Source: Gimesia benthica (GTDB taxonomy: Bacteria; Planctomycetota; Planctomycetia; Planctomycetales; Planctomycetaceae). Taken from it: DNA of 64,000 nt. The notes under the pieces are model-generated. The model was not told where the DNA came from, made no database searches, and saw nothing but the letters and a program-made list of their open reading frames with translations. The stretch is taken from the NCBI RefSeq assembly GCF_009720525.1, contig NZ_CP043930.1:4124501-4188500 (forward strand). The letters run 5' to 3'. Of the stretch, positions 1 to 64,000 are shown one piece after another. The position numbers and the translations under genes were made by a program. The stretch's first letter is position 1. Each line of letters starts with the position of its first letter.

Positions 1-352
1 CCACGGAAAAGATCAGGGTGGCGTTCGTTCGAATGTTCTGGCTGGTCAATTCACGAATCGCTTTGAATCCCCCCTCACTGGCTCCCACTTTAATTACGAA
101 GTTGGGGGACATCTGCGCCAGCTTAGCGCCTTCTTTGACAATCTGTTCCCAGTCAGTGATATGTGGATTGACTTCGACGCTGACTGGTTTGTCAGTGCCG
201 GCAAAGAGCTCTGCGATTTCTTCGATCACCTTTAAAAACGGCTTACCCGAACTTTTGATATGTTTGGGGTTGGTTGTCAGCCCATCCAGATCCCAGTATT
301 CGAGTCCGTGTCTGATCTCCTCTGTGATGGCGCTGTCCAGAAACAATTTCAT
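1..352 (-). CDS. Transaldolase / fructose-6-phosphate aldolase-like protein, 3' truncated by window edge
   Basis: The minus strand reads 117 codons from an ATG at 352 to the window edge, so the C-terminal part is missing. The start MKLFLDSA, the DGLTTNP segment at about residues 23-29 and FVIKVG around residue 88 match the small transaldolase/fructose-6-phosphate aldolase family. Lys88 sits where that family carries the Schiff-base lysine. Such enzymes make or break C-C bonds in sugar phosphates in the cytoplasm. A GAGG motif lies about 8 bases before the ATG. It diverges from the NagB-like gene across a 209-base gap. Whether it is a true transaldolase or an aldolase cannot be decided from this fragment. 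Confidence 0.85.
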   Translation of the reverse strand, partial: MKLFLDSAITEEIRHGLEYWDLDGLTTNPKHIKSSGKPFLKVIEEIAELFAGTDKPVSVEVNPHITDWEQIVKEGAKLAQMSPNFVIKVGASEGGFKAIRELTSQNIRTNATLIFSV

Positions 353-561
353 TGTGAATTCCTCGGGGGTAGATAAAATGACTAAAACTGCAATTGTGTT
401 TGATATAAATTGAAAGTTGTCGCATGGAAGCATCTCTCAAGAATGTCTGTTATTATAAAGTGATCAGATTCCATTATTCCATGCTGCGTTTTTGGATTCT
501 GCCAGAAACCATACCTTCGTAACAACCCAAGTGAACCTCGAGTTAAAGAACCTTCCCCATC

Positions 562-1410
562 ATGTCCACACAATTTCCTGATTACCTGCAGGTTACTCCT
601 GATGAGATCGCCCAGGGAACAAATGTTAAATTCTCCGTGGTCAAGGATATGCCTGCCGTAGCTGAGCATATGGCCCATGCGATGCTGAATGTGATTGAGC
701 GGGCCCGGGAAGCAGGGCGTCAACCGACATTGATTGTACCCGTTGGTCCCGTTGATCAGTATCCTGTACTGGCTGAGATGATCAATCAGCGGCAGTATTC
801 CATTCAAGATGTGATGCTGATCAACATGGATGAATATCTGACCGATGATGATCAGTGGGTCGACATCACACACCCCCTGAGCTTTCGCGGTTATATGAAT
901 CGGAAGTTTTATGATCTGGTGAACCCTGAACTCGCGCCACTGCCCGAGAATCGTATCTGTCCGGATCCAAATGATGTGGCTGCCATTCAGCGGGTTATTG
1001 ACCAGCGGGGCGGTGTGGATGCCTGTTTTGGTGGAATCGGAATCAATGGCCACATGGCTTTCAACGAACCTCCGGAACCGGGTGAAGAGATTTCTGCTGA
1101 AGCTTTTGCTGCCTATCCCACACGGAATCTGAATCTGACACGAGAGACGAGAACCATCAATTCAGTTACCGTGGGGGGCGAGATTTCAATTATTCCCTGG
1201 CGTGCCGTCACGGTCGGGATGAAAGAAATTCTAGCGGCCCGGGAACTGCACTTTTACTGCAACCGTCTCTGGCAGAGTTCGGTCGTCCGCCGTGTTTTAC
1301 ATGGGCCCGTTACCAGTGCCTGCCCTGCTTCGCTGCTGAGAACGCACTCGGATGTATCATTGACGGTCGCGGAGTATGTGTCAGAGTTGCCTGACATCCG
1401 TTTGCGATAA
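562..1410 (+). CDS. nagB: Glucosamine-6-phosphate deaminase/isomerase-like protein (NagB family)
   Basis: This 282-residue protein has the NagB fold signatures: NMDEY with the catalytic-type Asp90, the PLSFRGYM stretch, and INGHMAFNEP with His164 and Glu169. NagB converts glucosamine 6-phosphate to fructose 6-phosphate plus ammonia. In Escherichia coli NagB the residue two before the ring-opening His is Asp141; here it is Asn162, so activity or substrate may differ. The gene starts at ATG 562 with only a weak AAAGAA upstream. A PIG-L deacetylase follows after 34 bases, probably in the same operon; NagB-like and LmbE-like domains are also fused in some Bacteroidetes proteins, which supports joint action on amino sugars. 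The family call is firm, the exact reaction less so. Confidence 0.85.
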   Translation: MSTQFPDYLQVTPDEIAQGTNVKFSVVKDMPAVAEHMAHAMLNVIERAREAGRQPTLIVPVGPVDQYPVLAEMINQRQYSIQDVMLINMDEYLTDDDQWVDITHPLSFRGYMNRKFYDLVNPELAPLPENRICPDPNDVAAIQRVIDQRGGVDACFGGIGINGHMAFNEPPEPGEEISAEAFAAYPTRNLNLTRETRTINSVTVGGEISIIPWRAVTVGMKEILAARELHFYCNRLWQSSVVRRVLHGPVTSACPASLLRTHSDVSLTVAEYVSELPDIRLR

Positions 1411-1444
1411 ATATCTCACGTATTCATAGATTGAGTTGTTTCAG

Positions 1445-2155
1445 ATGAAGATTGATTTTGATCAGGAACGTATTCTGGCCGTGGTGGCGCATCCTGACGA
1501 TGCAGAACTGCTCTGTGCTGGCACTCTGGCACGGGCCAATCAGGAGGGGGCCGCAGTTGGTATCTGTGTCATGTGTCAGGGCGATAAAGGTCAGCCTGAT
1601 CCTCCTGTTGAGAATCTGACAGAAGTACGTCAGGATGAAATGCGAGCGGCTGCGGAGTTGATTGGGGCAGAGCTGTTTTTCGGAGGCAGTCCGGATGGGG
1701 CTCTATTCGACAGTCTGGAACAACGTCGTCAACTGACTGAAATAATCCGCCAGTTTACACCAACCCTGGTGCTTGCTCATTCACAGAGTGACTATCATGC
1801 AGATCATCGAGCTGCTTCTGTGATTGCCGAGGCAGCGACCTGGTTCAGTGCATCAGCGGGAAACAAAACCGAGTCTCCTGCTTTAATGCAACCACCAGTT
1901 CTCTGGTGGATGGATACTGTGAATATGTCTCAGTTTGATCCTCATTTTTATATCGATGTCAGTTCTTTTGTTGAAACCAAGGTCGCGATGTTGAATTGTC
2001 ATCAAAGTCAGCTACAGCGAGGCAAAGATGCCAGCTTTTCACCTTTGCAAGACCTCATGTTGCAGCAGTGCGTTGCCCGCGGCGCACAGTCCGGTGTGGC
2101 GTCTGCGGAAGCGTTTCGCAGTCATACGGCCTGGAAACGCTGTGTTGCCTGGTGA
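1445..2155 (+). CDS. PIG-L/LmbE family N-acetyl-sugar deacetylase
   Basis: The N-terminus carries the family zinc motif AHPDDAE at about residues 15-21, and HADH near the middle supplies the third zinc ligand. Family members remove N-acetyl groups from GlcNAc-type substrates such as GlcNAc-PI, mycothiol and bacillithiol precursors, or chitin oligomers. At about 236 residues it is the usual length for a single-domain member and has no signal peptide, so it should be cytoplasmic. A TTG at 1436 would add three residues; ATG 1445 is preferred. It follows the NagB-like gene by 34 bases, which suggests a deacetylation plus deamination/isomerisation pair. It converges on the ABC-GNAT gene with a 14-base gap. 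Confidence 0.88.
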   Translation: MKIDFDQERILAVVAHPDDAELLCAGTLARANQEGAAVGICVMCQGDKGQPDPPVENLTEVRQDEMRAAAELIGAELFFGGSPDGALFDSLEQRRQLTEIIRQFTPTLVLAHSQSDYHADHRAASVIAEAATWFSASAGNKTESPALMQPPVLWWMDTVNMSQFDPHFYIDVSSFVETKVAMLNCHQSQLQRGKDASFSPLQDLMLQQCVARGAQSGVASAEAFRSHTAWKRCVAW

Positions 2156-2169
2156 GTTTTTGTACCTGA

Positions 2170-3288
2170 TTAAATCAGGCCAAATCGCAGTGCGTCTCGC
2201 TGTCGAGAAGGACCAATGTACTGAAAGCTGGCGGTCAACCGGCCACGACTGGAAGCGACGATTTGTTTTCGCTGTTTTTCAAAACCAGCCTGCCTCTGAA
2301 CAGTGGATGGTTTCCGGGTCATTTTCCACAAGGGAGAACGGGCGCGGTGGCGGATCATGGCGGGATGGCCGGTGACACTCGTGTAACGGTGCTTGCAACT
2401 GTAGAGCGATGCCACATACTCACTCAATGCATTTCCGATGCCCACTCCCTGATAGTCCGGTAGACAGACCGTGCGGTGCTCCCGATAGGAAGGAGATTTC
2501 GGGTGTGGAAAATACATTACAGCTGTGAAGGCAGCTGGTTGTTCTTCAACAAGTGCCACAAAACAATTGGCAGCCTGGTGAAGGGAAGCGTCTAAATAGT
2601 GATGTTTGCGGAACAGGTGCCACGCATCTCGATGCACGTTAACAATTCTAAGGGAGATTGAGGGCCGTGGTTGCCTTTCGCACCTCCATTGGAAATCATC
2701 CAGTGCCGGCTGGTAAATCCAGTCAGGATTCAGCCAGTCGATAATATCATAATGGCAGGCCACCGCGACCAGCTGTTGATCACGGCGACGAACTGTTTTG
2801 GCAATCGCACAGCTGCCGGTACGGGCGACCATACGATCGACGACGGAAGTGAATTCATCGATTACGACCAGTTCGGAGAGTTCCGCCAGGGCCCGAGCCA
2901 TTCTGACACGAAATTGCTCTCCGTTGGATAACACATGATACGGACGAAGCCAGCCGGGGGGAGATGAGAATCCAACTGATGAGAGCAGGCTGGTGATTTC
3001 TTTGATACCCATTGCTTGCGGGAAGGCATCGATGATGCACTTCTCGCTGGGCCAGACAAAATCATCGACGAACTGATCTTGAAACAGTTCCCTGGCGATG
3101 GTCGTCTTGCCACACCCAGAGGGGCCTACGATCAGACCGATGTTCCAGGGACGCTCGGAAAGTGGAAGTTCCACAGACCACTGTTCACGACTTCGAGTTT
3201 CTGCTGCGAGTCCGAACATCCCTTCCAGTTGCATTACACGCGGAGTTCGAACAATAGGCGATTCCCTTATGAGATCCAGGCGCGACAT
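2170..3288 (-). CDS. ABC-type ATPase fused to a GNAT acetyltransferase domain (COG2401-like)
   Basis: The first half is a soluble ABC ATPase: Walker A GPSGCGKTT at residues 55-63, signature LSNGE at 120-124, Walker B VVIDEF at 141-146 and a switch His179. From about residue 220 the chain becomes a GNAT-like domain, with LPDYQGVGIG near 277-285 resembling the acetyl-CoA loop. This order matches the family described as ABC ATPase fused to a predicted acetyltransferase; its function is not established. There are no membrane segments, so it is not itself a transporter. The start overlaps the end of the ParB-like gene by 22 bases, and a GCAGG motif lies about 8 bases upstream. It is the last gene of the overlapping minus-strand cassette. 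Confidence 0.85.
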   Translation of the reverse strand: MSRLDLIRESPIVRTPRVMQLEGMFGLAAETRSREQWSVELPLSERPWNIGLIVGPSGCGKTTIARELFQDQFVDDFVWPSEKCIIDAFPQAMGIKEITSLLSSVGFSSPPGWLRPYHVLSNGEQFRVRMARALAELSELVVIDEFTSVVDRMVARTGSCAIAKTVRRRDQQLVAVACHYDIIDWLNPDWIYQPALDDFQWRCERQPRPSISLRIVNVHRDAWHLFRKHHYLDASLHQAANCFVALVEEQPAAFTAVMYFPHPKSPSYREHRTVCLPDYQGVGIGNALSEYVASLYSCKHRYTSVTGHPAMIRHRARSPLWKMTRKPSTVQRQAGFEKQRKQIVASSRGRLTASFQYIGPSRQRDALRFGLI

Positions 3289-3824
3289 TGATAACCTGCT
3301 GATTTCAGATATTCCAGAAGTGTGAGTTGCTCCGCTTCAGCTTGGCAGTCAACCAGGACTGAGAAGCGTTCGGTGAGCAGTTCGGTTTCATCGATTCCGG
3401 ATTCCTGGTCAGGTAATTCTGGGGATGAGGATTTCAGATTCTGAAGCAACCCCTGCAGGTCTTCTGATTCTGTTGTAATTGACCCAAGCAGTGCATTGAG
3501 TGCGGATTGATCAGTCTCCGCCAGACTGGTAATCGAGTCAAACGTCGCCAGAACCTGATCTGCTTCCGAGGCTGTCAGATCTGAAATCAGGCAGGGGATC
3601 TTTGTATCTTCGGCGATATTGGCCCGCAGATGACCGTCGATCAATTCGTATTTCCCGTCACCACAATCCCGAACCAGGCAGGCTGCTGCAAATCCAATCT
3701 CATTTAAGATGGTTCGCAGCGCTGTTTCCTGAGCTGCGGGATGGTTTCGCCAGTTTCGGGAGTTAGGGATCAATTGGGAGGCTTTAATTCGCCTGAAACT
3801 TTTTATGCGATCTTTGATTTCCAT
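3267..3824 (-). CDS. ParB-like N-terminal domain protein
   Basis: The 185-residue product opens with a ParB/sulfiredoxin-like domain: residues 15-30 (ASQLIPNSRNWRNHP), then LIDGHLRAN at 61-69, the conserved box of this fold. The C-terminus has the pattern F-V-L-V-D-C, E-Q, L-L-E-Y-L, G-Y-Q-C-R, which I associate with ParB-like proteins of phages and genomic islands. Such proteins bind DNA and may use CTP or cut DNA; the role here is unknown. ATG 3824 is chosen because MEIKDRIKSFRR is how relatives usually begin; an in-frame TTG at 3854 would add ten residues. No HTH domain or ParA partner is visible, so plasmid partitioning is unlikely. It overlaps the ABC-GNAT gene, suggesting coupled translation. 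Confidence 0.82.
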   Translation of the reverse strand: MEIKDRIKSFRRIKASQLIPNSRNWRNHPAAQETALRTILNEIGFAAACLVRDCGDGKYELIDGHLRANIAEDTKIPCLISDLTASEADQVLATFDSITSLAETDQSALNALLGSITTESEDLQGLLQNLKSSSPELPDQESGIDETELLTERFSVLVDCQAEAEQLTLLEYLKSAGYQCRAWIS

Positions 3825-3844
3825 GGGCCGGGTCTTTAGTCGGG

Positions 3845-4105
3845 TTACAGGCAATCCAGACAGCGATTAGAATCGTTTCGCTGTCGAATCTGATCTTTGT
3901 GATAGTCAGCTTTAAAAATGGGGCCGCCACAACGGGCACAGAATGAGATAAGTTCGTGTTTGACCAGCACCGCATTGACGACCAGTTCCGGGTATTCCGC
4001 TTGCGCGATTTTTGCCGCCAGCACATGAGTTTGTGCTTCCCGATCCAGGCGTTTCACCGAGTGTCCATTTTTTTCTCGTGCCAGATAAACAGTAAAGTGA
4101 GGCAT
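3845..4105 (-). CDS. Small zinc-ribbon protein of unknown function
   Basis: This 86-residue protein has CARC at residues 56-59 and CLDC at 82-85, a plausible four-cysteine zinc site at the C-terminal end. The N-terminal half (MPHFTVYLAR, then a helix rich in Ala and Gln) resembles no family I recognise. It starts at ATG 4105, shortly upstream of the ParB-like gene and in the same direction, so it probably belongs to the same transcript. Small zinc-binding proteins of this kind are common in phage and island cassettes, but no role can be assigned. Confidence 0.68.
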   Translation of the reverse strand: MPHFTVYLAREKNGHSVKRLDREAQTHVLAAKIAQAEYPELVVNAVLVKHELISFCARCGGPIFKADYHKDQIRQRNDSNRCLDCL

Positions 4106-4235
4106 AAGTGGTACCTTTTCCTTTCTGAATGAAGATGATTCCGAGACAGTCCATACCGATTATTTTAGACTTGGCTCGTTTTTTGTCTTGGGGTGCATTC
4201 AGTCAGGAGTGTTGATTGGGAACTACCGCGAAAAG

Positions 4236-4670
4236 TTACTCTACCAGTTCCAGATTGAAGAGCGTGTCCTGATCGGCAGGGATAACGATCTCATCTGTCG
4301 TGGGTGGTTTTTGTCGTAACGCATCCGCGATCAAGTAACCGCCGACCGGCACGCCGATTCCGGTTGCCAGCAGTCCAGCTCCCACAGCCAGCCTGGCGAG
4401 TGTTCCAGCCGCATTGCCTGTTGGGGGAAGATATTGATGTGTGACGCTGCTGTAATCTCCGATGTGCATGTCTTCGCCCTCAGGACGATTGTTATCTACA
4501 ATTTCTTTGCCCAGCAGTTTTTCCCGGGTGGACATCACCAGGGAGTCGACGCTGTCAAAGCGTCTCGATGTCTGTCTCAGGTTTTCCGCTCGTTCCCCCA
4601 CTTTCACGCCCCACCACATCTGCGCCATTTTCTCCTTCCAGCTTGTCGGCTGCGTGGTTTCGTTTGTCAT
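4236..4670 (-). CDS. Unknown protein with one glycine-rich membrane segment
   Basis: From ATG 4670 the product is 144 residues. GGAG lies 8 bases upstream, which favours this start over the longer open frame reaching 4736. The first 60 residues are charged and polar and contain the aromatic run MWWGV. Residues about 90-113 form a hydrophobic, glycine-rich segment (LAVGAGLLATGIGVPVGGYL) likely to insert in a membrane, and the C-terminus is acidic. I do not recognise a family. The first 116 bases overlap the 3' end of the upstream gene in another frame. Glycine-rich hydrophobic segments occur in phage virion or lysis proteins, but this is only an analogy. Confidence 0.65.
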   Translation of the reverse strand: MTNETTQPTSWKEKMAQMWWGVKVGERAENLRQTSRRFDSVDSLVMSTREKLLGKEIVDNNRPEGEDMHIGDYSSVTHQYLPPTGNAAGTLARLAVGAGLLATGIGVPVGGYLIADALRQKPPTTDEIVIPADQDTLFNLELVE

Positions 4671-4806
4671 TAAATTCGCTCCAGGAATCCATGAGCTCGC
4701 CGAACGTTCCATTCTGGAACGCCCGGTCGAGCTCATTGTTTTCGTTAATCAGGCGATCATGAAACAGTGTTGTTTGCCTGATGAGTTCTTCCAGTGGGTC
4801 GGTCAT
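4555..4806 (-). CDS. Small charged, probably helical protein, unknown function
   Basis: This 83-residue protein starts at ATG 4806, whose A is also the last base of the upstream TGA (TGATG), a typical translational coupling arrangement. Residues 1-60 are rich in Glu, Asp, Asn and Leu and probably helical (for example LEELIRQTTLFHDRL). The C-terminal 30 residues are Gly/Glu-rich and overlap the next gene for 116 bases in a different frame. No family is recognised. The coupling and strand agree with membership of the cassette, but the long overlap leaves some doubt about how its 3' end is used. Confidence 0.6.
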   Translation of the reverse strand: MTDPLEELIRQTTLFHDRLINENNELDRAFQNGTFGELMDSWSEFNDKRNHAADKLEGENGADVVGRESGGTSGKPETDIETL

Positions 4807-5078
4807 CAGCTGGCCTGCGACGGACCTGCGGGAGTGACTTTACTGGCGACTTCACGAATACCGACCGCTTCATCGAGCGTCACCATCCGTTTATTTTCCA
4901 GGTAATCGTAATCCACGATTTTCTGCACCGTCACAAAGTTATTCTGCGCTACGGTTCCAGTCTGCATGAGTTGCGTCAGCATGTGATTGGCAACATTGTC
5001 GGATAAATCCACAGCCATCTCCTTTTCTCCTTTTTCCTGAATGGGAAGTTCTACTTCTAAAATATCGCCGTCCGGCAT
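4806..5078 (-). CDS. Small acidic protein, unknown function
   Basis: The 90-residue product begins at ATG 5078 with GAGG nine bases upstream, nine bases after the protease stop. It is acidic at the N-terminus (MPDGDILEVELP), has a central helical stretch with ANHML and TQLMQT, and a segment DYLENKRMVTLDEAVG. No cysteine cluster, signal peptide or membrane segment is visible. I do not recognise a family. Its stop overlaps the start of the next gene by one base, so the genes are very likely co-translated. It could be a structural or adaptor component of the cassette. Confidence 0.65.
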   Translation of the reverse strand: MPDGDILEVELPIQEKGEKEMAVDLSDNVANHMLTQLMQTGTVAQNNFVTVQKIVDYDYLENKRMVTLDEAVGIREVASKVTPAGPSQAS

Positions 5079-5087
5079 GAATTCGCC

Positions 5088-5933
5088 TCACTTGTTAACG
5101 GCCTTGAAACGTAATTTGATTGGTTGACCGAGTTGATATCTCTGTTCCTGTTTGACCGATCCGTCTGCACCGATGAGTTGAACGGGAATCTGAGTCTGTT
5201 TTAGTTGAGTGATCTGTTGTTTTAGTCTGGTAATCTCGGACTCCAGTGCAGCAAACTGTTCGTTGTGATTGATTTCTGGTTGTTGCGGTGGTGAAGCGGG
5301 ATCTGATTTCCGATTCACAGGTGATTTGCAATGGGGGAGTCTTCCATACAGATTGATAAGTCTATCTCGAATCAGCATGCTGTCCGTGTAGATGGTGTGA
5401 GTCTGGTCATGCCCTTTAATGATGCCTACGATCTGTCCATTGACAAGAATAGGACCTCCGGAATCTCCTTTTGCGACCAGTCTGGAAAAGCAATGCCCGC
5501 GGCGCGTTACCCGGATGCGGGCTCGCAGGGTTTTGAGGTTGTAAACTCCGTTTGAGTATCCGTAAGCGATAGCCTCCATTCCATCTATCGGTTGAGTGTC
5601 CGAAAGTATGAAACAGTGTGACGCGGGAATTCTTTGGGTTTCCAGGATGGCATAGTCAATCTCCTCTTCATATCGCTTGAAAACGACCCGGGCTTCCCAC
5701 CACGTTCCACCATAGCCGACATGAATGGTTCGTGCCTGAATGACATTGTGCGCGGCAGTAATGTAAACGGAGCAGTCCGCGATATTTCCTACGAATGCGC
5801 AGGCGCCGGTTCCGATGAGCTGGCGACAGCCTTGGGGAGTGCAGTTTGTCTCTGTTGTTCTGACAGCGAGTGCCTGAGCGTGCAGGCAGGATGTAGACAA
5901 CATGACGAGCAGGAAGAGGATAAATCTCACCAT
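5088..5933 (-). CDS. Exported trypsin-like serine protease with C-terminal coiled coil
   Basis: A signal peptide spans about residues 1-20 (hydrophobic FILFLLVML, then CLHAQA). The chymotrypsin-fold triad is visible: His62 in TAAHN, Asp93 in DYAIL and Ser158 in GDSGGP. Several cysteines (31, 36, 45, 54, 107, 148) could form disulfides outside the cytoplasm. After the protease domain, residues about 225-255 form a Gln/Leu/Lys-rich coiled coil, ending in a short beta-type tail. There is no PDZ domain, so it is not a DegP-type protease. It overlaps the phospholipase-like gene by 7 bases and lies 9 bases before the next gene. Its place inside a small phage-like cassette is unusual for a secreted protease. 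Confidence 0.88.
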   Translation of the reverse strand: MVRFILFLLVMLSTSCLHAQALAVRTTETNCTPQGCRQLIGTGACAFVGNIADCSVYITAAHNVIQARTIHVGYGGTWWEARVVFKRYEEEIDYAILETQRIPASHCFILSDTQPIDGMEAIAYGYSNGVYNLKTLRARIRVTRRGHCFSRLVAKGDSGGPILVNGQIVGIIKGHDQTHTIYTDSMLIRDRLINLYGRLPHCKSPVNRKSDPASPPQQPEINHNEQFAALESEITRLKQQITQLKQTQIPVQLIGADGSVKQEQRYQLGQPIKLRFKAVNK

Positions 5934-6301
5934 TGGAGGTACCTGTTAAAAAACAAGAGAAAGTAGTGCCAGGGGTTGAGTGGAACTTTACCTGGCGCCC
6001 AGTGAAAGGCGGCGACTCCGAACAGCCTGACGCGACGGTAATAAATGTTTGCCATAAACTTGCCGAGATCGCAGCGGCGCAGATTACGATACAGGGCCGC
6101 ATCAGCGCGTGCCCGGTCTCGTTTACAACTTCCCAACTGGTAGGCGTAATCGTGCCAGTGGCAGGCGGGTCGGAGATCAACGCCTCCCCACTGGTCTGGA
6201 GAATAATTACAGCCGTTCGAGACAAAGTCAGCAGGAGGTGTCGGGCCTTCCATCTGTTTTGTCAGTGATTCAGGCAGATCTGAGAGATGAATCTCGGGCA
6301 T
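5927..6301 (-). CDS. Phospholipase A2-like protein
   Basis: This 124-residue protein has the secreted/viral PLA2 active-site pattern: NGCN-SPDQWGG, then CHWHDYAY with the His50-Asp51 pair, followed by a helix with Asp67. PLA2 hydrolyses the sn-2 ester of phospholipids using a His-Asp pair and calcium. Similar short domains occur in parvovirus capsids and in phage and bacterial proteins. No signal peptide is present; the C-terminus is hydrophobic and aromatic (HYFLLFFNRYLQW). The start overlaps the preceding gene's stop by one base and the end overlaps the protease gene by 7 bases. The fold call rests on motif reading only. Confidence 0.75.
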   Translation of the reverse strand: MPEIHLSDLPESLTKQMEGPTPPADFVSNGCNYSPDQWGGVDLRPACHWHDYAYQLGSCKRDRARADAALYRNLRRCDLGKFMANIYYRRVRLFGVAAFHWAPGKVPLNPWHYFLLFFNRYLQW

Positions 6302-6546
6302 TAGTGCTCCCCAAATACGCGGTCTTCCATGCGGCTGATCCGTCGTTCGTGTGAATTGACCATTTCTATTAACAGCTCTTTATTCGCATCTAGCTTTTCG
6401 TCGATCTGTATCAACTGGTGACTGTGTTCGATGAGTGTCTTAGCGGTCCAGGTGATTGCTCCTACTCCCCCTGCCACTATGGGAGAAAACACACAAGCGA
6501 TGACCCAGGCAGGAATGAACAGTCCTTTTTGAGGTTGTATGGGCAT
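6301..6546 (-). CDS. Small one-TM protein with coiled-coil tail (holin-accessory-like?)
   Basis: The 81-residue product has one membrane segment at about residues 10-35 (IPAWVIACVF, then SPIVAGGVGAI) followed by a charged helix (residues 40-75, with LIQIDEKLDANKELLIEM) that should form a coiled coil. This single-TM plus coiled-coil layout resembles small phage lysis or tail-accessory proteins, but no family signature is certain. It is the first gene of the overlapping cassette, and its stop shares a base with the start of the PLA2-like gene. The minus-strand terminator at 6642-6678 lies upstream, so the cassette probably has its own promoter between that terminator and 6546. Confidence 0.65.
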   Translation of the reverse strand: MPIQPQKGLFIPAWVIACVFSPIVAGGVGAITWTAKTLIEHSHQLIQIDEKLDANKELLIEMVNSHERRISRMEDRVFGEH

Positions 6547-6641
6547 TTGTCTCTCTAAGATTCAAAAGTCAGTGAATGGGGTAATTGTCAAAGAGAGAGT
6601 ATCATCCGGATCGGCGTGGTGCAGACAAGCTTGATCTGCAT

Positions 6642-6678
6642 AAAAAAAGCACCTGTTGTTGCTCAGAACAACAGGTGC
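6642..6678 (-). terminator. Rho-independent terminator of the gene at 6737-7090
   Basis: A perfect 12-bp inverted repeat (GCACCTGTTGTT at 6649-6660 and its complement at 6667-6678) with a 6-base loop is followed, on the minus strand, by a run of seven T (complement of 6642-6648). It lies 59 bases after the stop of the zinc-binding protein gene and separates that transcript from the cassette starting at 6546. Confidence 0.9.
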
Positions 6679-6736
6679 GGATCGTTCACGTTATGGAAGA
6701 AGAATGGCGGTCGATAATGCAGGCGGACCAATACGG

Positions 6737-7090
6737 TCAGCTGTCGTTAGTTTTTCGTTTCAGTGGGAATTCGCTGACAGAAAGTTGCTCTTGTTTCACC
6801 GATTGCAGTCTGTGCCAGCCTTCTGTAACCAGAGTATCCCTCTGTCGGGCTTCGTCTGGATCCAACTCTCGTTTATCGAAAGGCCCTTCTATGGTGACAG
6901 GAGTAAATTGCTCATCGACGATAAACTGTGCGAGAGCGGGATTACAGCGGATGTGATACTCTGGTTGCTCTTGAAGTTCTGCTTCTTGAACTTCGCCGAT
7001 AATATAGCGCAGATAGAGCCCGCTGTCCTCGATATTCTCGACTTCTTCACCACAAACTATGCAGAGATAACCCTGGTCGCATCTGGCCAT
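6737..7090 (-). CDS. Small zinc-binding protein of unknown function
   Basis: The 117-residue product has CIVC at residues 10-13 and HIRC at 46-49, a likely CxxC/HxxC zinc site. The rest is charged and probably helical, with a PFDKRELDPDEARQRD segment. No known family is recognised, though it reads like an ordinary cytoplasmic protein. It has its own downstream terminator and lies 117 bases after the response-regulator gene, so it may be transcribed alone or by read-through from the regulator. Confidence 0.7.
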   Translation of the reverse strand: MARCDQGYLCIVCGEEVENIEDSGLYLRYIIGEVQEAELQEQPEYHIRCNPALAQFIVDEQFTPVTIEGPFDKRELDPDEARQRDTLVTEGWHRLQSVKQEQLSVSEFPLKRKTNDS

Positions 7091-7207
7091 GATGTTGACT
7101 TACACATTGATTAAATAAAACGGAGAAAGAACATTCAGTAACCACCGACTGGCTGCTGACACTTCTGTTTTATTGTAAGTGGGCTTCGTGTGCTGAGTGA
7201 AGAGTGG

Positions 7208-7786
7208 TCAGGATGTTTTGAGATATTCTTTCAGGTTGGCGATTTCTTCCAGAAGTACTTCTAAGAATTCAGAGGCGGCTTCTTTATTGTCAGTCGCCAT
7301 GATATCTCTTACCGACTGCCTGATTTTTTGAGTGGGCGAATAGAGGTCGAGAGTCACTTCAGTATTGGAAGAATGAATGACATTCAGTGACATGTCATTC
7401 AGCTCCTGCTTAAGCTCATCCTGGTCCAGAGGTTTGAACATGATCCGCGAGAATCCCAGTTCCTTGGCCAGTTTGATCCGTTGCAGATTTCGATCCTGGG
7501 CATTGTTCTCGGGACGTACTGCGGTCATCAGGATAAATTGTGGTGCAGGGACGACACCATGGTCAGAGTAACGTTCCAGCTGTAGGGCTTTCTGAAACAG
7601 GTCGACACCATCCATGCCGCTCATCACAAGGTCTGTCAGAACGACATGAATCTCATTATCAGATTGTAGTAATTTAATCGCTTCAAAAGCGGATGAAGCC
7701 ATCACCGCTGTGAAGCCAATTTTCTCTACCAGCCGCGCATAATAATGACAAGAGTATCCAATATCATCGACAACAAGAACTTTCAT
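7208..7786 (-). CDS. Response regulator with receiver domain and short helical extension
   Basis: Residues 1-125 form a receiver domain: acidic pair Asp7-Asp8 after MKVLVV, phosphoacceptor Asp52 in LTDLVMSGMDG, and the conserved Lys in FKPLDQDEL. The region between the fourth strand and fifth helix is longer than usual (VRPENNAQDRN). After the receiver, about 65 residues follow with no HTH or enzymatic motif; they look helical and may serve for protein contacts. No histidine kinase gene is next to it, so it is an orphan. It would transmit phosphorylation through protein interaction rather than DNA binding. Confidence 0.88.
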   Translation of the reverse strand: MKVLVVDDIGYSCHYYARLVEKIGFTAVMASSAFEAIKLLQSDNEIHVVLTDLVMSGMDGVDLFQKALQLERYSDHGVVPAPQFILMTAVRPENNAQDRNLQRIKLAKELGFSRIMFKPLDQDELKQELNDMSLNVIHSSNTEVTLDLYSPTQKIRQSVRDIMATDNKEAASEFLEVLLEEIANLKEYLKTS

Positions 7787-8219
7787 CGACCTGCCTGAAC
7801 GGTTGGGAGAATGAAAAATGTTTCATCTGTCAATCGACAAAAACAGAGGAGCATTTTTCCTGTGAACAAAATATGAATGAAATTTAATATTTATATAGAA
7901 ATCAAAAGTTTGAATCGTCATTTTAAGGTTTTTCCCTGCATGAGAATTACCGAATTACCACTCACGGGTCTAAGAAACCCCCTGATTTTACGGTAAACTG
8001 CTATAAATGCGTCACGATCTTATTCATCGAACCTGTATGTCTGACTAAATCAAAAAATTCTACATTGAGGTCCTGAATTATGTTGATAAATTGACACACA
8101 ACTCCACTCTGACAAATTCAGATTTGCCGTCAGTTGGGATTCTTAATCGGAGTGTTTTGTCGCAATTGGTTCCCGTAAAGGTATTGAGTGTGGTGTCTGG
8201 AGCGAACAGATTTGCTCAA
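7787..8219. other. Intergenic region, AT-rich
   Basis: This 433-base stretch between the response regulator and the HTH gene is AT-rich around 7860-7920. It should hold the promoter of the response-regulator gene, but I cannot pick out a convincing promoter pair. A plus-strand open frame starting at 8091 is antisense to the HTH gene and has no family features. No repeat or RNA gene is seen. Confidence 0.5.
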
Positions 8220-8474
8220 TTACGATTCACGCTGTTTCTGACTGATCCAGAAGTCGTGCGCATCAACGATCACGTTACTGCCGAATTTGAAGTAGGGAAT
8301 TCCGGATTCTTTCAGAAGTTCTTTGAAATTCTTCTCCGTCATCCCGAACAGCTGCGCCCAGATTCTACTGCTGAACTTGCCAGTTTGCGGAAAGGCTCCA
8401 GGCGATTGCGCGAGGTTGTTTACGAGGTCGAAAGCGAACCGATCAGATTCAATGTACTTGTTTGATTCCGTCAT
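8220..8474 (-). CDS. Excisionase-like / MerR-type HTH protein
   Basis: From ATG 8474 the product is 84 residues. The segment FSSRIWAQLFGMTEKNFKEL followed by a short wing (GIPYFKFGSNVIVDAHDFW) has the pattern of the winged HTH found in excisionases and MerR-like proteins: try-this-subdomain helix, recognition helix, Ile-Pro-x-x-Lys-x-Gly wing. An alternative ATG at 8492 would add six residues; neither start has a strong ribosome binding site. Proteins like this control excision of mobile elements or transcription. No integrase is present in the window. It may be a remnant of the element that brought in the neighbouring cassette. Confidence 0.65.
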   Translation of the reverse strand: MTESNKYIESDRFAFDLVNNLAQSPGAFPQTGKFSSRIWAQLFGMTEKNFKELLKESGIPYFKFGSNVIVDAHDFWISQKQRES

Positions 8475-8941
8475 GAGATCAAAGCCTGACATTATTTATC
8501 GCGTTATATTCCTGGCAATGACATAGTTGATGGCGCATATCTCTCACGCAGAGAATGGCAAGCACGTAAAGCGAAAGAGTGAGTGAAAGCGAGGATGCTG
8601 CGATCAAATACGCATCTAAGAGATCACGCGATAAAATTAGCGACACCTACAGCGGTCGCTCCGCGGCTGCCCCCAGGCAGAAATGGAAGTGTGGATTTAC
8701 CACTCTCAGACAATGAAAACATTGTATCAGTGGTTCCTGTACAAAGCAATATACAGTGTTGGTTTTTTGGGGAATTATATCACACAGATTAGTATGGAAA
8801 ATGCCTGAAAACAGGGGTGAAACGGCTGTGGGAATCTGCCCGTTGCAATAAGGTCAGAATTCCAGATGAAACATGGGCTAACTCTTATATAATCGGTCTG
8901 AACCAGCTTGAATTGACTGTTCCCGATTGGATGAGCTCACT
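8475..8941. other. Intergenic region, no gene recognised
   Basis: About 470 bases between the divergent HTH and deacetylase genes. No tRNA, conserved coding frame or long repeat is evident. It must carry promoters for one or both flanking genes. Short open frames here lack ribosome binding sites and family features. Confidence 0.5.
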
Positions 8942-9961
8942 ATGTTGCACCCGGAATTTCTGAATTCGCTTTCGCGTCGTGCCTTCTTTTCTGCTTCTCT
9001 TGCAGCGGTGTCCTGCAGTCGACTTTCTTCTCTGCAGGCGCGACTCAACAAGGCTCCCAAGGCACAAATTGCGATCACGTTTGATCTCGAAATGAGTCGC
9101 ATGTATCCCAGCAGAGAGATGCTGGAGTGGGATTACCAGAAAGGAAATCTGAATCAGGAAACAAAAGACTATTCGCTGAAAGCAGCTCAGATTGCTACCG
9201 AGCTGGGAGGGAAAGTCCATTATTTCTGTGTCGGACGCGTACTGGAACAGAAGGATGTGCAGTGGATAAAACAGATTTCAGAGCTAGGACACCCGATTGG
9301 CAATCATACCTATGACCATGTAAACGTCTGGGCAACGGAACCTGCTAAAACGCAATTTCGCTTTTCTCGATCTCCCTGGCTGTTGGGAGGCAAAACTGCA
9401 GCCGAGGTAATACAGCACAACGTTCGGATAACGACCGAAGCGATGCAGCAACGGTTGAATATCAAGCCGGACGGCTTTCGAACACCCGGCGGTGCCAGTG
9501 CCGGGCTCGATCAACGGGAAGATTTGCAGAAGCTGCTGCAGTCAGAAGGATTTCAATGGGTCAGTTCTAAATATCCCCGTCACAAATATAGTGAGCCGGG
9601 GACTGAGCCCCAGCAGGAAATATTTGATTCTATTCTGGAAGCACAACGGTCTGCGCAGCCTTATGTCTATCCAACGGGGCTCGTCGAAATACCCATGAGC
9701 CCGATCAGTGATGTAGGGGCCTTCCGAACAAGCCGCTGGAAGCGAAAGTACTTTTTGAAATCAGTCGAGTTGTGTGTGCAACAGGCGATTGAACAGAAAT
9801 TTGTTTTTGATTTTCTATGTCATCCTTCCATCATGTATGTTGAAGACCCCGATTTCGAAACGGTGAAGCTGATCTGCAAACTGGTGCAGCAGGCGGGAGA
9901 CCAGGCAGAAATTGTGGGACTGAGTGAAATTGCCGGGCGCTACCGGGAAAAGCAACACTGA
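8942..9961 (+). CDS. Tat-exported polysaccharide deacetylase (NodB domain)
   Basis: The N-terminus has a twin-arginine signal, SRRAFF at residues 11-16 followed by a hydrophobic stretch, so the protein is probably exported folded. The NodB domain is marked by ITFDLE (Asp48), the HTYDH zinc motif with His122 and His126, and GFRTPGG further on. These enzymes are metal-dependent deacetylases acting on N- or O-acetyl groups of chitin, peptidoglycan or related polymers. The first motif is TFDLE rather than the common TFDDG, so the metal-binding second Asp is replaced and the substrate may differ. ATG 8942 is preferred over TTG 8927. The cysteine hydrolase gene follows after 25 bases. Confidence 0.85.
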   Translation: MLHPEFLNSLSRRAFFSASLAAVSCSRLSSLQARLNKAPKAQIAITFDLEMSRMYPSREMLEWDYQKGNLNQETKDYSLKAAQIATELGGKVHYFCVGRVLEQKDVQWIKQISELGHPIGNHTYDHVNVWATEPAKTQFRFSRSPWLLGGKTAAEVIQHNVRITTEAMQQRLNIKPDGFRTPGGASAGLDQREDLQKLLQSEGFQWVSSKYPRHKYSEPGTEPQQEIFDSILEAQRSAQPYVYPTGLVEIPMSPISDVGAFRTSRWKRKYFLKSVELCVQQAIEQKFVFDFLCHPSIMYVEDPDFETVKLICKLVQQAGDQAEIVGLSEIAGRYREKQH

Positions 9962-9986
9962 GGTTATTACAAGGAGTCATTCTGAT

Positions 9987-11048
9987 ATGAAGTTTCTATC
10001 CCTCATGGCTTTGAGCCTTATCAGTCACAGCCTGGTAATACGCCCGGTGTGGGCTGGTGACGAGCCACGTATATATCAAAACACATTGCAGCCGATCAAA
10101 AATGCAAAACCCTTGCTCGCGGATCATCCCGAATTCGTACAGCCCATCGAAGAGTTACGACGATTTGAATCTCCACTGCTGGTCGATGATGCCGATGCAG
10201 ATCTGTCGGTCCGCGCGTGGCGATTTTCTTATAATGCCCGGGGAATTATCGAAATGCCGAATCGTATTTCGATTCAGAAGACCGCAGTGATCATGGTTCA
10301 TCCCTGGGGGATTGATGACGGTCAGGGGTGGCAGACACCAGAACCAGCGGGCGCCGCGGATTTCTGTACTCCCGAAAAGAATCATTTAGCAGGTCGGCAC
10401 ACGCGGGAAGTGATAGATCCCTTTCTGAAGCGAATGCGAAAGCAGAATGCGCTGATCATGTACAGCCTGATTGGAAAAGTCGATCCGATCCGAAAAAAGT
10501 TGTATCGCACATTCGATTACAATCCAACATCAGAGGAACGCGCACAGGCACGGAAGGATCTGGCACAACAATTGAAAAGTCTGCCTTATCGGGGGAAACC
10601 GTTGCCAGCGCAAATAACGCTCTCGCAGGAACAGCCTGTGATTGATTACTTCAAGCAGTTTTCCGGTTTGAGTGCCGGCGATCACTTTAACGGCAAGGGG
10701 TTCTGGGATGTGCCGGTGCCTGTTACTGCCGACATTACGGTCCACGATGATGATGTGCTGATCTTCGACCGGGAAGGCTATGCACCCCTGAAGGAATTTT
10801 TAAAGAAGCAGGGGATCCGCCATGTGCTGTTAACCGGTTATGCGACAGACATGTGTTTCTGTAAAACGACTGCCGGCTACGAAAATTTATCAGAAGACTT
10901 CAATGTCTTTCTGGTAGGTGATGCGACGCTGGCGACCTTCCCGGCGAATTCTTCACCTCGCTATGCAACTAATGCCCACATTTCATTTGCCTCTCTGAAT
11001 CATCTGATAACGCAGGTCTCCTGGATCAAACCGATCAACTCTGATTGA
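9987..11048 (+). CDS. Exported isochorismatase-like cysteine hydrolase
   Basis: AAGGAG at 9971-9976 fixes the start at ATG 9987, giving a product of 353 residues with a signal peptide (MKFLSLMALSLISHS, then cleavage near WAG). The isochorismatase-type fold is suggested by AVIMVHPW early, a beta-strand ending in LLTGYATDMCFC with the likely nucleophile Cys290, and VFLVGDATLAT after it. Family members hydrolyse amide or vinyl-ether bonds. At 353 residues it is longer than typical 180-220 residue members, with an insertion between the first strand and the nucleophile. It probably shares a transcript with the upstream deacetylase. The substrate is unknown. Confidence 0.8.
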   Translation: MKFLSLMALSLISHSLVIRPVWAGDEPRIYQNTLQPIKNAKPLLADHPEFVQPIEELRRFESPLLVDDADADLSVRAWRFSYNARGIIEMPNRISIQKTAVIMVHPWGIDDGQGWQTPEPAGAADFCTPEKNHLAGRHTREVIDPFLKRMRKQNALIMYSLIGKVDPIRKKLYRTFDYNPTSEERAQARKDLAQQLKSLPYRGKPLPAQITLSQEQPVIDYFKQFSGLSAGDHFNGKGFWDVPVPVTADITVHDDDVLIFDREGYAPLKEFLKKQGIRHVLLTGYATDMCFCKTTAGYENLSEDFNVFLVGDATLATFPANSSPRYATNAHISFASLNHLITQVSWIKPINSD

Positions 11049-11180
11049 GAGAATGCGAGATCTGTTTTCTGGAATCTCTGAATCTGATCGAAGTTCTCAG
11101 CGAGAGTGGCAGTCTGATCGGGTTCATTTTAGAATGATCTGCTTCTGAATTTCGCTCGCCATTCAAGAAAGACGCTCTAC

Positions 11181-12923
11181 ATGTCAGACGATAGTGCCGT
11201 TGTTGATGAAGAACTGGTTCCCGATGATGTCATCCCACACCAGTCCCTGCCCCCGTTGAAGTATCGCGATCTGCCTGCCGCGATTTCCTGGAAAAAGATG
11301 ATTGGTCCCAGCATCATGCTGGCTGGCTTGTCATTGGGGTCCGGCGAGTTTGTACTCTGGCCTTATATCACTTACAAAACGGGCTTCATATTTTTCTGGG
11401 CCTGTCTGCTGGGAGTGATGACACAGTTTTTTATGAATATGGAAATCGAACGCTGGACGCTGGTGACCGGCGAAAGTGCGATTACCGGGTTTTGTCGATT
11501 GAACAAAAACTGGGCCTGGATCATGCTGATGTTGAATATTGTCCCGTGGGCGTGGCCCGGTTGGGCCACGGGAGCGGGAACCATGCTGAGCTGGACATTT
11601 CTGGGGCCGGAGACAATTGCTACAGCCCAACTAGATCCTGCACCAGCGCAATTCGATCTGTCGAAAGTCTCTGAGAAGGCGAGTTATTCTTCGGATTCAG
11701 GCACGCTTCAGTGGCGCGGACCCATGAGTGAACCGGAACGTGACAAATTAAGTCTGGCTTTTCAACAGAATGAGATTCCGGATCAGTCGGCGCTAATTTT
11801 TCAGAAGATTCAGCAGGGAACGGATCTCAATTACGAGGCGAAGTATAGCGCGTTTTTGGGGATTGCGGGACTGTTGCTGGTGGGGGTTGTCCTGACCACC
11901 GGACCTGTGGTTTACAATACGGTAGAAAAGATTCAGATCTTTCTGGTGGGCATGATTTTCGTGATCGCCGTCATCCTGGGGATCTATCTCATCCAGCCTT
12001 ATGCAGTGACCGCCATGCTGGAAGGAGCCATCAGTATCGGCAAAATGCCTGACGCTTCCAGCGGTCTGGGAACGATGGCACTGCTGGGGGCATTGGCTTT
12101 CGCGGGTGCCGGGGGAACGATGAACCTGGGGCAGAGCAACTTTATCAAAGACAAAGGCTATGGAATGGGGAAGTACATTGGCCGCATTACGAGTCCGATT
12201 ACCGGACAGGAAGAGGCGGTCAGTGAAGTCGGCTATCATTTCAAGCATACGCCGGAAAATCAGGAACGCTGGAAACAGTGGTGGCGAGCAGCCAATATCG
12301 AACATTTTTTCAGTTTCTTTTTGACTTGTCTGGCCTGCCTCGTGTTGCTGTCTCTGATATCGTATTCCCTGTTTTATGAAGCCAATGGCCAGCTTCGGGA
12401 GGGCATGGATAAGTTTGGTGAAGGACTGAATTTTATCTGGGGCCAGGCGATGCTTCTGGAAGCAAAATTAGGGAACACGTTCAAGCTGCTGTTTCTGTTG
12501 ATGGGGGTGGCGATTCTGCTGACTACGGAGTTGGGGGTGCTGGATGCGACGGCCCGCATCTCTGCGGACATTCTTAAAGTCAATTATTTGCGGGAAAACG
12601 AGCATTGGTCTCTGAGCAAACTCTACTATTTCTTCTTGTGGGGAGAAATTCTTTTAGGCTCAGCGATCCTGCTCTATGGATCGATTAATCCGCATTTCAG
12701 TCAGCCTTTGTTTTTGATTAAAACTTCCGCTGCCATGAATGGCGGCGTGATGTTCCTGTATTCGATGATCCTGTTGTACATGAATTCGAAAATTCTGAGT
12801 CGCAGTATCAGCACCAGCCCGCTAAGATTTGTCACAATGGTCTGGGCTGCCGCCTTTTTTGGTTATTTCAGTCTACAGGCATTTCAGATGCAGATCATTC
12901 CTTACTTCTTCCCGCACAGTTGA
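11181..12923 (+). CDS. Nramp-like integral membrane transporter lacking the canonical metal motifs
   Basis: A 580-residue protein with about 11 hydrophobic segments. The first one, GPSIMLAGLSLGSGEF, aligns with TM1 of Nramp transporters, where the metal-binding DPGN normally stands; here the sequence is SLGSGE. The TM6 region (LGALAFAGAGGTMNLGQ) also lacks the usual Met-Pro-His. A hydrophilic insertion of about 90 residues (roughly 150-235) lies between early membrane segments. The fold suggests a proton- or ion-coupled transporter in the inner membrane, but the missing ligands argue against manganese or iron as cargo. It stands alone, 132 bases after the hydrolase gene and 49 before the beta-helix gene. 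Confidence 0.78.
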   Translation: MSDDSAVVDEELVPDDVIPHQSLPPLKYRDLPAAISWKKMIGPSIMLAGLSLGSGEFVLWPYITYKTGFIFFWACLLGVMTQFFMNMEIERWTLVTGESAITGFCRLNKNWAWIMLMLNIVPWAWPGWATGAGTMLSWTFLGPETIATAQLDPAPAQFDLSKVSEKASYSSDSGTLQWRGPMSEPERDKLSLAFQQNEIPDQSALIFQKIQQGTDLNYEAKYSAFLGIAGLLLVGVVLTTGPVVYNTVEKIQIFLVGMIFVIAVILGIYLIQPYAVTAMLEGAISIGKMPDASSGLGTMALLGALAFAGAGGTMNLGQSNFIKDKGYGMGKYIGRITSPITGQEEAVSEVGYHFKHTPENQERWKQWWRAANIEHFFSFFLTCLACLVLLSLISYSLFYEANGQLREGMDKFGEGLNFIWGQAMLLEAKLGNTFKLLFLLMGVAILLTTELGVLDATARISADILKVNYLRENEHWSLSKLYYFFLWGEILLGSAILLYGSINPHFSQPLFLIKTSAAMNGGVMFLYSMILLYMNSKILSRSISTSPLRFVTMVWAAAFFGYFSLQAFQMQIIPYFFPHS

Positions 12924-12972
12924 CCCCTGAATTCCTCACGTAACACCCACCATTGATTTCGGATTCCTGTTC

Positions 12973-14418
12973 ATGTCAGATCATGTTAAATCTTGTGCCC
13001 CTTTTCTGTTGATGAGATTTCCCTGTTTCGCTTTACTCTGCACTTCGATCATCGCTGGAGTTGTGAGCGGTTCCGATATTCAGGCTGCCACTTACTATGT
13101 CAATAACCAAACGGGCAGCGATGAGTACGATGGGCTTTCAGAGAAAACCGCTGTGGCAACGATTGCCCGGGCGATCTCGCTTTCCAAAACCAGCGACCGA
13201 ATCGAACTGGCGAATACAGGCACCGTCTACCGGGAATCGATGCTGTTTCGCAAGCTGGGCGGGACTCCTGATCGACCGTTTTTGATCGAGGGAAATGGAG
13301 CGGTTATTTCAGGTCTTGTGTCACTCTCCGCGGAACAATGGAAATCGACGGGAGAGGGAGTCTACGTCTTACAACTGGATAAGACTCCGTACGGAAATCC
13401 GTTTCTGGTATCAGCAGGGAAACGTCTGCCTGCTGCCAGAAATCGAGAAGCTCTGAAAGAGGGGGAGCATTACTGGGATCGAGAGTCTCACAGGATCTAT
13501 CTATATTGCGCAGCAGGAAAGCGACCTGTCGACTATAAACTGGAAGCGACGTTGCAGGTCAGTGGATTGACTCTGACCAGTGCCAGCTACATTTCCTGCC
13601 AGAACCTGATCGCGGAACATTTTACGAACGATGGGTTCAATATTCATGGAGACTGTCGCGGCATTAGACTGGAGAATGTAGTCGCGCGACACAACGGCGA
13701 TGATGGTATTTCCATTCATGAAGCGGGGGGGCTTATTGTTCAGAACGCTTATGTCCATGACAACTTCTATGGTATTCAGGATGTCAACGCGTCCCGTTCC
13801 GTTTATAACGGTGTGCTGGCAGAAAAGAATCAGGTGGGTGTCAGTCTGGTGGGTGGTTACCATTCACTGGTCGACTGTCAGGTCCGCAACAATACACAAA
13901 AAGAAATTGATATCGCCGGCGCGGTGCCGCGCCACCTGATTGGTGGAGAACAGAATCTTCTGGCCCGGACGATTCTATTTGCTCAGAATGTGTCCGTGTT
14001 TGGAGAGGGAAGCGCGGCGGGGCTCAGTGTCCGTAATGGTGCTCATGCGATTGTTGAGCATACCGTGATCACAGGTACCAGAACTGGCGTATCCATAGAT
14101 GCGCAAAGCCATGGTCATCTGACTCTGACGGCGGTTAGCAAATGTGACACGATTCTGGATCTGCGGACTAAAGACTGTTTCCTGGATTATAATCTGTATG
14201 GCGTCGGTCGGTTCCGCTGGATGGAAACTGATTACAGTGCCGATCAGTGGGCGGAGTATCAGGCCGCTTCGCAACAGGATCAGCACTCCCGAATCGAGCA
14301 AATATCAGTCTCAGCAGACGGGCTGGTCAGCACCCCTGGAGAAGCATTGCTTTATTCAGATCGGAAGCAGACCGTCGGACCAACGGCACCGTTCACGCTT
14401 TCATTTTCACAGGATTAG
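12973..14418 (+). CDS. Exported right-handed beta-helix repeat protein
   Basis: The 481-residue protein has a signal peptide (about residues 10-38) and begins its mature part with TYYVNNQTGSD, a typical opening of planctomycete beta-helix proteins. Repeated short strands with pattern V-x-N-x-x-V-x-x-N (for instance LENVVARHNGDDGI, VQNAYVHDNFYGIQD) indicate a pectate-lyase-like parallel beta-helix over residues about 200-400. Such proteins bind or cleave polysaccharides outside the cytoplasm. No catalytic residues can be assigned. It follows the transporter gene by 49 bases on the same strand and may be cotranscribed. Confidence 0.82.
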   Translation: MSDHVKSCAPFLLMRFPCFALLCTSIIAGVVSGSDIQAATYYVNNQTGSDEYDGLSEKTAVATIARAISLSKTSDRIELANTGTVYRESMLFRKLGGTPDRPFLIEGNGAVISGLVSLSAEQWKSTGEGVYVLQLDKTPYGNPFLVSAGKRLPAARNREALKEGEHYWDRESHRIYLYCAAGKRPVDYKLEATLQVSGLTLTSASYISCQNLIAEHFTNDGFNIHGDCRGIRLENVVARHNGDDGISIHEAGGLIVQNAYVHDNFYGIQDVNASRSVYNGVLAEKNQVGVSLVGGYHSLVDCQVRNNTQKEIDIAGAVPRHLIGGEQNLLARTILFAQNVSVFGEGSAAGLSVRNGAHAIVEHTVITGTRTGVSIDAQSHGHLTLTAVSKCDTILDLRTKDCFLDYNLYGVGRFRWMETDYSADQWAEYQAASQQDQHSRIEQISVSADGLVSTPGEALLYSDRKQTVGPTAPFTLSFSQD

Positions 14419-14676
14419 CCACATTCCAGATGTAAGGCGATCCGCTGACGCCTGATCTGCAGGCGTACTTGCCTGTATTTGTCCCCAATTAGCTATTTGG
14501 AAGGGGTTGAGATAGGGATTGCCTCATTTTCAGCGATCTTACATAATACAGGCGAGCTGACGAGGATTGTCAAATTCAAGTTCCTTAACTGTTTACGCCA
14601 AAACTGGCAATCTTTCAGTCACAGGTCCGTATTTGAACATACATCTGGAAGTTCCACTCATTGAAAGAGCGTTAAT

Positions 14677-15606
14677 ATGCCCATTTATCAAGATAACTCT
14701 GAAACAATCGGTCGGACCCCTCTGGTTAAGATCAACCATTTGACGGAAGGGTTGAAGGCGACAATCCTGGCCAAAGTTGAAGGTCGAAATCCGGCGTACA
14801 GTGTTAAGTGTCGCATCGGTGCGAACATGATCTGGGATGCGGAAAAGAGCGGAAAACTGAAGCCTGGAATGCAGGTGGTGGAGCCGACCAGTGGTAACAC
14901 CGGCATCGCGCTTTCCTTCGTCTGTGCGGCCCGCGGTTACAAGTTAACCCTGACCATGCCAGATTCGATGTCCGTAGAACGACGTCTGATGTTGAAAGGC
15001 TTCGGTGCCAACCTGGTACTGACACCCGGGGCTGACGGTATGAAAGGCGCGATCCAGAAAGCAGAAGAACTGGCTGCCAGCCCGGAATTCTTCATGCCAC
15101 AACAGTTCGAAAACCCGGCAAATCCGGAAATTCACTTCAAAACCACCGGTCCTGAAATTCTGAAGGATACCGAGGGCAAAGTCGATTACATTGTCGCTGG
15201 GGTGGGGACCGGTGGAACAATCACGGGTATTTCACGGTTTCTGAAGACGGATCAGGGGCTCGATGTGAAATCGGTGGCAGTCGAGCCGACGAGCAGTCCA
15301 GTTCTGTCAGGTGGTGAGCCAGGAAAACATAAGATTCAGGGGATCGGAGCCGGGTTTATTCCCGGTAACTGCGATACCTCATTGATCGATGAAGTGATCC
15401 AGGTTACCGACGATGAAGCCTTCGAAATGGCTGGTCTGATCGCCAAAAAAGAAGGGATCACCTGCGGCATCAGTTGTGGTGCAGCGATGCATGCTGCCCT
15501 GGAGATTGCCAAACGCCCCGAAGCAGAAGGTAAAACCATTGTTGTGATTCTGCCCGATTCGGGTGAGCGTTACCTGTCGACGCCCTTATTTGATGAGGCG
15601 CGTTAA
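14677..15606 (+). CDS. cysK: Cysteine synthase (O-acetylserine sulfhydrylase)
   Basis: A 309-residue fold-type II PLP enzyme. Lys44 in AYSVKCR is the PLP lysine, TSGNTG at 71-76 binds the substrate carboxylate, and VGTGGTITG is the phosphate-binding loop. It joins sulfide with O-acetylserine to give cysteine and acetate in the cytoplasm. Length and motif spacing are those of CysK. AAGAGCG lies before ATG 14677. It stands 259 bases upstream of the metB-like gene on the same strand, placing two steps of sulfur amino-acid metabolism together. The 258-base gap upstream holds no riboswitch that I recognise. Confidence 0.95.
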
Positions 15607-15865
15607 TCTACGGACCAGGTGGCAAGTGGTTGTCAGACCATGGGTTCGCGGATCGTTCAAGTTACATGAACCCTGTACAGATCAATTCGTGCGCAGTTGG
15701 AGTGCCTGTTGAGTGGCAGCCAGCGGTTCAGGTCTGTATTCTTCACTAATCCTGCTACAGCTAGAACCTGGGTCAGTATCTGGTGTCTAGCGGACAGAAC
15801 CTGTAGTTTCGGGTCATCGTGCGGGACCTTTTACTTCGACAAATCATGATATTGGATGGTTAGCT

Positions 15866-17011
15866 ATGCGTTTTGAAACAAAGTGTGTTCATACCGGAGT
15901 CGACAAGGACAGTACCTTTAACAGCTGTACAACTCCGATCTATACTTCCTCGACTTTCTACTGGGACAGCCTGGAGAGTCACAAAGGATTCGATTACACA
16001 CGTAGCGGAAACCCGACGCGAAGTGCGATGGAAGAGAACATCGCTGCTCTGGAGGGGGGCGTCAGCTGTCGCGCTACTGCCACCGGTATGGCTGCCATCA
16101 CACTGGCCCTGCATCTGTTTAAACCCGGCGATCACATCATCGCCGGCGATGACATTTACGGTGGTACCTACCGCCTGTTCGCAGACGTCTTCACCAAATG
16201 GGGAATTAAATTCTCCTTCGTCAAGATGGGTGACATTGAAAACGTCCGTGCAGCCATCACTCCGGAAACCAAGGCAATCTGGATCGAGACACCCAGCAAT
16301 CCGCTGTTGAATCTGGTCGACATCCAGGCTGTAACGAAAGTAGCAGCCGAGACAGGCTCGGGCATCATTACAATCGCCGATAATACTTTCTGCTCTCCTT
16401 ATCTGCAGCGGCCCATTGAATATGGAGTCGACATTGTTCTGCACTCGACGACGAAGTATTTGAACGGCCATTCCGATGTGGTGGGAGGCTGTGTGATTTC
16501 GCGGACAGATGAGCTGGCTGAGCGGGTCGCATATATTTCCAATGCACTGGGACTGGGATGTTCTCCCTTCGATGCCTGGCTGGTGTTGCGCGGGGTTAAG
16601 ACCCTGGGAGCACGTATGGAGGCGCATCAGCGGGGAGCGATGGCTCTGGCACAGATGCTGGAAGCGCATCCCAAAGTGGAACGCGTCTATTATCCGGGAC
16701 TGGAATCGCACCCGCATCATGAGCTGGCTAAGCGTCAGCAGAGTGGCTTTGGCGGGATGCTGAGTTTCGATGTTAAAGACGGGCGTCCGGTTGCCGAAAA
16801 AGTGATGCTGAACTCCAAGCTGTTTCTGCTGGCTGAATCACTGGGTGGCGTCGAATCTCTCATCGAATATCCGGAGAGCATGAGCCACGCTTCCATGACT
16901 GAAGCGGCACGCCGTGAGGCGGGGATCACTGAAAAGACCGTTCGTGTATCTGTAGGGATTGAAAACCCGGACGATCTGGTGGCAGATTTGAAGCAGGCTT
17001 TGGACAGCTGA
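15866..17011 (+). CDS. metB: Cystathionine gamma-synthase / trans-sulfuration PLP enzyme
   Basis: A 381-residue Cys/Met metabolism PLP enzyme. It shows YTRSGNPTR (45-52), GMAAI (74-78), and the PLP lysine Lys197 in HSTTKYLNGHSD. The family makes or splits cystathionine: gamma-synthase joins cysteine to an activated homoserine, gamma- and beta-lyases cleave it. Motifs visible here do not separate these activities with certainty; the neighbour cysK fits either synthesis of methionine or reverse trans-sulfuration. The start ATG 15866 is followed directly by family sequence (RFETKCVHTG). Confidence 0.9.
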   Translation: MRFETKCVHTGVDKDSTFNSCTTPIYTSSTFYWDSLESHKGFDYTRSGNPTRSAMEENIAALEGGVSCRATATGMAAITLALHLFKPGDHIIAGDDIYGGTYRLFADVFTKWGIKFSFVKMGDIENVRAAITPETKAIWIETPSNPLLNLVDIQAVTKVAAETGSGIITIADNTFCSPYLQRPIEYGVDIVLHSTTKYLNGHSDVVGGCVISRTDELAERVAYISNALGLGCSPFDAWLVLRGVKTLGARMEAHQRGAMALAQMLEAHPKVERVYYPGLESHPHHELAKRQQSGFGGMLSFDVKDGRPVAEKVMLNSKLFLLAESLGGVESLIEYPESMSHASMTEAARREAGITEKTVRVSVGIENPDDLVADLKQALDS

Positions 17012-17261
17012 TAATCACTCATTCTTGCTCGAACTGGTATCAGGAGGCAGACATCTCTGCGCCCCTGTGAGAGTCTGCATTTTCTTAGAGAAGTGTATCG
17101 ACAGCGCGTGTCATGCGCGTTTCTGATATGATATGATGACCTGCTGAATTCTGATGGTCATTCAGCAGACACTCTACTTCGAACCTGTATCAGTACGCTG
17201 TTTTCCGAGAGAGCTGCCCGTCCGCCAAATACCCATCCTGGAAACCAAGAAGGCCGAGGTT

Positions 17262-19451
17262 ATGAGTATTGATCCCTATGATCCCTGTCCCTGCAACAGC
17301 GGGAAAAAATATAAGTTTTGCTGTCACTCGATCGGAGACGAGGTCAGCAAAATATCGCATCTGCATGAGACTCATCAGACGGCGACAGCATTGCAACTTC
17401 TGGATCGCCTGAAGAAGAAATATCCCGAACAACCTTTGAGCTATATTACTGAAGCTCAGATCCTGATGGCTGAGCGACGTTTTGAAGACGCGCTGGTTCC
17501 ATTGAATGAATGCCTGGAGCGAGAACCGGATCATCCCGCCGCCCATTCTCTGCTGGCGACTTCTTCATTTCTGGCACATGGATACAAGCAGTCCCAAAAA
17601 ACCATTTATACGGCGTTTCAGAAGTGTGCCGCCGTCGATGTCAGTCTGGCGACTCCTCTGGCGATCAGTATTGCGATTGCCCTGCAGATGCGCGGCTATT
17701 ACCTGGCGGCCCGGGAGCATTTCGCTCTGGCGATGCGGGTGGCCTCACAGGAATATCAGCAGAACCTGTTTATGAATCTGCTGGAGTTTGACGGGGATGA
17801 TCAAATCCCGTATCAGTTCCGGGGAGTGCATGTCCTGGAACGCTGTCCCCTCGAAGAGAGCGAACAGCAGACCACTTTTGAGAAAGCACAGCGCCTGGCG
17901 AATCTCGGATGTTATCGTTCCGCTGCAGGTCTGTTTAAACAACTGGCAGAAGCGACCGGGCTGGTCATCCTCTGGAAAAACGCAGCCTTCTGTTATGCCT
18001 GGGCGACAGATGAAGTCAAGGCCGCCGAGCTGTTTCATCAGGCTGCGAAACTGGAATCGGAATTTGCTGAAGCTGTTGAGCTGGAAACACTGGCACAGCT
18101 GCTAGATCTGAATAACACGGCTGAAGTTGTTAATTCGATCGAAAAGATTTACGAAGTCGAATCACTTGCGAAATTCCTGGGCCTGCTGGATCAGCACCCG
18201 CAGGTTTTAAGAGGCAACGTTCCTCCACCACAGGATCAGGAGGAGACGACTCCTGTTGCGTATTATCAAATTCTCAACACCGAACTTAATGCCGAATCCC
18301 GCGGCGAAGCGATCACTCTCGAAAATGTCCCCACGGTAATTGGTGATATTGATGTCTTTGATGCAGATCGCCAGTTGGGTCATAAGGCGAACATTCGATT
18401 GTATGCCTACGAGGGTGATCAACTGACACAAGCGGAAGAGATTTTCGCAGACGCTCTCGGGAAAGACGGCAAAACTGAGTGTGGTCTGCAGGAACTGGAG
18501 CCGGAATGTGAAGATACGGGGACTCCGCTATCACCTGTGCCTACTGAGCAGTGGCCTCTCTTTTTCCGCTGGAGCTTCCCTCAGAAAATGCCCATTCTCA
18601 AACGACGGGAACTGGAAGCGGAGCAGTGGAAAGTGCTGCTTTCCAAGACGTGGCCGGAAACTCCCCTGGCAGGACTGGACGGGAAAACGCCTGTTGAAGC
18701 GGCGAAGGATGAGAGTCTCAAAGTATCGCTAACCGCGGCCGTGTACGTTCTGGACGCACAGACGCTTTCTCTGGGCCATTTCCTGGACTTCGCAGAGCTG
18801 TCTCCCGCGCTGGAAGTTTCCGAGCTGCCTGCGCTGGAGATTGACGAGTCGTCGCAGTTCAATACGTGTTCCTCAATGACACAGAACCGGATTCCGGTTA
18901 AGGAATTGAGTGATCGGCAATTGATGTATATCTTCAATCGGGCTTTATTAATTCGGCATCCCCGTTTTCTGTATGACGTGTTGATCGAAGTTCTCAGCAG
19001 GGATGAATGCAAAAAAGAAGTCGACCTGGATCGCGTCTACACTACGCTGACAGAGATCTGTCATAAGAAGAATCAGCGTGCAGAGATGCTGTCCTGGATT
19101 CACAAAGGTCAGGAAAACGCGCAGGCGAGTCAGGCGTTTGAGAATGAACTCCAGTGGAAGATGCGTGAGTTGTCTTTCCGGCTGGAAGACACTTCGGATC
19201 CAGGGCTCTCTGATTTCATGAAAGAGATCTGGGACAAATATGGGAAAAAGATGCCTCAGATCAGAGAGTACCTGAAGGCATTCGCGCAGGCCTTTGATCT
19301 GGATCTTCCCTGGATGAAAGAATCGTCACTGTTGGATACCGGTGATCTGGCGGGCAATGTTTCCAGCGAAGGGATCTGGGCACCTGGTGAAGCGACTCCC
19401 GAGGCGGATTCCGGTTCGGGATCGAAGCTCTGGCTGCCGGGGCAATCGTAA
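17262..19451 (+). CDS. SEC-C motif protein with TPR-like repeats
   Basis: From ATG 17262, preceded by a GAGG motif, the 729-residue protein starts with a SEC-C zinc motif, DPCPCNSGKKYKFCC, as at the SecA C-terminus. Residues about 25-330 are helical pairs resembling tetratricopeptide repeats (for example PLSYITEAQILMAERRFEDALVPL). The remainder is a long acidic and mixed region with no known domain. SEC-C binds zinc and can contact SecB or ribosomes, and TPRs mediate protein binding, so a cytoplasmic scaffold or chaperone-related role is possible. A frame open further upstream (to 17154) lacks a family match. It precedes ribD by 69 bases. Confidence 0.82.
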   Translation: MSIDPYDPCPCNSGKKYKFCCHSIGDEVSKISHLHETHQTATALQLLDRLKKKYPEQPLSYITEAQILMAERRFEDALVPLNECLEREPDHPAAHSLLATSSFLAHGYKQSQKTIYTAFQKCAAVDVSLATPLAISIAIALQMRGYYLAAREHFALAMRVASQEYQQNLFMNLLEFDGDDQIPYQFRGVHVLERCPLEESEQQTTFEKAQRLANLGCYRSAAGLFKQLAEATGLVILWKNAAFCYAWATDEVKAAELFHQAAKLESEFAEAVELETLAQLLDLNNTAEVVNSIEKIYEVESLAKFLGLLDQHPQVLRGNVPPPQDQEETTPVAYYQILNTELNAESRGEAITLENVPTVIGDIDVFDADRQLGHKANIRLYAYEGDQLTQAEEIFADALGKDGKTECGLQELEPECEDTGTPLSPVPTEQWPLFFRWSFPQKMPILKRRELEAEQWKVLLSKTWPETPLAGLDGKTPVEAAKDESLKVSLTAAVYVLDAQTLSLGHFLDFAELSPALEVSELPALEIDESSQFNTCSSMTQNRIPVKELSDRQLMYIFNRALLIRHPRFLYDVLIEVLSRDECKKEVDLDRVYTTLTEICHKKNQRAEMLSWIHKGQENAQASQAFENELQWKMRELSFRLEDTSDPGLSDFMKEIWDKYGKKMPQIREYLKAFAQAFDLDLPWMKESSLLDTGDLAGNVSSEGIWAPGEATPEADSGSGSKLWLPGQS

Positions 19452-19520
19452 TCATCCGGAGTTGATTCTGCGGGGCAGGATCAACTCAATGCTGTCACCT
19501 GAAGTAAAGTGATTTAGGCC

Positions 19521-20684
19521 GTGGATCCGATCAGTCAGTTTTCCAGCCCTGAAGCTGTCATGCAGCGTGCCCTGGAGCTGGCCCGCCTGGGGCAAGGTTT
19601 TGTAGAACCCAACCCCGCTGTGGGCTCGGTGATCGTAGATCATCGGCTACAGCTTCTGGGAGAAGGCTATCATCAAAAGTGTGGTGGTCCCCATGCAGAG
19701 ATCCACGCGCTTCAAATGGCAGAAGAAAAGGCCCGTGGGGCGACTGTTTATGTGACCCTGGAACCCTGCTGCCATCAGGGGAAGACCGGCCCCTGTTCCC
19801 AGGCATTGATACAGGCGGGTGTGAAAAAAGTTGTGATTGCGATGCGTGATCCTGCACCGCATGTGGACGGTGGTGGAATCGCTGATCTCAAAGCAGCCGG
19901 GATTGAAGTCGAAGTCGGACTTTTAGAAGAAGAAGCACAGAGACTTGTGAGGCCTTTTGTGAAGCGAGTAACACAGGGGTTGCCCTGGATACATGCCAAA
20001 TGGGCCATGACGCTCGACGGAAAGATTGCCAGCCGTACAGGGCATTCGCAGTGGATCTCCAACAGCAGGTCACGTGCAATCGTGCATGAGCTGCGGGGGC
20101 GTATGGATGCAATCATGGTGGGGCATCAAACGGCACTGTCGGACGATCCCCTGCTCACTGCGCGACCTGCAGGAAAGAGTACACTCACGCGAATTGTCGT
20201 TGATTCTCAGGCGACGCTGTCCTGTAAGTCCAAGCTGGTTCGTACCATTTCTGAGGCTCCCGTGCTGGTGGTGGCTCATCCATCTGCGCCGGCGGAAAAT
20301 ATACAACGGCTGGAACAGGCCGGTGTCGAAGTGTGTCTGATAGCAGGTGACACTGATTCAACCCGCCCTGACCTCACATTATTTATGAGGGAGCTGGGGC
20401 GTAGAGAGATGACAAACGTGCTGATCGAAGGGGGCGGTGGGTTGCTGGGCTCTGGTTTCGATGCAGGGCTGATTGACGAGGTGCACGTATTCCTCGCTCC
20501 GAAGCTTGTTGGTGGAGCGGCCGCGATCACACCCATGGCGGGAATCGGCCTTGAGCAGATTCCCTCTTTTGAAAACATCACCGAACTGGAAGTGCAGCAG
20601 TTGGAGTCCGATCTTTACTTGCACGGACGGGTGGTGTATCAGGCTTCAGAGTGTGAAGGTTCTGTGGAACCAAAATCAGTTTAG
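19521..20684 (+). CDS. ribD: Bifunctional riboflavin biosynthesis deaminase/reductase
   Basis: A 387-residue RibD. The N-terminal deaminase domain has PNPAVG, the zinc motif HAE at 58-60 and EPCCHQGKTGPC at 81-92. The C-terminal reductase domain begins near residue 150 (WIHAKWAMTLDGKIAS) and contains MVGHQTALSDDPLLTAR and the glycine-rich EGGGGLLGSG. It performs two consecutive steps, deamination of the pyrimidine ring and reduction of the ribose side chain, in the riboflavin pathway. The start is GTG 19521; ATG 19560 is a shorter alternative. Its 3' end overlaps the convergent membrane-protein gene by 9 bases. No FMN riboswitch is seen and no other rib genes are in the window. Confidence 0.94.
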   Translation: MDPISQFSSPEAVMQRALELARLGQGFVEPNPAVGSVIVDHRLQLLGEGYHQKCGGPHAEIHALQMAEEKARGATVYVTLEPCCHQGKTGPCSQALIQAGVKKVVIAMRDPAPHVDGGGIADLKAAGIEVEVGLLEEEAQRLVRPFVKRVTQGLPWIHAKWAMTLDGKIASRTGHSQWISNSRSRAIVHELRGRMDAIMVGHQTALSDDPLLTARPAGKSTLTRIVVDSQATLSCKSKLVRTISEAPVLVVAHPSAPAENIQRLEQAGVEVCLIAGDTDSTRPDLTLFMRELGRREMTNVLIEGGGGLLGSGFDAGLIDEVHVFLAPKLVGGAAAITPMAGIGLEQIPSFENITELEVQQLESDLYLHGRVVYQASECEGSVEPKSV

Positions 20685-21170
20685 CGAACGTGAGAGCGTA
20701 TCCAGCAGGGTACGCAGTTCCGGACGTTGTCTGATCACACCGACCAGGGCGTATTTGCTCAGGTTGCTGCCATACATCTGGCGGTTCAAGGTGGGGCGTA
20801 CTTCGTCTTTGAAGTAGCGATCCTGGCGGAAGCGGATCGCGGCATAGCAGACTGCCATAGCCACCAGGCCCAGCCCCAGATCCAGATACCAGCCATCCCA
20901 GCTCAGTTCCATTTGGCGATGGATGAGAACGCAGGCCCAGAACCAGGTCAATAGCGCGATCCAGACCGGACGGGCGACCAGGGCATTGAGCCGTTCGTTG
21001 GCGTGTACCAGATGCCCGTAGAATTCGGGACTGGCCATCTCATCCAGTGGACGCTCTTTCTGGAAATTTTCACAGACCAGTTCACCATGATTCCGTGAAA
21101 CAATCACTGACTCTCCTTCCTCGGGTAGAAAGTCAGCCAAGTATTCCAATTCCTCAAAGGGTGTGCTCAT
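20676..21170 (-). CDS. Small membrane protein of unknown function
   Basis: The 164-residue product has an acidic N-terminal part (residues 1-65), two hydrophobic segments at about 68-85 and 95-112, and a basic C-terminal tail. No family is recognised. It starts at ATG 21170, with AAGGG about 7 bases upstream. It converges on ribD with a 9-base overlap. Coding character is good throughout; a role cannot be given. Confidence 0.7.
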
Positions 21171-21292
21171 TCCTTTTCCCTTATCTTAATTCTCACCGGT
21201 TAAAGTATCGCTTTGTTTATGAAGCTGAAACACACTGATGTGCATTAAGATTTCGTTTCAATTACAGGAAACTTCCAGCGCGTTGGTAATGA

Positions 21293-22696
21293 TTAGAAAG
21301 ATCGAATCACATTTATTATTTTATCTAAATCATTCTCGACGACAATAGGTCCGTTCGAAAAAGGCGTTTTGTTTACGCCATGATTCATCAGTTTTTCATC
21401 CAGATGTTCATCAGTCGCAGAATGGTATGCTACGGTCGCGTTGGGATCTTTCAGCTGATGCCCGGTCAGAATGCAGACGACGCGATCGCCGGCGGCAATG
21501 ACGCCTTCTTCTCTAAGGAGTCGGGCTCCAGCGACGCTTGCTGCACTGGCAGGTTCGCAGCCGAGACCACCAGCGCCGACTTGAGCTTTGGCATCCAGTA
21601 TCTCCTGATCACTGACTTCACGCACGATGCCGTCACAGACATCGAGGGCACGGAGTGATTTAGAGAAATTGACGGGACGATTGATTTCGATCGCACTGGC
21701 CAGAGTGGAAGCCCGGCGATTTTCCTGATCCATCTTCGTGAAGAAATCGGAAGAGCGATCGCGGTCATAGCGACCTCCGTTCCAGCGGAGCCCCTCTTTT
21801 TCATAGAGCTGATACAGAGTGTTGGCGCCCTGGGCGTTGATGATCGCCAGACGCGGAATCCGATCGATCAGGCCGAGTGCCTTGAGTTCCATGAACGCTT
21901 TGCCGAATGCGCTGGAGTTCCCCAGGTTTCCGCCGGGAACAACGATCCAGTCCGGCACCTGCCAGTCGAGTCCTTCCAGGACGCGATACATGATCGATTT
22001 CTGACCTTCGAGACGGAAGGGATTGACGCTGTTGCAGAGGTAGATGCCTTCGGTCTGACAGACTTCACGCACGCGTGCGAGAGCATCGTCGAAGTCTCCC
22101 TGGATCTGAATCGTTTTCGCACCATAATCCAGTGCCTGTGACAGTTTGCCAAAGGCGATTTTTCCACTGCCGACGAAAACGACAACTTTGAATTTCTGAG
22201 CGACACTGGCATAGACGGCCAGTGAGGCGCTGGTGTTTCCGGTAGAAGCACAGGCGGCGACTTTTGCGCCGACCATAGTCGCATGGGTAGACGCGGCTGT
22301 CATGCCGTTATCTTTAAAGCTGCCGGAAGGGTTCAGTCCTTCATACTGCAGGAACAAGCCATCATCGTTGACACCAACATAGCGAGCGACAGGCTGAGAG
22401 GTTTTGAGCATCGTCTGGCCTTCGCCAATCGTGACGATCTGTTCGTCGCTGGCAAAGGGGAGCAGTTCGCGGAACCGCCAGACACCACTGAAATCGAGTG
22501 GTCGATTGCGATGACTCCAGCGTTTTTCGAAATCACGTAATGACTGAGGCAGCGGCACCTGGTCCCACTGATAAGTGACATCAAGCAGCTCGCCACATTT
22601 GGGGCAACCGGTTAATACCTCATCCAGAGAATAGGTGGCCTCACAATCAGGTGAAATACACTTCTGGAATGCAAGTTCAGTCGATACAGTGGAAAT
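21293..22696 (-). CDS. thrC: Threonine synthase with N-terminal zinc ribbon; probable ATT (or ACG) start
   Basis: The fold-type II PLP enzyme is clear: [10 protein letters not shown] carries the PLP lysine (about residue 128), [11 protein letters not shown] is the phosphate loop and LTGHQLKDP lies near the C-terminus. It converts O-phosphohomoserine to threonine. The first canonical in-frame start is GTG 22558, but the open frame continues upstream with a zinc-ribbon pattern (Cys13, Cys18, Cys31, Cys34) typical of this enzyme's N-terminus. The frame closes at a TGA at 22709-22711. A strong GAGGAG lies just before ACG 22699 and ATT 22696, about 5 and 8 bases away. Initiation at ATT 22696 is therefore proposed, giving 467 residues. 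It diverges from the M24 peptidase gene. Confidence 0.88.
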
Positions 22697-22981
22697 CGTA
22701 ATTTCTCCTCAGTCTCAGATAAAAAAAAGAAATGCCTGATTTGTTGCAATTTAGATCGGGGAATCTCAAAACCGGCGTTTATTGTCCAGACCACTACGAG
22801 GATACGCAACAGAAAGCACCGGCAAACAGAGGGTTTTTCCCGGAAGTTCGTTCAGTTTGAGGAATGCTGCTGCGGATCTCTTCTTGAAATAATATTTCTA
22901 AGGTCTTACATTGATTTGGGTAACGGCAAATATGTTCCGTATCTACCACTCGCTTACTCTGAATCAGCAGGCATTGAGACG

Positions 22982-24172
22982 ATGTTCGATCTTTCCCGGG
23001 TACAGGCTGCGTTAGACCAGTTTCAGCTGGACGGCTGGCTATTTTACGATTTCCGTGGCAGTAACGTGCTAGCCCTGCGGATCCTGGATATTCCTGAAGC
23101 AGCCATCGGCTCTCGTCGCTTTTTTTACTTTGTTCCCCGAGTGGGGACACCCCTGAAACTGGTCCACCGGATTGAATCGGGAGCACTCGATCATCTGCCG
23201 GGAGACAAGGTTGTTTACCTCAAGTGGCAGGAGCTGGAAGCGGGCCTTGCGTCGATTCTGAAAGGAACCAGTCAGGTTGCGATGGAGTATTCACCGCGCA
23301 ATGCCAATCCTTACATTTCCCGCGTGGATGCTGGAACGGTGGAACTGGTACGCGAATCGGTCGACTCCATTGTGCCTTCTGGAGATCTGGTGCAACTGTT
23401 TGAAGCGGTCTGGGGTCAGGAGCAATGGGAACTGCATCAGCGTGCGGGCGTCAGTACCGACCAGGCGTTTGAGGTCGCCTGGTCATTCATCGCCCGTCAG
23501 ATTCGCGAGCAGGGGAGTGTCGAAGAGCAGGCCGTCTGTGATGTGATCATGGCACACTTTGAAGAGACGGGTCTGACGACTTATCATCCTCCGATTGTGG
23601 CGCGTGAAGCACACAGTGGGAATCCACATTATGAAACTGGTACCGGCACAGATACGGCGATTCGTGAAGGGGATTTTGTACTGATTGACCTGTGGGCCAA
23701 GTGCGATGTCCCCCGCGGTGTTTACAGTGACATGACCCGTGTTGGCTTTGCAGGAACTGAAGTCCCGGAAGCGTACTCGAAGATCTTTCAGATCGTGGCG
23801 GAAGCACGTGATGCCGGCATTACCAGAGTGGAAGAAGCTTTTGCTTCCGGTAAGCCAATTCAAGGTTGGGAAGTGGATCAGGCCTGTCGCGATGTCATCG
23901 AATCAGCGGGGTATGGCGAGTACTTCGTGCACCGCACTGGTCACAGCATTGGACAGGAGACCCACGGGAATGGTGCCAACATGGACAACCTGGAAACCCA
24001 TGAGGAACGGCTCATCCTGCCTCAGACCTGCTTTTCGATCGAGCCGGGAATCTACCTACCCGAGTTCGGGGTACGCAGTGAGATCAATGTCTTTGTAGAT
24101 GAAGCCTGCAAAGTCCATGTTACAGCCGGGGAGCGCCAGACAGAGATTCTTCCGATATTGAAGGAATACTGA
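22982..24172 (+). CDS. M24 family metallopeptidase (Xaa-Pro aminopeptidase-like)
   Basis: The 396-residue protein has an N-terminal creatinase-like domain (FDLSRVQAALDQFQLDGWL onward) and a C-terminal pita-bread domain. Metal ligands appear in DLWAKCD, SDMTR, HRTGHSIG and the Glu residues of SIEPGIYLPEFGVRSEIN. M24 enzymes remove N-terminal residues or dipeptides, often next to proline, and use two metal ions. There is no signal peptide, so it is cytoplasmic. ATG 22982 is chosen; a TTG at 22916 would add 22 residues with no family match. It is divergent from thrC with a shared upstream region of about 285 bases. Confidence 0.9.
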   Translation: MFDLSRVQAALDQFQLDGWLFYDFRGSNVLALRILDIPEAAIGSRRFFYFVPRVGTPLKLVHRIESGALDHLPGDKVVYLKWQELEAGLASILKGTSQVAMEYSPRNANPYISRVDAGTVELVRESVDSIVPSGDLVQLFEAVWGQEQWELHQRAGVSTDQAFEVAWSFIARQIREQGSVEEQAVCDVIMAHFEETGLTTYHPPIVAREAHSGNPHYETGTGTDTAIREGDFVLIDLWAKCDVPRGVYSDMTRVGFAGTEVPEAYSKIFQIVAEARDAGITRVEEAFASGKPIQGWEVDQACRDVIESAGYGEYFVHRTGHSIGQETHGNGANMDNLETHEERLILPQTCFSIEPGIYLPEFGVRSEINVFVDEACKVHVTAGERQTEILPILKEY

Positions 24173-24197
24173 GTCAGACGCACCGGAAGATTCAGAG

Positions 24198-24377
24198 TTA
24201 CTCCTGGTCAATGCGGAGCATTTCATCCAGGATGACAGGGTGCCAGAGATCGTCGCGCTGCGATACTTCGGTGTAGTTCTTTCGTGCCCAGGTGCGCAGC
24301 TTAATCTCCTCAATCGCATCGACTGATAACTGATCTGTCTGATGTGCTGAAAAAGGAATGGTAGCTGAATTACCCAA
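24198..24377 (-). CDS. Small conserved-looking protein, TTG start, unknown function
   Basis: A frame of 59 codons starts at TTG 24377 with GAGGAG seven bases upstream, a strong site that decides the start. The product (MGNSATIPFSAHQTDQLSVD onward) is helical and charged, with WARKNY and WHPVILDEM. I do not recognise a family. The larger frame upstream to 24563 has no coding character. It converges on the M24 peptidase gene with a 25-base gap. Confidence 0.65.
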   Translation of the reverse strand: MGNSATIPFSAHQTDQLSVDAIEEIKLRTWARKNYTEVSQRDDLWHPVILDEMLRIDQE

Positions 24378-24718
24378 CGGTCTTCTCCTCACTACAAATG
24401 GTTTGAGAATGAAACTCGGCGAACCAGCTTCCTGCAGCCGCACGACCCGATTTGTTAAAGAACGTACCTGAAAATCTCTCACGGAAAAGGGGGCGCCTGT
24501 GGTGGATTCCCAAGCATGTGAGAGAGAAAAGATCAGGCTCCAGTGAAAAGTTACTCCTGACAAGAATCACTGGAATGGACAAATATTGTAGTCTTTTTGT
24601 CTGGATTGCAAGCCGAAATTCACTCAACTGAAGCTCATCTGACGCAAGGCATGGCTTTACCTGAGGTTAGGATTTCACTGCATCTGGAATGAAATTCCTA
24701 TTCTGCGGCCTGGGTCGA
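24378..24718. other. Intergenic region
   Basis: About 340 bases between two minus-strand genes. No coding frame with family features, hairpin with a T-run, or repeat stands out. It should contain the promoter of the 59-residue protein gene. Confidence 0.5.
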
Positions 24719-25861
24719 TTATTTCTCCAGAGAGATGTCGACGGTTGTTCCCATGGGCAGTTCTGGCCAGAGTGGACCTGCCGGCTCGACATGTACCAGA
24801 ATCAGACTTTCGTTGGATCCCGTTTTGCGGACGGCCTGCTCTGAGATTTTCCGAACAACGCCCTTCCCCTTGAGATCTCCCGAGAAAAGAATTTTGACCT
24901 GAGTCCCTTCTTCAAACAGGCTGATCTTGCGAGAGGGGACTTCAACCAGCAGATAGGGATGGTCTTTATCGAACAGTTCTACGATAGGAGCCCCCTTCTG
25001 GATGGTATCACCGACTTCTTTTTCAAGCATGCCGACGGTGCCGTAGCGACCAGCTCTGAGCTGCAGGTCTTCGCGTTGGGTTTCGAGTTGTTTCAGCTCG
25101 TTTTTCACCTGTTCGAGTCGATTCTTGATCACTTCGACTCCCATCGCCAGGCGAATCTGCTGAGGAAGTTTTCTTTGCAGGGCTTTCAATTCGGCCATCT
25201 GTTCTTCACAGAGTTTGACGCGCGCTGCAAACACTTCGGCCGAGTTACGAGCCGATTCCTGTCGCAGCATGGCGGTGATCCGATTCTCATCAGGAAGACG
25301 ACTTTCATAAACCAGTGAGCGAAATACTTCTTCGTTCGAGCCACTGCTGGAGATCGAATCGTAATCCTGCAGGAAGTCCTGCCAGGCCAGATTGGTAATC
25401 TGATGAATGTACTGCTCTTTGAGGTACTGAGATGATTTGAGTTTGGCCTGGAAGACTTCGGACTCGATTTCTTTATTGCGTAACGCCAGTTCAACTTCAG
25501 TTTTTGCCTTGGACTGTTCCAGCTCTGCTTCCAGAGCCGCTAACTGCTGTTGTTTGACCTGCCAGGTTTTTTCGAGCGAGCGATCAAAGAGTGTTACAAC
25601 AATATCCTCGCTGTCTACTGTCTGTCCTTCTGTGACATGCATTTTCTGAATCACCGCATCGGTTCGCGCAGTGACGATCGTTTTCGGGGCTTGAAGCGAG
25701 CCGACGTAACTGTCAACGCGGAGTCCTCTGACCCATTGAGCGCAACTGACGCCCCCGACCAGTGCAATCATTAATATGACCAGCGCCCGGAAACCGAGCG
25801 AGGAGTGATGTTCGTTCAGATGGTGCTGCACCTGATAGTCATCGATAGTTTCAGCAGGCAT
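24719..25861 (-). CDS. HlyD-family membrane fusion (adaptor) protein
   Basis: From ATG 25861 the protein has 380 residues; a TTG at 25879 is the longer alternative. One membrane anchor lies at about residues 25-45 (FRALVILMIALVGGV). A lipoyl-like half (IVTARTDAVIQKMHVTEGQTV) follows, then a long coiled coil (about residues 95-270, rich in Gln, Glu, Lys and Leu), then the second lipoyl half and a beta-barrel part (GDTIQKGAPIVEL, LLVEVPSRKISLF). Such proteins bridge inner-membrane exporters to the outer membrane. No transporter or TolC partner is adjacent, so the system it serves is not visible here. Confidence 0.85.
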   Translation of the reverse strand: MPAETIDDYQVQHHLNEHHSSLGFRALVILMIALVGGVSCAQWVRGLRVDSYVGSLQAPKTIVTARTDAVIQKMHVTEGQTVDSEDIVVTLFDRSLEKTWQVKQQQLAALEAELEQSKAKTEVELALRNKEIESEVFQAKLKSSQYLKEQYIHQITNLAWQDFLQDYDSISSSGSNEEVFRSLVYESRLPDENRITAMLRQESARNSAEVFAARVKLCEEQMAELKALQRKLPQQIRLAMGVEVIKNRLEQVKNELKQLETQREDLQLRAGRYGTVGMLEKEVGDTIQKGAPIVELFDKDHPYLLVEVPSRKISLFEEGTQVKILFSGDLKGKGVVRKISEQAVRKTGSNESLILVHVEPAGPLWPELPMGTTVDISLEK

Positions 25862-26294
25862 TTCTGGCTGTCCTGTCAATCATCCAGAGTCAAACAGTTT
25901 TCCTTTGCGTACAGAGCACGCCATTAATCGAATCGGAATCCGGAAGATCAGAATTTACCTCAAAACCGTCAAATTCCACACTGCCGGGCTGATGGGTGTT
26001 AAACTTTAACGTTTACGAAGACTTCCAGTGGGATGTGCGGAGATCACCTAAAATAGAAGTGTACGTAATACCATGTTTGTTCTGGGGCCTGTGGTTTGGA
26101 TTTGGGGAGCGTTCTGGAGAGCAGGTCAGCCCGGAATAAGAGGCTCTGTTCCGGATCGGAGCCTCAGCAGTCGCATTTCTGAAATCCTTTGGTTAGGATG
26201 AAATCGAGTCTAGTTTGAAGTGATTTACAGAGATGAACAGATCATCTTTTTTTAAGACGCTTACCGCTACAGACACAGAAAGTGAAATGAATTT
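25862..26294. other. Divergent intergenic region with possible alternative hairpins
   Basis: About 430 bases separate the HlyD-like gene and the operon starting at 26295. Within it, 26131-26136 (CCGGAA) can pair with 26149-26154 (TTCCGG), while 26140-26146 (GAGGCTC) can pair with 26159-26165 (GAGCCTC). The two stems exclude each other. A short palindrome, GTTAAACTTTAAC, lies at 25998-26010. No known riboswitch is recognised. Confidence 0.4.
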
Positions 26295-27002
26295 ATGAAG
26301 CCGATCGTACAGATTTCACTGGATCTGACCAATATTGAAGAGGCGCTCGAAACGGCAGCGATGGCGATGCGGGCAGGAGTGGACTGGCTGGAAGCCGGCA
26401 CTCCTCTGATTCTGGCAGAGGGTTTGAACTGTGTCAGGGAGTTGCGAAAAGCATTTCCGGAAACTCCGATCGTGGCGGATCTCAAGACCATGGATGGTGG
26501 TTACCTGGAAGCGGAAATGATGGCCAAGGCAGGTGCGACGCACGTTGTTGTTATGTCACGGGCACATGAAGAAACGATTCACTGCGTGGTCAAAGCGGGG
26601 AAAGATCATGGCGTCGAAGTCATGGGAGATAATCTTGCAGATGACATGGTTTCCGCCGCGAAAAAACTGGAAGACCTGGGATGCGACTATGTGATTCATC
26701 ATGTCGGCTATGATGAACGTCGGGGAATCGCTGCCCGTGGCGAGCGGATGCCCAGTCCCCTGGATCAATTAAAAGAAGTCGTCGAAGCTGTCAGCATTCC
26801 CGTGCAGGCTGTGGGTGGGCTTTCGCTCGAACAGGCGATTCGCACTCCCGAGTATGGGGCACCACTGGTCGTACTGGGAGCACCGCTGACCATTGATGCC
26901 GATTCCTTTAAGACCGCCAGTGGAGATCTGGAAGATTCACTGCGGCTGATTTGTGAAAAAGTACACGCTTACGGCGATGTTGCGATTGGAGGTCAGAAAT
27001 GA
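26295..27002 (+). CDS. 3-hexulose-6-phosphate synthase / KGPDC family protein
   Basis: A 235-residue TIM-barrel of the orotidine-decarboxylase superfamily. The DLKTMDGG motif (about residues 62-69) and GATHVVV with a following A-x-E-E-T-I are closer to hexulose-phosphate synthase (DxKTMD-G) than to 3-keto-gulonate-6-phosphate decarboxylase. The first enzyme condenses formaldehyde with ribulose 5-phosphate; the second decarboxylates a keto-sugar phosphate. The linked genes encode a dehydrogenase and an isomerase/epimerase, and no PHI (HxlB) gene is next to it, so sugar catabolism is as likely as formaldehyde fixation. The stop overlaps the next ATG by four bases (ATGA). Confidence 0.8.
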   Translation: MKPIVQISLDLTNIEEALETAAMAMRAGVDWLEAGTPLILAEGLNCVRELRKAFPETPIVADLKTMDGGYLEAEMMAKAGATHVVVMSRAHEETIHCVVKAGKDHGVEVMGDNLADDMVSAAKKLEDLGCDYVIHHVGYDERRGIAARGERMPSPLDQLKEVVEAVSIPVQAVGGLSLEQAIRTPEYGAPLVVLGAPLTIDADSFKTASGDLEDSLRLICEKVHAYGDVAIGGQK

Positions 27003-28039
27003 GTCAGGTGGAATCAATGCAGACGGCAGTCGTGAATTATGCTCCCGAGGCAGACTCGGTCGAATTACAGGAGATTCCGGTTCCCGAGATTGGACCGGAT
27101 GAGGTGCTGTTGGAAGTGGCTGCCGTGGGGGTCTGTGGCAGTGACCTGCATCAATGGACGGCAGACCATAGTTGGCCGGTCAACTATCCCGTTGTACTCG
27201 GGCATGAATTTGCCGGTACTATTTCCAGAACGGGTGAACTGGTTCGTAACTGGTCGATCGGCGATCGCGTCGTCAGTGAAACAGCGGCCATCATCGATCC
27301 CGACAATCCGCTCTCTCGCGAGGGACGCTACAATCTGGATCCGACTCGAAAAGGCTTCGGCTACGGTGTGAATGGCGCCATGACCAGTTTCGTCCGGGTG
27401 CCGGCGCGTTGTCTGCATCATGTGCCTGACAGTCTGCCTCTGGAAAAAGCGGCTCTCACGGAACCCTGCTGCGTGGCCTTTAATGCAGTCGTCATGAATG
27501 GCGATATACAACCGGGGGATCGGGTCGTTGTGTTTGGGCCGGGGCCCATTGGTTTGCTGTGTGCTGCGATGGCTCGCCTGCAGGGAGCAGAAGTTGCAGT
27601 TGTTGGTCTGGAACGGGATCAGGGCCGTCTGGAAATCGCTGCTCGCGAGTATGGTTGTGAACCGATCATTGCCGGTCTGGATGAGTGGAGCGTGGCGGTA
27701 GATGGTCTTGGCGTGAATGGTGTAGTCGATGCTGCCGGCGTGTCAGTGACATTGAAGAAGTCACTGGAGATCGTTCGTCCTGGGGGCTGGATCAGTAAGG
27801 TGGGCTGGGGGCCGCAACCTCTGGGCTTCTCGCTGGATCCCCTCGTACAGAAGAATATTCGCCTGCAAGGCAGTTTCAGCCATAACTGGCCGATCTGGGA
27901 GCGGGTGATTCGGTTATTGACGACCGAGCAATTGAACATCGATCCGATTATCGGTGGTACCTGGTCTCTGAGTGACTGGCATACTGCTTTCGAGACAATG
28001 CACTCTGGCGAGATCGTCAAAGCGGTTCTCACGCCCTGA
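26999..28039 (+). CDS. Medium-chain zinc-dependent dehydrogenase (sorbitol/threonine DH-like)
   Basis: A 346-residue MDR enzyme. The catalytic zinc site is intact: VGVCGSDLHQW and GHEFAG, with a later Glu in LTEPCCVA. The NAD-binding loop is GPGPIGLLCA. The structural zinc lobe, normally four cysteines in CGxCxxCxxG, is replaced by a cysteine-free stretch (SREGRYNLDPTRKGFG). It probably oxidises a secondary alcohol of a sugar or polyol with NAD. It is translationally coupled to the upstream gene through ATGA and is followed after 63 bases by a sugar isomerase/epimerase, so the three likely form one pathway. The substrate cannot be read from sequence. Confidence 0.88.
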   Translation: MSQVESMQTAVVNYAPEADSVELQEIPVPEIGPDEVLLEVAAVGVCGSDLHQWTADHSWPVNYPVVLGHEFAGTISRTGELVRNWSIGDRVVSETAAIIDPDNPLSREGRYNLDPTRKGFGYGVNGAMTSFVRVPARCLHHVPDSLPLEKAALTEPCCVAFNAVVMNGDIQPGDRVVVFGPGPIGLLCAAMARLQGAEVAVVGLERDQGRLEIAAREYGCEPIIAGLDEWSVAVDGLGVNGVVDAAGVSVTLKKSLEIVRPGGWISKVGWGPQPLGFSLDPLVQKNIRLQGSFSHNWPIWERVIRLLTTEQLNIDPIIGGTWSLSDWHTAFETMHSGEIVKAVLTP

Positions 28040-28102
28040 TGCTGAGCACCCTGCTAAAGTAAAACATTTCCTGCAACGTTGAATATCAAACTGGAACATT
28101 CG

Positions 28103-28984
28103 ATGCCCAAACTAGCCGCGTTTCCTAAAGCCTTTATGGACGAACTGTGCCTGTCCGGTGAAATGACACTCCAGCAGTGGATTGAACTGGCAGCGACACT
28201 CGATATTGATGGACTTGAATTCTATGCCGGCTTCCTGGAGATGAAAGATCAGAATTTCTGGCCGGAAGCCAAAAAGATGGCAACGGATCAGGGACTGGAA
28301 ATTCCCATGATGTGCTGTTCGCCGGACTTTACTCATCCTGATGAAGCATTTCGTAAAGAACAGATCGAGCATGAAAAATTCTGGATGGAAATGACGGCTG
28401 CATTGGGGGGAAAATATTGTCGAGTCCTATCCGGGCAGAGACGCCCCGAAGTCTCCCGGGAAGAGGGCATTCAGTATACGGTCTCTTCAATCGAAGCCTG
28501 TCTGCCGCTGGCGGAGAAGCTCGGGCTCACCCTGATCATTGAGAATCATTACAAAGACAATTACTGGGACTACCCGGAATTTGCTCAGATGGCGGATGTC
28601 TTCTGCGATCTGATGTCCCGGATTGATTCTCCCCACTTCGGGGTCAACTATGATCCGAGCAATACGATTCTGGCGGGAGAGGATCCACTGGAGCTCCTGG
28701 CACGGATCAAGGAGCGGGTCGTCACGATGCACGCCAGCGATCGTTATCTGATTGAAGGGACCATTGAGGACCTGCGCAAAGAAGAAAACAGCCTGGGATA
28801 TGCCAGTCGTCTCAGCCACGGTGTGATCGGCAAGGGGCTGAATGATTACGACGAGATCTTCTCACAATTAAAAGAAGTTGGATTCGACAGCTGGATCAGC
28901 ATCGAAGATGGCGTCAACGGGATGGAAGAACTCCAGGAAAGTGTGGCATTTCTGCGGGCCAAAATGGCTCAATATTGGGGATAA
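28103..28984 (+). CDS. Sugar phosphate isomerase/epimerase (xylose-isomerase-like TIM barrel)
   Basis: The 293-residue product has the AP_endonuc_2/xylose-isomerase-like barrel pattern: DGLEFY early, LIIENHY (metal-ligand Glu and His) at the fourth strand, FGVNYDPSN at the next, VVTMHASD and WISIEDG near the end. Such enzymes use a divalent metal to isomerise or epimerise keto-sugars and their phosphates. ATG 28103 is preferred over an upstream TTG at 28079. It is the last gene of the operon with the hexulose-phosphate-synthase-like protein and the dehydrogenase. Confidence 0.85.
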   Translation: MPKLAAFPKAFMDELCLSGEMTLQQWIELAATLDIDGLEFYAGFLEMKDQNFWPEAKKMATDQGLEIPMMCCSPDFTHPDEAFRKEQIEHEKFWMEMTAALGGKYCRVLSGQRRPEVSREEGIQYTVSSIEACLPLAEKLGLTLIIENHYKDNYWDYPEFAQMADVFCDLMSRIDSPHFGVNYDPSNTILAGEDPLELLARIKERVVTMHASDRYLIEGTIEDLRKEENSLGYASRLSHGVIGKGLNDYDEIFSQLKEVGFDSWISIEDGVNGMEELQESVAFLRAKMAQYWG

Positions 28985-29230
28985 TACCCGGTTTATTAAT
29001 AATTGGCGAAGATTTGGGGGAATAGAGAGGCAAACGGCTGTTGCACATACGTCCAATTTGGAGTATGGTGTATACATCTGACACGAGATGCGTCATGCGC
29101 TGTGTTAATACGTCTATATTTATTACACATTTTTGTGTCACTCCCTCCTGTGCGTGAAGTACAATTGATCATTCAGTAATTGTCACACGTACTTAGCAGG
29201 CACCTTCCTCATCAACAGAACCGATACGCC

Positions 29231-30652
29231 ATGCTGGTTACAACTCAGAAAACAACTTTACTGGTATTACTTCTTACAGGGACACTGTGCTTCAGTGGCT
29301 GCGGCAGTTCCAATTCGCCTGAGCAGCGGCGCGTGAGCTCCAATCCATTTGCGCCTGCGAATAATAAGAGCACTTCCTCGTCAAGTACCCGATCCGTGCA
29401 ACAGTCGCCTCCAAGGTCAACATCGAGTAACGCGTTGACGAGCGATGAGAGAAATGGGACGCAGGTAACAAGCTCAAAGTCAGAAACGAAAACGATGCAA
29501 CCGGGAACGCAGTCACCCGCTTCCGGAACGGGCTCTTCCCAGGTTGATCTCATCACAGAGACCAGTAAGTACACACTCGATGCACAGAATCCGGGAGTCG
29601 CTGTGATCGTGCGCGGCATTAGTGATAACATGCCCGAAGCGATGCCCTTGATTATACAAACGCTTGCTCCGGTTGTGGGAAATCAGCAGCTTGGGAGTGC
29701 GAAACCAATTCAGCTCGAACAACACCTGATTGATAAGCAACTGGTTTTGATTATGCGGCCAGCTCCTGCAGATCTGTTTGCATTTGCTCAGAAGTTGAAA
29801 TGTGGCGCGATCAAAGAGATCGACATTCAAAAACGAATCATCACTGTCGATACAGAATTACCTCAACTGAAGGTACTCGCCCAGAACGTCCAGTCCGGTA
29901 ATGCTGGGATGAATTCAGACTTCAAAGTTTCTGCGAATTCTGAGTCGCTGAAAAACATGCAAGCCACCGGGAATGTACCGACGATTGGTAGCGCGCCTGA
30001 GAAAACCGTAATTCCCAAAAGTGATGTCGGCACGGACCGCGATTTAAAACCCAGGCCAGGCGAAGAGACAATCGACTGGGCGCTGCGTGTGATTGCGGGG
30101 ACCAGTTCGTTCGCCCATGACACTGCCTGTAAAAAACTGGCCAAAATGGATCCTGATCCCCAGGACCTGCAGCGAGTTTCGTCAATTCTCGCCGCAACTC
30201 TGCCTCTGGCCAAGGAAGGTTTCCGGATGCCCGAGCATGTGAATGCGATGGCAGTCTGGTACACGGATGGCGCCACACGCGAATTCGCTGAACTGCTGGA
30301 AAAAGAAAAAGATTTTCTAGTCCGGGAGAAAATTATCAAACTGCTGCCGAACATTCATTCGCAGACCATGGCTGAAGTCCTTGTGGGCCGACTGTCCGAC
30401 CGGGAAGACCGGAGAGATGCTCGAAGAGCCCTGCAGATCATGGGTGAAATCGCCGAAAAGCCGGTGCTTCAACTGTTGAATGATCCCGATTCTTCACTGC
30501 GCATCGAGGCCTGTAATATCCTGCAGTCGATTGGAACTGCAGAAGCAATTGCTGCTTTGCAGGAGCGTGCAGAAACCGAAGAGAATGATGTGGTGAAAGA
30601 GCAGTTGCTGCGTACCCAGGCTAAGATCGAAAAGAAATTAGCCGGTAAGTAA
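29231..30652 (+). CDS. Lipoprotein with low-complexity linker and HEAT-like C-terminus
   Basis: ATG 29231 opens a lipoprotein signal peptide (hydrophobic TTLLVLLLTGTLCF, lipobox FSGC). Next come about 80 Ser/Thr/Pro-rich residues, a mixed domain (about 100-220), another Ser/Asn-rich linker, and a C-terminal helical solenoid from about residue 270. In the last part, segments such as VLVGRLSDREDRRDARRALQ and LLNDPDSSLRIEACNIL have HEAT/armadillo repeat spacing. It should sit on a membrane facing the periplasm. No partner is adjacent; it converges on ggt with 20 bases between stops. Confidence 0.75.
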   Translation: MLVTTQKTTLLVLLLTGTLCFSGCGSSNSPEQRRVSSNPFAPANNKSTSSSSTRSVQQSPPRSTSSNALTSDERNGTQVTSSKSETKTMQPGTQSPASGTGSSQVDLITETSKYTLDAQNPGVAVIVRGISDNMPEAMPLIIQTLAPVVGNQQLGSAKPIQLEQHLIDKQLVLIMRPAPADLFAFAQKLKCGAIKEIDIQKRIITVDTELPQLKVLAQNVQSGNAGMNSDFKVSANSESLKNMQATGNVPTIGSAPEKTVIPKSDVGTDRDLKPRPGEETIDWALRVIAGTSSFAHDTACKKLAKMDPDPQDLQRVSSILAATLPLAKEGFRMPEHVNAMAVWYTDGATREFAELLEKEKDFLVREKIIKLLPNIHSQTMAEVLVGRLSDREDRRDARRALQIMGEIAEKPVLQLLNDPDSSLRIEACNILQSIGTAEAIAALQERAETEENDVVKEQLLRTQAKIEKKLAGK

Positions 30653-30672
30653 TCCGCCTTTTCTAGAGGTCT

Positions 30673-32448
30673 TTAATACCCGGCAGCAGCACCGTGTTTT
30701 CGTGGGTCACTGTGTCCGCGCAGGCCATCAGGTTGACGGGAAACGGCCTGTGAGGCGGCCAGACTGGAACTCTTTTTCGTTGAGTGTCCAAACCGTTTGA
30801 GCTTTTCACCCGCCTGACCAAACAGCTCAGGCTCCAGAAGGAGATCTTCGGGAACCCATTGATGGTGGATGCGTGGCGCATCAACGGCTTGAGTCGGCGT
30901 CATACCGAACACGATCATGTTCAACAGCACTTGCAGTGTGCTGGAGATGATGCGCGGGCCACCGGAGGCACCAGCGGAAAAGACCGCTTTTCCATCTTTG
31001 ACGGCGATCGTGGGGGACATGCTGGAAAGCGGTTTCTTGCCGGGTTCGATTTCGTTGGCTTTTCCCTGAATCAAACCAAAGGCATTCGGTTTGCCGGAGA
31101 TGGCAGCGAAGTCGTCCATCTCATTGTTCATGACGATTCCGTATTTGGGAATGACGACATAACTGCCGAAAGTCAGGTTGATCGTTTCCGTGCAGGCGAC
31201 TGCATTTCCCTGGGCATCCATCACCGAGAAATGGCTGGTTCCTCCATCCTGGGGAGGAACGTAGCGGCCGTAATCCTTCATGGATTTTGTCTGCTGCGGA
31301 TCAATACGACGAGCCAGTTCGCTGGCATAAGTGCCGCTGGTCAGCCGGTCGATGGGGACGGGGACAAAGTCGGCATCACCCAGGTACTCTGCTCGATCAG
31401 CAAAAGCATGTTTCATGACTTCCGTCAGCAGGTGAATTTCCTCCGGGGAGTGATACTTCAGTTTCCCGAAGGGATGTTTTAGTGTCTGTTGTTCGAGTGC
31501 TTTGATCATATTGAAGGATTCGATGATGGCGATCCCTCCGCTCGACGGAGGGGGCATCGTCAGAATCTGATAGCCATCGAAGTTGGTCGACAGTGGTTTG
31601 CGAATAATGGGTTGGGTTGCTTTCAGGTCTTCCAGCGTCAGGATTCCGCCGGCCGATTTACCGCAGGCGGCAACCATCGCTTCAGCGACAGCGCCTCGAT
31701 AAAAGCCGTCACGCCCGTATTCGGCGATGAGTTCCAGAGTTTTCAATTGCGGACTGAAAAAACGGGCATCTTCTTTCCAGGGCTTGCCGTGATTCAGGTA
31801 GTCATCGACCAGCGTCTTAAATTCATCCGGATTGAGGGTTCCATTTTTGATGCGGGCCAGCATGCCTTTCTGGACCGAACGCATATGTTCGTTGATTGGA
31901 ACCCCACGTCGGGCCAGTTGAATCGCGGGGAGCATTACTGTTTTCAGATCCAGAGTGCCGTATTCTTTGACAGCATAACTCAATCCGGCGACAGTGCAGG
32001 GGACTGCCACTGCCAGTGGTCCCTGGCGGCTGGCCAGCTGACGCTGCTTGTCGGTTCCTGGCAGCATGGCGTACATATCGGGCGTGGCAGCTGCGGGAGC
32101 CCGTTCTCTGTAGTCGATCACGGTTGCCTTTTGATCTTTGGCATTCCAGATCACCATGAAACCGCCGCCCCCCAGACCGCAGCTGGCCGGGCGGAGAACT
32201 GTCAGAGCAAAAGATGTGGCCACAGCAGCGTCGACGACGTTGCCACCTGCTTTGAGAATGGCGAGCCCGGCGGCACTCGCCAGGGGATGATCGGCGGCGA
32301 CTACTGCCTGTTCATATACTTTTTCGTCGGTAGGGGCAGCAGGTTCCGCTGCGCGACCCGCTTGAGGGCTGAAGAGGATTAAACTGGAGATTAAGATGCA
32401 CAACACGTTATTTAATAGTGGTTTACACTTAATAAGTTTCAACAGCAT
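30673..32448 (-). CDS. ggt: Gamma-glutamyltranspeptidase
   Basis: A 591-residue precursor with a signal peptide (about residues 13-33, ending near GRA). Family signatures include LGGGGFMVIW, DYRERAP, the autoprocessing and nucleophile Thr404 in DGGTSHFSV, the NLTFGS stretch, KPLSSMSPTI and SAGASGGPRI. GGT cleaves the gamma-glutamyl bond of glutathione and related peptides in the periplasm; the chain is cut before Thr404 into large and small subunits. Length and motifs agree with a full, active enzyme. It converges on the HEAT-like lipoprotein gene and diverges from mtaB over about 275 bases. Confidence 0.94.
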   Translation of the reverse strand: MLLKLIKCKPLLNNVLCILISSLILFSPQAGRAAEPAAPTDEKVYEQAVVAADHPLASAAGLAILKAGGNVVDAAVATSFALTVLRPASCGLGGGGFMVIWNAKDQKATVIDYRERAPAAATPDMYAMLPGTDKQRQLASRQGPLAVAVPCTVAGLSYAVKEYGTLDLKTVMLPAIQLARRGVPINEHMRSVQKGMLARIKNGTLNPDEFKTLVDDYLNHGKPWKEDARFFSPQLKTLELIAEYGRDGFYRGAVAEAMVAACGKSAGGILTLEDLKATQPIIRKPLSTNFDGYQILTMPPPSSGGIAIIESFNMIKALEQQTLKHPFGKLKYHSPEEIHLLTEVMKHAFADRAEYLGDADFVPVPIDRLTSGTYASELARRIDPQQTKSMKDYGRYVPPQDGGTSHFSVMDAQGNAVACTETINLTFGSYVVIPKYGIVMNNEMDDFAAISGKPNAFGLIQGKANEIEPGKKPLSSMSPTIAVKDGKAVFSAGASGGPRIISSTLQVLLNMIVFGMTPTQAVDAPRIHHQWVPEDLLLEPELFGQAGEKLKRFGHSTKKSSSLAASQAVSRQPDGLRGHSDPRKHGAAAGY

Positions 32449-32723
32449 GTTCTGCCCTCGGGGTCTAATCTGGGATGCAAAAATGTGTCAATCAGGAGAG
32501 ACAAACTTCTATTGCCGCTCGAAGTCTGTCAGATCTCTGATTATACTATGCGACCAGTGTTGAATGATTTCCAGAGTGAAAGCCGGAAAATCTTTCCAGA
32601 TGTGCAGCTACCCTGTTTTCCTGTTGAAACCCGTTTTCCGCTTCCTCAGATGATTCTGTTCCCGGCTATCTGACACCGCATCGACATCCGCAACAAACCG
32701 TTAACAAACACAGTCGCAATACC

Positions 32724-34028
32724 ATGACACTCACCAGACTCGAAACGCCTCCAGCAGAGAAGACATGCCAACTCGTTACGCTGGGCTGTAAAGTAAATCA
32801 GTATGAGACCCAACTCGTAAAAGAGGCGCTGGAGAAGAACGGTTATCGCGAAGCAGGCGAAAATGAAACAGCCGACCTGTGTGTCGTGAATACCTGCACC
32901 GTCACCGCGACGGGGGACTCGAAGGGGCGCAAGCTGATTCGTCAGCTATCAAAAAATAATCCCGGCACCAAGATTCTTGTGATGGGCTGCTATGCCACCC
33001 GGGATCCGAAGACTGTTTCCGAATTGCCGGGTGTATTTGAAGTCGTTACGGATAAACGCGAGCTTCCCGATATCCTGGAACGTCACGGGATTGTCGACAT
33101 GCCGACAGGCATCTCCGAGTTTGAAGGTCGCAAACGGGCTTATGTGAAGGTACAGGATGGTTGTATCCTGCGGTGTACGTATTGCATCATTCCCCAGGTA
33201 CGTCCGGGACTGCAGAGTCGTTCCCCGGAGGATATCGAAGAGGAAGTCCGGCGGCTGGTCGGAAACGGTTTCAAGGAAATTGTGCTGACGGGAATTCACG
33301 TCGGTCACTTTGGTGTGGATACGACGCGAGGCAAATCGGGTAAGGCGCCCTTCCGACTCTGGCATCTGTTTCGCAAGCTGGACCAGATTCCCGGCGACTG
33401 GCGGATGCGGCTTTCGAGTGTTGAGGCTGCTGAAATCCACGATGATTTTATTTCTGCAGCCGCTGACTGTGAACACCTCTGTCCCCAGTTTCATCCTTCA
33501 CTGCAGAGTGGTTCCGATACCGTTCTGAGACGTATGAAACGCCGCTACTACGTGAGTCGGTTTCTGGAAAAACTGCAGATGATGCGGGAACGACTGAATC
33601 ATCCTTCTTTCACGACTGATGTGATTGTCGGCTTTCCCGGCGAAACCGATGAAGAATTTGCAGAAACACTGCGCGCCTGTGAAGACGCTGAGTTCATGAA
33701 GATTCACGTCTTTCCTTTCAGTGCCCGCAAAGGGACGCCTGCTGCCACCTATGAGGATCAGGTCACTGCCGAAGTGCGGCAGGAACGTTGCCAGCAACTC
33801 GCGGAACTGGAACGGGATTTAGCACAAAAATTTTATCGCACGCTCATTGATCAGGAACTGGAAGTTCTGGTAGAACGTGAATGCGAAGAGCGTCCCGGCT
33901 GGGTGCGAGGTACCGATCGCTGGTATGCCCCTGTGGTTTGCCCGGGCTCCAGTGCGGATCTTGGTAAGTTTGTGATCGCCCGTGGTACTCAGGATCACCG
34001 TGAGTACCTCGAAGCTGATCGCATCTGA
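32724..34028 (+). CDS. mtaB: tRNA t6A37 methylthiotransferase MtaB
   Basis: A 434-residue methylthiotransferase. The N-terminal MTTase domain has its three cluster cysteines (Cys22 in LGCKVNQ, Cys58 in NTCTV, Cys89 in MGCYA). The radical SAM motif CILRCTYC is at residues 147-154. LQSGSD and VGFPGETDEEF are later conserved motifs. The C-terminal TRAM-like part is short. The LGCKVNQYE start distinguishes MtaB from MiaB and RimO. It adds a methylthio group to threonylcarbamoyl-adenosine 37 of tRNA. It lies 86 bases upstream of tmk on the same strand. Confidence 0.93.
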   Translation: MTLTRLETPPAEKTCQLVTLGCKVNQYETQLVKEALEKNGYREAGENETADLCVVNTCTVTATGDSKGRKLIRQLSKNNPGTKILVMGCYATRDPKTVSELPGVFEVVTDKRELPDILERHGIVDMPTGISEFEGRKRAYVKVQDGCILRCTYCIIPQVRPGLQSRSPEDIEEEVRRLVGNGFKEIVLTGIHVGHFGVDTTRGKSGKAPFRLWHLFRKLDQIPGDWRMRLSSVEAAEIHDDFISAAADCEHLCPQFHPSLQSGSDTVLRRMKRRYYVSRFLEKLQMMRERLNHPSFTTDVIVGFPGETDEEFAETLRACEDAEFMKIHVFPFSARKGTPAATYEDQVTAEVRQERCQQLAELERDLAQKFYRTLIDQELEVLVERECEERPGWVRGTDRWYAPVVCPGSSADLGKFVIARGTQDHREYLEADRI

Positions 34029-34114
34029 TTCATTGTGACAGACAGAGCTTTGTTGCTGCAGTCATACTGGCTGGTAATAACCCTGTCCGATCCGATTGAA
34101 AAGAAAGAAGTTGA

Positions 34115-34789
34115 GTGGCCGTATTAATTGCGATTGAAGGCATCGATGGTTCGGGAAAAGGGACTCAGGCCGCACGTCTGCATGAAAAGTGTCAGGCAGA
34201 GGGCATCAACTCGAGTCTGATTGGTTTTCCACGATACTCTGAGACCCTGTTCGGTAAATCGATTGGCGATTTTCTGAACGGCCGTTTCGGAGCATTAGAT
34301 GCAGTCCATCCTTTCCTGGCATCATTGCTATATGCTGGTGACCGCTTTGAATCACGCGGGTTTATCCAGAAGACGATAGAGGACAGCGAGGTAGTCATCT
34401 TTGATCGCTACATTCCATCCAATATTGCCCACCAGGGGGCCAAACTTTCCGGGGATGAACGCATCGAATTTATTTACTGGATTGAGCAGATTGAATACGT
34501 GATTTACCAGATGCCTCGTCTGGATCAGGCAATCCTGCTGGATCTGCCTGCCGATTATGCACAGAAAATGGTGGCAGAAAAGCAGGCGCGGTCCTATACC
34601 GATCAGGTCACTGATCTGCATGAGTCGGATCAATCCTACCTGGCCCAGGTCCGAGATGTTTATCTTCAACTCGCAGAAGTGAACGAGCACTGGGACAAAA
34701 TCGAATGTCTGCAGGAAGGCCAGCAGCGTTCCATTGACGACATTGGCACTGAAATCTGGTCGCATCTGACACGTCTGCTGGCACGGTAA
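34115..34789 (+). CDS. tmk: Thymidylate kinase
   Basis: The 224-residue protein starts at GTG 34115. The P-loop GIDGSGKGT is at residues 9-17, FDRYIPSNIAHQGA is the DR(Y/W) substrate motif, and a lid region with Arg follows (AEKQARSYT). It phosphorylates dTMP to dTDP. The lysine-glycine in the P-loop and the lid arginine differ slightly from the Escherichia coli type, as in many other bacteria. It follows mtaB after 86 bases. Confidence 0.9.
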   Translation: MAVLIAIEGIDGSGKGTQAARLHEKCQAEGINSSLIGFPRYSETLFGKSIGDFLNGRFGALDAVHPFLASLLYAGDRFESRGFIQKTIEDSEVVIFDRYIPSNIAHQGAKLSGDERIEFIYWIEQIEYVIYQMPRLDQAILLDLPADYAQKMVAEKQARSYTDQVTDLHESDQSYLAQVRDVYLQLAEVNEHWDKIECLQEGQQRSIDDIGTEIWSHLTRLLAR

Positions 34790-34943
34790 TGCCTGCTTCA
34801 GCGGTTTGTTCAGCGCCTGCATGAACAGCAGCGTTGATTGATTCAATCTTAATCAAAGCTGAACTTAAAATACTCTTGACCCTTTCCTGACTCAGCCTGT
34901 CTAATATCAGTATTCTTTGATCTTTGGAAGGGAGATGGGAATT

Positions 34944-35243
34944 GTGAAGCGCGACCTGAGCCAACTCACCTTGCGGGAGATGTTTTCCGATACGGAACGT
35001 CTGACTGCAGAACTCGCAGATCATCTGGAGCAGGGATTTCTCCCGAAAAATCAGCAATTAATCCGTATGGTTCGTGTGCTACCGGAAGGCGTGGAAAAAC
35101 GTCGGGTAGAAGATATCAGTGTGCGTAACCAGGCTGCTGATTTGCTGAAGAGCGACCAATTTACCCAGGAGCTGTTCACAAAACTGGATGAATACCTGGA
35201 AGCCATCGAAAATTCGATTGAAGGGATTATCGACGGGAACTGA
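34944..35243 (+). CDS. Small helical protein of unknown function
   Basis: AAGGGAG at 34928-34934 is best spaced for GTG 34944; ATG 34935 is in frame but too close to that site. The resulting 99-residue product is charged and predominantly helical (LTLREMFSDTERLTAELADH, KLDEYLEAIENSIEGI). No cysteine cluster, signal or membrane segment is present, and I do not recognise a family. It converges on the COG2509 gene with 6 bases between stops. Confidence 0.65.
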   Translation: MKRDLSQLTLREMFSDTERLTAELADHLEQGFLPKNQQLIRMVRVLPEGVEKRRVEDISVRNQAADLLKSDQFTQELFTKLDEYLEAIENSIEGIIDGN

Positions 35244-35249
35244 AACACT

Positions 35250-36860
35250 TCAGTTGACGGGCGCGGTGAGAGGCGAGAACTCCTCAACCAGTTTGCGGGC
35301 ACTCAATAAACCATCGACGGCGGCTGAGACGATGCCCCCTGCATAGCCGGCCCCCTCTCCTACGGGATAGAGTCCTTTGAATCCTGGTGCCTGACAGGTG
35401 TCGCGATCGCGGTCAATGCGAATGGGCGAACTGCCGCGCATCTCGGGGCCAACCAGCACTGCATTCTTCAGAAACAGACCGCGCCATTTTTTATCCATTA
35501 CAGGCAGTCCGTTCTCAATCTGGTTAAGCACCAGCGGAGGCAGCACCTGATGCAGGTCGGTGGGGACAACGCCGCGACGATAGGTACCCGCGTATTCAAA
35601 GCTGGCATCAGTCTGTTTGTGATTGAGAAAATCTTCAGCGCGCTGAATCGGACAGTAGTAGTTTTGCTGTCCAATCTGATAAGCGGCCGCTTCATACTTT
35701 CGCTGCAGTTCGACGCCAGCCAGGGGATGTTCGCTACCGAACTCCTCCGGATAAATCGTGGTCATGATCCCGCTGTTGGCAAACCCGGTGTCATGCCGTG
35801 AGTTGCTCATGCCGTTGGTACAGAACATACCCGGTTCCGAAACACTGGGCATCACAATTCCCCCGGCGCACATACAGAAGGTATACAGATCACGTTTGCC
35901 TTTCGTGATCATGGTATAGTCGGCCGCGCCCAGGAGAGACAGATATTCGTCTCGACCGTACTTGTGCTCATTGACCTGTTCCTGTGGCTGTTCGATGCGC
36001 AGGCCCAGTTGAAACGCTTTACGGAACAGGGGAACGCCCAGGTCATAGAGCATCTGGTATGTGTCGCGGGCACTGTGACCGATGCCGAGAATCACCTGTC
36101 CGGTTTTGATGTACCCGGAAGAAGTCATGATGCCCTGCACCTGACCATCCTTGACGTCAATGTCTTCCAGACGACATTCAAAACGGAACTCGCCTCCCAG
36201 GGCGTCAATCTTGCGGCGGAAGTTTCGACAGATCATGGGAAGCTTGTTGCTGCCCAGGTGGGGGCGATGTTCGTAGACAATCGAGGGCCGCGCACCACAC
36301 TCGACAAACCGCTCCAGAACCCATTGCACGTCTGGTCCCGTCAAACGGCAGGTCAGCTTGCCATCACTGAAACAGCCCGCGCCTCCTTCACCGAAGAGGT
36401 AGTTGTTTTCGTGATGGAAGTCGGCTCCCTTATCGAATCGCCTGATTTCGGGGACGCGCTCTTTCACGGGAAACCCGCGTTCAATGATCAGCGGTCGATA
36501 TCCCTTACACGCCAGATAGTACCCCGCCAAGAGTCCTGCCGGACCTGAGCCGACGACGACAGGTCGCTCTTCCAGGGGAGTCGATCCATTCTCCGGGTCG
36601 AAAAAGGCACTTTCAGTAAATGACTGGACGGAAAGATCTTCGCGGAGGTGTTTCAGCAGGCTTGCTTCGTCGGCGACATTGACCTCGGCAGAATACACAA
36701 AGCACAGGTCATGGCGCGAGCGGGCATCCAGACTCTTTCTCAGAATCCGAAAACTCTGCAGGTCATCGTCGCCGACTCCCAGTTTCAGAGCCAGCTCGTG
36801 AGCCAGTTCTTCCTCGGGAATCTCGACGGGGAGACGAATGTTGGTAACTTTGAGTGACAT
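35250..36860 (-). CDS. FAD-dependent oxidoreductase (COG2509 type)
   Basis: A 536-residue flavoprotein. After about 100 N-terminal residues of a small alpha/beta domain, the FAD-binding loop VVGSGPAGLLAG appears near residue 102-113, followed by an Asn-Tyr-Leu-Phe-Gly-Glu-Gly-Gly-Ala segment, VILGIGHSARDTY and the C-terminal GLYPVGEGAGYAGGI. This architecture matches the uncharacterised COG2509 family of FAD dehydrogenases. No partner gene suggests a substrate. It is the last in a row of four minus-strand genes spaced by 44 to 173 bases, each perhaps transcribed alone. Confidence 0.88.
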   Translation of the reverse strand: MSLKVTNIRLPVEIPEEELAHELALKLGVGDDDLQSFRILRKSLDARSRHDLCFVYSAEVNVADEASLLKHLREDLSVQSFTESAFFDPENGSTPLEERPVVVGSGPAGLLAGYYLACKGYRPLIIERGFPVKERVPEIRRFDKGADFHHENNYLFGEGGAGCFSDGKLTCRLTGPDVQWVLERFVECGARPSIVYEHRPHLGSNKLPMICRNFRRKIDALGGEFRFECRLEDIDVKDGQVQGIMTSSGYIKTGQVILGIGHSARDTYQMLYDLGVPLFRKAFQLGLRIEQPQEQVNEHKYGRDEYLSLLGAADYTMITKGKRDLYTFCMCAGGIVMPSVSEPGMFCTNGMSNSRHDTGFANSGIMTTIYPEEFGSEHPLAGVELQRKYEAAAYQIGQQNYYCPIQRAEDFLNHKQTDASFEYAGTYRRGVVPTDLHQVLPPLVLNQIENGLPVMDKKWRGLFLKNAVLVGPEMRGSSPIRIDRDRDTCQAPGFKGLYPVGEGAGYAGGIVSAAVDGLLSARKLVEEFSPLTAPVN

Positions 36861-36894
36861 AGATCAATAACCGAAATCGAATGGGCGCGTTATG

Positions 36895-36924
36895 CGACTT
36901 GATATCGCCCGACTTGAGATCGCC
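36895..36924. repeat. Two tandem copies of a 15-bp unit
   Basis: CGACTTGATATCGCC at 36895-36909 is followed directly by CGACTTGAGATCGCC at 36910-36924, one mismatch. It lies just upstream of the COG2509 gene and could be part of its promoter region or a chance duplication. Confidence 0.7.
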
Positions 36925-37033
36925 CGGAGCAATTCGACATGTTATACCGCTGGGGTGAGCGAATGCAATTTTGTCACTTTGAAACCGGCAGAAAAGGGCA
37001 AAAAACTTTGCCCAGCTTCTCATTATACCTGGT

Positions 37034-37741
37034 TCAGGCAGCTTTCTTCAGGGGCGTGGATTCGTCTGCCAGGGAGACCTTTTCTGTTTGCACCAGCTTA
37101 GACTTGCGCTCGAGATCATCCATTTTTTCCTGCACGAGTTCTGTATAGTATTTCAGTTCCTCGCGGGACAGGTTTTCCGGGATGTAGATCGGGTGTCCGA
37201 TCATGTAGTAGACTGTACTGAATGGTTTAGGGATCAAGATATTGGTCCAGCTGCCCTTTAATTCCCAGTACCGGGAAGCTGTGAATGCGGTGGGAACCAC
37301 TGGTCGTCCGGAATGAGATGCCAGGAAAACAATCCCTGCTTTCATTTTATGATGTGGTCCGCGGGGGCCGTCGGGGGTGATGACGATATGGTTTCCTTCT
37401 GCCTCTGTGAGTAACTTCTTGATTGCAGAGGCACCGCCCCGTGAAGTCGATCCTCGAATGACACCCATCCTTGCCGCTTTGAGCATGGCTTTGATCGTAT
37501 CTGCATCCCGATGCTGGCTGATTAAGGCGACCGACTGATGACCACGGGCTCCAAAAAGAGGTGGAATGACTGAATCGTGCCAGACGCTGTACAGGAAACG
37601 TTCCGACCCCGTATCAGCAAAGGGGCAGCGTTCCAGGCTGTCGTCAACAAAATCCAAACGCGTTGTTTTGAAAATCAGACGTAACATAAGGACGACCAGA
37701 TTATTAACGAGACTCAATAGAGCCGGACTCTTGATTTTCAA
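37034..37741 (-). CDS. DUF374 lysophospholipid acyltransferase-like protein
   Basis: AGGAG seven bases before TTG 37741 sets the start, giving 235 residues; the frame open upstream to 37822 has no family match. After a short hydrophobic segment the protein shows the DUF374 pattern: FLYSVWHDS (in place of the usual H-x4-D acyltransferase box), RGSTSRGGASA, and TPDGPRGPHHKMK. These proteins are relatives of glycerolipid acyltransferases and probably transfer acyl chains at the inner membrane, in some bacteria onto lipid A or lysophospholipid. It is flanked by the sigma-54-type regulator gene and the COG2509 gene on the same strand. Confidence 0.85.
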   Translation of the reverse strand: MKIKSPALLSLVNNLVVLMLRLIFKTTRLDFVDDSLERCPFADTGSERFLYSVWHDSVIPPLFGARGHQSVALISQHRDADTIKAMLKAARMGVIRGSTSRGGASAIKKLLTEAEGNHIVITPDGPRGPHHKMKAGIVFLASHSGRPVVPTAFTASRYWELKGSWTNILIPKPFSTVYYMIGHPIYIPENLSREELKYYTELVQEKMDDLERKSKLVQTEKVSLADESTPLKKAA

Positions 37742-37910
37742 TCGAATTCTCCTGCAGGATCTTGACCAGACGGGTAGTGGCTGAGCGAATTGTAATGATG
37801 TTCGCATCTGCGCAAATCCCAATTTCTGCAGGAGGCGTGATTTCTGAATGGCTGGTAGCCACTTTACGCAGATTGCCTGTTTTTAAGCCAATTTCGCGTC
37901 GGACAGGAGC

Positions 37911-39290
37911 TCAAGCGTCAGGATCGAGGGGGATTCCGAGTGCTTCGATGCGTCGGTACAGTTTTGCCCTGGTCAAACCGAGCAAGCGGGCCGCATCCGT
38001 ACGGTTGTGTTTTGTCTGCTCGAGTGCCTGTTGGATCTGATCTTTCTCTACTTCCTGCAGAGTCTGTTCCAGCGGTTTGATGAGAGGGGGCAGGGCCGGT
38101 CCCAGTGAGCGGGCATCCATCCCCGTCAACAGGCGCAGGGGAAGTGAGTCCCGGGTGATCAGGGTTTCCGACGTCGACTGAAAGGCTGACTGAATTACCT
38201 GTGCCAGCTCGTCCAGGTTGGCAGGCCAGAAGTAGTCGTGGAACAGTGAAAGTACTCCCGGTGCAAATCCACTGACCTGTTTCTGCTGGTAGCGATTTTC
38301 ATTCTCCAGAAAATGCTGCGCCAACAGATCGAGGTCTTCTCTCCGTTCCCGGAGGGCAGGTACTTGAATCTGCAGTGTGCTGATCAGAAAGAAAAACTCG
38401 GGGAGCAGTTGTTCCTGTTCGAAAAGTTCAATCAGGGGTGAGGAACAGGCTGTCATCAGCCGGACCGTCTGTGCCTGGGATTTCGTCTGAAAGTTCTCAA
38501 GGATGATTTCCTGGATATCGCGCGAGAGATGATTGACTTCATCCAGGAAAAGCACCCCCGGTTCGAGTGGCATGGATTCATCCAGATCCTTTTCGAAGAC
38601 TTTCTTAACGGTCTGCTTCAGTTCGCGGGGAGGCAGCTTTTTGCAGTTTAACGGAACAAAGATTTTACGGCGCTGCTCACTTTCAAAGTGCAGGGCACGG
38701 GCCAGATGTTCTTTACCGGTTCCGACTTCTCCCTGGAAATGAACGGGCTCTCTGGTATGAGATGCGAGTTCGAGTTGTCGCAGCACGCGCTGCATGGCGG
38801 GATTTCTGGCTATGACCGTGGAAAAGCGAAAGCGATTTCGGAGCGAGAGGCGCAGCGCGGCCAGTTCAGCATGCAGCTGTTGGGAGGCAGTTGCAGAGCG
38901 GAGTTTGTGAGGTTCATCAATGGGATCGATTGTACCCAGTACCAGGCGGGTTCGGTTCTGATCATCCAGCAGCGGAGTGTAGCGAATAACGCAGGGAATG
39001 GTTTTGCCACTGCGGGTCAGCAGGTAACGGGGTACTTCACTCCGCGTCCCTTCAAACACTTCGGGAGGGGGGCAGAGCAGATTACAGACGGACTCACACT
39101 CTTCTGGATCTGTGTCGACTGCATAATCACAGGTCTGTCCCAGTATTTCTTCTGCTGGCCACTCTACAATGCGCTCACAGCCCTGATTGAAGAACAGGAT
39201 GACCCGAGCCGCGTCGATCAGAAACAGAGGAGTCTGGAGCGCATTCAGGCGAGTCTCCAGACGTGTACGGCGTCCCGAACTGCGGTTCAT
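37911..39290 (-). CDS. Degenerate sigma-54-type regulator: PAS, AAA+ without GAFTGA, Fis HTH
   Basis: The 459-residue protein has a PAS domain at about 10-125 (TPLFLIDAARVILFFNQGCE), an AAA+ domain with Walker A-like GEVGTGKEHLA and Walker B GVLFLDEV, and a C-terminal Fis HTH (NRTDAARLLGLTRAKLYRRI). In active enhancer-binding proteins the AAA+ domain carries GAFTGA and the arginine-finger stretch REDLYYRL. Here GAFTGA is absent, replaced by a KVFEKDLDES stretch, and the finger region reads LLPEFFFLIS with no arginine. It therefore probably cannot remodel sigma-54 holoenzyme and may act as a DNA-binding sensor or repressor. The gene lies 44 bases after the KDG-kinase-like gene. Confidence 0.85.
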   Translation of the reverse strand: MNRSSGRRTRLETRLNALQTPLFLIDAARVILFFNQGCERIVEWPAEEILGQTCDYAVDTDPEECESVCNLLCPPPEVFEGTRSEVPRYLLTRSGKTIPCVIRYTPLLDDQNRTRLVLGTIDPIDEPHKLRSATASQQLHAELAALRLSLRNRFRFSTVIARNPAMQRVLRQLELASHTREPVHFQGEVGTGKEHLARALHFESEQRRKIFVPLNCKKLPPRELKQTVKKVFEKDLDESMPLEPGVLFLDEVNHLSRDIQEIILENFQTKSQAQTVRLMTACSSPLIELFEQEQLLPEFFFLISTLQIQVPALRERREDLDLLAQHFLENENRYQQKQVSGFAPGVLSLFHDYFWPANLDELAQVIQSAFQSTSETLITRDSLPLRLLTGMDARSLGPALPPLIKPLEQTLQEVEKDQIQQALEQTKHNRTDAARLLGLTRAKLYRRIEALGIPLDPDA

Positions 39291-39334
39291 GCTGTCCGCC
39301 TCCTCTGTAACCTTCTAGTTTATAAATCAGGCCC

Positions 39335-40441
39335 TTAACGCTGTACGCGTCCCGATCCACCGCCGCGCATTAAGGCTTCAATTTCTGATCGTGTCGAATA
39401 GTTAAAATCACCTTGAATACTGTGTTTCAGGCAACTCGCGGCGACTGCATAGCGAATGGCGGTTTCCGGTGCAGACAGTTCAGGTGTGTTCAACGCAAAG
39501 ATCAGGGCACCCGCGAATGAATCGCCGGCTCCGACGCGATCGACAATATTTCGGATCTCATAGCTGGAATAATTTCCCTCTTTGTCACAGGGAGCAAACT
39601 CAGCCCGCTGTTGACTTTGATCGTAGAGCATGGCTCCCCAGTTATTGTGGCTGGCAGAGATACTTTCCCGCAGAGTAATCGCGACCTGTTTGACATTGGG
39701 GTATTGAGTCGTGATCTCTTTCGCGACGGCGATATAACCTTCGATGTTGAGTGAGCCGGATTCCACATCGGTTTCAGGAGCCCTGATCCCCAGTGAGAGA
39801 TCTGCGTCTTCTTCATTCGCGATGATCACATCGATCAAGGGAGCCAGCGACTGCATAGTGGTCCTGGCCAGTTCAGCCGGGGCCACACCTGGTTTCCAGT
39901 TCCAGAGTTTTTTGCGAAAGTTGAGGTCACAGGAGACGGTGATGTTCCGTTTGCGGGCTTCCTGTAAGGCTCTCTCGGTGAGACGAGCTGCTGATTCACT
40001 GATGGCGGGTGTAATTCCAGTGATATGAAACCAGGTTGCTCCTTCAAAGACCCGATCCCAGTTAAATGTTTCTTCTGTAGCCTGGGCAATGGAGCTGAAT
40101 TCACGATCATAGGTGACAGTGCCTCCACGCTGGTTGGCTCCCGTTTCCACAAAGTAGATCCCGAACCGCCCTTGAGACGTCCGGTGGATCAGGCTGGAAT
40201 CGACGCCCAGTTTCTGCATCTCCTGTACGAGGGCATCCGTAATTGGATTGTCCGGGGAGGCGGTGGCAAAAGCAGATGTACCTCCCTGGAAAGCGACGGA
40301 GATGGCGACATTCAGTTCACCGCCACCAAAGGTTGATTCCAGAAGGCCGGGGATGGACTGCCTGACCCGCAAATGATTTTGAGGCGCCAACCTCAACATG
40401 ACCTCACCTAAAGTAACGACTCGCACGGCGCACCTTTGCAT
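39335..40441 (-). CDS. kdgK: PfkB-family sugar kinase (2-keto-3-deoxygluconate kinase-like)
   Basis: A 368-residue ribokinase-fold enzyme. VVTLGEVMLRLAP opens the domain, FGGGELNVAISVA is the substrate-binding glycine motif, and DRVGAGDSFAGAL carries the catalytic Asp. The C-terminal GDFNYST and GSGRVQR are features I associate with 2-keto-3-deoxygluconate kinases, which make KDPG for the Entner-Doudoroff or uronate pathways. No KDPG aldolase lies nearby. The start is ATG 40441, without a clear ribosome binding site; a GTG a few codons downstream is possible. The regulator gene follows 44 bases later and could control it. Confidence 0.85.
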   Translation of the reverse strand: MQRCAVRVVTLGEVMLRLAPQNHLRVRQSIPGLLESTFGGGELNVAISVAFQGGTSAFATASPDNPITDALVQEMQKLGVDSSLIHRTSQGRFGIYFVETGANQRGGTVTYDREFSSIAQATEETFNWDRVFEGATWFHITGITPAISESAARLTERALQEARKRNITVSCDLNFRKKLWNWKPGVAPAELARTTMQSLAPLIDVIIANEEDADLSLGIRAPETDVESGSLNIEGYIAVAKEITTQYPNVKQVAITLRESISASHNNWGAMLYDQSQQRAEFAPCDKEGNYSSYEIRNIVDRVGAGDSFAGALIFALNTPELSAPETAIRYAVAASCLKHSIQGDFNYSTRSEIEALMRGGGSGRVQR

Positions 40442-40995
40442 TTATTTATAATATTCTGACGGGGGAAAATACACGTCGTTCAGCTTACCCTGCCTGATCA
40501 AATCATTCCAGCTTGGCATAAGAAACGAAGCGTGTTGGTGGCGAATCGATTATGGGGAGCATCTGAGGAGAATCCCTGAAATGACGTCTGAGGACGAAAG
40601 ATGATTCTTGATTTATTCTTGAAAATATGCCATGGTGTGCCAAACAGTTGTCACACCCCTGATTTAGAATCATTTCATGAATCAGACTTGATCAATACAC
40701 AGAATACAGGTGGCGGCAGTTTCGTCTAGCCCGTTCAGGGACAGAGATGGAGATGGACGGGGTTGCCTGCATGGAACTGCCGCCCCGCTGTTTTTGTGCA
40801 AGTTTGTCCCCTCTTTAAAGCGTCAAAACATCTGGACAAAAATCCCTTTGTATCCGCGACTCCTGATTCATAAGGAGGCTTTCACCTGATCTGGGCAATT
40901 ATTTGATCTCAGCTGCATCGTTCGTTTTGACATCCTCACCGGGCAAAAATAGATTGCTCCTTTGTGTCAGATGTTGAACCCTGGAAAGCGAGCAA
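40442..40995. other. Intergenic region containing a candidate structured RNA
   Basis: A 554-base gap between divergent genes. The only striking element is the nested stem structure at 40712-40795, listed separately. The remainder shows no coding frame or repeat. Confidence 0.55.
40712..40795 (+). ncRNA. Candidate small structured RNA with terminator-like end
   Basis: GGCGGCAGTTTC at 40712-40723 pairs with GGAACTGCCGCC at 40773-40784 (12 pairs, one G-U). Inside it, CCCGTTCA at 40730-40737 pairs with TGGACGGG at 40754-40761 (8 pairs, one G-U). A TTTTT run follows at 40791-40795. Two nested GC-rich stems followed by T residues, in a 554-base gap without genes, suggest a small RNA of roughly 85-95 nucleotides. 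It has no SRP, 6S or tmRNA signature that I recognise. It could also be the leader or terminator of an undetected transcript. Confidence 0.45.
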
Positions 40996-41181
40996 ATGGA
41001 GCCAAAGGAAACGGAAGTGGTCTGCCCGGACTGCGACCAGAAAATTGAATTCAAATATGGAATGAACGAAACGGGCAGGCTGACATCAATGGAATTTCAG
41101 TCACGACGTCTGGGTTGTTCTGTCGAGTGTCCTCACTGTGGCCATGTCTTTGTCTACAAAGTTGACTCTGACGACAATTAA
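40996..41181 (+). CDS. Small double-CxxC zinc-ribbon protein
   Basis: A 61-residue protein with CPDC at residues 10-13 and CPHC at 45-48, a textbook zinc ribbon with a basic and polar middle. It starts at ATG 40996 (upstream AGCGAGCAA is weak). Such small ribbons bind nucleic acid or protein. Its 3' part overlaps by 131 bases the antisense C-terminal tail of the NuoN-like gene; the regular cysteine spacing argues that this strand is the genuine coding one there. Confidence 0.72.
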   Translation: MEPKETEVVCPDCDQKIEFKYGMNETGRLTSMEFQSRRLGCSVECPHCGHVFVYKVDSDDN

Positions 41182-42358
41182 ACAGACATCTTAATCGTCT
41201 GTTATCCCCCTGAATATTCAGCATCATCTTCACGCTGAAGATTAACGACCCAATCAGACAACAATAGCAGGCGATGAGCATGCCACGATGCGACCGCTGT
41301 CTGTGTCTCGTCAGCGGCTGCGCCAAGCAGACTTGGATCAGTAACCTGATACAGACAAAGGCAGTCAACGCGGAAGAGATGGCAACAACGACCGCCAGTC
41401 CCAGGTAGCCGGCATGCAGAGTGGCCATCGTGCCTGTCATGGAAGGCTGATGGATTTCGAGCAGCAAGATCAATGTCTGCCACTTCAGTCGGAACACCGC
41501 CAGCGCAGGAAATCCGGCCAGAGTTAACAGCAGCAGTACCGCAGCGATGCCTGCCAGACGCTGATCGGCAAACAGCCCCCTCAATTGTTCTGGGGTGCGA
41601 ATCTTCGTGCCCTGCTGTGCCAGTGCATCAATCAGAAATGCCAGACCGGCCAGAGTGAGGTAGGAGAACAAGAGCTCCGGTGCATATTCCTGGATCGCCT
41701 GCAGAATCGAGCCTGACTCCGGATTCTCTGAGGCATGTCTCCACCTCCAGCAGACAGCAGACAGCAGGGCCAGAAAGACGCCTGTGGTCTGGATGAGAAG
41801 CAGATCGAATAGACCTCGTATTATTTTTTCGACGAGCAGGAGCCCGGATGAGACAGTCAGTGTGATCAGGGCGCAATAATAAAAAATCTGTTCCAGCAAG
41901 GCAGACTCGACAACGCCGATTTGTGAACCGATCAAGATCAGAAAACTGAGGCCCGCGGTGAGGGGGATCAGTAAGGTTGTGGTGGAAATCCAGCAGGGAA
42001 TTTCGGCTCTGAGTTCCTGTTGTCGAAAGTGAATAGGAATGGCTCCCATGCGGAAGACGCAACCGAGTAACGTCAACAGGATTCCCAGTGCTGGCAGTGA
42101 GTGATTGCCTGATGCGCCTGGTCTGGGAGAGATTGTATTCAGGTAGCTATGGATGTCTGTGAGCCGCGTGGAGTCAACCACTGCGATTAACAGAAGGATG
42201 CCCGAGAGCAGTATCAGCGTTAAAGGCAACGATGATTTCAGCATCAACCGCGCAGTCAGAGGGCGATTGAGCTGAGGTATTTGCGCGAGTGTCAAACCGC
42301 TGTTGCACAGCAGAATGAGCTCAAACCCAAGTGCCAAAAAAAGAAGATCATTGAGCAT
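41051..42358 (-). CDS. Orphan NuoN/MrpD-like membrane protein with run-on C-terminus
   Basis: About ten hydrophobic segments and the stretch FRMGAIPIHF resemble the antiporter-like subunits of complex I (NuoN) and Mrp complexes, as does LAGFPALAVFRLKWQTL. It lacks the usual run of lysines and the Lys-rich TM7-8 region is degenerate (VEKIIRGLFDLLLIQ). No other nuo genes are nearby. The last 50 residues, after MMLNIQG, are polar and lie antisense to the zinc-ribbon gene, as if an original stop near 41200 was lost. ATG 42358 is used; TTG 42373, overlapping the upstream stop, is possible. Its role may be in a non-standard proton-translocating complex. Confidence 0.72.
   Translation of the reverse strand: MLNDLLFLALGFELILLCNSGLTLAQIPQLNRPLTARLMLKSSLPLTLILLSGILLLIAVVDSTRLTDIHSYLNTISPRPGASGNHSLPALGILLTLLGCVFRMGAIPIHFRQQELRAEIPCWISTTTLLIPLTAGLSFLILIGSQIGVVESALLEQIFYYCALITLTVSSGLLLVEKIIRGLFDLLLIQTTGVFLALLSAVCWRWRHASENPESGSILQAIQEYAPELLFSYLTLAGLAFLIDALAQQGTKIRTPEQLRGLFADQRLAGIAAVLLLLTLAGFPALAVFRLKWQTLILLLEIHQPSMTGTMATLHAGYLGLAVVVAISSALTAFVCIRLLIQVCLAQPLTRHRQRSHRGMLIACYCCLIGSLIFSVKMMLNIQGDNRRLRCLFNCRQSQLCRQRHGHSEDTRQNNPDVVTEIPLMSACPFRSFHI
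41181..41203. terminator. Weak hairpin between convergent genes
   Basis: AACAGAC (41181-41187) and GTCTGTT (41197-41203) form a 7-bp stem directly after the zinc-ribbon stop. On the minus strand it is followed by TAATT. It could end either transcript, but the T-run is poor. The NuoN-like frame runs through it. Confidence 0.35.
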
Positions 42359-42369
42359 GGGAACTGAGA

Positions 42370-43401
42370 TCAATCATGTCGAGTGCTTCCATCGGCGGCA
42401 GGCATTGTGAGCAGAACTTTTCCAGAAGTCCCCTGACGTTCTGCTTCACCGACGGCTTCTACGATTTGATCCAGAGGATAGCGGGCACTGATTTCGGTGG
42501 ACAGGACCCCCTGTCGGATCAATCCGGTCAATTTTGAGACGAGTCTGATCTTAGCGGGGAGCGAAAGACTCTCCATATGTCGTGCGAGCCAGAATCCTTC
42601 AATACTGGCGCCCGTACGAATCAGGTCACGCGAGAAGAAGTTTAACGGCGCGTCGTCCAGTGAGCCGAAGACAATCAGCCGGGAACGTTCACCCAGAACT
42701 TTGACCAGTGCTGAAGCGGTTTTGCCTCCCACTGGATCAATGGCATAACGGAGAGTCTGTTTCCCGGTCAGTTTTCTGATCTGGTCTATCAGAATCCGCT
42801 CATCATCGTGTGCCGCATTAAACACAATGACATGTTGCGCTCCCAGTGCTTTTAATTCCGCAGCCTGTTCCTGGCGACGAACCACGTTGAGTGTCTTGAA
42901 TCCTTCAAGCTGACCGAGTCGAATGATCATTCTACCGACTGCGGATGCGGCTGCCGTCTGGATCAGCCATTCTCCTGCAGGAATCTTGAGTACCTGTTTG
43001 ACCAGGACATAGGCGGTGGCCGGATTGACAAAAAAAGTCGCCGCCTGGTCAATAGTCAGTTTCCCGGAGACAGGAATCACAAACTGACTGGAAAGGGCCA
43101 CTTTGTCCGCCCAGTTTCCTGTCTGGCGATTCAGGACAACGACCCGCTTGCCTTTGAGGATACTTCCCCCTAAGCCACCGCCGCTGGCCTCTACGATGCC
43201 GACTCCTTCAAAGCCCGGCACAGCGGGCAGGGCAGGGCGCGTGGAATAGCCGCCTCTGATGTTGAGCAGGTCAGAGGGATTGACGGGACTGGCCAGCATG
43301 CGGACCAGTACTTCTCCCGCTCGGGCAACCGGTTCTTCCGACTCACAGACTTTGAGGACGTCAGCCGGTTCTCCAAATTGCTCAAAGCGAATCACGCGCA
43401 T
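42370..43401 (-). CDS. MDR quinone-reductase / enoyl reductase-like oxidoreductase
   Basis: From ATG 43401 the product has 343 residues. It lacks catalytic zinc ligands but has NPSDLLNIRG, VPGFEGVGIV and the AAASAVGRMIIRLG nucleotide loop, typical of the zinc-free quinone reductase and 2-enoyl thioester reductase branch of the medium-chain dehydrogenases. These use NADPH to reduce quinones or enoyl-CoA/ACP. An upstream in-frame ATG at 43416 is an alternative. The stop overlaps or abuts the start of the NuoN-like gene, so the two are probably cotranscribed. Confidence 0.85.
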   Translation of the reverse strand: MRVIRFEQFGEPADVLKVCESEEPVARAGEVLVRMLASPVNPSDLLNIRGGYSTRPALPAVPGFEGVGIVEASGGGLGGSILKGKRVVVLNRQTGNWADKVALSSQFVIPVSGKLTIDQAATFFVNPATAYVLVKQVLKIPAGEWLIQTAAASAVGRMIIRLGQLEGFKTLNVVRRQEQAAELKALGAQHVIVFNAAHDDERILIDQIRKLTGKQTLRYAIDPVGGKTASALVKVLGERSRLIVFGSLDDAPLNFFSRDLIRTGASIEGFWLARHMESLSLPAKIRLVSKLTGLIRQGVLSTEISARYPLDQIVEAVGEAERQGTSGKVLLTMPAADGSTRHD

Positions 43402-43502
43402 GGACTGTTCTTTCACTATCAGAAAATATCACTGCAGAGAAAGTTTAACAGGTCGAACTCAATCCGATCAAGCAGTGTCGCAGTGCGCGATCAGAAATCG
43501 GT

Positions 43503-43546
43503 CCGAACAAAAACAATCCTTGTCACGGACAGTGTGACAAGGATTG
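43503..43546 (-). terminator. Rho-independent terminator of the YbjN-like gene
   Basis: A perfect 13-bp stem (CAATCCTTGTCAC at 43514-43526 with its complement at 43534-43546) and a 7-base loop are followed on the minus strand by TTTTTGTT (complement of 43506-43513). It lies about 50 bases after the stop of the gene at 43598-44269. Confidence 0.9.
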
Positions 43547-43597
43547 CTGCGGATCTTCAAAATTGGATCAACCTGAATGACAGCTGATGCAGAATGA

Positions 43598-44269
43598 TTA
43601 GTTCTGACGGGTTGCGTTGAATTTAGAAACCCCTGAAGCCGACTGAGTAGGCTGTGCGGCGGGTTTCTGTGCGGTACCCTGTGGTTCTGGTGTACTGGAA
43701 CGCTTCCAGTTGTCAGTTGACCAGTGAGGATAGTACTGCACGACGCTGCTGCCCAGGTCGCTCAGAATTTCGTGGAATTTTTTGGTGGTCATGTGCTGGT
43801 TGGGGATCACCCGCTGCAGAACAAACCGACGGTTGCTGGAGATATAAGCAAAGAATTTGCCGTTGCCCATGCGGTCGTTGTCAGACAGCAGACGCAACAT
43901 GGCGGTCCGGGGAACATCGGCAGCACTGCGGGGCAGCGGATCCAGCCAGGCCATGACCCAGACCCATTCACCATTTTCACTCAGAACAGCAGACATGGAG
44001 AGTTCCCATTCTTCTTTGTTCTGATTGGCTTTGAACTGAAAGTCGTAGCGTTTCTTGGTTTTGGTAACTTGCAGACCCATGGCTTTCAGCAGGTTGCCCA
44101 GCTGATCTTCTGAGATCTGGCCGGGTAGCTTTTCTCCGCTGGCTTTCTCAGCGGGTGCACTAGAGGCAGCAGGCTGCTGCGCGTGAGCACCCACTCCCAG
44201 AATTGCCATGGCCGATAACACAGCCAGAAAACAACCCACGACGATCCATCCGCGTAACGTGATTTTCAT
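43598..44269 (-). CDS. Exported protein with YbjN-like domain
   Basis: The 223-residue protein has a signal peptide (residues 1-30, WIVVGCFLAVLSAMAIL, cleavage after AHA), a Pro/Ala/Ser-rich linker, a domain at about 52-180 and a Gln/Pro/Ser-rich tail. The domain order (ISEDQLGNLLKAMGLQV, then paired strands and a helix with FHEILSDLGSSV) resembles the YbjN / type III chaperone-like fold. That fold often mediates protein binding. It should act in the periplasm. It has its own terminator, and two hairpins separate it from the Nudix gene upstream. Confidence 0.72.
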   Translation of the reverse strand: MKITLRGWIVVGCFLAVLSAMAILGVGAHAQQPAASSAPAEKASGEKLPGQISEDQLGNLLKAMGLQVTKTKKRYDFQFKANQNKEEWELSMSAVLSENGEWVWVMAWLDPLPRSAADVPRTAMLRLLSDNDRMGNGKFFAYISSNRRFVLQRVIPNQHMTTKKFHEILSDLGSSVVQYYPHWSTDNWKRSSTPEPQGTAQKPAAQPTQSASGVSKFNATRQN

Positions 44270-44348
44270 TTTGAAGACACTCCTTTGTCACTTCATTGCT
44301 CTTGTGTTTACGCTTGTCTACCTGCGTTCCATCTGCAGGCTGACCGGC

Positions 44349-44397
44349 GACTGTCTGGCGTTGCCTGAGACAGTCAGGGATGATTTCGTCATCCCTG
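44349..44397. other. Two adjacent hairpins between the Nudix and YbjN-like genes
   Basis: GACTGTC (44349-44355) pairs with GACAGTC (44369-44375), and CAGGGATGA (44375-44383) pairs with TCATCCCTG (44389-44397) around a TTTCG loop. Neither is followed by a T-run, so they may be RNA stability or processing elements at the end of the Nudix transcript rather than terminators. Confidence 0.5.
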
Positions 44398-44440
44398 GGT
44401 CGGAAGCATGGCTCTCAGCGGCAGATTCTGCCGAATTGAG

Positions 44441-45052
<612 letters not shown>

Positions 45053-45107
45053 CGCTGATCCTTCTATGCTATGTGAACAGGTTGACGTTGATTGAAAATT
45101 CGATGCG

Positions 45108-45899
45108 TCAGGAAGCTGAGCGCCCCAGCAGTTCGCAGACTTTGTCGCCGATTTCCGGCGAACGCATGAGTGTTTCGCCTACCAGAATGCCTTGCACGCC
45201 GGCCTCCTGCAGTCGCAGGACGTCTTCGCGGTTCCGAATACCACTCTCACTGATCAGCAGGCAGTCTTCCGGCAGACGGGGGCTGAGTTCAATGGAGTGA
45301 TCCAGGCTGGTGACGAATGTTTTCAGGTTGCGGTTGTTGATCCCCAGCATGGGTGGGTTGAGTTTCAGGACCCGATCGAGGTTGTTGGGTTCATAGATTT
45401 CGACCAGAGCCTGCATGCCCAGTTCCAAGGCATAGCCATACAGATCATGCAACTGCGTATCATCCAGGCACTCGGCGATCAAGAGGACGCAATCCGCGCC
45501 CGCGACGCGCGCTTCCAGGATCTGGTAGCGATCGATGATGAACTCTTTTCGCATGACGGGAATCGCGACGGCAGCACGAACCGCCTTGAGGTAATCGAGG
45601 TGCCCCTGGAAATAGTTCTCGTCGGTCAAGACACTCAAACAGGCAGCTCCGAACCGTTCATAGGTCTGTGCAATTTCAACCGGATGAAAATCATCCCGAA
45701 TGATTCCGGCAGAGGGAGAGGCTTTTTTTACCTCAGCGATCATTCCCACAGGGCCGTGGTTTCGCAGAGATGCGACAAAATCACGTATGGGAGGCGCCGT
45801 CGACAGCTGATCGACCAGCGCTGCAGCAGGCACGCGAACTTTGGCCTGGCTGACTTCGCCCTGTTTGTGTTGAATGATTTCTTCGAGAATGTTACTCAC
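45108..45899 (-). CDS. trpC: Indole-3-glycerol phosphate synthase
   Basis: A 263-residue TIM barrel starting [28 protein letters not shown] holds the catalytic Lys of the first strand, VMRKEFIID the second, [14 protein letters not shown] and [10 protein letters not shown] follow, with LISESGI and GILVGETLM near the end. It closes carboxyphenylamino-deoxyribulose phosphate to indole-3-glycerol phosphate in tryptophan synthesis. It is standalone; no other trp gene is in the window. Length and motifs are typical. Confidence 0.95.
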
Positions 45900-46096
45900 G
45901 GATTTATCTGGCTACCTTCGGTTGCAGGGGCACTGATTGTCGATTCTGTCTCCGTAGCATAACTCCCCGGACGCCGAAGTACCACAGAGTCGATGAAAGC
46001 GATCGTGATTCCACTTGTAATTCCGATCGGGGATCACCACGATGGTCTCATAACTCCCCTGATGTCATTGAATTCCAGCGAACCAGGAGCTCCCCG

Positions 46097-46885
46097 TTGG
46101 TTCCCATCGTGTTACAATTTTTACTTTTGCTGCTGACCCTGGTGAGCATCCGTAATTGGTTTCTCATTATTAAAGCGCAAAGTCTGACGCCGGTGTTCGA
46201 GTTGAATCCCGAGCGGACCACATCCGAGTTGTCGCCGCCTGTTCTGCTGGCGTTGCTCTGGATTTGCTATCAGGTGGTTGCATCGCTGAATCCACCACCG
46301 CCTGCGCCGCTGGAGCTGAACCAGATCATCCAGTCCTGTTTGATTTTACTCGCGCTGACAGGGATCCTGCTGCTGATTCTGACGATGGTCAGTTGGAAGT
46401 CGTTGGGGCAACTCGGATTTCGGCTGGATCAGATCCCTACGCAGCTGCGGGACGGTGCACTCGGGTTTCTGCTGGCCCCGCTGCCCGTGATTCTGCTGCT
46501 GGTGGCCACACATCCTTTCCGTTCGGAGGAAACACTGCACCCACTGTTACAGTTATTGCGGTCCGCTCCGGGTGTGGTCGCGATTGGCTGGGTTTTTCTA
46601 TCGGCGATCGTGGTGGCCCCCCTGTTTGAAGAACTCCTCTATCGTGTACTGTTACAAAGCTGGCTGGAGGGCTTTCTGACTCCGTTGCGGGCGATCATCG
46701 TCAGCTCACTGATTTTCAGCCTGGTGCATGGGTTTCCGGACTCGATCCCTCTGTTTCCGCTCGCGTTTCTGCTGGGGACGCTCTATTACTACCGGCGAAG
46801 CTACATAGCCAATGTGTTCATGCATGCGCTGTTTAATGCGATCAATTTCGCCCTTGCTCTGGCCGGTGACGAAATGCCAGGTTAA
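46097..46885 (+). CDS. CPBP family intramembrane metalloprotease
   Basis: AGGAG at 46085-46089 positions the start at TTG 46097, giving 262 residues with about seven hydrophobic segments. The CPBP (Abi, CaaX protease-like) motifs are Glu178-Glu179 and Arg183 in FEELLYR, FSLVHGF with His211, and FMHALFNA with His243 and Asn247. These are glutamate-type intramembrane proteases that process prenylated or membrane proteins; in bacteria some act in bacteriocin immunity or signalling. No bacteriocin is adjacent. It is followed by a DUF900 lipoprotein gene after 124 bases. Confidence 0.88.
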   Translation: MVPIVLQFLLLLLTLVSIRNWFLIIKAQSLTPVFELNPERTTSELSPPVLLALLWICYQVVASLNPPPPAPLELNQIIQSCLILLALTGILLLILTMVSWKSLGQLGFRLDQIPTQLRDGALGFLLAPLPVILLLVATHPFRSEETLHPLLQLLRSAPGVVAIGWVFLSAIVVAPLFEELLYRVLLQSWLEGFLTPLRAIIVSSLIFSLVHGFPDSIPLFPLAFLLGTLYYYRRSYIANVFMHALFNAINFALALAGDEMPG

Positions 46886-47009
46886 GGAGATTTGAGCCGA
46901 ATTGAGGGCAGTTATGTGGACAGGTGTTTTGGGGTTCACCTGATTGAGGAAATTCGCTAAGCTTCCCGCCTCTCTCTCAAACCTCCCTTCCCTTTCGGAG
47001 ATCTCCGAA

Positions 47010-48218
47010 ATGAAAACCCCACTACTCCGTTCCGGAGCTTGTTTCTGTCTATGCGCTTGTCTTTGTCTCTCCTGTGCGACCATGAAATCCAAAATGGATC
47101 TGGTTTACACAGGCAAAGTGACCGGTGCGCTCTCACAACAGCTGGTAGACTCGTATGCAGAGTCTCTCAAAGATCCGGTTGCGGCCCGGCAGACCGATGA
47201 ATACACCAACTGGAAAGTTCTGTATGCGACGAACCGGTCCCAGGAACGGAATCCCGAAGGAAAGATCGGCTACGCCAATGAATTTGACCGGAGTCTGCAG
47301 TATGGATCCAGTGAGGTGCAGATCTCACGTAAGAATCGCAGCGATCTGAAATCAAAAGTGATCCAGACCATCTGGCAGGGATCGCCGGCACCGGATGGAC
47401 AGGTTGAGATCAACAGTCTCTCCGCGGTTCCCGAGGTGAACTTCTTTGAGGAATTGAACACGCTGATTGCTAAGTCTCCTCAGAAAGATGTGCTGTTGTT
47501 CGTACACGGGTTTAATGTCAATTTCCCCAGCGCAGTGCAGCGGGCAGCACAAATTGCTAATGAACTGCCCTTTAATGGAGCAGTGGTCTGTTACAGCTGG
47601 CCTTCGCAGGGTGGCGTCGAGAAGTATCTGCTGGATGGTCAGGTTGCCCAGGCCAGTGTGGAGCCGATGGCACAGTTCCTGGAAACAATGGTGAAATCAG
47701 TCCCCCAGGGTACAAAAATCAATATTGTGGTGCACAGCATGGGGAACCGTGTTGTGATGCGGGCCATGAATCGCCTGCCCGATAATTTTGCGGAAACCAA
47801 GCCCTTCCAGAATGTAGTGCTGGCGGCACCCGATGTGGGCGTGAGCGAATTCCGGAAGCTGGCACCCGCGATCATTGAACAGTCTGGGCGTGTCACCCTC
47901 TATTCCGGGTCGGGGGATGTGGCGCTGGTGGCTTCAGAAGCAGTCAACCAGGAACGCAGGGCGGGTGACTCCCGCGAGCCTTTAATTATGGAAGGCGTCG
48001 AGACCATTGATGTGTCCGCGGTCGACACCAGTTTCATGAGCCATTCTTATTATGGCAGTAATCGGGCCGTCTTAAGCGATCTGTTTGCAGTGTTGAAGCA
48101 GAACAGTTCCGCAACCCAGCGCAAATGGCTGGTCTCTCGGGAATTTCAGGGGCACCAGTACTGGGCATTTGACAAAGAACCCCCGGAAATCAGAAAAGTC
48201 AGGTCCGCCAGTCTGTGA
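47010..48218 (+). CDS. DUF900-type alpha/beta hydrolase lipoprotein
   Basis: ATG 47010 (CGGAG upstream) gives 402 residues. The N-terminus is a lipoprotein signal (CFCLCACLCLSC, with several cysteines before the lipobox-like LSC). After about 40 residues comes the phrase WKVLYATNR, typical of this family, then LLFVHGFNVNF (oxyanion region), VVHSMGNRVV with the nucleophile serine, and AAPDVGVSEF with the acid. DUF900 proteins are putative esterases or lipases. It should face the periplasm from a membrane. An inverted repeat CGGAGATCTCCG overlaps the ribosome-binding region. Confidence 0.82.
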   Translation: MKTPLLRSGACFCLCACLCLSCATMKSKMDLVYTGKVTGALSQQLVDSYAESLKDPVAARQTDEYTNWKVLYATNRSQERNPEGKIGYANEFDRSLQYGSSEVQISRKNRSDLKSKVIQTIWQGSPAPDGQVEINSLSAVPEVNFFEELNTLIAKSPQKDVLLFVHGFNVNFPSAVQRAAQIANELPFNGAVVCYSWPSQGGVEKYLLDGQVAQASVEPMAQFLETMVKSVPQGTKINIVVHSMGNRVVMRAMNRLPDNFAETKPFQNVVLAAPDVGVSEFRKLAPAIIEQSGRVTLYSGSGDVALVASEAVNQERRAGDSREPLIMEGVETIDVSAVDTSFMSHSYYGSNRAVLSDLFAVLKQNSSATQRKWLVSREFQGHQYWAFDKEPPEIRKVRSASL

Positions 48219-48314
48219 CAGGGCCGGGTTCAGGTATAATCGGCAGTGTCAGCTTCATCACTATTTATGAAGCTCTCTACGACACACAAACTGCTGAGTG
48301 CCGGAGCCTGTATC

Positions 48315-49076
48315 ATGAAAGACAGCACGAGTCGCTTCTCTGATCGCGTTGAAAACTATGTTAAATACCGACCGAGTTACCCGGAAGCGGTTCTGGACTG
48401 CTTGAAGACACACTGCGGGCTGACGTCCGAATCTCTGATTGCCGACATCGGATCTGGCACCGGGATTTCCTCTCAACTTTTCCTGGAGCACCATAATACC
48501 GTTTATGGTGTTGAGCCGAATGCCGAGATGCGGTCGGCGGCGGAACGACTGCTCGGGGCTTATCAGAACTTTCACAGTATCAACGGAACGGCTGAAGAGA
48601 CCGGTCTGCCGACAGGAAAGTTTGATATTGTCGTCGCAGGCCAGGCCTTTCACTGGTTTGACCAGTCACGTGCCAGGCAGGAGTTCCAGCGGATTCTGAA
48701 GCCGGGAGGCTGGGGAGCTCTGATCTGGAATGAACGCAGAACTGATACAACGCCCTTTCTGCGGGCATATGAATCTTTGCTGCTCGAATACGCCACCGAT
48801 TACCAGGATGTGAATCACACCCGAATTACGGATGAAGATTTCGCCCTCTTTTTTGCTCCGGACTCATTCCGCAAATTTACATTTCAGAATGAACAGATCT
48901 TCGATCTGCCTGCGTTGACCGGGCGAGTGCTCTCGTCGTCTTACTGTCCCAATCATGGAGATGCCGGGTACGACGAAATGCTGCATCAGCTGAATGTAAT
49001 CTTCGAAGCTCATCAGACAGCGGGCAGGGTGCGGTTTGAATACGATACTAATGTGTATCTGGGGCAGTTTGCCTGA
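48315..49076 (+). CDS. Class I SAM-dependent methyltransferase
   Basis: From ATG 48315 the product has 253 residues. IADIGSGTGISS is the SAM-binding motif I, VYGVEPNAEM motif II, and FDIVVAGQAFHWFD with LKPGGWGALIW are motifs IV and V. The start FSDRVENYVKYRPSYP is typical of a group of UbiE-like methyltransferases of unknown substrate. Open frame upstream to 48246 has no match. It is 96 bases after the DUF900 gene on the same strand. Confidence 0.87.
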   Translation: MKDSTSRFSDRVENYVKYRPSYPEAVLDCLKTHCGLTSESLIADIGSGTGISSQLFLEHHNTVYGVEPNAEMRSAAERLLGAYQNFHSINGTAEETGLPTGKFDIVVAGQAFHWFDQSRARQEFQRILKPGGWGALIWNERRTDTTPFLRAYESLLLEYATDYQDVNHTRITDEDFALFFAPDSFRKFTFQNEQIFDLPALTGRVLSSSYCPNHGDAGYDEMLHQLNVIFEAHQTAGRVRFEYDTNVYLGQFA

Positions 49077-49123
49077 TCGGGAACATAAACGCCGATGGGA
49101 GTGTTGCGCGGCGCATAAAGAAA

Positions 49124-49266
49124 GCCCTTAAGAAGGCGGTGAATTGTGGACGGGATATCGTAGATTATACACTTCACAGAAACTGATGAGCTTGCTGGGT
49201 CAGAACTCGCAAATCAGGGGGACCTTCTGGATAATGTCCGTCCAGACCAGATTCCTTCTTAAGGGC
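49124..49266. repeat. 13-bp inverted repeat bounding a 143-bp segment
   Basis: GCCCTTAAGAAGG at 49124-49136 and its exact complement CCTTCTTAAGGGC at 49254-49266 bound a 143-base segment. This could be a small MITE-like element, an RNA with a long terminal stem, or chance. No target-site duplication was recognised. Confidence 0.45.
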
Positions 49267-49575
49267 CAGGCTGGGTTCAGAAAGCTGAAGGCAAAACCGG
49301 GTTCAGAAGAACCAGAAACTCCGTTTCACGGTTGCCGAACAACTTTCTGATAGTCTACTAATGCAGATGACATGCCAAAAGTGTGTTGCAATCGGGGAAA
49401 GTCGAAAATACCCTCAAGAAAGTGAGAAAACTGGAGTAAATTCTTGGATGACGCTTCATTTTTGTCTATTTTGAGTGGGATGAGTGATTGTAGAACCTCT
49501 ATTTTATCAGGTTTCGACACCCAGACTTGAAATATCGGCGCCGAAATGCTCTATTGTTGACAGCAGATTTCATTC

Positions 49576-49596
49576 AGCGCCGAACTTTTCGGCGCT
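49576..49596. promoter_or_regulatory. GC-rich hairpin/palindrome upstream of the sigma-54 activator
   Basis: AGCGCCGAA and TTCGGCGCT form a 9-bp stem with a CTT loop, 69 bases before the start codon at 49666. The half site GGCGCCGAA also occurs at 49537-49545. The repeated half site suggests a binding site; the missing T-run argues against a terminator. Confidence 0.4.
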
Positions 49597-49665
49597 ATAA
49601 ACTGGTTCGACACATGTATCGACATTGATGTCTAGCCGGCGCACCCTTGTTGGAAATCGCTCAAA

Positions 49666-52600
49666 ATGAAAAAGCATGGATTCAAAGAACGCGCGATTCT
49701 CTTCACCGGCGGCATTCTGGCTGTCGTATATAGTGTGATCGTATTAGGCTTCGTTACAACCAGCCCAGACCTGCGTCTGCGGGCGATGCTGGATAGCGTC
49801 CAGTCTGAGTCTGGAGAAGAGGGGCCTGACGGGATCGAAATCAAGGCGACTCCCAGCATCAAGAAGGAAGGGGCCTTTTCACCTCCGAAACCGGGTGACA
49901 TTCTCACGAAGATCGGCGAGTATCCGATTCGGACGTTCCTCGATTTCTCTCAGGTTCTCAGCAAGCTGCGCGACATGAAGCTCCCCCCCGGCGGCCATCT
50001 TCGTCCGCAGGCCGATCCCACGGAACATGATGTGCCCTACATGGTGGAAATGGAGGGGAACCGGTTTATCAATGTCGAGTTTTACAGCCGCACTGATAAC
50101 GCCGATGGTCCACCGACCTATACACTGAAGTCGGCGTGGGTTCAGATTCAGGCGATTCCCTCGGGTGATGTCGCGATCTCATTGCTCTGGTTTTCGTTGG
50201 AGCTGATCATTCTGGCAATCGGGGCTTTTGCGTACTGGATGCGGCCCTTCGACCGGACTACACGAATCTTCTTTGTGATGGGGATCATCACCCTCGTCGC
50301 CTTTATCGGTGGTTATAACTGGTGGATTATCGCCGGTGCCCTGGCGCTGAATATTCCGTTTGTCCTGGCGGCCGTTCTGGTACCTGCGATTACGCTCCAC
50401 TTCTTTATTACGTATCCAAGATCCATTCCCTGGTTGGCCCAATATCCCATTGGTCTGCTGCGTGCCATTTATTCCGTGCCCGTCGCGACCTGTACCCTGA
50501 TCCTGGCCTGTCTGATTTATCTACGTCTGACTTCACACATCAGCGATGGTTCCGTGGAACTGGCTAATCAGGATTATTCCCCGCTCGTGTTTCAGGTGGT
50601 TTCGGTCCTGCGCTGGGCTGTTTACAGTTATATCAGTGTGGCTGGTATCTATTATCTGATGACGCTAGGCGCGCTGCTCAATAATTACTTCAAGAGCCAG
50701 AATCCCTATGAGCGGAATCAGCTGAAGTGGATTGCCTGGGCAGGGTTGATCTCGATTATTCCCGTGGGGTACTCGCTTTATCTGGCGGAATTTAACCGGA
50801 CCCAGTTCGCCCTGGGGGGGGCTGGGATTCCGATGTTCCTGGCCAGTGTCTCCTTCATGGCTGCGTTTGTTGTGGGCATCATTCGCTACCGGTTGATGCT
50901 GATCGATCAGATCATCAGCCGCGGGATGTTGTTCTATGTCGTCAGTGCCGGTATCTCGATTCTGTATGCAACCGTGATTTCACTGGGATCGCTCTATGGT
51001 ACGCAGCTGAATCGCACGCCGAGTACCAATCAGGCGATCTCTGTCTTTCTGGTGATGCTGTTTGCAATCTCACTGTTGCTCTGGTCGCGTGACCGTGTGC
51101 AGCGGCTCATCGACCGGCGTTTCTTCCGCCAGAAATACCAGCTTGATAAAGCGCTGAAGCGTATGAATCGCGCCGTCGGTCGCCTGGGGGATCAGCGTTC
51201 GATCGCCGACCGCATGCTCACCTCCTGCCGCGAAGTGCTCCAGGTTAAAAGTGCAGCCATTTACCTGTTGAATCCAGAGCGAACGCAGTTTGATCTGTTG
51301 ACCGGATTTCACATTGAAAATTCACCATCGACGGTTCCCTGTAATCCGGAACTGCTGGAAGTTCTTGAAGGAGAGCTTGCCTTCCAGCGGGTGGCGACAG
51401 GCTTATTGAAAGAGGCATCCCCCGCTCAACAACTGCTGCGGCTGTTAGGATTCGACTTCATCTACAATCTCGAGTTGGATGGAGAGTTTGCCGGTTTCGT
51501 GGCACTGGGCCAGCGAACTGCCGGCAGTGCCTATTCTGCGGAGGACCTGACGTTCCTGAACGCCATGGGGCAGATCACCAGCATCGCCCTGCACAGTACC
51601 AAGATTCATCAGGACCTCAGGCGTCTCAATGAAGAGATGCGGATCAAGGTGGAAAAGATCGACGATCAACGGCGGCTGGTCTCTGTGTTGCAGTCCGAGT
51701 TAACCAGTTCGCAGGAAATTGCCGAGCGGAGTGAACCGCATGATGTGCAGCGGGGGTTAATCAAGGGGAACAGTCCGGCGATCCGGCAGGTGATGGAAAC
51801 CGTGCGTAAGGTCGCCAATTCGGAATCGACGGTTCTGATTCGCGGCGAGAGCGGAACCGGGAAAGAACTCCTCGCCCAAGCGGTTCACGAAAACAGTTCG
51901 CGTCACGAGAAGCCTCTGGTGCGGGTGAACTGTGCGGCGTTGTCGCCCAGTCTGCTGGAAAGTGAACTGTTCGGCCATGTGAAAGGCGCATTTACCGGCG
52001 CACATGAAGACCGAGTCGGCCGATTTGAAATGGCGAATGGGGGAACTCTGTTCCTCGATGAAATCGGAGATATTTCACTCGATACCCAGGTCAAGCTGCT
52101 GCGGGTTCTGCAGGAGCGTGCCTTCGAACGGGTGGGAGGATCAGAAACACTGCACGTGGATGTGCGGCTGATTACCGCGACGCACCAGAACCTCGAACAG
52201 CGAATTACCGAGGGACTGTTCCGCGAGGATTTGTACTATCGTCTGAATGTGATCAGCATTACTCTGCCTCCGCTTCGCGAACGGCGGGATGACATTTTCG
52301 AACTGGCATTCTACTTCCTGAAACGCACCGCTCATCGTCTGGGAAAACGCATTTCGCACATCGATCCCGATGCCATCGAGGCGCTGGAGCGTGCTGACTG
52401 GCCGGGTAATATCAGACAACTGGAGAACGTGATTGAGCGCGCGGTCGTGCTGGCTGAAGAAGAAGTCATCACTTTGAAAGATCTGCCCGCAGATCTTGTC
52501 AGTGGGAACAGGCGGATGCCGGTGCGGGTTCTCGAAACCAAACAGGTCCGGACTGAGCCATCGAGACGTATCCCGTTATCTGATGTGGAGGTGATCTCTT

Positions 52601-52761
52601 TCCCGGGCACAGAGAACCAGGCGGATCGTCAGCTTTCCGAGCCGGAACAACTCAAGCAGGCGCTGGCGGAATGTGATGGCAATAAAGCCCAGGCTGCCCG
52701 CATGCTGGGGATGCCTCGCAGCACGTATTACAGCAAGCTGAAAAAATACGGTATTGGCTGA
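49666..52761 (+). CDS. Membrane-anchored sigma-54 activator: PDZ-like, multi-TM, GAF, AAA+, Fis HTH
   Basis: This 1031-residue protein joins several domains. A TM at about 10-32 is followed by a periplasmic PDZ-like part (GDILTKIGEYPIRTF onward). About eight hydrophobic segments span roughly residues 165-475, a GAF-like domain lies at about 505-650, then the sigma-54 AAA+ domain with Walker A GESGTGKE (727-734), GAFTGA (774-779), GGTLFLDEIGD and FREDLYYRLN. A Fis-type HTH ends the chain (NKAQAARMLGMPRSTYYSKL). All ATPase motifs are intact, so it should activate sigma-54 promoters directly from the membrane, in response to an envelope signal and a GAF ligand. The combination of sensor membrane domain and activator in one chain is unusual. 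Its upstream gap is long and rich in inverted repeats. Confidence 0.9.
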   Translation: MKKHGFKERAILFTGGILAVVYSVIVLGFVTTSPDLRLRAMLDSVQSESGEEGPDGIEIKATPSIKKEGAFSPPKPGDILTKIGEYPIRTFLDFSQVLSKLRDMKLPPGGHLRPQADPTEHDVPYMVEMEGNRFINVEFYSRTDNADGPPTYTLKSAWVQIQAIPSGDVAISLLWFSLELIILAIGAFAYWMRPFDRTTRIFFVMGIITLVAFIGGYNWWIIAGALALNIPFVLAAVLVPAITLHFFITYPRSIPWLAQYPIGLLRAIYSVPVATCTLILACLIYLRLTSHISDGSVELANQDYSPLVFQVVSVLRWAVYSYISVAGIYYLMTLGALLNNYFKSQNPYERNQLKWIAWAGLISIIPVGYSLYLAEFNRTQFALGGAGIPMFLASVSFMAAFVVGIIRYRLMLIDQIISRGMLFYVVSAGISILYATVISLGSLYGTQLNRTPSTNQAISVFLVMLFAISLLLWSRDRVQRLIDRRFFRQKYQLDKALKRMNRAVGRLGDQRSIADRMLTSCREVLQVKSAAIYLLNPERTQFDLLTGFHIENSPSTVPCNPELLEVLEGELAFQRVATGLLKEASPAQQLLRLLGFDFIYNLELDGEFAGFVALGQRTAGSAYSAEDLTFLNAMGQITSIALHSTKIHQDLRRLNEEMRIKVEKIDDQRRLVSVLQSELTSSQEIAERSEPHDVQRGLIKGNSPAIRQVMETVRKVANSESTVLIRGESGTGKELLAQAVHENSSRHEKPLVRVNCAALSPSLLESELFGHVKGAFTGAHEDRVGRFEMANGGTLFLDEIGDISLDTQVKLLRVLQERAFERVGGSETLHVDVRLITATHQNLEQRITEGLFREDLYYRLNVISITLPPLRERRDDIFELAFYFLKRTAHRLGKRISHIDPDAIEALERADWPGNIRQLENVIERAVVLAEEEVITLKDLPADLVSGNRRMPVRVLETKQVRTEPSRRIPLSDVEVISFPGTENQADRQLSEPEQLKQALAECDGNKAQAARMLGMPRSTYYSKLKKYGIG

Positions 52762-52820
52762 TTTCGGCTCCGCCTGTATCACACTCTTCTCTCAAGCAAC
52801 AGTTGTTGTACTTTCACGCG

Positions 52821-53847
52821 TCAATGAAAGGTAGGGGCTTCCGCGAAGATCTCTTCGAAGATCATCTCCCGTTGAAAGGGGCCGTTTTGATAATCGATCT
52901 TTACCCCTTCTCGCTCATTAAACTGTCCGGAAGGGAAACAGTACATTACATCTTCGAGCATGAACTTTGCACAGGGTTCGTTGTCGCCCCGCTTCATCAG
53001 TGACAGTCCGATCTCGTCTTCCTCTTTAAAGACCAGAATGGCGCCGATGGCCAGCGCTGAGCAGGTGATCTCTGAGAATGTGGTGCGCTGTCGCCGAGAT
53101 TTTGATAGGTGGTGTTTCAATCAGCCAGTCGATCTCATCATCGCGGATCTCTCTATCGCCTCCCAGTGCAGGCTGAAACTCAGGGGGGCTGACCTCCGTC
53201 TGCCAGATTGTTTTCCAGATTTCCTCTTTGATTTGTCCCCGGATGCCAGGTCCCAGATACCCTATCATTTTCTTCGACCAGAACATGAGTGGCAGGGGGA
53301 GCGCGAGGCCGTTGTTGGGCGGGTCTTCCAGTAGAGGCAGCAGACGTGATGTCAGTCGCCCCTCTGGCAGAGACTCGCGGAAGAGCATGACCGAAGTCAG
53401 GTAAACTTCATGGCCATCGGTGACCTGGTAGGGAACCGGGTAGGAAAAACTGTCCTTCCGCTCGTCGGTAATCCGGTTCGCCAGAGCATCCAGGGCGGCA
53501 TCACCCGTATGTGTTCCCTTTAATGCGAAGATGCGGTTGGAAATTTCCAGCAGGTGGTTCGGGTTGTCCCCAAAGTAGTCTTCCGGAGAGTAAATGTAGG
53601 AAGCACGCAGGTTATGCTGGCCCCGTTCAAAGATCATGGAATTTGCCTGGACCAGACTCCCCCAGACGGGTTTTCCTTGCTTGAGCAGATTTTCGTAGGC
53701 CTCTTTCGCAGTATCCGCCAGAAAGGATTCTGCGGTCTTGAACACGCGGGGGTCAGGCTTTTCAGCGACCATCATCCTGCTCAAACGCCACCAGTACAGC
53801 AGTCTGGCACTTTGTTTCAGAAATCTGGAAGGTTCAATTTCAAACAC
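52821..53847 (-). pseudogene. Gene of unknown function interrupted by a +1 frameshift
   Basis: A frame starting at 53847 encodes 256 normal-looking residues through ATAHH, then continues with a basic, unlikely tail to a stop at 53026. Reading +1 from TTC at 53078 gives a fluent continuation (FSEITCSALAIGAILVFKEEDE onward) to the stop at 52821, about 85 further residues. The joined product would be about 341 residues. The local sequence is GCGCACCACATTCTC, without a slippery run, so a true mutation or a sequencing error is likelier than programmed shifting. No family is recognised. The gene is convergent with the sigma-54 activator. Confidence 0.7.
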
Positions 53848-54157
53848 ACTCAGTTCTCCCGCTTCAATCTGGAGTGCGCTCCTGTTGGAATTAAATCAAC
53901 ATACCGTGCAACAGAATTATCATCAACAGTTCAGTGGTGTTTGTCTGGATTCCAGTTGCTGCCGAGATGGGCAAATTCATAACCAGTCAATTTTTTATGT
54001 ATTTGCATAACAGACAGTTCCGGAACCACAAAAAAAGAAACTTAAATAATCGGGAGCCGATTTTATCTGCTCTAGACAGCAGTTAAGATGAAGAGTTGAG
54101 TCTGATTGACAGCCTCATAAACGACTTTGTACTGACTCGCCCGGAGGAAACTCACCC
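53848..54157. other. Intergenic region
   Basis: About 310 bases between divergent genes. A clear CGGAGGAAA ribosome-binding site lies near 54141 for the GTG start at 54158. Nothing else stands out. Confidence 0.5.
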
Positions 54158-55462
54158 GTGACTTTTGCTGATTTAATCTCTCGTCGAAGCCTGCTGATCC
54201 TGCTGGCAACACTCCCTCTGTTTTCTCTTTCCGCACTGGAAGCTGGTGAGGATGATTCAAAACAGAAAACCATTTTCATGCGATCCGGCTGGCAGACGGT
54301 CAACATCGGGGACATTGGACATACGCCGGGAACTCTGCGTTACCTGGAAGAGTATCTACCTGACGTGAAAGTCAATCTTTGGTTGCATCGGACCACCGAT
54401 GAAGTCACCGCGATGCTCAAACAGCGGTTTCCCAAGGTGAATATCGTGCAGGGGAAAATGAATGCACGCGGTAAAGCCAATAATCCTGAGATGCAGAAAG
54501 CCTTCGATGAGAGCGACCTGTTTCTCTACAACTCCGGCATGCACTTCAACCAGTTCTGGCCACCGCCGATTTACATCATTGAAGCCTGCACTGCGACCAA
54601 TAAACCGCTGGTGTTGTATGGACAGTCATTCGATGGCTTTGCACCGGAAGATGAAGCGAAGATGAGCGAACTGCTTTCCCGGGCGGCTGCGATTTACACC
54701 CGTGACGTGGAATCGTTTTATTACCTGCGGAAGATCGGCGTGACGTCACCTTCCCTCGCCTTCGGTCCGGATGGCTGCTTTGGTATCGATGTTCGTGATG
54801 ACAAAAAAGCGAATGCCTGGCTCAATGCCCACGATTTGAAACCGAAAGAATTCATCACCATCACGCTTCGCAGTAATACACCTAAGCTGAAAGCGACAAA
54901 GGGGACCGTGATGAACCCGACCCAGCCGACGAAGGAAGACATCGCACAGAACGAACTCTGGACGAAAAAACTGCGGACGGTCATCACCGACTGGGTTCGC
55001 ACAACGAAGAAAAAAGTGCTGCTGGCACCTGAAGTGGATAAGGAAATCATCCATGCCCAGAAGATGATTCTCGATCAGCTTCCCGAAGATGTGAAGCCTT
55101 ACGTCGTCAACCGCGATCCGTTCTGGAACGTGGATGAAGCCGCTTCTGTGTATGCCCAGGCGATCGCCGTTGTCTCCATGGAGCCGCATTCCTGCATCAT
55201 CGCGTTGTCGATGGGAACGCCGGTCATGCATCTGGCGAGTGCCCGTCACGGTCTCAAACGCTGGATGTTCCGCGATATTGGACTGTCGGAATGGCTGTTC
55301 GATATCGACAATGAACCCGCTTCACAGATTACCCGGGCCCTGTTGAAAATTGATGCCAAGCCGGCGCTGTCCCAGTCCAAGGTGGACCGGGCCATGCACA
55401 CGGTGAATACACGATCGAAGGAAATGATGGGGGAGATCAAAGAGATCCTGGATCAGCAATAG
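54158..55462 (+). CDS. Exported polysaccharide pyruvyl transferase-like protein
   Basis: GTG 54158 follows CGGAGGAAA by about 8 bases. The 434-residue protein has an N-terminal signal with SRRSLLILLATLPLF, twin-arginine-like. The body resembles the polysaccharide pyruvyl transferase family: GWQTVNIGDIGHTPG (the family's G-x-x-N-x-G-D start), YNSGMHF, YGQSFDGF, ITLRSN and MEPHSCIIALSMGTPV. These enzymes attach pyruvate ketals to sugars of exopolysaccharides using phosphoenolpyruvate. Export of such an enzyme is unusual, so it may instead be a divergent relative. It converges on the SGNH gene. Confidence 0.78.
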   Translation: MTFADLISRRSLLILLATLPLFSLSALEAGEDDSKQKTIFMRSGWQTVNIGDIGHTPGTLRYLEEYLPDVKVNLWLHRTTDEVTAMLKQRFPKVNIVQGKMNARGKANNPEMQKAFDESDLFLYNSGMHFNQFWPPPIYIIEACTATNKPLVLYGQSFDGFAPEDEAKMSELLSRAAAIYTRDVESFYYLRKIGVTSPSLAFGPDGCFGIDVRDDKKANAWLNAHDLKPKEFITITLRSNTPKLKATKGTVMNPTQPTKEDIAQNELWTKKLRTVITDWVRTTKKKVLLAPEVDKEIIHAQKMILDQLPEDVKPYVVNRDPFWNVDEAASVYAQAIAVVSMEPHSCIIALSMGTPVMHLASARHGLKRWMFRDIGLSEWLFDIDNEPASQITRALLKIDAKPALSQSKVDRAMHTVNTRSKEMMGEIKEILDQQ

Positions 55463-55496
55463 GTCACCTGGATCCCTTTGGGCCCGGCTGGATTGC

Positions 55497-56282
55497 TTAA
55501 TCCTGTTTCGGTTTGAGTTGCTGTTCGATGACCCGGGCCACCTCTTTCCCCTGTGCGGTGGCACCGGCGGTATTGAAGTGCACGTTGCCCGGTTTGGTCC
55601 ACCACTGGGCATGCTGTGGCTTTGTGAAAGCATACAGGTCATCGACGGCAATTTCGGGATAGTCCTTGAGGACCTTCAATGCGATCTGGTTGTACTTCGC
55701 TGCATCACCGGCGATCCGCCCCGGCTCTCCTTCGGGCACGGGCGTAGTCGTTGCGAAAATCAGTTTGGCTTTGGGGGCCAGTTGTTTGAGGTAAGCGATG
55801 ATAGCCCGCAGGTTCTTTTCGTAGTCAGCGGGGGAAATCGCCTGGGTGCCGTTCACCCGATCCAGCTTTTTGCCATTCATGTACTTCAGGTCGTGCAGCC
55901 CGACGTTGAAGTGAATCACGTCCCAGTCAAATTTCCAAGGATCGTTGAGGTCGTCTTTTTGCATGGTGGCGTGCATCGTTTTCATCTTCTGAATAAACGA
56001 AGAGGAATCGCCGCCGTTGCAGTACAGACGGTAGACGTTGGCTTTGCCTTTGAGAGCCTCGCGAGTGGCATCGGTATAAGCGATGGAAATGGAATCTCCA
56101 TAGAGCAGTACGTTCGGCAGTTGAGGATTGTTTTTGACGTACTGGAACGCGGGTCGCTTATTGAAGCGAGGAGAGCGAACCAGTTTCTGCCAGGCTTTTT
56201 TGGCATCCTGTTCGGCCAGGGCCGACTGTGAGAAGGTGGTCAGGTAGAGCAGTAGCAGCGGAATCAGTTTGAGCGTTTTCAT
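55497..56282 (-). CDS. Exported SGNH/GDSL hydrolase
   Basis: A 261-residue protein with a signal peptide (MKTLKLIPLLLLYL, cleavage after ALA). The GDS motif in VLLYGDSISIAY has the nucleophile Ser64; HFNVGLHDL replaces the usual GxND block (with Gly and His/Asp), and NVHFNTAG near residue 243 supplies the His block. SGNH enzymes hydrolyse ester bonds, often acetyl groups on polysaccharides. Planctomycetes contain many of these beside sulfatases. It converges on the pyruvyltransferase-like gene (34 bases) and diverges from the phosphatase gene. Confidence 0.86.
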   Translation of the reverse strand: MKTLKLIPLLLLYLTTFSQSALAEQDAKKAWQKLVRSPRFNKRPAFQYVKNNPQLPNVLLYGDSISIAYTDATREALKGKANVYRLYCNGGDSSSFIQKMKTMHATMQKDDLNDPWKFDWDVIHFNVGLHDLKYMNGKKLDRVNGTQAISPADYEKNLRAIIAYLKQLAPKAKLIFATTTPVPEGEPGRIAGDAAKYNQIALKVLKDYPEIAVDDLYAFTKPQHAQWWTKPGNVHFNTAGATAQGKEVARVIEQQLKPKQD

Positions 56283-56510
56283 AGTGTGTTTCTCGATATA
56301 GAAGATTCATGGGAGTCGATCGATTGTGACTTCCATTGTGCAGAAAGACGCTCAGAGACGGCAAGTTGATTCTGAACTGTTTTTCCAAAAACAACGGGTG
56401 AATGCGGAATAAGGTAATTCTGTACTGTTTTGAGTTGGGACCGGCGCGATTAAGCAATAGAATATATTTTCCTCTCACATCCAGAACTGTTCTTCAAGGG
56501 AGTGCTCAAC

Positions 56511-58085
56511 ATGAGATTCTACTGTCTGTGCTGTCTGTTATTTGTTTTCGGTTGTGAACAATCCAAACCTACGACACCGGCGCCGGTGGTCGAGCAGGGG
56601 GAAGCGGCTCCGATTCCCGATGAACAGCAGGCAGGCGATCAGCATGCCGAAGCGCACAAGGGAGAACCGCTGGCCGGGATGGGCGTTATGGTGGGAGAAC
56701 TCACTCCAGACAGCGCACTGGTGCAGGTGCGTCTGACAGAGACTGATAAGCTGGTTGACAGGGATGTGAAAGGGACGTCGGGTGTGGTCCGCTTTACCCT
56801 GCAACCCGTCGCTGCTAAAGGGGGAGCGGAAATCAAAGACAATCCCCAGACAGTTGAAGCGGTCGCCGATCATGATTTTATCGCCCGGGCTGCTTTTACC
56901 GGACTGGCTCCCGGAACGAAATACGAATGTAAAACAGAGATTGGCAAGACTGCCGAACATCTGCATGCTGGACCGACGGCCCACTTTGAAACATTGCCCG
57001 GTCCGACCCTGGCAGAACCAGTGAAGTTCGTGGTAGTGACCGGCATGAACTATGCCAAATTTCATGGCGATGACCGAATCGATAAAAAGCAGCATCTGAT
57101 CGAGAACAATACCAATCTTCCGCAGCCGTATTCCGGTCCCGATAAACACCTGGGATATCCCGCACTGGAGACGATTCTGAAGCTCAAACCGCTGTTCTTC
57201 GTCGGCACCGGGGATAACGTTTACTACGATACCCCCGATAATCCACGTGCGAAAACGATTCCCGAAATGCGACAGAAGTGGCACGAGCAGTTCATTCAAC
57301 CCCGTTATCGCGATCTGTTCGCGGAGGTTCCGACTTACTGGGAGATTGACGACCACGATTACCGCATTGACGATGGCGACAATACCGGCGATCATCACCC
57401 GACTCCTCAGGAAGGGCGGGACATGATGCTCGAACAACTGCCGGTGGCTCCTATGGGGGATAAAGATGCGAAGACGTATCGTACGCATCGGGTGAGCAAG
57501 GATCTGCAAATCTGGCTGCCGGAAAACCGGATGTACCGCAGCCCGAATGCGATGGAAGATGGTCCGGAAAAATCGATCTGGGGCAAGGAGCAGAGAGCCT
57601 GGTTGCAGAAGACGCTCAAAGAGAGCGACGCGACTTATAAACTTCTGATTTCACCCACGCCGATGATCGGTCCTGATGATCTCCGTAAAACCGACAACCA
57701 TTGTGATATTGGCGGCTTTCGTCATGAGCGGGATGATTTCTTCAAGTGGCTCAAGGAGAACGGCCTGGATCAGCAGAATTTCTTCATCGTCTGTGGCGAT
57801 CGGCACTGGCAGTATCATTCGGTTGATCCCAGTGGTTTCGAAGAGTTTTCCTCGGGGGCTCTGGTCGATGCGAACTCACGACTGGGCCGCAAGCCCGGCG
57901 ATCCAAAGTCGACCGATGCCAAGGGGGAAATCAAGCAGCCTTACTATCAGGATCCGCGGTCGGGCGGATTTCTGGAGGTGAAGGTCACGCCCGCCGGCAA
58001 AGAGCAGCCGGCGACGCTTTCCTTTCTGTTTCATGACGAGAAAGGAAAGCTGCTCTACCAGCATGACGTTCCACCGAAGAAGTAG
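56511..58085 (+). CDS. PhoD-like alkaline phosphatase lipoprotein
   Basis: AAGGGAG eight bases upstream fixes ATG 56511 (524 residues). The signal peptide ends in a lipobox, VFGC. After a Pro/Glu/Gln-rich linker there is a fibronectin-like domain (about 60-165), then a metallophosphoesterase domain. Metal motifs include [25 protein letters not shown] and [10 protein letters not shown]. PhoD-type enzymes are calcium/iron phosphodiesterases or phosphatases acting in the periplasm. The usual Tat signal of PhoD is replaced by a lipoprotein signal. It converges on the DUF1080 gene with 5 bases between stops. Confidence 0.88.
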
Positions 58086-58090
58086 CCACG

Positions 58091-58873
58091 TTACTCCTGG
58101 AAGTTCGTATCGGCGGTTTTCAGGTCCAGTGGTTTGATCCAGACGTTTCGGAAACGAACGTCGTGTCCTTCGCACTGCAGCTTGATTCCGCCCGGTCGGT
58201 CAGTGATGCCGAAGCCGTTGTCATTGCCACCGTCCAGGCCGGAATTCGCACCGCCCCAGACTTTGTCGATCGTGACATTCTCGTGTACTTTCTTGCCATT
58301 GAAGTAGACCGTGACCAGCGGCTTCTCAACCAGCTTGCCATCTTTGAAGCGAGCGGCTCGAAAGGTGACGTCATAAGCGTTCCATTTGCCGGTACCATTG
58401 TAAGCATGGTAGGGAGACTCGGTTTTGTTGATTACGGCTCCCATTCCATGTTTGGTTTTATCGCCGTCCAGAATCTGGATTTCATAGCGATTCTGCAGAT
58501 AGACGCCGCTGTTGCCGCCTGGTTTCATCACCAGAAATTCGACATGCAGACGGAAGTCGCCGTATTTCTGTTTGGTGACAATATCCGCTGCGCCGAATTT
58601 TCCCCCAGCTGCAGCCGGATCATCTGACTGGATTGCCGTACCCTTGTCGATCGGGTCTTCGACGACTTTCCATTTGATGGGGAGCGAGGAACCGAAGCGA
58701 GGGCCTTTCCAGTAAGTCCACTTCTGGTCCAGCATTTCGCGACTGCCATCCAGCAGGATTTCTGCATCGGCAGGAGCCGGGGCGGAGACCCCCACATCTG
58801 CCTGGGCGGTAGATACTGTAAGAGGTATGGTCAAAAACATAGACAGACAAATGACCAGATAAGTGTAGCGCAT
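58091..58873 (-). CDS. Exported DUF1080 protein (3-keto-disaccharide hydrolase-like)
   Basis: A 260-residue protein with a signal peptide (residues 1-25, cleavage near AQA). The concanavalin-like DUF1080 fold is indicated by KYGDFRLHVEFLV, GGNSGVYLQNRYEIQILD, WNAYDVTFRAARF and the final DVRFRNVWIKPL. Some members hydrolyse 3-keto-glycosides; many planctomycetes have dozens. Its neighbour is the PhoD-like gene, converging with a 5-base gap. No catalytic assignment can be made from the motifs alone. Confidence 0.88.
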   Translation of the reverse strand: MRYTYLVICLSMFLTIPLTVSTAQADVGVSAPAPADAEILLDGSREMLDQKWTYWKGPRFGSSLPIKWKVVEDPIDKGTAIQSDDPAAAGGKFGAADIVTKQKYGDFRLHVEFLVMKPGGNSGVYLQNRYEIQILDGDKTKHGMGAVINKTESPYHAYNGTGKWNAYDVTFRAARFKDGKLVEKPLVTVYFNGKKVHENVTIDKVWGGANSGLDGGNDNGFGITDRPGGIKLQCEGHDVRFRNVWIKPLDLKTADTNFQE

Positions 58874-59516
58874 AGTGGTTCCCTTTTATGACAGTCGTGT
58901 GGATTATGCTTGATATTTCGGTAGCAGGGGACAGGTTTTCTCAATGATGTTTCAAGCCGATTTTGTATCAGAGTGCCGTTTTACTGCGCAAAGAGTGATT
59001 GATACGATCTATTTTCTGAGCAGAATATTTAAAAAATATTAATAAAAGAGACACTCTTCCTGTCTCCTGCGGGTTAGATTCATAGTGAGCGATCCGCGAG
59101 GGGAAATCAAATCTAAAGAGTGATTTCTCAATCGATTTCGACTTGTAAAAAACAGAGTGATCCGAAGTGTCTTCTGCACAGTCAGCCGGATGACCTCATA
59201 GTTCGATATCTAATTTCGAGCAGGAAGTCGGCACTTGAAATGTTTGGCATAGAATTCGCTTTCTTTACGTGTCAATAGTTTGTTGATTATCATGGCAGAG
59301 TGTTTATGTTAGTTACAGGAGCTTCGTCGATCGTCTACAAAACGACTGACACAGGTTTGAGTGCTGATGTCCTTCCACAGCTACCTCACAATTGAGTTGA
59401 GAAACTCGTGTGATCCTGCCCATGAGTCCTGCCTCATCTGTTTTTGATGCTTAATGAAAGAACTGTCCTCTAAGTCTTTGTAGTTATATCTCCATTTATT
59501 TCTAAAGGAAACTTTT
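58874..59516. other. Long intergenic region upstream of the DUF1559 gene
   Basis: A 643-base gap. AGAGTGAT occurs three times, at 58992-58999, 59117-59124 and 59154-59161. AAAGGA lies 7 bases before the start codon at 59517. No hairpin with a T-run or coding frame with family features is seen. It may contain a long 5' untranslated region. Confidence 0.5.
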
Positions 59517-60536
59517 ATGTTTTGCAGGCACAATGTACGCAAACGTGGTTTCACACTGATCGAGTTATTGGTCGTGATTGCCATTATTGCTATCTTAATC
59601 GCGCTTCTTCTGCCCGCTGTTCAGCAGGCACGTGAAGCAGCACGTCGCAGTACGTGTAAGAATAACTTGAAGCAGCTCGGTCTGGCGTTGCACAACTACC
59701 ATGATGCCTACCTGCGCTTCCCCATTGGTGAGCAGAGCCCTTACTACCGCCCGAACTGGCGTGTGCCTCTGCTGCCCTTCCTGGATCAGGCTCCCGCTTA
59801 CAATCAGATGAACTTTGAAGTGAGTACCACTGTCGGTGGCTTCGCTTCGCAGAACAGTGGTGGATCATACGGTTATGGTTCTGGCGCTGGTTCCAACGAA
59901 GTGCTGAAGACCTTACGCGTTCCTGTCTACAACTGCCCTTCCAGTCCTCATGGAAACAATGCTAACGATAGTGCGAACGTGAAGAACAACTACGACCTGG
60001 GACAGACCATGGACTACGTCGGGATCGCCGGTGCGACACCGGATCCCTCTGGTACAACCAGCACCTGTTCTGCATCTGGAGCCGGTTATGGAAACGGCAC
60101 GTTCTGTAATAACGGTCTGCTGGCTCCTAATGAAAGCTTCCGCATCCGTGACATTAAGGATGGAACCTCCAACACAGTCATCGTCGGCGAACAGTCTGGT
60201 CAGGTCAACAACCAGGACAGCCGTTCGAACTACTATGGCGGCTGGAGCGGTATCGGCCCTTCCTCTAAAGTGACTTCCTGGTCGAACGGTTCCAACGTCT
60301 GGGGATCGGGAACGACGACCGTCATGTATTCTGTGAACAGTTTCTGGAATACCAGTGCCGGCAGTGAAGCGTATCGGACCTATGGTGCGAACACGATTCT
60401 GGGCTCTTATCATACCGGCGGTACACACGTGCTGCTGGCTGATGGTGCTGTCCGTTTTGTTTCGGATAACCTCGATTTCGGAACCCTGGCAAATCTCTGT
60501 TCCAAGAAGGATGGCCAGGTACTGGGCGAATTCTAG
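59517..60536 (+). CDS. DUF1559 protein with prepilin-type N-terminus
   Basis: The 339-residue protein has a type IV prepilin leader: KRG cleaved before FTLIE (Gly11/Phe12, Glu16), followed by a hydrophobic helix [18 protein letters not shown]. The following [26 protein letters not shown] is the hallmark of planctomycete DUF1559 proteins, and [17 protein letters not shown] near the end is the family's H-x-x-x-x-DG motif. They are pseudopilin-like, exported and very numerous in planctomycetes, with unknown function. AAAGGA precedes ATG 59517. A terminator follows at 60581-60613 and a small lipoprotein gene after it, a common pairing. Confidence 0.95.
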
Positions 60537-60580
60537 TCAACCGTTCAGGAAGATTTGAATGTTGACCCGCGATACAATTC

Positions 60581-60613
60581 GAAAGCCCCCGGTCATCCGG
60601 ATCGGGGGCTTTC
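60581..60613 (+). terminator. GC-rich hairpin terminator after the DUF1559 gene
   Basis: GAAAGCCCCCG (60581-60591) pairs with CGGGGGCTTTC (60603-60613), an 11-bp stem. On the plus strand it is followed by CTCTTGC, on the minus strand by a T-poor stretch, so the U-tract is partly within the stem (CTTTCCTCTT). It lies 45 bases after the DUF1559 stop and may only partly stop transcription into the lipoprotein gene. Confidence 0.75.
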
Positions 60614-60659
60614 CTCTTGCTGACCTAAACTGATTTATATAACAGGATCAATTGAAATT

Positions 60660-61070
60660 ATGTTACAGCGATTTGAGATGCCGAACGCGTTCCTGGCTGT
60701 CATGCTGCTGACCGTCGTGACCACTCTGGCTGGATGTGGTGGCGCGGAAGAAGGTAAGAAAAAAGCCGAAGTCACAATTACCATTACCCACAACGGTTCC
60801 CCCGTAACTGAGGGAGACGTGCGGTTGATGATGTCCGGTAAAGGCGAAGGTGCTATGGGCACCCTGAACGAATCCGGGCAGGTCGAACTGCAGGAAGTCG
60901 TGCTGGGAAATTATTCTGTCTCAGTGACTCCCCCCGAAGGAACTCCGGATAACCCGATTCCTAAAAAAGAGTATCCGAACATTCCCAAACAGTATCGGAC
61001 TCTGCAGGAAAGTCCTCTCAAGGCTGAGGTCAAAGCTGGTACGAATGAATTTACGTTCGATCTGAAATAG
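60660..61070 (+). CDS. Small lipoprotein paired with DUF1559 protein
   Basis: A 136-residue protein with a lipoprotein signal (AFLAVMLLTVVTTLAGC, lipobox LAGC). The mature part (VTITITHNGSPVTEGDVRLMM, then GNYSVSVTPPEG) is a beta-sandwich resembling carboxypeptidase regulatory-like or transthyretin-like domains. ATG 60660 is used; ATG 60678 is also possible. Such lipoproteins often follow DUF1559 genes in planctomycetes. Function is unknown. It converges on the decarboxylase gene with a 20-base gap. Confidence 0.82.
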   Translation: MLQRFEMPNAFLAVMLLTVVTTLAGCGGAEEGKKKAEVTITITHNGSPVTEGDVRLMMSGKGEGAMGTLNESGQVELQEVVLGNYSVSVTPPEGTPDNPIPKKEYPNIPKQYRTLQESPLKAEVKAGTNEFTFDLK

Positions 61071-61090
61071 TAGTTACAACTCGCGATGGC

Positions 61091-62479
61091 TCAGTGATGG
61101 AAACTGGAACCACCGGCTTGCGGTTCATGATCCGGACGCTGAGCAAAGTAGTCGATGGCATGCTGCAGATCACCCAGCAGCATGTCCGCCATGTCGCGGG
61201 TGAAACCTTCTTTGCAGACGCATCGCAGTACCGCCAGATCTTCCCGATTCTTCGGGAAGGTATAGGCGGGAACCAGCCAGCCTCGTTCGCGAACTTTGTC
61301 GGATATGTCAAACACGCTGAAGTTCGCTTTTTCGTTTGTGGTGAACGCGAACACGGGGATGTCGCTTCCGTCGGAAATCAGATCGAACGGTCCCAGCTGC
61401 GCGATGCCCGCTGAGAGGTACATCGCCACGTCCTGCGATGTCTGGTGAATCTCGCGATAACCTTCGTGGCCCAGACGCAGGAAGTTGAAATACTGCGCCA
61501 CCACCTGGTTGCCGGGACGGGAAAAGTTCAGCGCAAAGTTGGGCAGGTCTCCGCCCAGGTAGTTACAGTGAAAGATCAGTTCCTCGGGCAGTTCCTCTCG
61601 GCTGCGCCACAACACCCAGCCAACACCCGGATATACCAGGCCGAACTTATGCCCGGATGTATTGATCGATTTCACCAGCGGCAGGCGGAAGTCCCATTCC
61701 AGATCGGGTTGCAGAAACGGTGCGACGAATCCGCCGGAAGCTGCATCGACGTGAATCGGTACCTCCCAGCCGGTTTCGGCGTTGAGTCTGGTGAGCGCGT
61801 CGTTGACCTCTTTGACGTTTTCGTATCGACCGTCAAAGGTACTCCCCATGATAACCACTACGCCGATAGTGTTTTCGTCGACCAGCTTGACCGCTTCCTC
61901 CGCGGTCAGGCAGTAACGATCCCCTTCCATGGGAACGAAACGGGGTTCGATTTCCCAGTACCGACAGAATTTTTCCCAGCAGACCTGCACGTTGATGCCC
62001 ATCACCATGTTCGGTTTATCTGCGGGCTTGCCCTGGGCTTCGCGGCGTTTACGCCAGTTCCATTTCAGCGCCATGCCACCCAGCATCGCCGCTTCACTGG
62101 AACCGATGGTCGAGCAGCCGATCGAGTTTTCCTCTGAAGGAGAATTCCATAACTGGGCCAGCATGTTGGTACAGCGGAGTTCGATTTCCGCAGTCTGCGG
62201 ATACTCGTCTTTGTCGATCATGTTCTTATCGAACGTTTCAGACATCAACTGCCGGGCTTCGTCTTCCATCCAGGTCGTAACGAACGTCGCCAGGTTCAGT
62301 CGCGAGTTGCCGTCCAGAATCAGTTCGTCGCGAATCAGGTTGTAAGCGACTTTGGGAGGCAGGCCGTCCTGGGGCATCTGGTATTTGGGAACCGGTTCCC
62401 GAATGTAGCGGCCGCCGTAAGCGGGCGTGATGACTGAGTCGAGATCGTCTTCGTTAGGATTTTTCTGGCCGTGCAGCAT
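61091..62479 (-). CDS. gadB: Glutamate decarboxylase
   Basis: A 462-residue PLP enzyme of the glutamate decarboxylase family. GCSTIGSSEAAMLGGMALKWNWR, IHVDAASGGFVAPF and the PLP lysine in NTSGHKFGLVYPGVGW are characteristic, and the length agrees. It decarboxylates glutamate to GABA, consuming a proton, a reaction linked to acid resistance in some bacteria. No glutamate/GABA antiporter gene is adjacent. The C-terminus ends SSFHH, similar to other members. It starts at ATG 62479, 114 bases after the glycoside-hydrolase-like gene on the same strand. Confidence 0.92.
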   Translation of the reverse strand: MLHGQKNPNEDDLDSVITPAYGGRYIREPVPKYQMPQDGLPPKVAYNLIRDELILDGNSRLNLATFVTTWMEDEARQLMSETFDKNMIDKDEYPQTAEIELRCTNMLAQLWNSPSEENSIGCSTIGSSEAAMLGGMALKWNWRKRREAQGKPADKPNMVMGINVQVCWEKFCRYWEIEPRFVPMEGDRYCLTAEEAVKLVDENTIGVVVIMGSTFDGRYENVKEVNDALTRLNAETGWEVPIHVDAASGGFVAPFLQPDLEWDFRLPLVKSINTSGHKFGLVYPGVGWVLWRSREELPEELIFHCNYLGGDLPNFALNFSRPGNQVVAQYFNFLRLGHEGYREIHQTSQDVAMYLSAGIAQLGPFDLISDGSDIPVFAFTTNEKANFSVFDISDKVRERGWLVPAYTFPKNREDLAVLRCVCKEGFTRDMADMLLGDLQHAIDYFAQRPDHEPQAGGSSFHH

Positions 62480-62593
62480 GAGCAGTTCCCTCCTGGATGT
62501 TCAACCGGTGAAAGAGCGGGTTACTGCTATCCTACTGAATGACTCGAGGAATAAAATATCGATCGAGTGACCGATCGGTTTTTCTCTCAAATT

Positions 62594-64000
62594 TTATGTA
62601 TTACAACCCACGGCGCACTGTCCGATGATGTCCAGCTTATCGTCATTCAGGTAACAGTAGCGATTGACCCAGACGCCGTCCGGGCTGATATCAGTCGCAG
62701 CCTGCATCCGCTCGCGAAAATCTTCCGTAGGTCCGTAACCGTGCGCGAGCGCATAAATCGGCATCGGTCGCGCCAGCTTGCGGGCTGCCAGGATTTTTCG
62801 CTCTTGAGCCAGCGGTCCGGAGAGATGCGGTTCATCAGGGCCGGGGTAATAGACTTCAGAAAGTCGTTCCGGCGGATCCGCATCGGTGATATCCAGGAAT
62901 TTGAATAACGCGCGAACCAGTAGTGTTTCCGAGAGCCCTGGGTTCGCTGCCAGCAGTTGATCGCCGTAGGATCTGAGAATCATCGACCAGTGCATGCCAT
63001 ACAGTTTGACGCTGACCGAATTACAGTATTTCGCTGCCAGCGAATAGTTCATCCCCGAAATGATCGACCAGGGAGGCGGAAACGCGCTGGGCGCGAGTTC
63101 GACGTTCGGCTTGCCGGCGTCATCCATCGTTTTGCGAAAGCCCGCCAACAGTTCTTTGGAGAGCTGCGCCTTGAGCAGCAGCATCGCGGACGCCCCGGGG
63201 AAATGATCGTTGAGCCAGACCGTGAAGTTCGCGGCCTGATTTTCTTCGGCGAGCCAGTTATCCAGGTCGAAGTTCGTCAGCCCACCGTTGAGCTTCTGAT
63301 ACAAAGCCAGCGAGTCTTCCCGTATCTGTTCGAAGTGGTAGCCGAGTCGGTCGGCCGCCCGTCGGGCATGGTCGCTGAAATCGAAGAATGCCGAATCCAG
63401 GAAGTAAGGCGGATACTCGGGCCAGTCGAAGCGAATGCCGTCGATGTCCGGGTAATGCTGTAACAGATCGCGAATCAGTGCATGCTGGTATTCGATGATG
63501 TGCGGGCTCGCCAGGCTTCCGTTATTCGCGACGCGTTTCCGCGGGAGCGAACCATCGGGCAGGCGGGGAATATCTTCTTCGACCGGGCCTCCAAACTGCA
63601 CACGATACCCGGGCGGGATCGCAGCCTGCACCTGGAAATAGACTTCCAGGCCACGGTCATGGGCCGCTTCAATGAAGTGGGCTACCACCTGACCTTCGCG
63701 ATGTGTCAGTTCATCGGCACTCGCGGGTTGATAGCGCAAGTCTGCATAGAGCCTTTCATCGGGTACGAAACTCGGGGAGGTTCGCACCCACAGCTCCCGC
63801 TTCCCTTCCCAGAGGGGACGGTCCAGCAGACGGACCTGGCCGGCTCCCGCATCCGCAGGGGGCTCGCGGACTCCAGTCTGTACGTCGGCCAGTTGCATGA
63901 CGTAAGGCGAGGTGGAGACGGCAGTCACCCCTGCCCGCTGCATGAGATTGTCGAGCACATTTTCGACTCCCTCGTACTGCAGATACTCCGGTAAGACGGT
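62594..64000 (-). CDS. Glycoside-hydrolase-like TIM-barrel protein, 5' end beyond window
   Basis: The frame is open from the stop at 62594 to the window edge; it continues in frame through the GTG at 63958 for 14 more codons (TVLPEYLQYEGVEN), so the true start lies outside. The visible 468 residues show HDRGLEVYFQVQAAIPPGY, DIDGIRFDWPEYPPYF (an acidic residue at the end of a barrel strand) and VELAPSAFPPPW, resembling the putative glycosyl-hydrolase TIM barrels of family 10-like or GH-like DUF proteins. A precise family cannot be given. It probably acts on a carbohydrate; cellular location is unknown because the N-terminus is missing. Confidence 0.7.
   Translation of the reverse strand, partial: TVLPEYLQYEGVENVLDNLMQRAGVTAVSTSPYVMQLADVQTGVREPPADAGAGQVRLLDRPLWEGKRELWVRTSPSFVPDERLYADLRYQPASADELTHREGQVVAHFIEAAHDRGLEVYFQVQAAIPPGYRVQFGGPVEEDIPRLPDGSLPRKRVANNGSLASPHIIEYQHALIRDLLQHYPDIDGIRFDWPEYPPYFLDSAFFDFSDHARRAADRLGYHFEQIREDSLALYQKLNGGLTNFDLDNWLAEENQAANFTVWLNDHFPGASAMLLLKAQLSKELLAGFRKTMDDAGKPNVELAPSAFPPPWSIISGMNYSLAAKYCNSVSVKLYGMHWSMILRSYGDQLLAANPGLSETLLVRALFKFLDITDADPPERLSEVYYPGPDEPHLSGPLAQERKILAARKLARPMPIYALAHGYGPTEDFRERMQAATDISPDGVWVNRYCYLNDDKLDIIGQCAVGCNT

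Follow-up and report, generated by a model that had tools for sequence, protein, structure and literature searches.

What kind of unit is formed by nine minus-strand genes of Gimesia benthica whose products include a phospholipase A2-like (PLA2) protein, a trypsin-like protease, a ParB-like protein and an ABC ATPase fused to a GNAT acyltransferase (ABC-GNAT)? The sequence-only reading of the window (i.e., the whole stretch of DNA that was analysed, 64,000 nucleotides) took them for an uncharacterised cassette that matches no known system. Our analysis leads to a different answer: a tailed phage is fixed in the genus, and the nine genes make up the upstream portion of its late gene set.

All nine open reading frames are present, and the recomputed spacing reproduces the tight packing with a single 130-base gap, beside one long overlap of 116 bases. 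The unit is opened by an 81-aa protein with one transmembrane (TM) segment and a coiled coil, both assigned by eye (6301..6546, 81-99% identity in the genus), which overlaps by 1 base with the PLA2-like gene (5927..6301, His50-Asp51). The latter shares 7 bases with the trypsin-like gene (5088..5933), for whose product an N-terminal hydrophobic stretch and a coiled-coil-like tail were noted by eye. After a 9-base gap follow three small genes, i.e., the strongly conserved g6 (4806..5078, 90 aa, orthologs 79-100% in the genus), the fast evolving g5 (4555..4806, 83 aa, orthologs 52-98%) and g4 (4236..4670, about 144 aa, one TM-like stretch by eye, orthologs within Gimesia), where g6 and g5 overlap by 1 base and g5 and g4 by the 116 bases mentioned. 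The 130-base gap separates g4 from an 86-aa zinc ribbon protein with two CxxC pairs (3845..4105), to which we assign no role. It overlaps by 10 bases with the ParB-like gene (3267..3854), which in turn shares 22 bases with the 372-aa ABC-GNAT gene (2170..3288). The nine genes are kept together as a block across Gimesia, beyond what is expected by chance.

The domains proposed from the letters alone agree with profile matches and residue conservation. The PLA2-like protein matches the prokaryotic PLA2 family (Pfam PF09056, 1.2e-6, barely above the cut-off), and its His-Asp pair is conserved in 15/15 orthologs scanned (window included). For the trypsin-like protein, the Pfam Trypsin match is below the cut-off (0.0023), while its ortholog P0004 matches Trypsin_2 above it; the TAAH and GDSGGP motifs are again found in all 15 orthologs scanned, the window among them. 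In the zinc ribbon protein, Cys56, 59, 82 and 85 are invariant in 9/9 aligned orthologs. The ParB-like protein (orthologs of 183-185 aa under the start rule applied here, 195 aa before) is weak in Pfam (0.023) and clearer in PHROGs (phrog_620, 5.9e-9). ABC-GNAT matches ABC_tran above the cut-off (8e-8), GNAT below it (1.5e-4) and phrog_11143 with 4.6e-104. Structure matches of the whole protein covered the ABC part only, so that a second model was made. No family match in Pfam or PHROGs was obtained for the TM protein; treated as a phage family, it gave 164 pattern matches in viral contigs, none of which was confirmed. The idea that g6 is R-body-like was dropped, as there is no Pfam match.

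ABC-GNAT is predicted to acylate DNA bases, a prediction that reportedly originates in a 2013 paper by Iyer et al. The protein is an ABC ATPase-GNAT fusion with intact motifs, i.e., it has the composition by which this predicted DNA-modification family is defined. Weak ABC transporter matches (E > ~1e-20) were left out of its relatives. A ParB-like ORF is located upstream of ABC-GNAT in 79/80 IMG/VR loci; ParB and ABC-GNAT are a widespread phage pair. The two genes mostly overlap or are adjacent and often stand before the large terminase gene (TerL). In the phages SL25 and L002 the order is ABC-GNAT, TerL, portal, and a phrog_2 terminase is next or next but one to ABC-GNAT in 33 of the 73 loci given, with other terminase families besides. 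In some phages and prophages (Jace, EastWest, Komp_PAO1_1, L136, L140) the pair lies away from TerL. The claim of no known system therefore fails for this pair, since it is common in phages and section 3.4.7 of PMC7824862 treats the coupling of a GNAT to an ABC ATPase as a system predicted to attach acyl groups to DNA bases. In contrast to its phage counterparts, the Gimesia pair is fixed in a bacterial genus and has 45 kb of host genes before TerL. Another GNAT-type phage enzyme is Mom of phage Mu (PF25680, PDB 8bv8), and Komp_PAO1_1, a Mu-like phage, has its ABC-GNAT gene behind those for the tail fibre, comparable to the position of mom in Mu. ABC-GNAT differs from Mom in its fusion to an ABC ATPase and its separate PHROG, and it shows no Pfam match to the Mom profile up to E 0.1, while Mu Mom itself scores 2.4e-75.

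The other end of the unit has phage relatives as well. The metagenome phage contig L248 and the locus L249, which is identical to a second prophage of G014 (G. algae), carry homologs of PLA2 and trypsin together with g6 or g6-like and g4 or g4-like genes in the order of the Gimesia cassette. Identities in L248 are 60% for g4 (26% in L249), 59% for g5 and 83% for g6. L249 reads PLA2, trypsin, g6-like, g4-like, one ORF and then TerL and portal, i.e., in this Gimesia prophage TerL comes soon after PLA2 and trypsin. The two loci differ from the cassette in that zinc ribbon, ParB and ABC-GNAT are not matched in the 16-kb stretches read. Related prophage-like loci are also present in G050, G072, G107 and G134. 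A role of PLA2 and trypsin in release is likely, and the TM protein may be holin- or spanin-like, judged by position only. By analogy, the consulted part of PMC13236601 describes that lysis for gene transfer agent (GTA) release in Caulobacter depends on trypsin-like peptidases, which are required for the release of domesticated phage particles by the LypABC system. As described there, LypABC differs by its own NLR-type ATPase and CARD-like domain and has no PLA2; the likeness is one of analogy only.

The remaining late genes are found 45 kb from the cassette on the same strand, i.e., TerL, portal, a protease-like protein, an HK97 capsid, connectors and tail genes (PHROGs/Pfam). Cassette genes as well as a portal match are found in 17/17 Gimesia genomes, and TerL is 97-100% covered and stop-free in all 16 genomes whose contig reaches it. 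The distance from ABC-GNAT to TerL is 38.6-48.0 kb, on the same strand, in the 12/12 genomes with both on one contig. In this genome, the interval includes asnS (asparaginyl-tRNA synthetase) and the threonylcarbamoyladenylate synthase gene. The virion block is itself interrupted by an aminotransferase and a CxxCxxCC protein between portal and the protease-like gene (16/16 genomes whose contig reaches); a symporter next to them is absent in G003 and G010. Together, the two blocks cover about 77 kb of chromosome, host genes included. Phage origin, fixed place and splitting by host genes are shown by these data. With asnS between the blocks, excision of the element as a whole is not possible, and no tyrosine recombinase is found between positions 4,022,437 and 4,895,555 of the chromosome, i.e., it is not an active prophage in the sense of a contiguous, excisable element with an integrase. 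The proteins scanned include no recognisable endolysin or small terminase. Two suggestions of the sequence-only reading fit these data, i.e., that of a domesticated phage module and that of a unit for lysis or release, given that homologs lie amid the late genes of phages, in many cases ahead of TerL, and that the block is at one place across the genus. Its reasoning that homologs confined to complete prophages would leave a simple phage fragment applies in part: the homologs are indeed in phages, but the Gimesia block is fixed, is 45 kb away from the capsid genes and outlives capsid loss.

Transcription signals do not single out the element. A strong intrinsic-terminator hairpin (6642..6678, minus strand, -19.6 kcal/mol, z -5.4) separates the host gene g10 from the unit and is followed by a promoter-like element CTTGTC-N7-CGCCGAT (6601..6629, minus strand). 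A similar layout is seen before TerL and the protease-like gene, such that CTTG(A/T)C-N7-YGCC(R)AT precedes all three. A matrix was trained on pattern-selected sites, 14 for TerL and 15 for the protease-like gene; its best hit upstream of the cassette is at -74 to -85 in 15/15 genomes. The score of this hit is matched by <1% of 150-bp background segments in 10/15 genomes and by 3-15% of them in the remaining five. A whole-genome scan yields 18 exact copies compared to 5 for the reversed control. The element thus looks like a host promoter class and is no proof of co-regulation; a private regulon was rejected, since the element recurs genome-wide and is not exclusive to the phage genes.

Given these observations, our preferred reading, to which we give about even chances, is that a late-gene set of a tailed phage became fixed at one place of the Gimesia chromosome, was split by host genes and now encodes a GTA-like particle. 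The cassette and the distant head-tail block, 45 kb from it, would jointly form this particle, which would carry host DNA. ParB and ABC-GNAT, following the published prediction, would modify DNA bases, and the membrane protein, the phospholipase and the protease would open the cell and free the particles.

The losses observed within the genus bear directly on this reading. Capsid is missing or truncated in 5/15 good-quality genomes. Virion genes are deleted with differing breakpoints in G004, G006, G011, G012, G013 and G016 and are missing in G005. Damage to the portal gene is seen in G003, G016 and G008, and PLA2 is broken by an insertion in G014. Such a pattern is what an ancient prophage would leave that was immobilised and broken up in the Gimesia ancestor and is slowly decaying, functionless today, which we consider rather unlikely. 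Against decay speak the presence of the cassette genes in all 17 genomes and the stop-free TerL, as well as dN/dS values well below 1. For the pair G000-G008, these are 0.02 for capsid and g6, 0.03 for PLA2, 0.10 for TerL and 0.11 for ABC-GNAT; higher values are observed for g4 (0.20), trypsin and neck (0.26 each), the protease-like gene (0.43) and g5 (0.55), the last probably biased by the g4 overlap. That is, most cassette and head genes range between 0.02 and 0.20, and purifying selection acts on the core of the element in close pairs.

Tree comparisons add to this. With respect to a gyrB-like tree, TerL and portal share 8/9 splits (one strong conflict) and the head genes 5/6 (no strong conflict), compared to 6/11 for the cassette (two strong conflicts) and 3/5 and 2/5 for the tail blocks (two strong conflicts each). 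TerL, portal and the head genes have thus descended largely vertically, with repeated loss of the head-tail block, while tail genes were swapped between Gimesia species, which is unexpected for a dead remnant. Overall, the cell likely still makes use of the element, perhaps for packaging and passing on DNA.

Where the head-tail block is lost, no ordinary particle is expected, such that in those species the cassette either persists for the time being or serves some independent function. This leads to the alternative that the upstream cassette was co-opted by itself, possibly along with TerL and portal, e.g., for host DNA modification by ParB/ABC-GNAT or for controlled lysis, and that the virion genes are dispensable leftovers. 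We regard it as unlikely. The cassette, together with TerL, does stay intact in species that deleted the virion block, and the omega values of the nine genes on branches with virion loss are 0.075 (G004) and 0.137 (G012), compared to 0.135 (G000) and 0.139 (G008) on branches that kept it. However, the branches with loss are short and combine time before and after it, the equal retention of TerL makes little sense without a particle, and capsid is under strong selection in G000-G008, a pair that keeps it.

The idea of an anti-phage defence or conflict cassette, in which the effectors would cleave lipids and proteins and the ATPase and ParB would serve as sensor, gains little and is left with a very slim chance. 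Trypsin-like peptidases and phospholipases are known from CARD-NLR defence according to the same part of PMC13236601. In the 2023 version of PADLOC, no single system was matched by several of the genes over their full length, and only weak partial matches were found (ABC-GNAT: mad3 with 2.5e-10 over 48 residues and mad8 with 1.5e-5; ParB: MTase_II with 6.4e-5; trypsin: RT-Protease with 6.9e-6). Furthermore, the genes occupy one genus-wide place instead of patchy islands, and the phage contexts examined put the same genes among late genes. That related phages re-infected each species independently at the same site is barely credible: tail genes do exchange and related prophage-like loci exist in the four genomes named above, but the conserved split and interval, the same two host genes within the virion block and a core synonymous divergence of G000-G008 that resembles host genes contradict it.

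How does the GTA-like particle of our preferred reading relate to known GTAs? The consulted part of Kogay et al. 2022 (PMC9662315), which defines GTAs as viriforms, lists as features particle proteins derived from caudoviricetes, mostly random host DNA, a genome that cannot be packaged in full and delivery to other cells. GTAs are described there as endogenised, often over several loci, and as co-diversifying with their hosts, and the three groups whose genetic basis has been established belong to alphaproteobacteria and spirochetes. The Gimesia element, known here from its genes, encodes the caudoviricete-derived proteins and is fully endogenised in two blocks with host genes between and inside, and vertical inheritance applies to TerL, portal and head genes only. 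With RcGTA, BaGTA and BhGTA it has in common Caudoviricete-derived head-tail genes fixed in the hosts, a mostly vertical core and no tyrosine recombinase inside, a likeness that does not come from direct sequence comparison. It differs by its phylum, its gene-level description, the PLA2/trypsin and ParB/ABC-GNAT genes, the loss of the virion block in several species and the exchange of tails. No planctomycete GTA is reported in the consulted parts of PMC11694666, PMC12213060, PMC9208149 and PMC8346489, and we found no earlier report of a GTA in Gimesia in the open-licence literature. A bolder version, which we put forward with clear doubt, is that of a first Planctomycetota GTA, i.e., an independently tamed, split phage whose particles would carry host DNA marked by ParB/ABC-GNAT, would be released by a phospholipase and a protease instead of a classical endolysin, and would change recipients via interspecies tail swaps.

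If true, a further virus would have been converted into a device for gene transfer, and GTAs would have one more independent origin. It would provide a concrete and testable route of gene exchange in Planctomycetota, i.e., a tamed phage present genus-wide whose core is mostly inherited vertically and whose tails can be exchanged. Beyond that, Gimesia forms a natural series in which particle genes are present or absent while the same release and DNA-modification genes are found throughout. With such a series available in cultured bacteria, it becomes possible to ask what the unexplained ParB/ABC-GNAT pair of phages does.

The nine ORFs at 2170–6546 of the minus strand exist and are as tightly packed as the sequence-only reading had described. 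Their treatment as a nine-gene cassette was a good finding but too narrow a frame, since these genes belong to a larger tamed phage. Searches of Pfam and PHROGs support ABC plus GNAT (in one protein), ParB-like, PLA2-like and trypsin-like members and yield no confident family for the five small proteins ZnRib, g4, g5, g6 and the TM protein. Of the 58 trypsin homologs, the majority of those bearing a species name are from Gimesia. A terminator hairpin (6642–6678) lies between the cassette and the host gene g10. Across the whole genome holding the window (G000; 8.03 Mb, one contig), the motif CTTG(A/T)-N8-YGCCRAT has 18 exact copies compared to 5 for its reversed control (e.g., C1:1280189, 1655275, 5114032, 7129935) and may perhaps mark a host promoter class of Gimesia.

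Cassette genes were detected in 17/17 genomes of the genus. ABC-GNAT is found in 16 of them, the exception being the 76% complete G005, whose partial cassette (TM, PLA2, trypsin, g6) sits at a contig end. All nine genes share a single contig in 14 genomes, each as one stop-free match covered to 78–100%; among these, ABC-GNAT of G015 ends at 91%, cut by the contig end. In G. algae (G014), inserted DNA that carries an ORF resembling a transposase (by eye) interrupts PLA2, and the G010 cassette is divided among contigs. The flanking host genes are identical in kind across the genus. On G010:C118 (L274, from 3874), a second, diverged ParB-like ORF follows g4 and precedes a 198-aa methyltransferase-like ORF (by eye); this is a local cassette variant. 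G003 carries a 278-aa ORF between ZnRib and g4 that resembles phage Gp37/Gp68 proteins.

The remainder of the phage is found on the same strand at chromosome positions 4,053,808–4,081,555, i.e., 43–71 kb left of the window. This virion block holds TerL (phrog_2, 2.4e-11), a portal, a weakly matching protein in the prohead-protease place (phrog_80, 0.0019), an HK97 capsid, a head-tail adaptor, neck and tail proteins, large tail-end proteins and a 752-aa protein that, judged by position, would be the tape measure. A portal match is present in 17/17 genus genomes, about 40–50 kb from the cassette wherever one contig carries both. Twelve genomes have the two blocks on a single contig, and in all 12 the cassette-to-TerL gap measures 38.6–48.0 kb. 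In G000 this gap holds asnS and threonylcarbamoyladenylate synthase. All 16 genomes whose contig reaches this far have genes for an aminotransferase and for a CxxCxxCC protein in the interval from the portal to the protease-like gene; a symporter lies there too, except in G003 and G010. None of the 26 tyrosine recombinase matches of G000 falls within the element. In G008:C10, about 43 kb are inserted in the portal gene (between 131979 and 174939). Pieces of the fixed element are also filed as viral in IMG/VR (L250, L252, L255, L256), L250 being 99–100% identical to the G000 virion block.

Comparing G000 with G008, dS is 0.07–0.34 for cassette and head genes and 0.18–0.29 for three adjacent host genes. 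The respective dN/dS values are low for capsid (0.02), g6 (0.02), PLA2 (0.03) and TM (0.04), followed by TerL (0.10), ABC-GNAT (0.11), ParB and ZnRib (0.15 each), g4 (0.20), trypsin and neck (0.26 each), the protease-like gene (0.43) and g5 (0.55), which overlaps g4. Tail-end genes reach a dS of 1.2–1.5 and have thus been replaced; likewise, in G001/G002 and G007/G014 a near-identical core breaks into diverged tail genes. Related to the tree of a gyrB-like gene (profile match below cut-off), TerL and portal share 8/9 splits (one strong conflict), head genes 5/6 (none), the cassette 6/11 (two) and the tail blocks 3/5 and 2/5 (two each). The capsid is whole in nine genomes, truncated in G016, divided by contig ends in G010 and absent in G004, G005, G006, G012 and G013; G015 shows only a weak match (22% identity), and its portal contig ends early. 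Deletion breakpoints differ: from the protease-like gene to GT657 (G012) or to a 597-aa tail gene (G013), from capsid to tail (G016) and from tail to tail (G011). Cassette omega is 0.075 in G004 and 0.137 in G012 versus 0.135 in G000 and 0.139 in G008, i.e., selection is not visibly relaxed, but each of these short branches combines the period preceding the loss with the one following it.

ABC-GNAT has 60 relatives among phage records, 39 of which cover at least 80% of the query. From 188 IMG/VR stretches 80 were kept, and a ParB-like ORF lies upstream in 79 of these. For 73 of 100 viral and genome loci (near-duplicates and loci without a suitable ORF left out), we assessed the longer of the two ORFs after ABC-GNAT: terminase phrog_2 by itself accounts for 33/73, and other terminase families are matched in further or the same members. 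SL25 and L002 show the order ABC-GNAT, TerL, portal. The place of the ParB/ABC-GNAT pair is not universal, since it lies away from TerL in Jace, EastWest and Komp_PAO1_1 and elsewhere among virion genes in the loci L136 and L140. Proteases recur before ParB, given a papain-like protease (with a TM protein, by eye) in L002 and a 644-aa ORF with GDSGGP in L146. In Komp_PAO1_1 (L150:5852–6001), a 49-aa protein (phrog_28816) overlaps ABC-GNAT in the usual ParB place; the C-terminus of the window's ParB matches this family weakly (E 0.073), and this tail may be an ABC-GNAT-binding part. Oenococcus phage vB_OeS_unk162 and Lactococcus phage P335 encode ABC and GNAT as two separate overlapping genes, the first annotated as ABC transporter, and Streptococcus phage-record matches look similar.

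The 61 PLA2 pattern hits in viral contigs reduce to two loci. L248 is related in PLA2 (78%), trypsin (58%), g6 (83%), g5 (59%) and g4 (60%), L249 in PLA2 (65%), trypsin (43%), g4 (26%) and, by eye, g6. The L249 order is PLA2, trypsin, g6-like, g4-like, one ORF, then TerL and portal; over 16,372 bases, its sequence is the same as that of a second G014 prophage. This separate G. algae prophage (G014:C1, about 7.58–7.64 Mb; L265–L267) has its own TerL and portal. Beyond the genus, PLA2 turned up in 3/132 relatives, in two of them weakly, and related capsids (about 50%) occur in G050, G072 and G107.

The predicted fold of ABC-GNAT combines an ABC ATPase with a GNAT domain, and conserved residues are retained; for an ABC-coupled GNAT family, a published comparative study predicts DNA-base acylation (PMC7824862). 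TM protein, PLA2 and trypsin would open the envelope, as suggested by gene position (before TerL in L249; a TM protein standing first in L248, by eye) and by analogy with Caulobacter, where trypsin-like peptidases are reported as required for the release of gene transfer agents (GTAs; PMC13236601). Of the scanned proteins, none was recognised as an endolysin. The putative particles would carry host DNA. Of the six features that define a GTA (PMC9662315), three are seen in the sequence, with vertical descent restricted to TerL, portal and head genes; the other three are matters for experiment. The Gimesia element should be called GTA-like rather than a GTA.
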